Source: Rhodopila globiformis
GTDB taxonomy: Bacteria; Pseudomonadota; Alphaproteobacteria; Acetobacterales; Acetobacteraceae
Length of the DNA: 35,338 nucleotides
Direction of reading: 5' to 3'
Assembly (NCBI RefSeq): GCF_002937115.1
Contig: NZ_NHRY01000066.1
Location: forward strand, 1-35,338
Part shown: positions 1 to 35,338 of the stretch, piece by piece
Numbering within the stretch: position 1 is the stretch's first letter
How the letters are laid out: each line of letters begins with the position of its first letter
The notes under the pieces: generated by a model
The model's database searches: none
What the model saw: the letters and a program-made list of their open reading frames with translations, nothing else
What the model was told of the DNA's origin: nothing
Program-made: the position numbers and the translations under genes

Positions 1-29
1 AACCGCCCCCCTCACCGGAGGACCCCACC

Positions 30-803
30 ATGCCGACCTACGACAACATCCTCGTCGAAACCCACGGCCGCGTCGGCCTCATCCGCCTCAACCGCCCCGC
101 CGCCCTCAACGCCCTCTGCGACGCCCTCGTCCGCGAACTCGGCGCCCAGCTCCAGGCCTTCGACGCCGACAAGGCCATCGGCGCCATCGTCATCACCGGC
201 AGCGACCGCGCCTTCGCTGCCGGCGCCGACATCAAGGAGATGCACGGCCGCACCAACCCCGACGCCATGATGGAGGACTTCATCGGCGCCAACTGGGAAT
301 CCGTGCTGAAGGTCAAGAAGCCCGTCATCGCCGCGGTCGCCGGCTTCGCCCTCGGTGGCGGCTGCGAGCTGGCCATGATGTGCGACATGATCTTCGCCGC
401 CGACACCGCCAAGTTCGGCCAGCCCGAAATCAACCTCGGCGTCATCCCCGGCGCCGGCGGCACCCAGCGCCTGACCCGCGCCGTCGGCAAGTCCAAGGCC
501 ATGGACATGGTCCTGACCGCCCGGATGATGGACGCCGCGGAAGCCGAGCGCGCCAACCTCGTCTCCCGCGTGTTCCCAGCCGACCAGCTGCTGCCCGAGG
601 TCCTCAAGATCGCCGCGAAGATCGCCGATCTCTCCCCGGTCGCGGTGCAGTTCGCCAAGCAGGCGGTCAACCGCGCCTTCGAAACGACCCTGGCCGAGGG
701 CGTCCGGCACGAACGCGCCCTGTTCCTGTCGCTGTTCGGCACGCCGCACCAGAAGGAAGGCATGGCGGCGTTCATCGAGAAGCGAAAGCCCAACTTCCAA
801 TAG
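30..803 (+). CDS. Enoyl-CoA hydratase (crotonase family)
   Basis: This 257-residue protein has the normal length of a stand-alone enoyl-CoA hydratase, which adds water to trans-2-enoyl-CoA in fatty-acid beta-oxidation in the cytoplasm. The first oxyanion-hole segment is [11 protein letters not shown] (about 61-71). The second is [14 protein letters not shown] (106-119). The two glutamates expected for hydratase activity are present, E113 in GGGCELA and E133 in GQPEINLG, followed by the family signature PGAGGTQRL. The ATG is preceded by a GGAGG Shine-Dalgarno at 17-21. A perfect hairpin follows the stop, so it may be a single-gene unit, although the upstream context is cut by the window edge. 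A related crotonase specificity (for example methylglutaconyl- or crotonyl-CoA) cannot be excluded, but both glutamates favour a true hydratase. Confidence 0.93.
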
Positions 804-816
804 GGGCAACGCGCCC

Positions 817-843
817 CCGGGCACGCGACTCGCGCGTGCCCGG
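817..843 (+). terminator. Hairpin after the enoyl-CoA hydratase gene
   Basis: A perfect 11-bp stem (CCGGGCACGCG paired with CGCGTGCCCGG) closes a 5-nt loop 14 bases after the stop codon. No T tract follows, so if it terminates transcription it is not a textbook intrinsic terminator. It could instead stabilise the mRNA 3' end. Confidence 0.5.
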
Positions 844-1333
844 CTCTGGTAAAAAGTGCGCGCAATGTGTTGATATTTTTAGACCAGCCCCCGTTCCCGC
901 TCAATTAGCAGATGAAGAAAGCAATTTTTCTCGCCTCGGCACCCCGATTGGTATAGCAGGCCATTATGAACGACGGCTCGCCCGCTCTGTCCCCGCCCCG
1001 GATGATCAGCCCGGATGATCGGCCCTGGCACGCGCAGTTGCGCTCGGGCGGGATCAGCCTGCGCCGGCCTGGCCGCCGCCAGGCCCGGACCCCGGCGGTA
1101 AGCGGCGCGGCCCGGGCGGACGGCGTCCTCCTCTGCTCCGCGCCGGGCGCCGCCCCGCCCGGACGGCGGATCGCCAGCGTACCGGTCAGGCCCGGCCGCC
1201 CGCGACGGTTCCGATGACCCGTCCGGGGCGCGCGCGGCCAAGGCCGTCAACGCCGGCCCCTCGGAAACCGGAACGATCGCGGACACCCCCCGACGACCCG
1301 GGACATATTCGCCCGAACCCTGGAGAGGCACTG
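844..1333. other. Intergenic region with no recognisable gene
   Basis: About 490 bases separate the hydratase hairpin from the EAL gene. Open frames here translate to Arg/Pro-rich sequence without any family signature. A short AT-rich stretch lies at 860-960 and could hold a promoter. An 11-bp direct repeat, CCCGGATGATC, occurs twice around 998-1020. No other feature was seen. Confidence 0.5.
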
Positions 1334-2161
1334 ATGACGAGCGTTCCGCCGCGCGACCGAAGCGCCATGGACCTCGCCGAACTGCGGGCCGCGCTCGGCG
1401 GCACCATGATCGAGAACCGCTACCAGCCCATCGTCGCCATCGCCGATCGGCGGGTGATCGGGCTGGAGGCGCTGGCCCGGCTGAACCATCCGGAACACGG
1501 CACCCTGATGCCGGACCGGTTCGTGCCGCAGCTCGAGGATGCCGGCCTGGGCGCGGAACTCACCGACCTGGTCTCGGCCCGCGCCTTCGCCGACATGGCC
1601 GATCCCTGGCTGGTCGACCACGGCATCCGGATGTCGGTGAATTTCCCGCTGGACGTGCTGCTGGAGGACGCGGCGCTGCAGCGGTTGGAGTCGCTGCGGG
1701 CGGCCTGCAACGTTCCCGCCGCGCGCATCGTCGTCGAGCTGACGGAAAGCCGCCCGGTCGAGGATTTCCCGGTGCTGCGGCGCTCGCTGGAGCGGCTGCG
1801 CACCCTGGGTTACGGCGCCGCGATCGACGACGCCGGCTCGGCGGTGCCGCGGCTTCGGGAACTGCTCGATCTGCCGTTCACCAGCCTGAAGCTGGACAAG
1901 GCGCTGGTGAAGGGCGTCGCCGGGTCCGGCGCGGTCCGCGATTCGGTGGCCGCGATCATCGCCCAGGGCAAGTGCCGCGACCTGACCGTGGTCGCCGAGG
2001 GCGTGGAATCGGCCACGGTCTGGGACCAGATGCGGGCGCTGGGGGTGGACGAGGCGCAGGGCTTCCTGGTCGCCCGTCCGCTGCCGCTCGCCGCGGTGCC
2101 CGCCTGGTCGGCCGGCTGGGCAACCGCCGGCCCCGGCCAGGACGTTTCTGTCCCGGGCTGA
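1334..2161 (+). CDS. Stand-alone EAL-domain protein (putative c-di-GMP phosphodiesterase)
   Basis: The protein is 275 residues from the ATG at 1334, chosen because GGAGAGG lies just upstream and the domain begins soon after. The frame stays open for 40 codons further upstream but codes for Arg/Pro-rich sequence. It is a single EAL domain with no sensor or GGDEF partner. Visible active-site elements are LEALARL (E45), SVNF (N103), VELTES (E135), the aspartate pair D165-D166, K186 in SLKLDK, AEGVE (E222, E225) and AQGF (Q242). These are the residues that bind metal and hydrolyse c-di-GMP to pGpG. The loop after the Asp pair reads DDAGSA rather than the usual DDFGTG; this loop matters for metal binding and dimerisation, so activity may be reduced. 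No cyclic-di-GMP gene is adjacent; a diguanylate cyclase lies 18 kb away. Confidence 0.88.
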   Translation: MTSVPPRDRSAMDLAELRAALGGTMIENRYQPIVAIADRRVIGLEALARLNHPEHGTLMPDRFVPQLEDAGLGAELTDLVSARAFADMADPWLVDHGIRMSVNFPLDVLLEDAALQRLESLRAACNVPAARIVVELTESRPVEDFPVLRRSLERLRTLGYGAAIDDAGSAVPRLRELLDLPFTSLKLDKALVKGVAGSGAVRDSVAAIIAQGKCRDLTVVAEGVESATVWDQMRALGVDEAQGFLVARPLPLAAVPAWSAGWATAGPGQDVSVPG

Positions 2162-2326
2162 AATGGCCCGGCGCGGCCGGTGTCCAGCGCGCCCGCCACC
2201 GCCGCTGTGACGCCGGCGGTGGCGGGGCGCGGACCCATAGGCGCCAAATTAGGCGACGAGACGCGGTGCACTGTCCCGCCGTCATGGCGGCTACCCGGGA
2301 CAAGCCCGGGCACAGGCTCCGGGCCG

Positions 2327-2400
2327 ATATCCACGCCTTACGGTGCTGGTATCGGCAAAAGGCGTGGATGGTGGGCCTGCGCCCCATTGGCGTTAAAATC
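2327..2400. repeat. Repeat module C: hairpin plus GGCGTTAAAAT tail
   Basis: An imperfect stem ATCCACGCCTT / AAGGCGTGGAT (about 2330-2340 and 2359-2369) is followed by a CCCCATTGGCGTTAAAAT block at 2383-2399. Related hairpins occur at 13234-13322, 19857-19945 and 27785-27832. The GGCGTTAAAAT-type block also occurs near 2631, 19750, 19811, 27843 and 27994. It is non-coding; translated frames give only shadow peptides. Confidence 0.8.
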
Positions 2401-2419
2401 GGGCTGGCTGTTGCCTCCT

Positions 2420-2522
2420 CGTCATGGCCCGGCTTGTCCCTACGCAATGCACACATCCTGGAAGCGAGTGGGAAATGACCGCAAAATCAAGTGCTTGCCT
2501 GGGCGCCAAGAGCGTTCCCCAT
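2420..2522. repeat. Repeat module M1, matching the reverse complement of 19537-19640
   Basis: This roughly 100-bp block runs from CGTCATGGCCCGGCTTG through a GATGCACACAT-like segment to the CTTGCCTGGGCGCCAAGAGC block. It matches the reverse complement of 19537-19640 over its whole length with scattered mismatches. In both places it abuts a type A palindrome, so the two travel as a unit. Confidence 0.8.
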
Positions 2523-2601
2523 CGTCATGGCCCGGCTTGTCCGGGCCACCTGTCGCGGCATAGTGCTGGAATAGGTGGCCCGGACAAGCCGGGCCATGAC
2601 G
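2523..2601. repeat. Type A palindromic repeat, copy 1
   Basis: Two perfect 29-bp inverted arms (2523-2551 and 2573-2601) flank a 21-nt loop. The arm starts CGTCATGGCCCGGCTTGTCC. Near-identical copies lie at 14910-14989, 19457-19536, 27891-27969 and 35282 to the window end, with a decayed copy at 22857-22925. Size and intergenic placement resemble REP/BIME-type elements. The remaining bases up to 2695 hold another CCAATGGGGC module fragment. Confidence 0.88.
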
Positions 2602-2695
2602 GAATGGCAAGCATCGTGCCGCCGCCACGCTATTTTAGCGCCAATGGGGCGAAGGCCCACCATGACGTTACGGCAATGGCCGTGCCCCTGGCCGC

Positions 2696-3319
2696 CTAAA
2701 TTGGCGTCTTTGGGGCGCGGACCGCCTCCCGCCGCGCGCGGCGCCCGGGCAGCATGCGCCACAGCACGTCGTCATGCAGCACGAAATGGTGGAACAGCGC
2801 CGCCAGGGCGTGGCCGGCCGCCAGGATGACGATGGTCCACCCGATGCAGTTGTGCGCCGCGCCGATGAGATGGTGCGCAGGCTTCGGGAACGGCGCGAAC
2901 GGCGGCGGGATCAGCAGGCCGAAGAAGCTCATCGCCTCGTTGCCGGACCAGCGCAGCACGAAGCCCAGCACGGCCTGCACCACCAGCAGCGCATACAGCA
3001 GGTAATGCACCGCCTTCGACGCCCGCTCCACCCAGCCCGCGACCGCGGCGGGCATCTGGTGGCCGGGCATCAGGCGCCAGGCGATGCGCGCCGCCAGCAC
3101 CAGCGCCAACAGGATGCCGAACGACATGTGCGCGACGATCATCAGGTGCTTGCCCGGGCGCGCTGGCAGGTCCCAGGCCTCGGCCAGGCCGAACTGGACC
3201 AGCACCAGCAGGGCGGTCAGCCAGTGCAGCGTCCTGGCCACGCCGTCATAGCGCGTCCGGTCGTCGCCCGCCGCGATCCGCGTCGCCGCGACCAGGCCTG
3301 AGGAAGGGCGGCCGCTCAT
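2696..3319 (-). CDS. Cytochrome b561-type membrane protein
   Basis: A 207-residue integral membrane protein with four hydrophobic segments, near residues 28-48, 60-82, 101-122 and 157-180. Histidines sit in or at the ends of the helices: RTLHWLTA, IVAHMSFG, KAVHYLLY and AGHALAALFHHF. This is the bacterial cytochrome b561 pattern (four helices, two b haems ligated by paired histidines). It probably passes electrons between quinone and a periplasmic or membrane acceptor; the partner is not encoded nearby. The gene is bracketed by repeat clusters, and its end lies only a few bases from the repeat material at 2600-2695. The start at 3319 has only a weak upstream ribosome site, and a start a few codons further in is possible. 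Confidence 0.85.
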   Translation of the reverse strand: MSGRPSSGLVAATRIAAGDDRTRYDGVARTLHWLTALLVLVQFGLAEAWDLPARPGKHLMIVAHMSFGILLALVLAARIAWRLMPGHQMPAAVAGWVERASKAVHYLLYALLVVQAVLGFVLRWSGNEAMSFFGLLIPPPFAPFPKPAHHLIGAAHNCIGWTIVILAAGHALAALFHHFVLHDDVLWRMLPGRRARREAVRAPKTPI

Positions 3320-3541
3320 GCCGCGGTCGCGCCGATGGACGCCGGCGCCCCGGGTCCGGGGACGGAGTTGGGACGGATCATGCCTGTTTCCTTCTTCTGC
3401 CTGGCTGCCAAGGACGCTGCCGGCCGGTCATGGTTGCGCTGCAACACGCCGGTGCCAACGAAGTTCCCAAGGCACCGGCGGCGAACACGATGGCCGGGCT
3501 CATAGGCCTGGGCACCAAGATAGCGGCGCCCGCTCCCTCAC

Positions 3542-3617
3542 CGTCATGGCCGGGCGTGTCCCGGCCATCCACCCCCCGCCGTCGAAGCAGATGGCCGGGA
3601 CACGCCCGGCCATGACG
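3542..3617. repeat. Type B palindromic repeat, copy 1
   Basis: Perfect 27-bp inverted arms (3542-3568 and 3591-3617) with a 22-nt loop. The arm reads CGTCATGGCCGGGCGTGTCC then CGGCCAT. It resembles the type A arm but carries a GGGCGTGTCCC core. Another full copy lies at 22969-23046, and a half copy begins at 35213. The rest of the gap 3320-3706 holds a TGCCTATGGGGCGCA block but no gene. Confidence 0.86.
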
Positions 3618-3706
3618 GTGAGGCAACGGCTTCTCCGCCAGCCCACTCTGTTGAGTGCCTATGGGGCGCACAGGCGCCGCCGGCTCCGTCTTCCAGCCGT
3701 AACAAG

Positions 3707-3735
3707 CTGACATGCGCCTGAACATTGTTTATAGG
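3707..3735 (+). promoter_or_regulatory. Promoter and TetR-type operator in front of the regulator gene
   Basis: CTGACA (3707-3712) and TATAGG (3730-3735) are separated by 17 bases and resemble a sigma-70 promoter. TGAACATTGTTTATA (3719-3733) overlaps the spacer and -10. The same TGAACATTGTTnATA word recurs at 4398-4412 upstream of the efflux operon, which suggests an operator bound by the TetR protein. If the promoter is real, transcription starts at or next to the ATG at 3742, giving a nearly leaderless message. This is inference from pattern only. Confidence 0.5.
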
Positions 3736-3741
3736 ACAGCC

Positions 3742-4380
3742 ATGGACGACATGACCGCCGGCAGATCGATGCGCAAGCCGCGGGGCCAGGGTCCGTCGCG
3801 CCGCGGCGAGATCCTGGCCGCCGCCCGGCGCCTGTTCCTGACCGAGGGCTACGAGCGCACCACCATCCGCAAGATCGCCGCCGCCGTCGGCGTCTCCTCG
3901 GCCGCGCTGTACCTGTATTTCCCCGACAAGGACGCAATCCTGCGGGCGATCGCGGAAGCCACCTTCGAGACGCTGCTGGCCCGGCTGGAAGAAACGCAGC
4001 GCCGCGACGGCGGCGGCCTCGATCGCCTGCGGGCGGCGCTCGAGGCCTATGTCGCCTTCGGCCTGGCGCATCCGGATGAGTACCGGCTGACCTTACTGGC
4101 GAAGATGATGGCCTCCACCGGACCGGGCCGCCCGTGCGCGAACGAGCAGCCGCCGGCGGCGGCACACCACTCGTTCCACATCCTGGCGGACGGGATCGCC
4201 GGCCTGATGCGCGCCGGCACGTTCGCCGAGGCGGACCCGCTGCTGACCGCCGAGGCGGTGTGGGCCGCCATGCACGGCATCACCGCGCTGCTGCTGGACC
4301 AGGCCGAGCACCTGAAGGCCGAGCCGGCGGCGCTGGTCGCCAGGGAGATCGACATCATCCTGAAAGGCTTGGCAGCATGA
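3742..4380 (+). CDS. TetR/AcrR family transcriptional regulator
   Basis: A 212-residue regulator from ATG 3742. An upstream in-frame ATG at 3712 would add ten residues but would place the operator-like motif inside the gene, so 3742 is preferred; AGGA at 3733-3736 lies just before it. The N-terminal helix-turn-helix covers about residues 22-68, with RRGEILAAARRLF, TTIRKIAAAVGVSSAALYLY and FPDKDAIL in the family's usual order. The C-terminal ligand-binding domain is all-helical and less conserved. It lies just upstream of the RND efflux operon in the same direction, with shared motifs in front of both units. The likely role is autoregulated repression of the pump, relieved by a substrate or toxic compound. 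Confidence 0.92.
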   Translation: MDDMTAGRSMRKPRGQGPSRRGEILAAARRLFLTEGYERTTIRKIAAAVGVSSAALYLYFPDKDAILRAIAEATFETLLARLEETQRRDGGGLDRLRAALEAYVAFGLAHPDEYRLTLLAKMMASTGPGRPCANEQPPAAAHHSFHILADGIAGLMRAGTFAEADPLLTAEAVWAAMHGITALLLDQAEHLKAEPAALVAREIDIILKGLAA

Positions 4381-4383
4381 ATG

Positions 4384-4416
4384 TGAACATTGATCAGTGA
4401 ACATTGTTGATATAGT
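4384..4416 (+). promoter_or_regulatory. Two operator-like repeats before the efflux operon
   Basis: TGAACATTG occurs at 4384-4392 and again at 4398-4406, and the second copy extends to TGAACATTGTTGATA, matching the copy before the TetR gene. A TATAGT hexamer (4411-4416) could be a -10 box, but no convincing -35 lies at the right distance. The copies are direct repeats 14 bases apart. TetR repression of the operon is inferred. Confidence 0.55.
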
Positions 4417-4445
4417 CTGAACTGGCTGAAGAGGCGTGGTGTCCG

Positions 4446-5522
4446 ATGGTCCAGATCACCCGTGTTGCCGCCTGCCTGATCGCCGTCTCGGCAGCCGCCG
4501 CGGTACCCACCCGGGCGGAACCGCCGCCGCGGCCGGTGCGGGTGCAGACCGTCCGCTTCCAGCCCGGGCAGCAGTCCGTGACCTATGCCGGGACGGTGCA
4601 GGCGCGGGTGCAGGCCAACCTGGGCTTCCGCGTCCCCGGCAAGGTCATTGCCCGGCTGGTCGACGTCGGCGACCACGTCACCGCCGGCCAGGTGCTGGCC
4701 CGGCTCGATCCCACCGACGCGCGGCTGGCGGTGGAGGCCGACATCCAGGCGGTGCGCGCCGCCGATGCCGAGGCGGTGAATGCCCGGGCCGAATTCCAGC
4801 GCTACCAGCGGCTTGGCCGCTTCTCCCCGGCCTATATCGCCTCGGAATACGATCGTCGGCAGGCGGCCGCGGACGGCGCCGAGGCCCACCTGGCGCAGGC
4901 GCAGCGGCAGCTCGCCCTGGCGCGCGACCAGCTGGCCTACACCCAGCTCCAGGCCGACGCCGACGGCGTGATCACCGACCTGAAGCTGGAGCCCGGGCAG
5001 GTCGTCGCCGCCGGGCAGACGGTCATCACCCTGGCCCACACCGCCGAGACCGAGGTCGCCCTGGACGTGCCGGAGAACCGGCTGCCCGACATCCGCGCCG
5101 CCGACGGCATCGAGATACGCCTGTGGTCGCAGCCCGGCCGCGCCTTGCCCGGGTGGGTGCGGGAAATCGGCGCCCTGGCCGATCCCATGAGCCGCACCTT
5201 CGCGGTCAAGGTCACCATACTGGGTAAAGCGCCCGGCCTCGGCATGACCGCCTCCGTCCGGTTCAGCCACGATGGCGGGCGGCGGATCGCCCGGCTGGCG
5301 GCCTCGGCCGTGGTGTCGGTGAACGGCGTGCCGTCGGTCTGGGTGCTGGACCAGGCGACTCATCGCGCCACCGCCCATCCGGTGACGATCGCCGCCTGGC
5401 TCGGCGACGGCGAGGTGGCGATCGCCGGCGGGGTGCCGGAGGGGGCGCAGGTGGTCACCGCCGGGGCCTCGCAGCTGGACGCGGCGATGCCGGTGACGGC
5501 CTGGGCCGGAGCCATCCGGTGA
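4446..5522 (+). CDS. RND efflux periplasmic adaptor (membrane fusion protein)
   Basis: A 358-residue HlyD/AcrA-type adaptor that links an inner-membrane RND pump to an outer-membrane channel. Residues 1-24 look like a cleavable signal peptide ending TRA/EP. The biotinyl-lipoyl half-motifs are LGFRVPGKVIARLVDVGDHV (about 59-78) and DADGVITDLKLEPGQVV. Between them lies an Ala/Gln/Arg-rich helical hairpin (about 95-165). A beta-barrel segment and a membrane-proximal domain follow. GAAGAGG (4428-4434) is the likely ribosome site, spaced rather far from the ATG. The stop overlaps the GTG of the pump gene by four bases, so the two are translationally coupled. No outer-membrane factor is present in the window, so a TolC-like channel must come from elsewhere. 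Confidence 0.92.
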   Translation: MVQITRVAACLIAVSAAAAVPTRAEPPPRPVRVQTVRFQPGQQSVTYAGTVQARVQANLGFRVPGKVIARLVDVGDHVTAGQVLARLDPTDARLAVEADIQAVRAADAEAVNARAEFQRYQRLGRFSPAYIASEYDRRQAAADGAEAHLAQAQRQLALARDQLAYTQLQADADGVITDLKLEPGQVVAAGQTVITLAHTAETEVALDVPENRLPDIRAADGIEIRLWSQPGRALPGWVREIGALADPMSRTFAVKVTILGKAPGLGMTASVRFSHDGGRRIARLAASAVVSVNGVPSVWVLDQATHRATAHPVTIAAWLGDGEVAIAGGVPEGAQVVTAGASQLDAAMPVTAWAGAIR

Positions 5523-8500
5523 ACCTCTCGGCCTGGGCGCTGCGGCACCGCTCGCTGACGGCGTTCCTGATCCTCGCCATCGCGGCGGCGGGCGTCTGGG
5601 CCTATCTGTCGCTTGGCCGGGGCGAGGACCCGCCCTTCACCATCAAGCAGATGGTGGTGCAGGTGGACTGGCCCGGCGCCTCGCCGGAACAGATGGCACG
5701 GTCGGTGGTGGACCGGATCGAGCGCAAGCTGGAGGAACTGCCCTCGCTCGACTTCGTGGACAGCTCGGTGCAGCCCGGCCACGCGATCATGATCGTCTCC
5801 CTGAAGGACGACACCCCGCCCGCGGAGGTCGAGGGGCTGTGGTACCAGGTGCGCAAGAAAGTCCGCGACATCGCCCCGACGTTGCCGCAGGGGGTGCAGG
5901 GGCCGTACTTCAACGACGAGTTCGGCGACGTCTTCGGCATCGTTTACGGCTTCACCGGCGACGGCTTCTCCCTGCCGCAGCTGCGCCATGTCGTCGAGGA
6001 CGTGCGGGAAAGCCTGCTGAGCGTCCCCGGCGTCGGCAAGATCACCCTGCTGGGCGAGCAGCAGGAGCGGCTGTACATCGACGTCTCCCACCGCCGGCTG
6101 GCCGAGCTTGGCCTGACCGTGCCCGACATCCTCGCCGTGGTCGCGCGCGAGAACGCGGTGCAGGCCAGCGGCTTCGTGGAAACCCGGCAGGACCGGATCT
6201 ACGTCCGCACCGGCAGCGGGTTGGACGGCGTGGCGGCGCTGCGGGCGATCCCGGTGCAGGCGGGCGGGCGGCGCATCGCGCTGGGCGACATCGCCACCAT
6301 CAGCCGCGGCGTGATCGATCCGCCCGAGGCGACGCTGCGGGTCAACGGCAAGCCGGCGCTGGCACTGGGCATCTCCATGGCGCAGGGCGGCAACATCCTC
6401 GACCTGGGGCGGCTGGTGGCGGCGCGGATGCGGGCGATCGCCCCGACCCTGCCGCTGGGCGTCGAGGCGGTGCGGGTCAACGACCAGTCGGAGGTGGTGG
6501 CGAAGGACGTCTCGACCTTCCAGGAGAGCTTCCTGGAGGCGCTGGTGATCGTGCTGCTGGTCAGCTTCCTGTCGCTGGGCTGGCGCACCGGGCTGGTGGT
6601 GGCGATCAGCGTGCCGCTGGTGCTGGCCAGCACCCTGGTGGGCATGAAGCTCATCGGCATCGACCTGCAGCGGATCTCGCTCGGGGCGATGATCATCGCG
6701 CTGGGGCTGCTGGTGGACGACGCCATCATCGCGGTGGAGACGATGGTGGTGAAGCTCGACCAGGGCTGGGACAAGATGCGGGCGGGCAGCTTCGCCTATA
6801 CCTCGACCGCCTTCCCGATGCTGACCGGCACGCTGGTGACGGTGGCAGGCTACCTGCCCATCGGCCTGGCGGAGTCCTCCGTCGGCGAATACACCCGCGA
6901 CATCTTCCGGGTCGTCGGCTTGTCGCTGGTGCTGTCGTGGCTCGTAGCGGTGCTGTTCGTGCCGTATCTCGGCGCGGCGCTGCTGCCGGAGCACCGTGAC
7001 CATGCCGAGCGGCCTGAGTCCGACCATTACAACACCCGCTTCTACCGGATGATCCGCCGGATGGTGTTCTGGTGCATGAACGCCCGGTGGTGGGTCATCG
7101 GCGGCACCGTCGCGGCGTTCGTGATCTCGGCCTATGGCTTCACCCGGCTGCCGCAGCAGTTCTTCCCGTCGTCGGAGCGGCTGGAGGTGATGATCGACAT
7201 GCGCCTGCCGGAGGGCGGCTCCTTCGCCGCGACGGCCGCGGCGGTGGCGCGGGTCGAGGCGATCCTGAAGCAACAGCCCGGGATCAAGTCCTGGGTCGCC
7301 TACGCCGGCAGCGGCGCGCCTCGGTATTTCCTGGCGTTCTCGCCGGTGCTGGAGACGCCGAACTTCGCGCAGTTCGTCATCAACACCGCCGACGTGCCGG
7401 CGCGCGAGGCGCTGCTGGCCAGGCTGGACGCGGCGATCGAGGCCGGCGATTTCGCCGATGTGCGGATGCGCGCCTCGCGGCTGGAGATGGGGCCGCCCGT
7501 CGGCTACCCGGTGCAGTTCCGCATCATCGGCCCTGATCCGGCGACCCTGCGGCGCATCGCCGGGGAGGTGCGGCAGGTGATGCGGGACAATCCCCACCTG
7601 TGGAACATCAGCGACAACTGGGGCAACCTGGCGAAGACCGTCCGTATCGACGTGGATCAGGACAAGGCGCGGCAACTCGGGCTCTCCAGCCAGGACGTGG
7701 CGCAGACACTGCAGACGCTGCTGCAAGGGGTGACGGCGAGCGAGTACCGGGAAAACCTCGACCTGATCCCGATCGTCTTGCGAGCCGAGGCGTCCGAGCG
7801 GCACGACCTTGCCGACCTGGGGCAGGTGACGGTACGGGGAAGTAATGGCAGGCCCGTGCCGCTGTCGCAGATCGCCACCATCCGCCCGGCGATGGAGGAA
7901 GGCTTCATCGAGCGCCGCGGCCGCCTGCCGGCGTTGACGGTGCGCGGCGACATCGTCGGCGACGTCCAGGCGCCCGACGTCACTGCCGCGCTGCTGCCGT
8001 TGCTGGCCCCGATCAAGGCGGCGCTGCCGGAGGGGTACCGGATCGAGACGGCGGGGGCGACCGAGGAGAGCGGCAAGGGCCAGGCCTCCGTCAACGCCCG
8101 GATGCCGCTGATGGTGCTGGTGATGCTGGCGCTGCTGATGGTGCAGATGCAGAGCTTCTCGCGCATGGCGATGGTGATCCTGACGGCGCCGCTGGGGCTG
8201 ATCGGCCTGTCCTCGGCGCTGCTGGTGACCGGCGCGCCGTTCGGGTTCGTGGCGATGCTGGGGTTCATCGCGCTGGCGGGGATCATCATGCGCAACTCGG
8301 TGATCCTGGTGGACCAGATCGAGCACGACCGGAACCAGGGCTTCCATCCTGCGGCGGCGATCGCCGGGGCGGTGGTGCGGCGGACGCGGCCGATATTGCT
8401 GACCGCGGCGGCGGCGATTTTGGCGCTGGTGCCGCTGGCGCTGTCGGTGTTCTGGGGGCCGATGGCGATCGCCATCATGGGCGGGCTGGTCGGCGCCACG

Positions 8501-8632
8501 GTGCTGACGCTGTTCTTCGTCCCGGCGCTGTATGCCGCCTGGACCCGGGTGCCGCGCACCCGCCGGCTGGGCGCCACCCCTTCTTCCCCTGCATTGCCTA
8601 CCGGGCGGAATCGGGAGAGCGTGGAGGCATGA
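5519..8632 (+). CDS. RND family efflux pump (AcrB-type inner-membrane transporter)
   Basis: A 1037-residue proton-driven exporter with the usual RND size and duplicated layout: one N-terminal helix, a large periplasmic loop, a helix bundle, then a second loop and bundle. The proton-relay pair D400-D401 is visible in GLLVDDAIIAVE (helix 4). In the helix corresponding to AcrB TM10, the AcrB lysine of the relay is Arg (R925 in MRNSVILVD), as in several non-AcrB branches. The start is GTG, overlapping the adaptor stop as GTGA. The substrate cannot be read from sequence; hydrophobic drugs or solvents are more likely than metals because no Met-rich metal path stands out. A long opposite-strand open frame over this gene is a codon-bias shadow. 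Confidence 0.94.
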   Translation: MNLSAWALRHRSLTAFLILAIAAAGVWAYLSLGRGEDPPFTIKQMVVQVDWPGASPEQMARSVVDRIERKLEELPSLDFVDSSVQPGHAIMIVSLKDDTPPAEVEGLWYQVRKKVRDIAPTLPQGVQGPYFNDEFGDVFGIVYGFTGDGFSLPQLRHVVEDVRESLLSVPGVGKITLLGEQQERLYIDVSHRRLAELGLTVPDILAVVARENAVQASGFVETRQDRIYVRTGSGLDGVAALRAIPVQAGGRRIALGDIATISRGVIDPPEATLRVNGKPALALGISMAQGGNILDLGRLVAARMRAIAPTLPLGVEAVRVNDQSEVVAKDVSTFQESFLEALVIVLLVSFLSLGWRTGLVVAISVPLVLASTLVGMKLIGIDLQRISLGAMIIALGLLVDDAIIAVETMVVKLDQGWDKMRAGSFAYTSTAFPMLTGTLVTVAGYLPIGLAESSVGEYTRDIFRVVGLSLVLSWLVAVLFVPYLGAALLPEHRDHAERPESDHYNTRFYRMIRRMVFWCMNARWWVIGGTVAAFVISAYGFTRLPQQFFPSSERLEVMIDMRLPEGGSFAATAAAVARVEAILKQQPGIKSWVAYAGSGAPRYFLAFSPVLETPNFAQFVINTADVPAREALLARLDAAIEAGDFADVRMRASRLEMGPPVGYPVQFRIIGPDPATLRRIAGEVRQVMRDNPHLWNISDNWGNLAKTVRIDVDQDKARQLGLSSQDVAQTLQTLLQGVTASEYRENLDLIPIVLRAEASERHDLADLGQVTVRGSNGRPVPLSQIATIRPAMEEGFIERRGRLPALTVRGDIVGDVQAPDVTAALLPLLAPIKAALPEGYRIETAGATEESGKGQASVNARMPLMVLVMLALLMVQMQSFSRMAMVILTAPLGLIGLSSALLVTGAPFGFVAMLGFIALAGIIMRNSVILVDQIEHDRNQGFHPAAAIAGAVVRRTRPILLTAAAAILALVPLALSVFWGPMAIAIMGGLVGATVLTLFFVPALYAAWTRVPRTRRLGATPSSPALPTGRNRESVEA

Positions 8633-9112
8633 CGGGGGCGGGTGGCGAGACGTTGCCGAGCGTTCAAGTTTTAACGGAGGTATCGAACCGCACCGCCAAA
8701 TTCGCGGTTCGGTCGCCAGCGAGGTGTTCAACGGCGAGAAGGCGCGGCGTCCCCCGCAGCGCCTTGAATCGGATCATCTTGTACTGGCGGTCCAACGATT
8801 TTATCCTGCGGTTCCGTTGCATGCGGACCTGACGCCCGTTGGACCGTTCAGCAACACCGCCTCAGCCGCGACGACGCACAGCCCCGGAGCTGCGCCCATC
8901 CGGCCGATGCAAAGAAGCGGCGCGAGGCGAAGGCCAGGCTCATCAGTAACGCATCCCTGCGCGCTGGCTCGTTGCCAGTCTTGACATTGATCAGCGTGTT
9001 AAGCAGGCGCTTGAGCAACCCCCTCGGACCCTGCGCCGCCAGTCCGGGAGGCGGCGAGTCCTCGCAGGTCATCCAGCCGCGAGGCCCGGCGGATCTGGTC
9101 GAAGTCGTCATT
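8633..9112. other. Intergenic region with no recognisable gene
   Basis: About 480 bases lie between the pump gene and the converging TPR gene. There is a short stem CGAACCGC / GCGGTTCG near 8684-8711 without a T tract. Small open frames on both strands give low-complexity Arg/Ser-rich peptides with no family signature. It may be decayed sequence. Confidence 0.45.
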
Positions 9113-9751
9113 CTAGCCGGTGGCGCCGAAGTGGGCCACCACTTCGTCATAGACCGCGATCGCCTCTGCGCTGCGGTTCAGCGTGCCGAGCGTGAACCCC
9201 TTGTCGGCCAGCGCCCTGGCGACCAGCTCGCGCAGCCCCGGGTCGCCGGCCGTGCCGAAGCGGGCCACCACTTCGTCATAGACCGCGATCGCTTCGGCGC
9301 TGCGGTTCAGCGTGCCGAGTGTGAATCCCTTGTTGACCAGCGCCGTGGCGACCGGTCGGCGCAGCCCCGGGTCGCCGGCTGTGCCGAAGCGGGCCACCAC
9401 TTCGTCATAGACCGCGATCGCTTCGGCGTTGCGGTTCAACATGCTGAGCGTGTATCCCTTGTTGACCAGGGCCCTGGCCACCGGCTCGCGCAGCCCCGGG
9501 TCGCCGGCCGTGTCATAGCGGGCCACCACGTCGTCATAGACTGCGATTGCGTCCTCGCTGTGGTTCAGCGTGCCGAGCCTGGCCCCGTTGTTGATGGGAG
9601 CCTTGACGACCTGCTCATGCTGCTCCGACTCGCTGGGGCTAACGTCCTCCCCCGGAGGTGCGCTCCGTTCATGTAACTTCAAAGCGGCAAATGCGATCAG
9701 AGTGATCGCCGCTGGCAGAGTGAAATACGCCAACAGCAGCAGCGGATCCAT
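9113..9751 (-). CDS. Membrane-anchored TPR protein with four 43-residue tandem repeats
   Basis: A 212-residue protein. Residues 1-25 form one hydrophobic helix (LLLLAYFTLPAAITLIAF), so it is probably anchored in the membrane. After a charged linker come four tandem units of 43 residues, each built on NRSAEAIAVYDEVVARFGTA followed by GDPGLRE..VARALxNKG. The alternation of AxxxLGxLxR and AIAVYDEVV helices is a TPR pattern of the long kinesin-light-chain type, usually a protein-binding scaffold. The DNA repeats every 129 bp with high identity, implying recent duplication. The last unit ends abruptly at GATG-stop. The start ATG (9751) overlaps the stop of the upstream small membrane gene in a TGATG arrangement; a GTG one codon earlier is possible. 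Function unknown. Confidence 0.82.
   Translation of the reverse strand: MDPLLLLAYFTLPAAITLIAFAALKLHERSAPPGEDVSPSESEQHEQVVKAPINNGARLGTLNHSEDAIAVYDDVVARYDTAGDPGLREPVARALVNKGYTLSMLNRNAEAIAVYDEVVARFGTAGDPGLRRPVATALVNKGFTLGTLNRSAEAIAVYDEVVARFGTAGDPGLRELVARALADKGFTLGTLNRSAEAIAVYDEVVAHFGATG
9116..9632 (-). repeat. Four tandem 129-bp coding repeats in the TPR gene
   Basis: The segment GCCACCAC recurs at 9135, 9264, 9393 and 9522, giving an exact 129-bp period. Units 1-3 differ at only a few positions, while the unit nearest the N-terminus is more diverged. An exact multiple of three preserves the reading frame, so unit number can change by slippage or recombination without frameshift. Confidence 0.9.
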
Positions 9752-10011
9752 CACCTGAGCCCTCTCAAAGCCCGACGTGCAAGCAAGTGTAGCACGCCGG
9801 CGAAAAATGCGAAAAACAGCGCCGAGAGGGCAAATTGAAATATCGCCGGTGCGGTGATTGTCCCGTCGCTGGGTTTGGAGAGGTTGATCAGGGGAAGGAA
9901 GCTGCCGGCACCAATGACGGTTGATGCACGATCATAGGCGTTCGCGATCAGCTTGGTTCTCTCGTTGTAGATCAGTATCGCGCGTTCCGCCGATGTTCTC
10001 AAGCCGCTCAT
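9751..10011 (-). CDS. Small two-helix membrane protein paired with the TPR gene
   Basis: An 86-residue protein. The N-terminal half is a charged helix (SAERAILIYNERTKLIANAY), followed by two hydrophobic stretches, about residues 33-44 and 55-76, and a short basic tail RRALRGLR. I do not recognise a named family. The NERTKLIANA stretch leading into a membrane hairpin is the most distinctive feature. A GAGGAA ribosome site (10015-10020) lies just before the ATG. Its TGA overlaps the ATG of the TPR gene, so the two are almost certainly made together and may act at the membrane. The basic tail predicts a cytoplasmic C-terminus. No promoter was identified in the roughly 260 bases up to the divergent oxidoreductase. 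Confidence 0.75.
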   Translation of the reverse strand: MSGLRTSAERAILIYNERTKLIANAYDRASTVIGAGSFLPLINLSKPSDGTITAPAIFQFALSALFFAFFAGVLHLLARRALRGLR

Positions 10012-10269
10012 CGGTTCCTCGTTACCTATGTGCTGCCATTACACCAAGCTGCAGGTCCGAGGAAGAGCAGCGCCGCGCCGCTCTTTGCAGGTACCACTCT
10101 CAACGTGACGTCGAAAGCTTGCCGCCTCTCGCTGCGCTCTGGTCTTGAGACCGGTCTCCTGACGCACAGTCCCATGAGTGCAGGCGCGAAGCCGATCGCG
10201 GCACAGCCTCCCATGACAACCGCGCGCTTTCCCGTCACACTCACACCACGCAAACCCCGGGAGGCGGTC

Positions 10270-11223
10270 ATGGCGCGCAGCATCGCGGTTGGCATCGGGA
10301 TCATGGACTACCCGTTCGACACGGCGGACGGGTTCTGGCGCTGGGTCGACCTGTGCGAACAGGGCGGCATCGATTCCATCTGGCAGACCGACCGCCTGGT
10401 CAGCCGCACGCCGTTCCTGGAGTGCATGACCGCGCTGGCCGCCATCGCCGGGCGGACGCGGCGGATCAAGTTCGGCGTCAACGTCGTCTCGGTGGCAATG
10501 CGGGAGCCGGTGCTGCTGGCCAAGCAATGCGCCACCATCGACGTGCTGTCGAACGGGCGGCTGCTGCCGGGGTTCGGCATCGGCTCCCCCCGCGGCGCCG
10601 AGTGGTCCGCCATGCACCTGGACACCACCACCCGCGGGCGGAAGACCGATGAGGCGCTGGAAATCATCAGCCGTCTGTGGTCCGGCGAGGTGCTGGACTA
10701 TGCCGGACGCCACTTCCGGTTGACCCAGGCCAGCATCGCCCCGCTGCCCGTCCAGCCCGACCTGCCACTATGGATCGGCGGCTCCTCCGAGGCGGCGATC
10801 AAGCGGACGGCACGCATCGGCACCGGCTGGCAGGCCGGGGCGGAGACGCCGGCGGCGGTGGGCGAGGTCATCGCCGGGATCAAGGCGGCCCTGGCGGAAA
10901 CCGGCCGGACGATCGAGGAAGACCACTACGGCGCGGCCTTCGGCTTCCGCTTCGGCGGTCCGGACGACCCCGGAGTCGCGGCGGTCATGGCAGGCTACCA
11001 GGCGCGCACCGGACGCGATCCGCGCGATCTGTTCGCCATGGGCGACGCGGCGGTGATCATGGACCGGCTGCGCGCCTACGTGGACGCCGGTGCGTCGAAG
11101 TTCATCCTGCGGCCGGTGGCGCAGGGCGACGCGGACATGCTGGCGCAGACCCGGCGCCTGGTGGAGGACGTGCTGCCACAAGTGGCGGCGACGTGGCCGC
11201 GGCCGCGCAAGGTGGCGGCCTAA
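10270..11223 (+). CDS. Luciferase-like (LLM class) flavin-dependent oxidoreductase
   Basis: A 317-residue protein of the bacterial luciferase / F420-dependent oxidoreductase superfamily (TIM barrel binding FMN or F420). The start is ATG 10270 because GGGAGG (10258-10263) precedes it and the barrel begins at once with IAVGIGIMDYPF. The longer open frame upstream is not family-like. Typical segments are IDSIWQTDRLVSR (about 34-46), RIKFGVNVVSVAMREPVLLA, the LSNGRLLPGFGIGSPRGAEW signature (about 94-113) and the late PLWIGGSSEAAIKRTA. Substrate and cofactor cannot be read from sequence. The P450 gene 410 bases downstream may be functionally linked, but this is only proximity. Confidence 0.88.
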   Translation: MARSIAVGIGIMDYPFDTADGFWRWVDLCEQGGIDSIWQTDRLVSRTPFLECMTALAAIAGRTRRIKFGVNVVSVAMREPVLLAKQCATIDVLSNGRLLPGFGIGSPRGAEWSAMHLDTTTRGRKTDEALEIISRLWSGEVLDYAGRHFRLTQASIAPLPVQPDLPLWIGGSSEAAIKRTARIGTGWQAGAETPAAVGEVIAGIKAALAETGRTIEEDHYGAAFGFRFGGPDDPGVAAVMAGYQARTGRDPRDLFAMGDAAVIMDRLRAYVDAGASKFILRPVAQGDADMLAQTRRLVEDVLPQVAATWPRPRKVAA

Positions 11224-11632
11224 AGCCGATCGCGGCTGGATGCGCGGCCGGGCGGTGCGCATCCGGAAACGGGGCGATCTCGATTCAACCGGGTACACAA
11301 GCCGGATTATCCGAGCGCACAAGTCGGATATTGCACGCCTTCGTGTTGCCAAAGCGCTTTAAACCGAACAGCCCGCCCCCCACTCACAGGGTCCTGCCAG
11401 CCGGGCTTGCGTGCGGCTCTCCGTCGAGGCCCGCACCGCTCGGCCGGCCCGGCGTCAGCGTGTCTATCCCGGCGCGATCCCGATGATCGCCACAACCGGG
11501 TGGCCTCTGGCGGATGGCGCGCGGTCGCGCGGACTGGCGTGGGGCGCCCGGCGTTCGGGCCCGGACCGGTTCGGCGCAGAACCGCCTGCGCTTGTCCGCC
11601 CGGCGCGCACCCTCGACCATGGTGTGACCTGT
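11224..11632. other. Gap between the oxidoreductase and the P450
   Basis: The P450 frame stays open upstream to 11411, but that stretch encodes Arg/Pro/Ala-rich sequence unlike a P450 N-terminus, so it is treated as leader. GATCTCGATTC and two CCGnnTATCCG-like blocks around 11284-11332 (GCCGGATTATCC, GTCGGATATTG) form a loose direct repeat. No terminator or RNA gene was seen. Confidence 0.4.
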
Positions 11633-13048
11633 ATGGACAGTCCCTTTATCCCGCCCGTGCCGCCGACCCCGGACCAGCCGCTGTCGCCGATGCGGCGGCT
11701 GGGCATGCTGCTGCGGCGGCGCAGCATCATGGCCACGTTCCCACGCGCCGCCTACGAGGACCTGATCTACCAGCGCCGCCAGTTCGGCTGGCTGACCGTG
11801 TTCGTCAACGATCCCGCCGCCGTGCACCACGTCTTCGTGACCAACGCCGCGAACTACGAGCGCCCGGTGCTGGCGCGCCGCCTGCTGCGTCCGCTGTCGG
11901 GCGACGGCCTGCTGCTGGCCGAGGACACCGACTGGCGCAACCAGCGCCGCATCCTCGCGCCCGCCTTCACGCCCGAGAATGTCAGTCTCACGCTGCCGCA
12001 TTTCGCCGCCGCAGGCGAGGCGCTGGCGAACGACCTGGGCGCCGGGCGGGTCAACCTGCTGGCGCGGATCCGGGACGCCGCCCTGGATGCGGCCTGCCGG
12101 GCGCTGTTCTCGCTGCCCTCGGACACGGACGGCACCTATCGCCGGATGTCCGCGCTGGTGCGGGAATACTTCGTCCACGCCGGGTGGATCGCGCTGTGGG
12201 ACATGCTGGCGCGGCGGGAGAGCGATTACGTCTGGCTGCAGAAGGAGCGCTCCGACTTCAAGCGCCGCTGGTTCGCCGAGATCGACGGGATCGTCGCCGA
12301 TCGGCGGCGGCAGCCGTCGGTGGGGGGCGCGCGGGATCTGCTGGACCTGCTGATGCAGGCGCGCGCCGCCGACGGCACCCCGGCGTTGAGCGACAAGGAG
12401 ATCTCCGACCAGGTCGCCACGATGATGGCGGCCGGGTTCGAGACCACGCACGCGATGTTCTGGACGGCCTACCTGCTGGCCTGCGACAAGGCGGTGCAGG
12501 ACGAGGTGCGGGCCGAGGTTCTGGCGGCGCCCCCGGCCCAGGTCCGCACGCTCGCGCGGCTGCGCGCCTGGCCGGCGCTGCGGCGCGTGCTGATGGAGGC
12601 ACTGCGGCTGTACCCGCCGTTCCCGGTGACGGCGCGGGTGGCCCGGCAGGACGACGTCGTCGGCGGGGTGAGGATCAAGGCCGGCACGCTGGTGATGCTG
12701 AGCCCCTGGATCATCCACCGCCACCACCGTTTCTGGGACCAGCCGGACGCCTTCATCCCGTCGCGCTGGATCGGCCGCGAGGACCGGCCCGGCGAGCACT
12801 ATATCCCGTTCGGCGTGGGTCCGCGGGTCTGCATCGGCGCCGCCTTCGCCACGTCGCAGGTGATGCTGGTGGTGGCGACGCTGCTGGCCCGCTACCGGGT
12901 CGAACTGGACGACCCCCGGCCGGTGCTGCCGACGTTGCGGAACGCGACCGTGCCGGCGATCGAGCCGTGGTTCCGGCTGTCTCTGCTGGACGAGGCGCCC
13001 GGGGAGGATCGGGGGTCAACGGCGATCCCGCCGGCCAAGGCGGCGTAG
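11633..13048 (+). CDS. Cytochrome P450 monooxygenase
   Basis: A 471-residue P450 of normal bacterial length with no membrane anchor. The oxygen-activating I-helix motif is A267-G268-F-E-T271-T272. The ExxR pair of the K helix is E322/R325 in EALRLYPPF. The haem loop is FGVGPRVCIG with the thiolate ligand at C400. The substrate is unknown; the tolerant PVTARVARQDDVVGG and TLVMLSPWIIHRHHRFW regions match fatty-acid or hydrocarbon hydroxylase-like class E P450s rather than a specific biosynthetic type. The start is ATG 11633 (MDSPFIPP), which gives a normal N-terminus although its ribosome site is weak. No ferredoxin or reductase gene is adjacent. Confidence 0.92.
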   Translation: MDSPFIPPVPPTPDQPLSPMRRLGMLLRRRSIMATFPRAAYEDLIYQRRQFGWLTVFVNDPAAVHHVFVTNAANYERPVLARRLLRPLSGDGLLLAEDTDWRNQRRILAPAFTPENVSLTLPHFAAAGEALANDLGAGRVNLLARIRDAALDAACRALFSLPSDTDGTYRRMSALVREYFVHAGWIALWDMLARRESDYVWLQKERSDFKRRWFAEIDGIVADRRRQPSVGGARDLLDLLMQARAADGTPALSDKEISDQVATMMAAGFETTHAMFWTAYLLACDKAVQDEVRAEVLAAPPAQVRTLARLRAWPALRRVLMEALRLYPPFPVTARVARQDDVVGGVRIKAGTLVMLSPWIIHRHHRFWDQPDAFIPSRWIGREDRPGEHYIPFGVGPRVCIGAAFATSQVMLVVATLLARYRVELDDPRPVLPTLRNATVPAIEPWFRLSLLDEAPGEDRGSTAIPPAKAA

Positions 13049-13233
13049 GGCGGCTCGGCGGGGCTATCGCGTGCCGGCGGGCGGCCGGGGCGGCGGTCCC
13101 GGCGCCGGGTGGTGCGAAGCCGGCGACGAGGGCGCCGACGCTTTCGGCCAGCAGGCTGATGCGCAGCATTTCCTTGGCGCGGGCGGCAGGCGGTCGAGGC
13201 CGGTCCACCGAAGCCGGCGCACCGGCCCCTCCG

Positions 13234-13322
13234 CGTCATAGCGGCCGCAGGGCCGCCATCCACGCCTCGCGGTGCTGATTGCGGCAAAGGCGTGGATGGC
13301 TGGCCTGCGCCGGCCATGACGG
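13234..13322. repeat. Repeat module C, copy 2
   Basis: CGTCATAGCGGCCGCAGG at the left pairs imperfectly with CTGCGCCGGCCATGACG at the right. Inside are CCATCCACGCCT and AGGCGTGGATGG around a 20-nt loop. It is the same nested hairpin as at 19857-19945 and is related to 2327-2400 and 27785-27832. It sits 185 bases after the P450 stop, and the intervening bases hold no gene. Confidence 0.8.
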
Positions 13323-14098
13323 TTTGAAGCGCCCGTGCGGCAATTGGAGCGGTTATTCTGCCTCAGGCCCTCAGGCCGAAGCAAATCTCGAGAGATCGAC
13401 CGCTTGTCTTCGACGCTGTCCTCGCCGGCATCGTTGCCATGACTATCAAAGGCGCCGCCGGCGCCCCACCTCGTTCGTTATCCGGACGGCGGATCGGGCC
13501 AGACTCCCTCTCGCTGAGCTGTATCGTGCTTGGAAGGCTCCGCTCATGTCGGCATCAACGTGTTGGCCCATGATCGCGCCCGCTGCCATGTTGGCGCTGT
13601 CCGCTGTCGGTTGAAACCCGCTGTGGCTGGTGCTCGACCGGCACCATGCCAGCCGCCCCGATCCGTGCGAAAGCGGCACGGCGATCGACGCCGAAACGCC
13701 GCGATCGCAGGCGACCATTATGCTTCCTCTGCTGGCTCTGCGCTCCGCTCTGCGATCTCTGCGTCAAAAAAAATGCGGTGACGCAACAAAGATCGGCGCT
13801 GCCTGTGAATCGCCCAACCTCCAACGCCGGCGGCACTCCGGCCACCGCGTTTCAACGCAGAGCGCGCAGAGCCCGCAGAGCAGGATTCGGGCGGCCCGCG
13901 GTCGCGCCAAACCGCATCGGCCAGGCACGCGGTTTCGGCATCGCCGGGACGTTACTAAGACGTTGCCGGAATCCCACCTTTCCGCCCAATGCCCATACAG
14001 GCGATCCATGAACGCGCAGCGCAGGCGCCATGATCCGCCTCGCGCCAACGGCACGCCCGTCGTATAATGGCAACAACGGCTGGCAGTTGGTATCGGAC
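13323..14098. other. Decayed region with a long imperfect inverted repeat
   Basis: No family-like protein can be read on either strand. A tract rich in CTCTGC words at 13726-13765 has an imperfect inverted counterpart at 13854-13883 (built on GCAGAGCGCGCAGAGC), about 90 bases apart. A run of eight A residues (13766-13773) lies next to the left arm. Composition is less strictly codon-biased than in neighbouring genes, consistent with gene decay beside the broken toxin-antitoxin pair. Confidence 0.5.
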
Positions 14099-14407
14099 AT
14101 GGAATCATCAGCCGAATTGCTGTAACGATTTCGCCGCGATGCCGAAAGGCTCTACCCGGGGCGCCTTGACCGGGCGATCCTGTTCGGCTCACGCGCCCGG
14201 GACGATGCGCGCGAGAACAGCGACTGGGATATCGCTTTGTTCATCGCGGACTTCGATCGCGGGCGGGAAAGCCGTCCGCTGAATTTTCTTTGTGCCGATT
14301 ATCGCCTGCGCGGACTGAAGGTATCGGCGATCGGGCTTCCGACGAACCGCCATGGCGTCGATCCCGGATTGCTGAGACATATCGATCACGATGGGGTATC
14401 GCCGTGA
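14099..14407 (+). pseudogene. Broken MNT-domain nucleotidyltransferase (MntA-like antitoxin)
   Basis: From ATG 14099 the frame reads MESSAELL, then TAA at 14123-14125, then continues in the same frame to TGA 14405-14407. After the stop it reads RFRRDAERLYPGRLDRAILF followed by GSRARDDARENSDWDIALF. The GS-R-x-D and SDWD elements are the catalytic signature of MNT nucleotidyltransferases, which in HEPN/MNT modules neutralise the toxin by AMPylating it. A single CAA-to-TAA change would explain the break. No good alternative start lies between the stop and the GSRAR motif. The GTG of the following HEPN ruin overlaps the stop as GTGA, the usual operon form. Read by hand in one frame; confident for the domain, moderate for the boundaries. 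Confidence 0.75.
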
Positions 14408-14885
14408 TCGATCCGGTTCAAGGGCAGAAACCGCCACCACCCTTTCCGTAAGGTCCCGAGCGGCATGCATTCTCGGCGCAGGCGTTCAATGATGCGTCTG
14501 ACAGACTTGCCGAAGCCGAGAGCCTGTCGCCGCAGAAGCATAGCCGCAGCATTGCCCATTGTTGCTACGATTGCCTGTTCTGGCTCGCCAGGCCGGTCCT
14601 GACCAAACAGGATGGCACTTATTGATCCGGCCAGGGTTATCTTGGCAAGCCGCATGCCAATTTCCTCTTTCTGAACAAGGGCTTACTTGTCACCGCCTGC
14701 CAAGATAACCCTGGCCGGATCAATATCCGCGGCGGCACGACAGCACGGAACCCCCGATCGGGACGATCATGGCTGCTGCGGCCGACCAGGACCTGGCCGA
14801 GGCCGACGCGCTCTATCGGGATGTCGCCGCCGAGCGGACTATCTGCGATTATCACTCAAGCTACAGCAGACCGCAGGTCGATTGA
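14404..14885 (+). pseudogene. Broken HEPN-domain toxin gene split by a mobile element
   Basis: The frame begins GTG at 14404, meets TAA at 14449-14451, then continues with AFSAQAFNDASDRLAEAESL, SPQKHSRSIAHCCYDCLFWL and ARPVLTKQDGTY. There the small element 14622-14723 interrupts it. Beyond the element the same protein resumes at 14726 with PRRHDSTEPPIGTIMAAAAD, QDLAEADALYRDVAAERTIC and DYHSS, and ends YSRPQVD at TGA 14883. The helix after SPQ, with an S-x-x-H-C-C-Y core, resembles the family's RAYYAMFHAA helix, and the C-terminal LAEADALYRDVA / CDYHSS block resembles the ADYxx ending of HEPN toxins (minimal ribonucleases). Two independent lesions (nonsense codon and insertion) make it dead. 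Assignment rests on order next to the MNT gene plus these motifs. Confidence 0.65.
14620..14725. mobile_element. 102-bp MITE-like element with 26-bp perfect terminal inverted repeats
   Basis: The ends TTGATCCGGCCAGGGTTATC then TTGGCA (14622-14647) and their exact reverse complement (14698-14723) flank a 50-bp non-coding core. A TA dinucleotide sits directly outside each end (14620-14621 and 14724-14725), as in IS630/Tc1-mariner insertions that duplicate TA. Removing the element plus one TA (104 bp) joins GGCACTTAT to CCGCGGCGG in the HEPN reading frame. It has no transposase, so it would have moved by a transposase supplied in trans. IS630-type affiliation is inferred from the TA duplication only. 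Confidence 0.82.
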
Positions 14886-15103
14886 GACAGGGCGACGGCG
14901 CTCCCTCATCGTCATGGCCCGGCTTGTCCGGGCCACCTGTCGCGGCAAAAGTGCTGGAACAGGTGGCCCGGACAAGCCGGGCCATGACGAAAGGGAAACG
15001 CAGCGGCGGACCGTTTCCGAGATCTGTGCATCCCGTAGGGACAAGCCGGGCCATGACGATGAGGACAGGGGGCCTCAGTGTCCCAACCGACCTGCGGTCT
15101 GCT
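14865..15103. mobile_element. Composite repeat element E1 with 24-bp imperfect inverted ends
   Basis: The left end AGCAGACCGCAGGTCGATTG then AGAC (14865-14888) and the reverse complement of 15080-15103 agree at 22 of 24 positions. Inside are a type A palindrome (14910-14989) and a module also found, inverted, at 35213-35281. The element carries no open frame. A second element with the same ends lies at 19414-19685. The left end supplies the last codons and stop of the HEPN ruin. Whether it is a mobile non-autonomous element or a stable repeat mosaic is unproven. Confidence 0.7.
14910..14989. repeat. Type A palindromic repeat, copy 2
   Basis: Perfect 29-bp arms 14910-14938 and 14961-14989 with a loop containing GTCGCGGCAAAAGTGCTGG, nearly identical to copy 1 and to copies at 19457 and 27891. 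It lies inside element E1. Confidence 0.88.
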
Positions 15104-15383
15104 ATATCGACCGTCTCCCGCGCGCGTTGTCCAGGTCCTGGATGGCACGAGACGAGCCTTCGCAATCATGAGCCGAAAATTTGCTCTGAAGAATGATGCC
15201 GGCTGAGACGAACCGGCAAGGTCCACAGCAAGCCGCTGGTTGGTTGTGACACCAACTCGCCAGGCTCCGGGCCGGCATGCACGCCGTTGCTGATAGCGGC
15301 ACCGCAAGGCGTGGACGCCGGCCTTCGCCCGAAATGACGATCGGAGATGGCCGCCCTTTGGCCGTCTCCTTGTTACTTCCGTG
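15104..15383. other. Gap holding a degenerate repeat and a hairpin
   Basis: No gene was seen. GCAAGGCGTGGACGCCGGCC near 15304-15323 is a degenerate remnant of module C. The hairpin GGAGATGGCC / GGCCGTCTCC (15343-15352 and 15360-15369, one mismatch) lies 15 bases beyond the stop of the MaoC gene and may end that minus-strand operon, though no T tract follows it on that strand. Confidence 0.45.
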
Positions 15384-15806
15384 CTACGGATCGACCCGCG
15401 CCGACGCCGAACCGGAAACGACTTCCTTGCCGTCCTGGTTCGTCGTGGACAGCGTCAGGTCGACGTAGTGCTGGCCGCGTTCCTCGCGGATCGCCGCCAC
15501 CGTGGCCTTGGCGTCGAGCGTGTCGCCGGGCCAGACCTGGTTGGTGAAGCGGACCCCGAACGTCGTCAACCGGCCGTCGCCGACGTAGTTGGTCAGCATC
15601 TTGCCGGTCAGGCCCATGGTCAGCATCCCATGCGCGAACACGCTGGGATAGCCGGCGACCTGGGTCGTGTAGACTTCGTCGGTGTGCAGCGGGTTGTAGT
15701 CGCCGGATGCGCCGGCATACTGGACGATCTGCGTGCGCGAGAGGTTCTCCGCCACGCGCTCGCTGTGGGTGTCGCCGACTTTCAGGGTCGATGCTTTCAG
15801 CGCCAT
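15384..15806 (-). CDS. MaoC-type (R)-hydratase, hot-dog fold, second subunit
   Basis: A 140-residue single hot-dog protein. The hydratase-2 motif is clear: SGDYNPLHTD (about 42-51) followed by VFAHGMLTMGL, supplying the catalytic Asp and His that hydrate 2-enoyl-CoA/ACP to the (R)-3-hydroxy form. ATG 15806 is chosen because GGGAGGAAC lies just before it. A start six codons upstream would consume this ribosome site. The gene starts 14 bases after the preceding MaoC-like gene, so the two form an operon. Such paired short hot-dog genes commonly make a heterodimeric dehydratase (HadAB-like) in which only one subunit has the complete active site; here that is this one. Substrate unknown. Confidence 0.88.
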   Translation of the reverse strand: MALKASTLKVGDTHSERVAENLSRTQIVQYAGASGDYNPLHTDEVYTTQVAGYPSVFAHGMLTMGLTGKMLTNYVGDGRLTTFGVRFTNQVWPGDTLDAKATVAAIREERGQHYVDLTLSTTNQDGKEVVSGSASARVDP

Positions 15807-15820
15807 GATTGTTCCTCCCC

Positions 15821-16303
15821 TCAACCCTGGTCCACCGGACGTTCCGTGGTGACGCCGACGCCGCGCGCGGTGATCACCAGCTCGCCGTTCTGGTCGCGGT
15901 ACTCGGTGATACGCTCACGGAACGTCAGCTTGCCGGCGCGCTTGCTTTCCTTCTCCCAGGTCCGGCCCGGTTTCGTTTCCACCGTCAGCACGTCGCCCGG
16001 CCGGATGTGGCGGTGGTACTCGTAATGCTGTTCCGCATGCAGCCCGCCGGACGAGGACGGCTTGCCTTCAACACCGCTGGCAGTCTTGCCGGAGCCGAAC
16101 CATTTCTCGCCGGCTTTCGGGCGCAGGTGATAGTCGGGATCGAACTGCGCGACCCCCTGGACAAAGGTGGGTGGGGCGATGATGCCGCCCGCCTCGGTGT
16201 CCTTCGCCGCCGCCGCGTCGTGATAGACGGGGTTGTCGTCGCCGACGGCGCGCGCGAACATCATGATATGGCTCGCTTCGACGGGAAACGTGATCTTGGC
16301 CAA
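15821..16303 (-). CDS. MaoC-like dehydratase N-terminal-type protein, first subunit
   Basis: A 160-residue protein beginning at TTG 16303. TTG is chosen because a strong AGGAGGAGA ribosome site lies a few bases upstream and the family-like sequence starts there (MAKITFPVEASHIMMFARAV). Longer frames upstream run into the divergent phosphatase region. Features are AVGDDNPVYHD (about 18-28), then IIAPPTFVQGVAQFDPDYHL, and HYEYHRHIRPGDVLTVET later. This is the FAS1-like / MaoC N-terminal dehydratase pattern. The NPVYHD segment resembles the hydratase motif but is less canonical than in the downstream partner. It probably pairs with the next gene to form a dehydratase acting on an acyl-CoA. Confidence 0.85.
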   Translation of the reverse strand: MAKITFPVEASHIMMFARAVGDDNPVYHDAAAAKDTEAGGIIAPPTFVQGVAQFDPDYHLRPKAGEKWFGSGKTASGVEGKPSSSGGLHAEQHYEYHRHIRPGDVLTVETKPGRTWEKESKRAGKLTFRERITEYRDQNGELVITARGVGVTTERPVDQG

Positions 16304-16375
16304 GTGTCTCCTCCTTTTGCTCTTACCGAGGCAGCTTAGCAGGCCCGCCAAAAGAGGAAACAGCCGGAGGCAGGC

Positions 16376-17188
16376 ATGAGGCGGCCGTTGCGCCGCCCGC
16401 GCCTGCGGGCCGCGCTGGAGTCCGCGGCGGTGCCGACGTTCAACGGCCCGCGCGCCATGGCGCAGTCCGCCGAGGCCCTGCGCTTCCTGCGCGCCCCCGG
16501 CCGCCTGCCGCACGGCCGGCGGGTCTATGCCATCGGCGATATCCACGGCCGTCGTGCCAAGCTGGCCACGCTGCACCGGCTGATCGCCGACGACATGGCG
16601 GCGCGGCCAACCAAGTCAGTGGTGCTGGTGCACCTGGGCGATTACATCAACCAGGGGCCGGACAGCGCCGGCGTCATCGCCCTGCTGGCCGCCGGGCCGC
16701 CGCTGCCGCGCCTGCAGGTCGTCAACCTGCTGGGCGATCACGAGCGGATGCTGCTGGATGCCCTGTCCGGCGACCGCGCCGCCGCCACCGACTGGCTGTG
16801 GGCGGGCGGCCGGGACGCGCTGGCAAGCTGGGGCCTCGATCCCGGCCTGCCGCGCGAGGAATGGGAAGCCGCGTTGCCGCCGGACCATGTCGCCTGGCTG
16901 CGCGGCCTCGCGCTGACGCATCGCGAAGGCGACTACCTGTTCGTGCACGGCGGCATCCGTCCCGGCGTCACCCTCGATCGGCAGAGCCGCGACGACCTGG
17001 TGTCCATGCGCCAGCCGTTCCTGTCCACCGAGCAGGATTTCGGGGTGATCGTCGTGCACGGCCACGCCTCGCATCCGGCGGTGCAGATCATGGCCAACCG
17101 CATCGGCCTGGACACCGGCGCCGGCACCGGCGGGACGCTGACCTGCGCGGTGCTGGAGGACGACGTCGTCGGGCTGATCGCTGTCTGA
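16376..17188 (+). CDS. Metallophosphatase (serine/threonine protein phosphatase-like)
   Basis: A 270-residue calcineurin-like phosphoesterase. The metal-binding motifs appear in order: GDIHG (54-58), GDYINQGPDS (88-97), GDHE (120-123), VHGGIRP (about 187-193) and HGH (about 222-224). The family consensus is GDxHG, GDxVDRG, GNHE, HGG and HGH. Here the second motif has IN in place of VD and the third has Asp in place of Asn. The latter is an active-site residue and may alter activity. The closest type is the ApaH/PrpA-like phosphatases. The first 40 residues are Arg-rich and lie outside the fold; GGAGG at 16366-16370 supports the upstream ATG. It is transcribed away from the MaoC operon with 72 bases between starts. 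Confidence 0.85.
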   Translation: MRRPLRRPRLRAALESAAVPTFNGPRAMAQSAEALRFLRAPGRLPHGRRVYAIGDIHGRRAKLATLHRLIADDMAARPTKSVVLVHLGDYINQGPDSAGVIALLAAGPPLPRLQVVNLLGDHERMLLDALSGDRAAATDWLWAGGRDALASWGLDPGLPREEWEAALPPDHVAWLRGLALTHREGDYLFVHGGIRPGVTLDRQSRDDLVSMRQPFLSTEQDFGVIVVHGHASHPAVQIMANRIGLDTGAGTGGTLTCAVLEDDVVGLIAV

Positions 17189-17237
17189 GCGGCTGTTTGA
17201 CCGGGTTGGGCGTGGCGTTCAGCAACGCCCCCCGCCC

Positions 17238-18269
17238 CTACGGCAGCAGCATCACCTTCGACGCGGCCCGCTGGCGCGACAACTCGAACCCCTCCAGCCC
17301 GCGCCCCAGCGGCATCCGGTGCGTGATCATCGGCCGGAACCGCTCCGGCTCCCGCGCCATTGTCGCCAGCACCTTGTCCCAGGTGAAGCGGTCGCAGCCG
17401 TGCGTGGCGCGCAACTGGTGGCGGGCGCGGACAAAATCGGTCAGCGGCAGCGATACCGGCCCGGGATGGATGCCGGCGACCACCAGCACGCCCGCCGTGC
17501 GCAGCACGCCCAGGCCGTCGGTGACGCTGGCCGGATGCCCGGTCGCCTCCAGCACCACGTCCACCTTGCGCCCGCCCGTCGCCGCCATCACCATATCGGC
17601 CAGCGGCGCCTCCGCGACGTCCAGGATGTCGTCGAAGCCGAGTTGCCGCATCACCTCGAAGCGCGGCCCGTCCGCCCGGCCGGCCACCAGCACCCGCCCG
17701 GCCCCGGCGGCGCGGGCGAACAGCGCAATGGCCTGGCCAATCGTCCCCGGCCCCATCACCAGCACCGTGTCGCCCAGCCCCACCGCGCCGGTCAGGACGG
17801 CCTGGCAGCCGACGCCCAGAGGCTCGGTCAGCGCGCCCAGCTCGGTGTCGATGCCCGCCGGCAACGGCAGGCAGTTGGCCGCCGGCACGGTGACATAACG
17901 GGAAAAGCCGCCGTGGCGGGTCAGGCCGATAGCCTCCCGGCGCAGGCAGTTGCGCTGGTCGCCGCGGGCGCAGGCGCTGCAGGCGCCGCAGGCGATGCCG
18001 GGCATCACCGTCACCGCCGTGCCCTCGGCCAGCGCCGTCCCTGCTCCGGCCGCCACCACCCGGCCGGCAAACTCATGCCCCATCACCACCGGCAGATGCG
18101 GCACCATGAAGCCGTAGCCGTCGGTCCATTCGTAGGCGTGCACGTCCGAGCCGCAGATGCCGGCGTTCTCCACCCGGACGGTCACCTCGCCCGCCCCCGG
18201 CCGCGGCGCCTCGGCGGCGTCCGCCAGGTCCAGCCCGAAGCCCGGCCTGGTCTTGCGCAATGTCAGCAT
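17238..18269 (-). CDS. Zinc-dependent alcohol dehydrogenase (MDR family)
   Basis: A 343-residue medium-chain dehydrogenase of the threonine/sorbitol dehydrogenase type. Catalytic zinc residues are C39 (ICGSD) and H65-E66 (MGHEFAG). The structural zinc lobe is complete with C94, C97, C100 and C108. The nucleotide-binding turn is VLVMGPGTIGQAIALFARAA, a Rossmann GxGxxG variant. It oxidises an alcohol or polyol with NAD(P)+; the substrate is not readable from sequence. ATG 18269 is chosen because GGGAGGAAC precedes it. The upstream frame to 18605 is a shadow of the hydrolase gene. It is divergent from the hydrolase, with 82 bases between the two starts. Confidence 0.92.
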   Translation of the reverse strand: MLTLRKTRPGFGLDLADAAEAPRPGAGEVTVRVENAGICGSDVHAYEWTDGYGFMVPHLPVVMGHEFAGRVVAAGAGTALAEGTAVTVMPGIACGACSACARGDQRNCLRREAIGLTRHGGFSRYVTVPAANCLPLPAGIDTELGALTEPLGVGCQAVLTGAVGLGDTVLVMGPGTIGQAIALFARAAGAGRVLVAGRADGPRFEVMRQLGFDDILDVAEAPLADMVMAATGGRKVDVVLEATGHPASVTDGLGVLRTAGVLVVAGIHPGPVSLPLTDFVRARHQLRATHGCDRFTWDKVLATMAREPERFRPMITHRMPLGRGLEGFELSRQRAASKVMLLP

Positions 18270-18351
18270 GTCGTTCCTCCCCTGCTGTCGCGGCCACGTG
18301 CCAGGGGGTGTATGGAACAGCAGGCCGCAAAGCCTGCAAAGGGGGGACGGA

Positions 18352-19434
18352 ATGGCGGATGAAACCGGACGACTGCCGGCCTTGCTGGCGCTGCTCGACA
18401 TGCTCGCCCACGTCGCACGCCTGATGCACCCGCGGCGCCTGGCCCAGCTTGCCGCGCTGCTGGACGCCCCGGAGGCGGCGCTGCGCGCGGCGGACCCGGC
18501 GGCCGACGCGCTACCCGGCCCGGTGCAGGTGCAACTGGACCTGGCCGTAGCGCACGCCGTGCAGGCCTGTGCCGGGCTGCGCGCCGCCGCACCGGACAGT
18601 GACATGCGGCAGGCCTACCGGGCCATGCGCCACCACAGCCAGGCGCTGGAGGCGCTGTTCCCGCTGGCCGAGACCGTCCCCGCCGTCAGCCGCTGTTTCC
18701 TCGAAGCCCACCGGCGCGACGATCCGGCCGTGCTGGCCCGCGTCGCCGCGCCGCCGGCCCCCGGCAGCGGCGTGTTCCACGCCGGCAACGACATCGGCGA
18801 GCGCGGCGGGTTCTCGGTCTACGTGCCGTCCTGGTACGACCCCACCCGGCCGATGCCGGTGATCATGGCGCTGCACGGCGGCGCCGGCCACGGCCGCCTG
18901 TTCCTGTGGAACTGGGTGCGGGAAGCCCGCACCCGCGGCATGATCGTCGTCGCGCCCACCGCCACCGGCAGCACCTGGTCGCTGATGCAGCCGGAGATCG
19001 ACGGCGAAAATCTCAACCGGATCCTCGGCCGGGTGCGCGAGCGGTGGGCCGTCGACCCGGCGCGCCTGCTGCTCACCGGCATGAGCGACGGCGGTACCTT
19101 CACCCTGCTCAGCGGCGTCGCCGCGGAATCGCCGTTCACCCACCTGGCGCCGGTGGCGGCGGCGTTCCATCCGCTGCTGCTCGCCACGGCCAGTCCCCAG
19201 CGGCTGGCCGGCCTGCCGATATACCTGGTCCATGGCGCGCTGGACTGGATGTTCCCGGTGGACGGCGCCCGCACCGCGCAGCGCACCCTGACCGCCGCCG
19301 GCGCCGCCGTCACCTACCGGGAGATCGCCGATGTGTCGCACGCCTGGCCGCGCGACGAGCAGGCGGCGATGCTGGACTGGTTCGTAACCCACGACGGCGC
19401 CCCGGTCCGCTACAGCAGACCGCAGGTTAGTTAG
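18352..19434 (+). CDS. Alpha/beta hydrolase (esterase/phospholipase-like)
   Basis: A 360-residue protein. An N-terminal helical region (about 1-130) of no recognised family precedes an alpha/beta hydrolase domain: MALHGGAGHGRLFLWNWV (oxyanion region), the nucleophile elbow LTGMSDGGTF with Ser as nucleophile, HGALDWMFPV with the likely acid Asp, and VSHAWP with the catalytic His. The layout is that of the carboxylesterase/phospholipase or PHB-depolymerase-like group. The start is ATG 18352 behind GGGGGGACGG. The last codons, YSRPQVS and the TAG stop, lie inside the left end of repeat element E2, so the native C-terminus was probably changed by that element. The family core ends before this point, so the enzyme is likely intact. 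Confidence 0.83.
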   Translation: MADETGRLPALLALLDMLAHVARLMHPRRLAQLAALLDAPEAALRAADPAADALPGPVQVQLDLAVAHAVQACAGLRAAAPDSDMRQAYRAMRHHSQALEALFPLAETVPAVSRCFLEAHRRDDPAVLARVAAPPAPGSGVFHAGNDIGERGGFSVYVPSWYDPTRPMPVIMALHGGAGHGRLFLWNWVREARTRGMIVVAPTATGSTWSLMQPEIDGENLNRILGRVRERWAVDPARLLLTGMSDGGTFTLLSGVAAESPFTHLAPVAAAFHPLLLATASPQRLAGLPIYLVHGALDWMFPVDGARTAQRTLTAAGAAVTYREIADVSHAWPRDEQAAMLDWFVTHDGAPVRYSRPQVS

Positions 19435-19685
19435 GACGCAGACGGCCTGTCTTCATCGTCATGGCCCGGCTTGTCCGGGCCACCTATTCCAGCACGTGTG
19501 CCGCGACAGGTGGCCCGGACAAGCCGGGCCATGACGATGGGGGAACGCTCTTGGCGCCCAGGCAAGCACTTGATTTTACGATCATTTCCGACTCGTTTCC
19601 GAGATGTGTGCATCCCGTAGGGACAAGCCGGGCCATGACGAGTGAGGTGCGCCGTCGCCGTGTCTCAACCAACCTGCGGTTTGCT
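19414..19685. mobile_element. Composite repeat element E2 with 24-bp imperfect inverted ends
   Basis: The left end AGCAGACCGCAGGTTAGTTA then GGAC (19414-19437) matches the reverse complement of 19662-19685 at 20 of 24 positions, and matches the ends of E1. Inside are a type A palindrome (19457-19536) and module M1 (19537-19640). It has no open frame. Its left end codes for the final residues and stop of the upstream hydrolase. Confidence 0.7.
19457..19536. repeat. Type A palindromic repeat, copy 3
   Basis: Perfect arms 19457-19485 and 19508-19536. The loop (ATTCCAGCACGTGTGCCGCGAC) is the reverse orientation of that in copies 1 and 2, so the palindrome is inverted here relative to them. Confidence 0.88.
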
Positions 19686-19856
19686 GTCGAGCAGGCCGCA
19701 GACAGGCCGGGACACTGTTCGGAGAGGAATGGCCGGCCTGCGCCGCATTGGCGTTAAGACAGTGGGATTCGCGGCACGGCCGTTTCCACATCGTCATGGT
19801 GGGTGCAGGCCCCATAGGCGTTAAAATTGTGAGGAACGTGGCAGGCTGCCTCTCGC

Positions 19857-19945
19857 CGTCATGGCGGCCGCAGGCCCGCCATCCACGCCTGACGGTGTTG
19901 AGATCAGCCAAAGGCGTGGATGATCCGCCTTCGCGGACCATGACG
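19857..19945. repeat. Repeat module C, copy 3, with GGCGTTAAAAT blocks before it
   Basis: CGTCATGGCGGCCGCAGG is paired imperfectly with a GCGGACCATGACG end. The inner stem is CATCCACGCCT / AGGCGTGGATG. The preceding stretch 19686-19856 holds two further GGCGTTAA-type blocks, near 19749 and 19816. The rest of the gap to 20170 holds no gene. Confidence 0.78.
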
Positions 19946-20170
19946 CTGAGGGGCCGGTGCCCTGCACCAAATGACGCGGCTGTTCCCTGACGCTCCCTTG
20001 GTAACGCCAATGCGGCCTGCCCCCGGCACGACGATCAAGGCGCGCCACCGCCCCGTGCCGGTATCGGCGACAAACCGCGTCCGGCGGATCAAATCGCCCC
20101 ACCCGGCAACCTTTCATTAACGATTTCGTGGCTTTCATGCCGTTCCCGGTATCCTTCGGACGCGCCGCGC

Positions 20171-21586
20171 ATGACCGACACAATCCTGGACTCTCCGCTT
20201 CCGGCCGCCTTTGCCGCACCGGCGCCCGACCTCATCCGCGACGCGCTGGAGGAAAGCCGGCAGCGCTGGCGCCAGCTCGTGATCCTGGCCGCCGACGTGG
20301 CGTTCGAGACCGACGCCAGCGGCCGATTCGTCCTGGTCATCCCCGACCAGGCGCTGGGCTGGCCCATCGGCTCGCTGATCGGCCAGCCGTCGGAGCTGCT
20401 GCTGGGCGATGACGGCGCCAGCCCGGTGTTCAATCCTTTCCGCCCCGGCACCGAGATACGGCGCCGCCGCGCCTGGCTGCGCCGCTATGACGGCTCGCTG
20501 GCGACGATGGCGGTCTCGGTCGCGCCGCTGCGCGACGCCGGCGGCGGCATCACCGGCGCGCGCGGCATCGGCATCGACCTGACCGACTGCGACCTTCAAT
20601 CGTCGCAGATCGCCGGCCGGCTGCGCCGTGGCGAGGTGCTCGACCACATCCTGTCGCGCGTCGGCCAGGAGGCCGCGGCCGAGCAGATGATGGATACCGC
20701 GCTCTGGGCGCTGATCCACGCGCTGGGCGCCGAGGGCGCGGCAGTGGTCGCGCGCGGCGCGGATGGCGCGCCCGGCCGCATCCTGCACCAGCGCGGCCCC
20801 GGCGCCGCCGCCACGCTCGATACCGCCGATCGGCTGCTGGTCCGGCCGGATAGCGAGGCAGCCGATGCCACCGGCCCGGACGGGCGCAGGGTCCTGGCCA
20901 TCGGCTGCCGCACGCGCTTCGGCGCCGGCGCCGGGCTCGCGCAAGGGCTGGCGCTCTGGCGCACCGCCCGGGCGCACGCGTGGAACCATGACGACACGCT
21001 GATCGCCACCTCGGCTGCCGGCATCGTGCGCATGATCCTGGAATACGAGGCGGTGCAGCAGGAGATGGCGCAGCAGGCGCGCACCGACCCGCTGACCGGC
21101 CTGCTCAACCGCCGCGCCTTCCTCGAGGCGATGCAGCGCCAGACCGCGCGGCTGGACCGCGAGAGTGCGCCGGGCACGCTGATGTTCATCGACCTGGACG
21201 GATTCAAGGCGGTCAACGACAGCCAGGGCCACGCCGTCGGCGATGCTGTGCTGATCCGGCTGGCCGACATGCTGCGCCGGCTGGTGCGGCCCTCCGACCT
21301 GGTCGCGCGCCTGGGCGGGGATGAATTCGCGGTCTGGCTCGGCGGCGTCGACCAGGCGACGGCGGCGGAACGGGCGGACCACCTGTGCAAGGCCGCGCCG
21401 GCGGAGCTTGGCAGCGTGGCGCCCGAGGCGGTCGCCGGCCTCGGCCTGTCCGTCGGCATCGCCCTGCGCGGCCCCGGAAGCCCGGAAAGCATCGAGGACC
21501 TCATGCGGCGGGCTGACATGGCGATGTACGGCGTCAAGCGCGCCGGCCGCAATCACTGGCGGGTATCGACCGAGGGAGACGCATGA
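20171..21586 (+). CDS. Diguanylate cyclase with PAS-like and GAF-like sensor regions
   Basis: A 471-residue soluble signalling protein that would make c-di-GMP from two GTP. Residues 30-145 look like a PAS domain (VAFETDASGRFVLVIPD ... GARGIGIDLTD). Residues 150-300 resemble a GAF region. A short coiled linker and the GGDEF domain (about 315-466) follow. The signature is canonical: TDPLTGLLNRRAF, FIDLDGFKAVND and the GGDEF motif at 382-386. The inhibitory RxxD site is present as R373-P-S-D376, five residues before GGDEF, so product inhibition is expected. There is no membrane segment, so it senses something in the cytoplasm. The ribosome site before ATG 20171 is weak. The stop overlaps the next gene by four bases. 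Confidence 0.92.
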   Translation: MTDTILDSPLPAAFAAPAPDLIRDALEESRQRWRQLVILAADVAFETDASGRFVLVIPDQALGWPIGSLIGQPSELLLGDDGASPVFNPFRPGTEIRRRRAWLRRYDGSLATMAVSVAPLRDAGGGITGARGIGIDLTDCDLQSSQIAGRLRRGEVLDHILSRVGQEAAAEQMMDTALWALIHALGAEGAAVVARGADGAPGRILHQRGPGAAATLDTADRLLVRPDSEAADATGPDGRRVLAIGCRTRFGAGAGLAQGLALWRTARAHAWNHDDTLIATSAAGIVRMILEYEAVQQEMAQQARTDPLTGLLNRRAFLEAMQRQTARLDRESAPGTLMFIDLDGFKAVNDSQGHAVGDAVLIRLADMLRRLVRPSDLVARLGGDEFAVWLGGVDQATAAERADHLCKAAPAELGSVAPEAVAGLGLSVGIALRGPGSPESIEDLMRRADMAMYGVKRAGRNHWRVSTEGDA

Positions 21587-22836
21587 TGGACGCCGACGAA
21601 GCCGCCCGGGTCCGCCGCGGCGCCAGTGCCAACACCAGCCCTGACGTGCTGCAGGCGCTGGCGAAGGATCCGTCCGTCACCGTGCGCGCCAGCGTCGCGC
21701 TGAACCCCGCCCTGCCCGACAGCCTGACCGCGGCGCTGGCGGCGGACGCGGATGCGCGGGTGCGCTCGATCATCGGCCGCAAGCTGGCCAGCCTGACGCC
21801 CGGCCTGACCGACACGGCGCGGGAGCGGGTGCAGCAGGACGCGGTGGCCAACCTGACGGCGCTGGTGGCCGACGCGGCGCTGCGGGTGCGCACCAGCGTC
21901 GCCGAGGCGGTGCGCGACCTGTCGGACGGGCCGCGCGACATCATCCTGCGGCTGGCGCACGATCCGGCGGTGATGGTGTCCGAGCCGGTGATCCTGTTCT
22001 CGCCGATGCTGACGGAGGAGGACCTGGTCGCGCTGATCGCCGCGGGTCCGCCCTCCACCACGCTGACCGCGGTCGCCCGGCGCCCGAAGATCACCGAGGC
22101 GGTCTCCGACGCGATTGTCGAAACCGCCGACGTCGCCGCCATCGGCGCCCTGCTGGCCAACCATACCGCGCAGATCCGCGAGGCCGCGCTGGATGCGCTG
22201 GCGGCGCAGTCCGAGGAGCAGACCGCCTGGCAGGAGCCGCTGGTGCGGCGGCCGCATTTGCCGCCGCGGGCGGCGCGCATCCTGTCGGAGATCGTCACCA
22301 GCCATCTGCTGGAGACACTGGTGGCGCGGACCGACCTCGACCCCAAGCTGAGCCTGGAGCTGCGCCTCAGGCTGAACCGCACGCCGCCGCAGACGCCGAC
22401 CGGGATGTTCGGGCCGCTGGAGGCGCTGGCGCCGAACACCACGCCGCAGGCCGCGCTGGCGCACGCCTATGCGCTGCGCGATGCCGGACGGCTGGATGAC
22501 CAGGCGATGCTGGACGCGCTGCGGCGCAACGCCACCGGCGTGGCGACGGCGATGCTGGCGGCGAAGGCCGACGTGCCGCTGCAGGTGGTCGAGCGGGCCT
22601 GTGCGCTGCGCAGCGCCAAGGCCGTCGTCAGTCTGGCCTGGAAGGCGGGGCTGTCGATGTCCACCGCGGTGATCCTGCAGGCGATGCTGGCCCGCCTGGC
22701 GCCCGACATGATCCTGCGGCCCGCCCAGGGCGGCAGCTTTCCGCTGTCGATCGAGGAACTGCGCTGGCAGCTGGGATTCCTGGGGGTCGGCAGTCCGGGC
22801 CTGCGGCCGTGGACGCCGCGGCGGCTGTCGGAGTAG
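21583..22836 (+). CDS. DUF2336 protein (HEAT-like alpha-helical repeats)
   Basis: A 417-residue all-helical protein that I match to DUF2336, found mainly in alphaproteobacteria. It begins at ATG 21583 inside the end of the cyclase gene (ATGA overlap); a second ATG follows directly. Residues 15-230 show HEAT-like units such as ALAKDPSVTVRASVALNP and LVADAALRVRTSVAEAVRDL, and the typical later block is LLANHTAQIREAALDALAAQ. The C-terminal third repeats similar helices (ALRRNATGVATAMLAAKADV). DUF2336 has no enzymatic function I can name. Tight coupling to a diguanylate cyclase suggests a scaffold or regulator of the cyclase or of a c-di-GMP response, which is inference. Confidence 0.85.
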   Translation: MMDADEAARVRRGASANTSPDVLQALAKDPSVTVRASVALNPALPDSLTAALAADADARVRSIIGRKLASLTPGLTDTARERVQQDAVANLTALVADAALRVRTSVAEAVRDLSDGPRDIILRLAHDPAVMVSEPVILFSPMLTEEDLVALIAAGPPSTTLTAVARRPKITEAVSDAIVETADVAAIGALLANHTAQIREAALDALAAQSEEQTAWQEPLVRRPHLPPRAARILSEIVTSHLLETLVARTDLDPKLSLELRLRLNRTPPQTPTGMFGPLEALAPNTTPQAALAHAYALRDAGRLDDQAMLDALRRNATGVATAMLAAKADVPLQVVERACALRSAKAVVSLAWKAGLSMSTAVILQAMLARLAPDMILRPAQGGSFPLSIEELRWQLGFLGVGSPGLRPWTPRRLSE

Positions 22837-22856
22837 CGCCGGGGGCGTTCCCGCTT

Positions 22857-22925
22857 GTCATGGCCGGGCGCGTCGGGGCCACCTGTCGCGGCACGCGTGC
22901 TGCAATAAGTGGCCCGGACAAGCCG
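22857..22925. repeat. Decayed type A palindromic repeat
   Basis: TGTCATGGCCGGGCGCGTCG then GGGCCACC and, at the right, AAGTGGCCCGGACAAGCCGC retain the outline of type A with many mismatches. It lies 20 bases after the DUF2336 stop. Confidence 0.7.
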
Positions 22926-22968
22926 CATACGCGCTGACCCGGAGATAGGGCCGTGTCCATTGCTTCTC

Positions 22969-23046
22969 CGTCATGGCCGGGCGTGTCCCGGCCATCCACC
23001 CTCCACCGTCGCAGCGCGGATGGCCGGGACACGCCCGGCCATGACG
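22969..23046. repeat. Type B palindromic repeat, copy 2
   Basis: Perfect 27-bp arms 22969-22995 and 23020-23046 match the copy at 3542-3617. The 24-nt loop differs from that copy except for the shared CCACC start. Confidence 0.86.
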
Positions 23047-23154
23047 ATAGAGAGACGACCGCGCCCTGTTCCCCCTTTAGGTTAGTGCCTACGCGGACAA
23101 GCCGGGCCATGACGGTCAGGGCGCACTGTCGCCCTGTCTCAACCTGTCGTCTCA

Positions 23155-23349
23155 GAGCCTGTTTTACTTGAGCCGCTCCTCGTTTACCGCAGTAGACCGG
23201 GAGGTACCTCCGCTCTTGAGGGTCGGCAGGCGCGAGCCGTGCGCATCCTCCAACGACCTGCCCTCGATGGAGGTCGTGTGGGCCGTGTTCGTCTATCAGG
23301 CATCACGGTAAACCACTGATCCACAAGCATTATTCACTCAAACAGGCTC
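23155..23349. mobile_element. 195-bp insertion remnant with GAGCCTGTTT ends
   Basis: GAGCCTGTTT at 23155-23164 is inverted as AAACAGGCTC at 23340-23349. A TCA triplet lies directly outside each end (23152-23154 and 23350-23352), consistent with a 3-bp target duplication. The interior is less GC-rich than its surroundings and has no convincing open frame. It splits what would otherwise be two adjacent CTCAACCTGTC words, remnants of a composite-repeat end. It may be an IS-derived miniature element; the family is not determined. The 190 bases from 23350 to lexA hold nothing else. Confidence 0.6.
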
Positions 23350-23539
23350 TCAACCTGTCCATGGTTCGGCGTAGCGCCGACGACGGCCCATCCCGAACAT
23401 GACAACAAAGTAACGTCCACACACAACGCCTGCCGATCTCCCCTTCCCGTCTTGCGTCACGCCCTGCCCGTCATCCCGGCAGCGGGCAGACAGCACCATG
23501 GGGCACGCCCACGCCCCGGGCGTCCATGGGTGGCAGGGT

Positions 23540-24262
23540 CTAATACTTCCGCATCAACGCAACGATACGACCCTGCACCTTCACCCGGTCGGCCGGGAAG
23601 ATCCGCGTCTCGTGCCGCACGTTGCAAGGCTCCAGCGCGATCGAGTTGCCGCGGCGGCGCAGGCGCTTCAGCGTCACTTCCGCGTCGTCCACCAGGGCAA
23701 CGACGATCTGCCCGTTCTCGGCCGTGTCGCCCTTCTGGATGATCACCATGTCGCCGTCCAGGATCCCAGCCTCGATCATTGAATCACCGGCGACCTCCAG
23801 CCCGTAATGCTCACCCGCACCCAACAGCGCCATCGGCACCTCGATATGGCTGTTGGTGTCGCGCAACGCCTCGATCGGCAGGCCGGCGGCGATGCGCCCA
23901 TACATCGGCAGCTCGATCGCCCCGGCGTCATTCGCCGTGCGCACGCCCGGCAGGCGCTGGGTGAAATCGCCACGGATTACGTTCGGCGAGAACCCCGCCG
24001 CCGCGTCGGTGCCGGTGGACGCCGCGGCGGTTTCGCGCGGAACCATATTGTCCGGCAGCCGCAGCACGTCGAGCGCCCGGGCACGATGATGCCGCCGGGC
24101 GATATAACCCCGCTCCTCCAGCGCCGAGATCAGCCGGTGGATGCCGGACTTCGACCGCAGGTTCAGTGCGTCCTTCATCTCCTCGAACGACGGAGAAAAC
24201 CCCGTCTGCTTCAGGTGGCTGTCGATAAACACCAGAAGTTCGTATTGTTTCCGGGTCAACAT
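23540..24262 (-). CDS. lexA: LexA repressor, SOS regulator
   Basis: A 240-residue LexA, the SOS repressor that cleaves itself when RecA is activated by damaged DNA. The N-terminal winged helix begins [17 protein letters not shown] and contains [18 protein letters not shown] (recognition region, about 37-54). A long acidic/Ala linker, typical of alphaproteobacteria, follows. The self-cleavage bond is A126-G127 in [10 protein letters not shown]. The catalytic pair is S161 ([10 protein letters not shown]) and K199 ([10 protein letters not shown]). The start is ATG 24262, which gives the standard N-terminus; the frame upstream is leader. An SOS box overlaps its promoter, so it should repress itself. 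It lies downstream of moeA with 158 bases between, so it has its own promoter. Confidence 0.97.
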
Positions 24263-24326
24263 GATGGGCGTCCTTGCACTCGGTATCGCACGCGGGTTCC
24301 GGAACAAACCGGCAACCATAGCGAGC

Positions 24327-24356
24327 GTTCTAGGTTGGTTCCGTCCAGGACGTCAA
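24327..24356 (-). promoter_or_regulatory. lexA promoter with alphaproteobacterial SOS box
   Basis: The box GTTC-N7-GTTC lies at 24327-24341 on the plus strand (read as GAAC-N7-GAAC toward lexA). On the minus strand TTGACG (24356-24351) and CTAGAA (24333-24328), 17 bases apart, make a plausible -35/-10 pair with the -10 inside the box. This is the operator type known for alphaproteobacterial LexA. The transcript leader would be about 60 bases. Confidence 0.85.
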
Positions 24357-24385
24357 GCAAAACCATGAAAAATTTTGATTATCCC

Positions 24386-24405
24386 GGCGTGCACACGCCT
24401 TTTTT
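24386..24405 (+). terminator. Palindrome followed by six T residues
   Basis: GGCGTGCACACGCC (24386-24399) is followed by TTTTTT (24400-24405), an intrinsic-terminator look in the plus direction. No plus-strand gene lies upstream, so it would stop antisense transcription over lexA. On the minus strand it sits just after the moeA stop but without a following T tract. The stem is short, so the call is weak. Confidence 0.35.
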
Positions 24406-24420
24406 GACACCCAGCGCGCC

Positions 24421-25626
24421 TCACAGACCAAGGGAATCGAGCCGGATCACGCTGACCTCGGCGCCTTCCTCCAGCGCCGGCGCATGCGGCGGGCGCAGCA
24501 CCAGCGCATCCGCGTTCGCCAGCCGCCGCAGCATCGCCGAATCCTGCACCGGGAACGGCGTCGCCACCAACCGCCCCGCCGCGTCGCACGCGATCGAGGC
24601 GCGCAGGTAATCAGCCCGGCGGTCGTTCGCCCTGACGGCCGATCCGAGCACCGCGGCGGTCGTCGGCAGCGCCGCCGCCGGCAGGCCCGACAACCGCATC
24701 AGCGCCGGCAGCAGGAACAGGATCGCGCACACCAGCGCCGAGACCGGATTGCCCGGCAGGCCCAGCACCGGCGTCGTCCCCAGTTGCCCGAACAGCAGCG
24801 GCTTGCCCGGCCGCATCGCGATCTGCCAGAAATTCAGCGTCAGGCCGCGCGACTGCAACGCCGCGATCACAAGATCGTGGTCGCCCACCGACGCGCCGCC
24901 GGTGGTGACCAGCAGGTCCATCCCCGCCACCGCATCGGCAACCGCGGCGATCGCCGCCGCGTCGTCCCGCGCGTTCGGCAGGATCATCGGCGCCCCGCCC
25001 GCCGCGCGCACCAGGCTCGCCAGCGCGTGCGAGTTGGAACTGACGATGCCGCCCGGCGGTATCGGCTCGCCCGGCATGGCGATCTCGTCGCCGGTGGCCA
25101 GGATCGCCACGCGCGGACGGCGGTGCACTGGCAGCCAGGGATGGTTGGCGGCCGCCGCCAGGCCGGCGTCGCGGGCGGTGATCCGCCGCCCGGCCGGGAT
25201 CACCGCGTCGCCCGCGGCGAAATCCTGCCCGGCCCGGCGAATGTGACGGCCCAACGTCACGCTTTCGTTCACCCGCACGCTGTCGCCGTCGCGGGCCGCG
25301 TCCTCCTGCAGCAGGATCGCATCGGCGCCCGCCGGCACGGCGCTGCCGGTGAACAGCCGCACCGCCTGCCCCGGGCCGACAACGCCGTCGAACGGATGCC
25401 CGGCCGGCGCCGCGCCGATGACCGCCAGCACCGCCCCCGCCGCGCCGTCGGCGGCCCGCAGCGCATAGCCGTCCATCGCCGAGACATCCACCGGCGGCTG
25501 GGTCAGGCGCGCCACCACCGGCGCCGCGGTGACCCGGTTCCACGCCTCGGCCAGCGCCACGACCTCGGCCGGCGTCGGGCGCAGGACTTCGAGGATACGG
25601 GCGCGGGCTTCTTCAACGCTGATCAT
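24421..25626 (-). CDS. moeA: Molybdopterin molybdenumtransferase MoeA
   Basis: A 401-residue protein of normal MoeA length. It inserts molybdate into adenylylated molybdopterin to finish the molybdenum cofactor, in the cytoplasm. Diagnostic segments are PPVDVSAMDGYALR (about 44-57), ATGDEIAMPGEPIPPGGIVS, the MPT-binding TTGGASVGDHDLV (about 240-252), and MRPGKPLLFGQL with LGLPGNPVSALV. The start is ATG 25626 (MISVEEARARILEVL), the standard beginning. Neighbours are lexA downstream, an order I recall from other alphaproteobacteria, and a LacI gene 75 bases upstream. The MOSC protein at 34567 is the only other gene here with a possible molybdenum-related role. No other cofactor genes are in the window. 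Confidence 0.96.
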   Translation of the reverse strand: MISVEEARARILEVLRPTPAEVVALAEAWNRVTAAPVVARLTQPPVDVSAMDGYALRAADGAAGAVLAVIGAAPAGHPFDGVVGPGQAVRLFTGSAVPAGADAILLQEDAARDGDSVRVNESVTLGRHIRRAGQDFAAGDAVIPAGRRITARDAGLAAAANHPWLPVHRRPRVAILATGDEIAMPGEPIPPGGIVSSNSHALASLVRAAGGAPMILPNARDDAAAIAAVADAVAGMDLLVTTGGASVGDHDLVIAALQSRGLTLNFWQIAMRPGKPLLFGQLGTTPVLGLPGNPVSALVCAILFLLPALMRLSGLPAAALPTTAAVLGSAVRANDRRADYLRASIACDAAGRLVATPFPVQDSAMLRRLANADALVLRPPHAPALEEGAEVSVIRLDSLGL

Positions 25627-25701
25627 GCTGGCTCCGCCTGGATGGGACGTCTCGGAGCACTGTGCGCAATGCGCGGCGAAGTCTCAAGATCGCGGGATCG
25701 C

Positions 25702-26727
25702 TCAGGTCGTCGCCCGCTCGACGATGCGGAACGGCACCTGCATCCGGTCGTTGTCGCTCGCCCGCTCCCCCGCCAGCCGCCGCAGCAGCAACGTCGCGGC
25801 CGATCGGCCGGTGCCGCTGCCTTCGGGGCTGACGGTGGTGATCGGCGGCTCGTTCACTTCGCTGAACTCGAAGTTGCCGAAGCCGACGACGCCGAGTTGG
25901 GCAGGGAGCGCCACGCCCTGCACCCGCGCCTCGGTCACCACGCCGAACGCCATCAGGTCGGAGCTGCAGAACAGCCCGCAGGGCTGATCCAGCAGCGGCC
26001 GCAGGGCGCGCATGCCGTCACGCCCGGCGCCGGCGGTGCTGGGGGCGCAGGTCGTCTGTTCCAGGACCAGGGGTTTCCCCACCGCCGCCACCCGCTCGGT
26101 GAAGCCGCGCGCCCGGGTCAGCGCGCGGGAATCCCGCGCCGACAGCGAAGCGAACCGCTCATAGCCCTTGCCCAGGAGAAAATCGGCAACCTCGCGCCCG
26201 ACATGGGCGTGGTCGAAGCCGATGACCATGTCGATCGGCCGGCTGGAGACGTCCCAAACCTCGACGACCGGGATGCGCGCCTCGATCAGCATCTGCAAGG
26301 CGCCGGGGGTATAGGCGGACCCGGTGATCAGCAACGCGTCCGGCCGGCGGCCGAGCAGCGCGTGGAACAGCGCCTCGTCATCCGTCTGGTCATAGCCGCT
26401 GATCGACAGCATCACCTGGTAGCCGGCCTGGCGCATCGAGGCGCTGAACGACTGCACCAGCCCGGCGAACATCGGGTGGGCGATGGTCGGCACGATGGCG
26501 GCGACCATGCGGGACTTGCGCGAGGACAGCCCGCCGGCGATCAGGTTCGGGACGTAGCCCAGGCGCTCGATCGCCGCCCGCACCCGGGCGGTGGTCTCCG
26601 GCGAGACCCGGTCGGGCGTGTTGATGACGCGCGAGACGGTCATCGGCGCGACGCCGGCCGCGGCCGCCACATCGGTGATCTTGACGGGCGCGGTTCGGAT
26701 TGGCGGGGCGCGCTCCGTGTCGGACAC
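25702..26727 (-). CDS. LacI family transcriptional regulator
   Basis: A 341-residue regulator from GTG 26727, preferred because an AAGAAGGGA ribosome site lies upstream. A GTG at 26760 would add 11 residues but lacks a good site. The DNA-binding headpiece reads ITDVAAAAGVAPMTVSRVIN (about 17-36), the LacI helix-turn-helix, and the hinge helix follows near NLIAGGLSSRKSRMVA. The ligand-binding domain has the periplasmic-binding-protein fold (VAAIVPTIAHPMFAGLVQSF ... CSSDLMAFGV). The nearest known group by eye is GntR of gluconate control, but the ligand is unknown. It is transcribed divergently from the luciferase-like gene at 26866, which is its most likely target. Confidence 0.9.
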   Translation of the reverse strand: MSDTERAPPIRTAPVKITDVAAAAGVAPMTVSRVINTPDRVSPETTARVRAAIERLGYVPNLIAGGLSSRKSRMVAAIVPTIAHPMFAGLVQSFSASMRQAGYQVMLSISGYDQTDDEALFHALLGRRPDALLITGSAYTPGALQMLIEARIPVVEVWDVSSRPIDMVIGFDHAHVGREVADFLLGKGYERFASLSARDSRALTRARGFTERVAAVGKPLVLEQTTCAPSTAGAGRDGMRALRPLLDQPCGLFCSSDLMAFGVVTEARVQGVALPAQLGVVGFGNFEFSEVNEPPITTVSPEGSGTGRSAATLLLRRLAGERASDNDRMQVPFRIVERATT

Positions 26728-26768
26728 CGTGGTTTTTCCCTTCTTGTGGTGGAACGTCACCCTAGCGT

Positions 26769-26782
26769 GCCGGCGCGCCGGC
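26769..26782. promoter_or_regulatory. 14-bp palindrome between the LacI gene and the oxidoreductase
   Basis: GCCGGCGCGCCGGC is a perfect palindrome located 40 bases before the LacI start and 84 before the divergent gene. LacI-family operators are palindromic, but usually with a central CG and AT-richer flanks, so this may be chance in GC-rich DNA. Confidence 0.25.
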
Positions 26783-26865
26783 GGCCAGAGAATACCGCCG
26801 GGTCTGGAGCATCGGAGTTAATTGAGGCAGCATGCCCGGATTCAATCGGCAGGAGGAAGCTCAGG

Positions 26866-27723
26866 ATGCTGAAATCCGGCGTATCGATGTTCTTCACCGA
26901 CTATTCAATCGCCCCCGGGGCGCTGGGCCAGGCGCTGGAGCAGCGCGGCTTCGAATCCGTATGGGCACCGGAACATTCGCATATCCCGCTGTCGCGCAAG
27001 TCGCCGTTCCCGGGCGGCGGTGACGTGCCGAAGAAGTATTACGACGCCATGGACCCGTTCGTGACGCTGACGGCGGCGGCCGCGGCGACGAAAACGCTGA
27101 AGGTCGGCACCGGCGTCTGCCTGGTGGCGCAGCGCGACCCGATCCAGACGGCGAAGCTGGTGGCGTCGATCGACCAGGTCTCCGGCGGGCGGTTCCTGTT
27201 CGGTATCGGCAACGGCTGGAACCAGGACGAGCTGGAGGACCACGGCGTGAAATTCGCCGATCGGCATAAGGTGGCGCGGGAGCGGGTCGAAGCGATGAAG
27301 GCGATCTGGACCCAGAACAAGCCGGAATATCATGGCGAATTCGTGAACTTCGACCCGATGATGACCTGGCCGAAGCCGGTGCAGAAGCCACATCCGCCGG
27401 TAATCGTCGGCGGCGCCTTCCCCTACTCCGCCCGCCGGGCGATCCGTTACGGTGACGGCTGGATTCCGCAGGCGGCTCGCGGCGGCTACAAGGAGATCGG
27501 CGACCTGATCCCCGAGTTCCGCAAGATGGCGACCGAGGCAGGGCGCAACCCGGACGAGATCGCCATCACCGTCTGGTTCCCGCGCCGCGAGTTGGACCTG
27601 ATGAAGCGCTATGCTGACATGGGCGTGGAGCGCGTGGTGTTCAACGTGGAGTCGGAGGGGGCGGACAAGGTGCTGCCAGTGCTTGACGAGATCGCCGCGT
27701 TCATGGCGAAGGCGAACGGCTGA
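26866..27723 (+). CDS. Luciferase-like oxidoreductase, F420-dependent type
   Basis: A 285-residue TIM-barrel oxidoreductase. It starts at ATG 26866 behind a strong AGGAGG (26851-26856). The much longer open frame upstream is a shadow of moeA and lacI. Typical segments are FESVWAPEHSHIPLSRKSPF (about 27-46), TLKVGTGVCLVAQRDPIQTA (about 79-98), the conserved SGGRFLFGIGNGWNQDEL (about 107-124) and PHPPVIVGGAFPYSARRAIR. This is the subgroup annotated as probable F420-dependent oxidoreductases (TIGR03619-like). Whether this organism uses F420 or FMN cannot be told here. It is divergent from a LacI regulator, and the second LLM-class enzyme in the window is only distantly similar to it. Confidence 0.9.
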   Translation: MLKSGVSMFFTDYSIAPGALGQALEQRGFESVWAPEHSHIPLSRKSPFPGGGDVPKKYYDAMDPFVTLTAAAAATKTLKVGTGVCLVAQRDPIQTAKLVASIDQVSGGRFLFGIGNGWNQDELEDHGVKFADRHKVARERVEAMKAIWTQNKPEYHGEFVNFDPMMTWPKPVQKPHPPVIVGGAFPYSARRAIRYGDGWIPQAARGGYKEIGDLIPEFRKMATEAGRNPDEIAITVWFPRRELDLMKRYADMGVERVVFNVESEGADKVLPVLDEIAAFMAKANG

Positions 27724-27784
27724 GGGCGCGGATGGCTCGGTGACGGGCATCGAGGCCTGCGTCGCCTGGGCCTGCAAAGACGGA

Positions 27785-28020
27785 CCATCCACGCCTGGCG
27801 GTATATTGATACCGCGGCACAGGTGTGGATGGTGGGCCCTCGCCCCATTGGCGTTAAAATGGCGTGGCGGCGGCACGATGCTTGCCATTCCGTCATGGCC
27901 CGGCTTGTCCGGGCCACCTGTCGCGGCACAGTGCTGGAACAGGTGGCCCGGACAAGCCGAGCCATGACGAGGAGGCAACAGCCAGCCCTGTTTTAACGCC
28001 AATGGGGCCTTCGCCCACCA
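27785..28020. repeat. Repeat cluster: module C, GGCGTTAAAAT block and type A palindrome copy 4
   Basis: CCATCCACGCCT (27785-27796) pairs with AGGTGTGGATGG (27821-27832). CCCCATTGGCGTTAAAAT follows at 27843-27860. The type A arms are 27891-27919 and 27941-27969, with one mismatch at 27960. An inverted TTTTAACGCCAATGGGGC block closes the cluster at about 27992-28009. The two GGCGTTAAAA blocks face each other across the palindrome, so the whole cluster is itself roughly symmetric. Confidence 0.85.
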
Positions 28021-28771
28021 TGAAGGTGCAGGAACGGCCACGTCCCCGATCCCGCGGTGTCAGGGCGTGCACCCATCATGACGGCGTCGTGCAGCCAGGC
28101 TTGCCGTGAATGCGCTCCAACCAGCGATCATACGCGGACGGGCGGCCAGTGACCCTCAGCCTACGATGCCGCCAGCAGGCATGAATTCGGTCATCCGGAG
28201 GAATCCGAACAACAAACCGCTTCTCCCGCGATTGTGAAGAATCCCTGCCCTGTTTTCATGATTCTTAAGGACTGACGTCTGCTGTGCGTGGCACAATGCA
28301 GGATTCTCGTCCGGAACCGTCGGAGGCCGCAACCGCCAGACGAGGAACCAGCTTCGGTCGCCGTCGACCGCGATGTTCGTTACGGGCCAGTTTCTGGTTG
28401 CCGGCGATGCAGCCTGTGCGTGCAATGCCGTGCCGCCCAGTTATCTCGGCCGGCCGCTCCCGTAATTGTTTTGGAGTTAGTGTGTTTTCCCGGCATCGAC
28501 CATGCACATACATTTGCCTTGACGCCAATCGACCTGCGCCCGCCTGATACACCCAGCTCCGAGGATGCATGTACGCGCTCACTGATGTCGTCCGAACCCA
28601 CCATACGGCAGGCACCGACGTTACGGCTTTCGACCCGTATCGCTGAACACACCCGCGACGGAAACGCAGCCATGACCCGCGCTGACGCACCGGAGGTCTT
28701 CCAGCAGGACGTGCACGGCATTCCCGGCCTGATCCCAGGACGCCGCCCGTTGCCGGCAGGACCTGGATCGC
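28021..28771. other. 750-bp gap before the glycosyltransferase
   Basis: Open frames exist on both strands but give Arg/Pro/Ser-rich peptides without family features. Composition is noticeably less GC-biased than in the surrounding genes, especially 28190-28300, with AATTCGG, ATTCTTAAGG and ATTGTGAAG words. It may carry the promoter of the glycosyltransferase or decayed horizontally acquired sequence. No RNA gene was recognised. Confidence 0.45.
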
Positions 28772-31204
28772 ATGGCTGACCTACTGGACCTGGTTCCATT
28801 GCATGACCTGGCGCCGGACGGCGATGCCTGGATCGCGACCGGCGACGCCCCCGGCTTTCTGTTGCGCCCACGTTCCGGTCGCCTGCCCAAGGGCTGGGTC
28901 CTGCTGCGGTTCGGCGCCAGGGCCGATGACGGCACCCTCACCCCCGTCCTCGCCGTGGACGACGGCACGGGCTTTTCCATCGGCGGCGCACGGCGCATTT
29001 CGTTGCAGGAAGCTACGGGCAGCGGCGTCCTCCTGCGCCTGCCCGACACGGTCCAGGCGCTCCGGCTCGACCCATTGAGCGGGCGTGGCCGGTTCCAGGT
29101 CGATCGCCCCGAAATCGAGCGTATCGGATTGGCGCGCGTCGCGCTGCGGCGCGTCGCACCGGTTGTCCACCGCCTGCGCCAGCCGGGCATGGCAAGCCGT
29201 TACGCCGCCGCCGCGGTGCGGATCGGGCGCCAATCGGGCCTGCGCGGCGTGCTGTCGCACATGCTGCGTGACCGGCAGCAATCGGGCACCACGTCCTATG
29301 CCGACTGGATCCGCGCCCACGACCGGCTGGACGCCGGCGACCGGGCCGCCATCGCCGGGCGCATCGCCGACATCGGCGGGAAACCAACGATCTCGATCAT
29401 TGTGCCGCTGCGCGACACGCCCGGCCATTTGCTCCGGCAGTGCATCGAGTCCGTGCGTGGCCAGCTCTGGCCGCACTGGGAACTCTGCCTGGCGGACGAT
29501 GCCTCGACCGCCCCCCACCTGCCGGCCATCTGCGAGGATTACGCCCGCGGCGACCCACGCATTCGTTTCGTCCGCCGATCGCAGAACGGCGATGCCGCCG
29601 CTGCGTCCAACGCCGCCCTGGCCCTGGCAAGCGGCGAATTCGTTGCTTTGCTCGATCCTGCTGACGAACTCGCGCCCCACGCCCTCTACATGGTGGCCGA
29701 GGCGCTGGCGGAGCGGCCGGACCTGGACCTGATCTTCTCCGACGAAGACAGCATCGACGCGGCAAGCCTGCGCCACGATCCGTGGTTCAAGCCGGACTGG
29801 AACCACGACCTGATGCTGAGCCAGAATGCGGTTGGCCACCTCGCGGTCTTCCGCCACCGCCTGGTCGAGGACGCAGGCGGTTTCCGCAGCGGCTTCGACG
29901 GCAGCGGGGACTACGACCTGACGCTGCGGGTCGCCGAGCGCACCGCGCCCGGGCGCATTGGACATATCCCCTTCATCCTGTACCATCGGCGCGCGATCCC
30001 GGGGCCGACGGCCGGCGGCGAACAGCACGATCCGCACCAGGCCGCGGCGCGTGCCGTGCAGCAGCACCTCGACCGCACCGGCCGCACCGGCGCGCGCGTT
30101 GAATCCCAGGGCCCCCCGGGCTGTTGCCGCGTCCACTGGCCGTTGCCGCCAAACCCGCCGCGCGTGGCGATCATCATCCCGACACGCGACAAGGTGGCGC
30201 TGCTGCGGGTCGCCGTGGACTCGGTTCTTGCGCGTACCGACTATCCGGCCATCGAGATCATCGTCGTCGACAACGGCAGCGTCGAGGCGCCGACGCTGGA
30301 GTACCTGCAGCGGATCCGGCAGCATCCTGGCGTGCGTGTGCTGCGCTACGACCAGCCGTACAGCTTTGCCGCGCTCAACAACTGGGCGGTGGCGCAGACC
30401 GGCGCGCCGGTGGTGGCGTTTCTCAACAACGACATCGAGGTGATCACGCCCGAGTGGCTGTCGGAGATGGTGTCGCAGGCGCTGCGTCCGGAAGTCGGCG
30501 CGGTCGGCTGCAAGCTATATTACCCGGACGGCACGATCCAGCACGCCGGCATCGTCGTCGGGATCGGCGCGCTAGCCGGGCATCCGCATACGGGCCTTCC
30601 GCGTGAGGCACCGGGCTATTTCGGCCGCGCCGCCTGCGCACAACGTTACTCCGCCGTCACAGCTGCCTGCATGGTCATGCGGCGCGAGGTATTCCTGCGC
30701 GTCGGCGGCTTCAACGAGCGCGATTTTGCCATCGCCTTCAACGACGTGGACATCGGGCTGCGGCTCAACCGCGCTGGCTTCGCCGTCGTCTGGACCCCGC
30801 ACGCCCAACTGTTCCACCATGAAAGCGCAAGCCTCGGCCCCGCGACCGGTGGCAGCCGCCTGCGGCAGTTCCACCGCGAATGCGACAATCTGTGGCGCGC
30901 CTGGCCGGAGGCGATCCGGAACGATCCGTTCTACAATCCCAATCTGACGATCATCGGCATTGACTGGAGTCTCGCTTTTCCGCCGCGTGTCACGCGCCCC
31001 TGGCAACAGCGGCGTATCGGGCGATTGCTGTCCACCATGGCCGGGCGTATCTCCAATGGCGCCAAAACAGCGGCATCGGCGGCACGACTGATTCCGTCGT
31101 CATGGCGGCCACAGGGCCACCATGACGACATAGCAACGCCCGTGCCGCCTGGTCCGGCAGCGGCAGAGACGTATCCTACCGCCGCCCCGTCGGCACCTGG
31201 TTGA
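28772..31204 (+). CDS. Large glycosyltransferase with two GT2 domains
   Basis: An 810-residue protein. Residues 1-200 have no recognised catalytic family. The first GT2 domain is about 203-400: ISIIVPLRDTPGHLLRQCIE, CLADDAST, then LLDPADEL (295-298), where relatives usually have a DHDDE-type metal motif, so one Asp is lost. The second GT2 domain is about 465-700: VAIIIPTRDKVALLRVAVDS, EIIVVDNGSVEAPT, the metal motif FLNNDIEV (about 550) and later FNERDFAIAFNDVDIGLRL, which looks complete. Such double GT2 proteins build O-antigen or capsule-type polysaccharides from nucleotide sugars at the membrane's inner face. The last 50 or so residues are encoded by repeat-like DNA and overlap the converging dehydrogenase gene by 29 bases, so the native end is probably near residue 755. 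Confidence 0.87.
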   Translation: MADLLDLVPLHDLAPDGDAWIATGDAPGFLLRPRSGRLPKGWVLLRFGARADDGTLTPVLAVDDGTGFSIGGARRISLQEATGSGVLLRLPDTVQALRLDPLSGRGRFQVDRPEIERIGLARVALRRVAPVVHRLRQPGMASRYAAAAVRIGRQSGLRGVLSHMLRDRQQSGTTSYADWIRAHDRLDAGDRAAIAGRIADIGGKPTISIIVPLRDTPGHLLRQCIESVRGQLWPHWELCLADDASTAPHLPAICEDYARGDPRIRFVRRSQNGDAAAASNAALALASGEFVALLDPADELAPHALYMVAEALAERPDLDLIFSDEDSIDAASLRHDPWFKPDWNHDLMLSQNAVGHLAVFRHRLVEDAGGFRSGFDGSGDYDLTLRVAERTAPGRIGHIPFILYHRRAIPGPTAGGEQHDPHQAAARAVQQHLDRTGRTGARVESQGPPGCCRVHWPLPPNPPRVAIIIPTRDKVALLRVAVDSVLARTDYPAIEIIVVDNGSVEAPTLEYLQRIRQHPGVRVLRYDQPYSFAALNNWAVAQTGAPVVAFLNNDIEVITPEWLSEMVSQALRPEVGAVGCKLYYPDGTIQHAGIVVGIGALAGHPHTGLPREAPGYFGRAACAQRYSAVTAACMVMRREVFLRVGGFNERDFAIAFNDVDIGLRLNRAGFAVVWTPHAQLFHHESASLGPATGGSRLRQFHRECDNLWRAWPEAIRNDPFYNPNLTIIGIDWSLAFPPRVTRPWQQRRIGRLLSTMAGRISNGAKTAASAARLIPSSWRPQGHHDDIATPVPPGPAAAETYPTAAPSAPG
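31050..31130. repeat. Repeat-like block inside the 3' end of the glycosyltransferase gene
   Basis: CTCCAATGGCGCCAAAACAG (31052-31071) resembles the CCAATGGCGTTAAAA block, and TCGTCATGGCGGCCACAGGG followed by CCACCATGACGACA (31098-31131) is a short hairpin of the same CGTCATGG / CCATGACG type as the intergenic repeats. It is translated as the protein's tail. Confidence 0.6.
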
Positions 31205-32408
31205 ACGGCATCCCCTTGTCCGCCCGGATGTCCGGCGGCAGGCCCAGCACCCGTTCCGCAATGATGTTCCGCAGGATCTCATCCGATCCGCCGGCGATCC
31301 GCATGCTCGGCGAACTCAGCAGCGCGGATTGGAACATCGCGTACGCCTCCGCCAGGTCGTCGTCCACCACCAGCCCCGCGGCGCCCATCAGGTCGATCCC
31401 GTAGCTGGCGATGTCCTGCAGCTTCGAGGCGTTCACCAGCTTGTGGATGGAGTTCTCCGGCCCCGGCGTCTCGCCGCGCGACAGCGCCGTCATGGTGCGG
31501 AAGCGGGTGAACTTCAGCCCCTGCGACCGCGCCTGCCACTCGGCGATGCGTTCCCGCACCGCGCCGTTCTGGATCGCCGGCTTGCCGTTGATCCGCATCT
31601 TGCGCGCCAGTTCCACCAGGTCGTCCACGTCCGGCCGCTGCACGTCGCCCACGGCAAGCCGCTCGTTCATCAGCGTGGTCAGCGACACGCGCCACCCCTG
31701 CCCCACCGCGCCCAGCCGCTGGCTGTCGGGCACCCGCACGTCGGTGAAGAACACCTCATTGAAATGCCGCGCCCCCGACATCTGGTGGATCGGCCTTATT
31801 TCGATTCCGGGTGATTTCATGTCCAGAAAGAAGAAGGTCAGCCCCTCGTGCTTCGGCACGTTCGGATCGGTGCGCACGACGATGATGCCGAAATCCGACA
31901 GATGCGCGCCCGAGGTCCAGATCTTCTGCCCGTTGATGATCCAGTCGTCACCGTCCCGCTCGGCCTTGGTGCGCAGGGCCGCCAGGTCGGAGCCGCCGGC
32001 CGGCTCGCTGAACAACTGGCACCACACTTCCTCGCCGCGCAGCGCCGGGCGCACGTAGCGGTCGAGCTGTTCCGGCTTCGCATAGGCCATCATGGTCGGG
32101 ATGCACATGCCCAGGCCGATTTCATACAGCCCGCGCGGCACGACGAAATCATCCTCCTCCTGGTTGTAGATCACCTGCAGGATCGGCGACGCCTCCCGCC
32201 CGCCGAACCGTTTCGGCCAGGTAAGGCCGGCGAAACCGGCGTCGGCCTTCTTCGCCTGCCAGGTTTTGCAGCGCGCCACGCCCTCGGCATCGAGGCCGCT
32301 CTGCCGCAGCACCGGCCGCGCCGCCGCCTTGGGTTCGGCATGCGCGTTCAGGAACGCCCGCGCCTCGGCACGGAAGGCGGCTTCCTCCGGGGTATCGTTG
32401 AAGTCCAT
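31176..32408 (-). CDS. Acyl-CoA dehydrogenase, subunit 1
   Basis: A 410-residue FAD-dependent acyl-CoA dehydrogenase. Visible parts are the N-terminal helical domain (MDFNDTPEEAAFRAEARAFL), the FAD/substrate segment CQLFSEPAGGSDLAALRTKA (about 130-149), NGQKIWTSGAHLSDFGIIVV, and the C-terminal GGSDEILRNIIAERVLGLPP. It is slightly longer than standard enzymes, like those working in pairs on steroid side chains or branched acyl-CoAs (FadE28/29 type). The next gene upstream is a second, shorter dehydrogenase 14 bases away, which favours a heteromeric enzyme. Its 3' end overlaps the converging glycosyltransferase frame. The substrate is not readable from sequence. Confidence 0.92.
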   Translation of the reverse strand: MDFNDTPEEAAFRAEARAFLNAHAEPKAAARPVLRQSGLDAEGVARCKTWQAKKADAGFAGLTWPKRFGGREASPILQVIYNQEEDDFVVPRGLYEIGLGMCIPTMMAYAKPEQLDRYVRPALRGEEVWCQLFSEPAGGSDLAALRTKAERDGDDWIINGQKIWTSGAHLSDFGIIVVRTDPNVPKHEGLTFFFLDMKSPGIEIRPIHQMSGARHFNEVFFTDVRVPDSQRLGAVGQGWRVSLTTLMNERLAVGDVQRPDVDDLVELARKMRINGKPAIQNGAVRERIAEWQARSQGLKFTRFRTMTALSRGETPGPENSIHKLVNASKLQDIASYGIDLMGAAGLVVDDDLAEAYAMFQSALLSSPSMRIAGGSDEILRNIIAERVLGLPPDIRADKGMPFNQVPTGRR

Positions 32409-32422
32409 GACGTTCGTTCCCT

Positions 32423-33526
32423 CTACGCTGCGTTGCGGGTTTCCAGCAGATCGACCAGACGGTGCTTCCAGAACGGCAAAGAACCGATCGCCAGTGCCAG
32501 TTCCTTGGACCGGCGGTAGAACAGGTGGCAGTCCACCGCCCAGGTGAAGCCGATGCCGCCGTGCGTCTGGATGTTTTCCTTCGAGGCCAGGTGGAACGCC
32601 TCGGTGGCCGAGACCCGCGCCGTCGCCGCGGCCAGCGGCAGGTCGGTGGCGTCCGCGCCCAGCGCCCAGGCGCCGTAGTAGGCGTTCGACCGCGCCAGTT
32701 CCAGCGCCACGTACACATCCGCCAGCTTGTGCTTGATCGCCTGGAACGAGCCGATGGGCCGGCCAAAGGCATAGCGCTCCAGCGCATAGTCGCGCGCCAT
32801 GTGCAGGCAGGCGTCGGCGCCGCCGACCTGTTCGAATGCGAACAGAATAGCCGCGCGGTCAAGGACACGCTGCACCGCGCCCCAGCCGCCGTTGCCCAAC
32901 CGCTCGGCCGGCACCGCCTCGAAGTCCAGCCGCGCCTGGTTGCGGGTCGGATCGACGGTGGTGAGATCCCGCCGGCGGACATTCGCCAGATCGGCCAGGT
33001 ACAGGCTGGCCTGCCGCGCCTCGTTGCAGGCCACAACCACGGCGATGTCGGCGATGCCGCCGTCGGCCACCGGCCACTTGATCCCCTTCAGCATGCCGCC
33101 GACGGCGCGGGCGTGGATCGCGTCGGGCTCGGGGTTGCCGGCGCCCTCGGACAGGGCGAAGCAGGCGATGGTCGATCCGTCGGCCAGCTTCGGCAACCAT
33201 TCGCGGCGCTGGGCGTCCGACCCGGCGGTCAGGATCGCCTCGGCCGCCAGGTACGCGGTGGAGGCGAACGGCGCCGGCGCCACCACGCGGCCGATTTCCT
33301 CGGCCAGCACGCACAGGCCTTCGTAGCCCAGGCCGGCGCCGCCGAATTCCTCCGGGATTGCCGCGCCGATCCAGCCCATGCCGGCGATCTCGCGCCAGAG
33401 ATCGACCGCGTAACGTTCTTGCCCGTCAAGCGAGCGGCGGGCCACCGCCGGCGTGCATCGCTCCGACAGGAAGCGCCGCGCCTGGTCGCGCAGTTGCTTC
33501 AGGTCGTCGGAAAAGTCGAAGTTCAT
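32423..33526 (-). CDS. Acyl-CoA dehydrogenase, subunit 2
   Basis: A 367-residue acyl-CoA dehydrogenase-like protein. It has MGWIGAAIPEEFGGAGLGYE (about 50-69), the ACFALSEGAG segment, ALERYAFGRPIGSFQAIKHK (about 247-266) and QTHGGIGFTWAVDCHLFYRR (about 318-337). In relatives the Trp of the last motif is usually followed by Glu; here the next residue is Ala (TWAVD), which may reflect the shared active site of a heteromer. The start is ATG 33526 after GGGGGAATCACC. It leads an operon with the gene 14 bases downstream, the pair resembling FadE28/FadE29-type complexes. The SDR gene ends 175 bases upstream in the same direction, separated by two hairpins. Confidence 0.9.
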   Translation of the reverse strand: MNFDFSDDLKQLRDQARRFLSERCTPAVARRSLDGQERYAVDLWREIAGMGWIGAAIPEEFGGAGLGYEGLCVLAEEIGRVVAPAPFASTAYLAAEAILTAGSDAQRREWLPKLADGSTIACFALSEGAGNPEPDAIHARAVGGMLKGIKWPVADGGIADIAVVVACNEARQASLYLADLANVRRRDLTTVDPTRNQARLDFEAVPAERLGNGGWGAVQRVLDRAAILFAFEQVGGADACLHMARDYALERYAFGRPIGSFQAIKHKLADVYVALELARSNAYYGAWALGADATDLPLAAATARVSATEAFHLASKENIQTHGGIGFTWAVDCHLFYRRSKELALAIGSLPFWKHRLVDLLETRNAA

Positions 33527-33579
33527 GGTGATTCCCCCTTTTCAGCACGGTGCCAGCATGCGGGCCGCCTGTGAAGCGT

Positions 33580-33643
33580 CATACCGGCAGCCCGAAGCTG
33601 ACCGCTTTGGAACGCGCCGGGCTGCCGGTATGCTTTTTGTTTT
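33580..33643 (+). terminator. Strong hairpin followed by a T-rich run
   Basis: CATACCGGCAGCCCG (33580-33594) is perfectly inverted at 33618-33632, followed by CTTTTTGTTTT. This has the look of an intrinsic terminator reading plus, yet all nearby genes are on the minus strand. On the minus strand the same hairpin lies about 55 bases before the dehydrogenase start, where it could be a leader structure. Confidence 0.5.
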
Positions 33644-33674
33644 CGCGCGGCCGCCCCACCAACCCCGCGCGTTG

Positions 33675-33700
33675 ACCGGTCAGCCCTTCGGGCTGCCGGT
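33675..33700 (-). terminator. Hairpin directly after the SDR gene
   Basis: ACCGGTCAGCCC and GGGCTGCCGGT form an 11-bp stem with one bulged base and a 3-nt loop, starting one base beyond the SDR stop. No T tract follows on the minus strand. Its core ACCGGCAGCCCGAAG is shared with the larger hairpin 75 bases away, so the two are related sequences. Confidence 0.45.
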
Positions 33701-33701
33701 C

Positions 33702-34508
33702 TCATCCCTGGTTGGCGCCGGGCAGGCCGCGCGGGAACAGGTTGGCGGCGAGCAGGCCGCCATCGACGTCCAGCGTCGTGCCGGTGACGTAGCGCGCCAT
33801 GTCCGAGGCCAGGAACAGCGCCGCCTGGCCGATATCGTCCGGCGTGCCGCGGGCGCGCATCGGGATCAGGCTGGCGGCGTAGGCCTCGGCCCGCTGCGGC
33901 GTGTCGTACAGCCGCGGCGTCACGATATGGCCCGGCGCGATGGCGTTGACCCGGATGCTGTGCGGCGCCCACTCCACCGCCATGGTCTGGACCAGGCTGA
34001 TCAGCCCCGCCTTGGCCGCCCCATAGGCGCCGCGCATCGGGCTGGACCGCTGCCCGTCCACCGAGGCGATGCCGACGATCGCCCCGGGCTGCCGGCGCCG
34101 GATCAGCGACCGGGCCACCTGCTGCGCCACCAGGAAGAAATAGCGCAGGTTCAGCCGCATCTGCTGGTCCCAGACGTCGGCCGTGGTGTCCAGCAGGGAA
34201 CCCCAGGCCGCGGCGCCGACGATCGAGACCATCACGTCCAGGCCACCGAGCTTGTCCTCGGCCTCGGCGACGATGCGCGGGACCTGGGCGTCGTCCAGCA
34301 CGTCGCCGGCAATGGTCAATCCTCGGCGATCGAGCGCCGCGATACGCCCGCCGACGGCGTCGGCCCGTTCGGGCACCACGTCGACCAGGGCGACGTCGCA
34401 GCCGGCGCGGGCCAGGAACAGGGCGCTGCTCTCGCCCATGCCCTGCCCGCCGCCGACGATCAGGGCTTTGCGGCCGGCGAGGCCGAAGAATGATGCTTCC
34501 GATGACAT
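33702..34508 (-). CDS. Short-chain dehydrogenase/reductase (SDR)
   Basis: A 268-residue classical SDR, an NAD(P)-dependent oxidoreductase with a Rossmann fold. The cofactor motif is GGGQGMG (about 18-24 after ALIV), a TGxxxGxG variant. The catalytic Ser is in VGIASVDG, with the YxxxK pair in AYGAAKAGL. The VNAIAPGHIVTPRL and TLDVDGGLL ends are typical. The start is ATG 34508 because GGGAGGATC lies about ten bases before it; an earlier GTG would engulf that site. It is in line with the two acyl-CoA dehydrogenases and may oxidise a 3-hydroxyacyl-CoA or alcohol intermediate of the same pathway; that is inference from position. It is 58 bases downstream of the MOSC gene. Confidence 0.92.
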   Translation of the reverse strand: MSSEASFFGLAGRKALIVGGGQGMGESSALFLARAGCDVALVDVVPERADAVGGRIAALDRRGLTIAGDVLDDAQVPRIVAEAEDKLGGLDVMVSIVGAAAWGSLLDTTADVWDQQMRLNLRYFFLVAQQVARSLIRRRQPGAIVGIASVDGQRSSPMRGAYGAAKAGLISLVQTMAVEWAPHSIRVNAIAPGHIVTPRLYDTPQRAEAYAASLIPMRARGTPDDIGQAALFLASDMARYVTGTTLDVDGGLLAANLFPRGLPGANQG

Positions 34509-34566
34509 GGGCCGGATCCTCCCGTGGTTCGGCACAGTGGATCACCATGGGCAGCGGGATGCAAAA

Positions 34567-35109
34567 TCACACCGGGCGAAGCGGAAGGTGCGGTTGCGGC
34601 GGCAGGATGGCGTCGATCACATCGCCCGGCCGCACCGTGCCGCCCGCCAGCACGATCGCCATGATGCCGGCCTTGCGGACCAGGGTGCCGGAGGCGTCGC
34701 GGTCCAGCGTCGCCGCCATCAGCCCTGGCCTGAAACGGTCGAGCTGGATGCAGGGATTGCGCAATCCGGTCACCTGCACTCGCGCAGCATCCCCGATTTG
34801 CAGGATGGCGCCGGTGGGCAGGCCGAGCAGGTCGACGTTGCGCGTCAGGATGTTCTCGCCGATGTCGCCGGGGCCGATGACGAAGCCTTTCGTTGCCAGC
34901 TCATCCAACAGTTCCCGGTGCAGCAGATGCACCTGGCGGAGATTGGGCTGCGTCGGGTCGCGGGCGGCGCGGGACCGGTGCCGCACGGTCGCGCCGGCAT
35001 GCCCGTCGCCTTCCACGCCCAGGCCGGCAAGCAGGGTGATCCACATCCCCGGCCGCTTGCTGAAATGATGACCGGCGCGCTGGCTGACAGCTTCGACGAT
35101 GCCTGGCAT
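34567..35109 (-). CDS. MOSC domain protein
   Basis: A 180-residue protein made almost entirely of a MOSC domain, a beta-rich module related to the C-terminus of molybdenum cofactor sulfurase and to YiiM/YuaD-type proteins. Visible pieces are LAGLGVEGDGHAGATVRHRS (about 28-47), NLRQVHLLHRELLDEL, GDIGENILTRNVDL (about 81-94), GDAARVQVTGLRNPCIQLDR with the conserved Cys, and GVRPGD-like VRPGDVIDAI near the end. It may transfer sulfur or act on N-hydroxylated or metal-sulfur compounds with the molybdenum cofactor. GGGGAGAAC supports ATG 35109. Whether it belongs to the SDR operon is unclear. Confidence 0.88.
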   Translation of the reverse strand: MPGIVEAVSQRAGHHFSKRPGMWITLLAGLGVEGDGHAGATVRHRSRAARDPTQPNLRQVHLLHRELLDELATKGFVIGPGDIGENILTRNVDLLGLPTGAILQIGDAARVQVTGLRNPCIQLDRFRPGLMAATLDRDASGTLVRKAGIMAIVLAGGTVRPGDVIDAILPPQPHLPLRPV

Positions 35110-35212
35110 CCGGTTCTCCCCGGCGGTGCGGCGGTTGCTTCTGCGTCATGGCGGGACACGCCCAATGCGTATCAGGATAGGGCGTCCGGCGGAGCAAGGT
35201 CTTCTCCCTCAC

Positions 35213-35338
35213 CGTCATGGCCGGGCGTGTCCCTACGGGATGCACACATCTCGGAAACGGTCCGCCGCTGCGTTTCCCTTTCGTCATGGCCCGGCTTGTC
35301 CGGGCCACCTGTCGCGGCACAAGTGCTGGAATAGGTGG
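35213..35338. repeat. Module shared with element E1 plus truncated type A palindrome copy 5
   Basis: 35213-35281 matches the reverse complement of 14990-15059, including TCGGAAACGGTCCGCCGCTG then CGTTTCCC. A type A left arm (35282-35310) and loop follow; the right arm begins at 35333 and is cut by the window edge. Together they reproduce the inner part of element E1 in reverse. Confidence 0.85.

Follow-up and report, generated by a model that had tools for sequence, protein, structure and literature searches.

We analysed a stretch of 35,338 nucleotides (the window), contig C66 of the Rhodopila globiformis draft genome. The draft comprises 7,248,147 bases in 278 contigs and is 98.55% complete; a genome size of 7.25 Mb is given in PMC7005127. 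As can be seen from Table 1, the window contains a nucleotidyltransferase (MNT) frame followed by a HEPN-like frame, the second of which is interrupted by a 102-bp element. Adjacent MNT and HEPN genes are the layout of a toxin–antitoxin pair, and the 4-base overlap between the two frames is also seen in an open pair from another genome (L123). Homologues of the HEPN protein of that open pair (135 were found and 120 of them listed, and the 68 of 125–145 aa were taken) were used to build the profile against which the two pieces of the HEPN-like frame were scored. The 72-aa piece upstream of the element had no candidate in the protein database, and the shorter piece had no Pfam match.

Table 1. 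Features of the interrupted MNT-HEPN locus, in window coordinates.
Feature	Position	Strand	Evidence
MNT (nucleotidyltransferase, antitoxin-like) frame; in-frame stop near start	14099..14407	+	Polbeta PF18765, 1.2e-7
HEPN-like frame, 5' part; GTG start overlaps MNT stop; in-frame stop near N-terminus	14404..14619	+	profile positions 8-55, 17.1 bits (modest; reversed control at most 0.3)
TA target duplication, left copy	14620..14621	.	sequence
MITE, 102 bp, non-coding	14622..14723	.	ends and other copies in genome
Terminal inverted repeat, left, 26 bp	14622..14647	+	sequence, end-pattern search
Sigma-54-promoter-like motif TTGGCATG-N4-TTGC (speculative), reading outward through left end	14645..14660	-	consensus match
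Terminal inverted repeat, right, 26 bp	14698..14723	-	sequence, end-pattern search
TA target duplication, right copy	14724..14725	.	sequence
HEPN-like frame, 3' part, to edge of other repeat	14727..14861	+	profile positions 58-102, 11.3 bits (modest; reversed control at most 1.2)

Direct reading and a script agreed to the base with the preliminary description, which had proposed an element of 102 bp bounded by perfect inverted repeats of 26 bp, with TA on both sides. With the TAs counted in, the inverted repeat matches at 28 of 28 positions, and it reaches 31 nt at 97%. As RNA, the element folds into a single long hairpin (−59.8 kcal/mol, z −9.6) that none of 200 shuffled sequences equalled, so the hairpin is not due to chance. 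An Rfam identity was rejected: the 25 matches obtained at a lax threshold, to microRNA families and one snoRNA family, were all below the gathering score. Such sub-threshold matches are typical of hairpins, and the strongest of them sit on a neighbouring repeat, not on the element.

The element is one of several copies in the host genome. Two further full copies, C28:732-833 of 102 bp and C114:86397-86505 of 109 bp, each have one substitution, the latter also an internal duplication of 7 bp; together with a half copy, C227:4363-4396, this gives three full copies and one half copy spread over four contigs. The full copies differ pairwise by one or two substitutions, apart from the 7-bp duplication in one of them. 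The preliminary description had proposed looking for the 26-bp end in this and related genomes, and had regarded the absence of any further copy as fatal to its reading. With up to three mismatches allowed, the end occurs seven times in the 7.25-Mb draft, compared with no occurrence of a reversed control pattern, and TA adjoins all seven ends. Thus short, non-coding and dispersed, with perfect 26-bp ends and a TA duplication, the element has the properties by which a MITE is recognized. At the half copy, the place of the missing left half is abutted by a different short inverted-repeat element of 145 bp with GTAATAGGGGCAAAACCC ends (L131 2219-2363).

Outside the host the element appears to be absent from close relatives. 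Among 33 genomes of the genus it was found in that of the host alone, and none of the other 32 carries the 104 bp, be it within a conserved functional gene or elsewhere; carriage in such a gene had been named as a second observation that would overturn the reading. The exact 22-base core of the end gave no match in 84,980 named species genomes (a set from which the host's own or very near genomes are possibly excluded) and none in viral contigs, and the element had no match among plasmids or phages. In a literature search on Rhodopila insertion sequences and transposases, which listed one paper on Acidiphilium (PMC7677001), no description of it was found. A further search gave matches in at least four other genomes, considering the best two candidates per genome. 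Two of these, in G107 and G139, are ends of IS630 elements. The match in G063 lacks a TA flank and was attributed to chance, and that in G369, which corresponds to a motif from the interior of the element, was also set aside.

The size of the target duplication could be determined from two independent genes, the stronger case being that of the C28 copy, which splits a DUF4365 gene at a TA. Against a profile of DUF4365 homologues (23 of 38 found, those of at least 160 aa), the upstream piece alone scored 170.5 bits over positions 2-116 and the downstream piece alone 33.8 bits over positions 118-168, the two other downstream frames scoring below 0. Since the pieces end at 116 and begin at 118, a single position lies between them, and it is filled by one TA and the next base. 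Indeed, in homologues of up to 79% identity the insertion point is occupied by exactly one residue: the uninterrupted P0124 (168 aa, 79% identical) reads LQKYLEANRI where the host has LQN, the element and LEAARI. The HEPN case is similar. There one extra residue, T, lies between the aligned part of the upstream piece and the element; scored separately, the two pieces leave room for exactly one codon, supplied by TA and the T at 14726. In each of the two genes a Tyr codon begins with the TA, and reading on into the element gives TAT TGA, the stop that had been noted for the HEPN-like frame. A one-codon gap in two unrelated genes requires a 2-bp duplication; the unit is therefore 102 bp plus a 2-bp TA, and the ends, which had been placed from the HEPN-like frame, are fixed to the same bases by the DUF4365 gene and its homologues.

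The MNT-HEPN locus is degraded in several ways. The preliminary description had claimed that excision of 104 bp restores the HEPN frame exactly. As regards the insertion alone this is correct, there being room for one codon, but the MNT frame and the N-terminus of the HEPN-like frame each contain an in-frame stop of their own. Moreover, the final residues of the supposedly family-like C-terminus, YSRPQVD (from 14862), come from the edge of another interspersed repeat and not from HEPN. With these further stops, and a C-terminus that runs into another repeat, a restored frame does not equal a working gene; the insertion is indeed later than the gene, as had been proposed, which says nothing of whether the gene still worked. 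The other repeat is a larger, composite one (14865-15103) that has AGCAGACCGCAGGTCG as inverted ends and contains a palindrome, and the HEPN-like frame takes its last residues from the left edge of this repeat; relatives of it lie at approximately 19414-19685, 2321-2610, 22837-23046, 27882-27979 and 35204-35338 of the window and on C152. A piece past this second repeat was considered as the HEPN C-terminus and rejected, as its score of 1.3 bits is no evidence.

An MNT paralogue on C152 of the same genome (95% identical in DNA and 96% in protein) lacks the in-frame stop. It belongs to a duplicated block of upstream DNA and MNT, in which window 13720-14421 corresponds to L130 9708-10419 with 87% identity overall and 95% in MNT. 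We considered the paralogue as an empty site and rejected it, because it diverges just past the HEPN start (window 14421) and holds no HEPN. The closest MNT relatives, in G196, G231 and G056, had no above-chance match to the HEPN pieces in the stretches examined. At the nucleotide level, 16 of the 33 genus genomes matched the HEPN locus (best 19 candidates or fewer in each); besides the two copies of the host itself, the matches were short stretches of 34–118 bp of the MNT part. An empty HEPN site in a relative, which the preliminary description had suggested looking for, was thus not found at the nucleotide level among these candidates from the 33 genomes.

We compared the ends of the element with those of full-length IS630-type elements. 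Whereas the exact core of the end had given nothing in the named genomes, a degenerate end pattern scanned over the same 84,980 gave 41 matches in 37 stretches, all 41 flanked by TA, from Acetobacteraceae MAGs, Dankookia, Paracraurococcus and Belnapia. Ends paired within 1.5 kb (loci L016-L089) define, after merging of records with identical ends, eight distinct elements, with ends 1,030–1,228 bp apart and TA on both sides of each; no pair of MITE size was among them. At least seven of the eight contain a transposase match (L070 being left out, and the best seven candidates or fewer per genome being considered), of which one has an in-frame stop and another a gap. A representative of these transposases matches the NCBIfam IS630 family transposase model NF033545 with 200 bits (cut-off 100), as well as DDE_3 and HTH_33 of Pfam. 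When the first 24 bases are compared, the MITE end agrees with 22 distinct IS ends at 17–23 positions, the closest being that of G139 (L016, L071) with 23 of 24. The suggested comparison with full-length elements thus revealed closely similar ends.

It is possible that some of the interior also stems from such an element. AAGCCGCAT, from the 3' end of the transposase gene by the G139 end, recurs in the left arm of the MITE. Past the repeat, the left arm shares 9 nt with the transposase 3' end, and 18 of 3000 shuffles were as good, compared with 898 for the right arm (the shuffle test was post hoc). Derivation of both arms from the transposase 3' end has the support of the left arm only, the right one not being outstanding. 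In every paired IS the ends are unlike each other, whereas those of the MITE are perfect copies, and a simple internal deletion of a sampled IS is thus insufficient to explain it. Homogenisation of the ends or an inverted duplication may possibly have given rise to the perfect ends.

The host draft yielded neither a cognate transposase nor a full-length partner. A single IS630 relative was scored there; it is 27% identical and interrupted, with no such end in the stretch examined. The end pattern, with up to three mismatches, had 12 matches in the host draft, seven from the MITE copies and five that resemble chance (four of these five are not flanked by TA). Within the genus, some IS630 relative is present in 18 of 33 genomes, the best being 36% identical, and no MITE-type end was found at the four genus IS630 loci checked (L137, L138, L139 and L141). 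An autonomous element in the same genome, which is usual though not required for an IS630-derived MITE, was accordingly not among the findings. Repeats are readily lost from drafts, so that a partner missing from the draft is not a proven absence. In Dankookia, 25 of 33 matches lie within about 115 bases of the end of the stretch examined, which is the contig end where the contig was whole.

Elements of this kind are already known, as is their mechanism: ours is a MITE like RUP and Correia. RUP, the repeat unit of pneumococcus, is about 107 bp long with 9-bp ends and inserts at TA; it is described as present in 108 intergenic copies, with IS630-Spn1 as its proposed mobiliser (PMC2229807). Judged by description, the two share their size, IS630-like inverted ends, insertion at TA, stops in the reading frames and inactivating insertions (for RUP, of transposase genes), and they differ in that our element has 26-bp perfect ends, three full copies and a half copy, and no partner found in the draft. 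One form of the Correia/NEMIS elements of Neisseria is about 107 bp long, with 24-bp ends, a terminal TA and stable stem-loop transcripts; N. gonorrhoeae has more than 120 copies, and promoters as well as IHF sites are reported for the elements (PMC2229807, PMC10969869). Our element resembles these by description in size, ends, TA and stem-loop; the host class and the number of copies differ. With the IS630-family elements of Dankookia, Paracraurococcus, Belnapia and Acetobacteraceae MAGs it shares the terminal bases and the TA flanks; unlike it, these are 1.03–1.23 kb long, have a transposase match in at least seven of eight cases and have unequal ends. ISY100, a Tc1/mariner/IS630 element of Synechocystis, has a TA target duplication and 24-bp ends, and mini-elements that retain 30 bp from each end are mobile in vitro when given transposase (PMC2170065). 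Mobilisation is thus demonstrated in vitro for ISY100 and deduced from sequence for the MITE.

With the ends and their TA flanks, the multiple copies, the one-codon room in two genes and the IS630 ends of the same type all observed, we consider it highly probable that the element is a non-autonomous MITE of the IS630 (Tc1/mariner-like) type, whose ends would be recognized in trans by an IS630-family transposase. The two 26-bp ends would serve as recognition sites for the transposase, which would move the element from a donor site and join it to a TA dinucleotide; repair of the gaps would then double the TA. At the HEPN site, a Tyr codon would have begun with this TA, and the frame would have come to end at the TGA provided by the start of the element. 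The proposal that an IS630/Tc1-mariner transposase acted in trans thus gains from the similar TA-flanked IS630 ends, while the acting transposase itself was not found in the draft. Its source presumably is an IS630 relative now lost, unassembled or located outside the host genome. The case provides a clean IS630-type MITE, defined to the base, from a purple bacterium in the family Acetobacteraceae, with a TA duplication backed by the protein homologues of two interrupted genes, a likely parent group that can be named, and a host genome whose draft yields no partner transposase for the family.

Could the element instead be a structured or regulatory repeat of the REP, ERIC or attenuator type, spread by recombination or another route, with the TA belonging to the repeat? 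The strong hairpin would fit, and since TA is present at seven of seven ends, a 28-bp repeat may equally be counted. We nonetheless judge this very improbable, because the room of exactly one codon in two unrelated genes demands a 2-bp duplication, a point on which the DUF4365 comparison largely refutes the repeat, and because elements that bear a transposase have similar ends. Duplication of TA is not unique to IS630, and this, together with the failure to find a cognate transposase in the host draft, would suit mobilisation by another TA-duplicating family, the likeness to IS630 ends being secondary. The probability of that explanation appears to be just as small, given that 23 of 24 terminal bases are common to the end of an IS630-type element from the same bacterial family and that eight distinct paired, TA-flanked elements have such ends. 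Two of the three full copies lie within protein genes, as would be expected of an in-frame insertion that was domesticated and kept in a functional gene, cf. the Rickettsia palindromic elements. The immediate stop in both genes, the additional stops in the MNT-HEPN locus and the absence of the element from the 32 other genus genomes make this the least credible explanation, one we scarcely entertain.

The left end region of the MITE contains a match to TTGGCATG-N4-TTGC, which we take to be the sigma-54 promoter consensus. It is the single match in the window; 100 shuffled windows had a mean of 0.03, three of them having one. The C114 copy departs from the motif. As a conjecture that we regard as a long shot, the elements might be an orphan MITE family private to the species that has outlived its transposase, in which a single IS630 end was copied in inverted orientation (which would explain why the ends are perfect) and a sigma-54 promoter pointing outward could turn on flanking DNA under nitrogen control. 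A 24-base match of 96% identity lies upstream of a putative OsmC-like gene in G369 (L019).

We also noted that the host genome contains two sets of reaction-centre genes, on C156 and C226 (L133-L136), with four Photo_RC matches. The reaction-centre M protein of C156 (L135) is identical to PDB 7xxf chain M across all 326 residues, and the M protein of C226 best matches other chains. 7XXF is described as the complex of Rhodopila globiformis, strain DSM 161 (PMC9640540).
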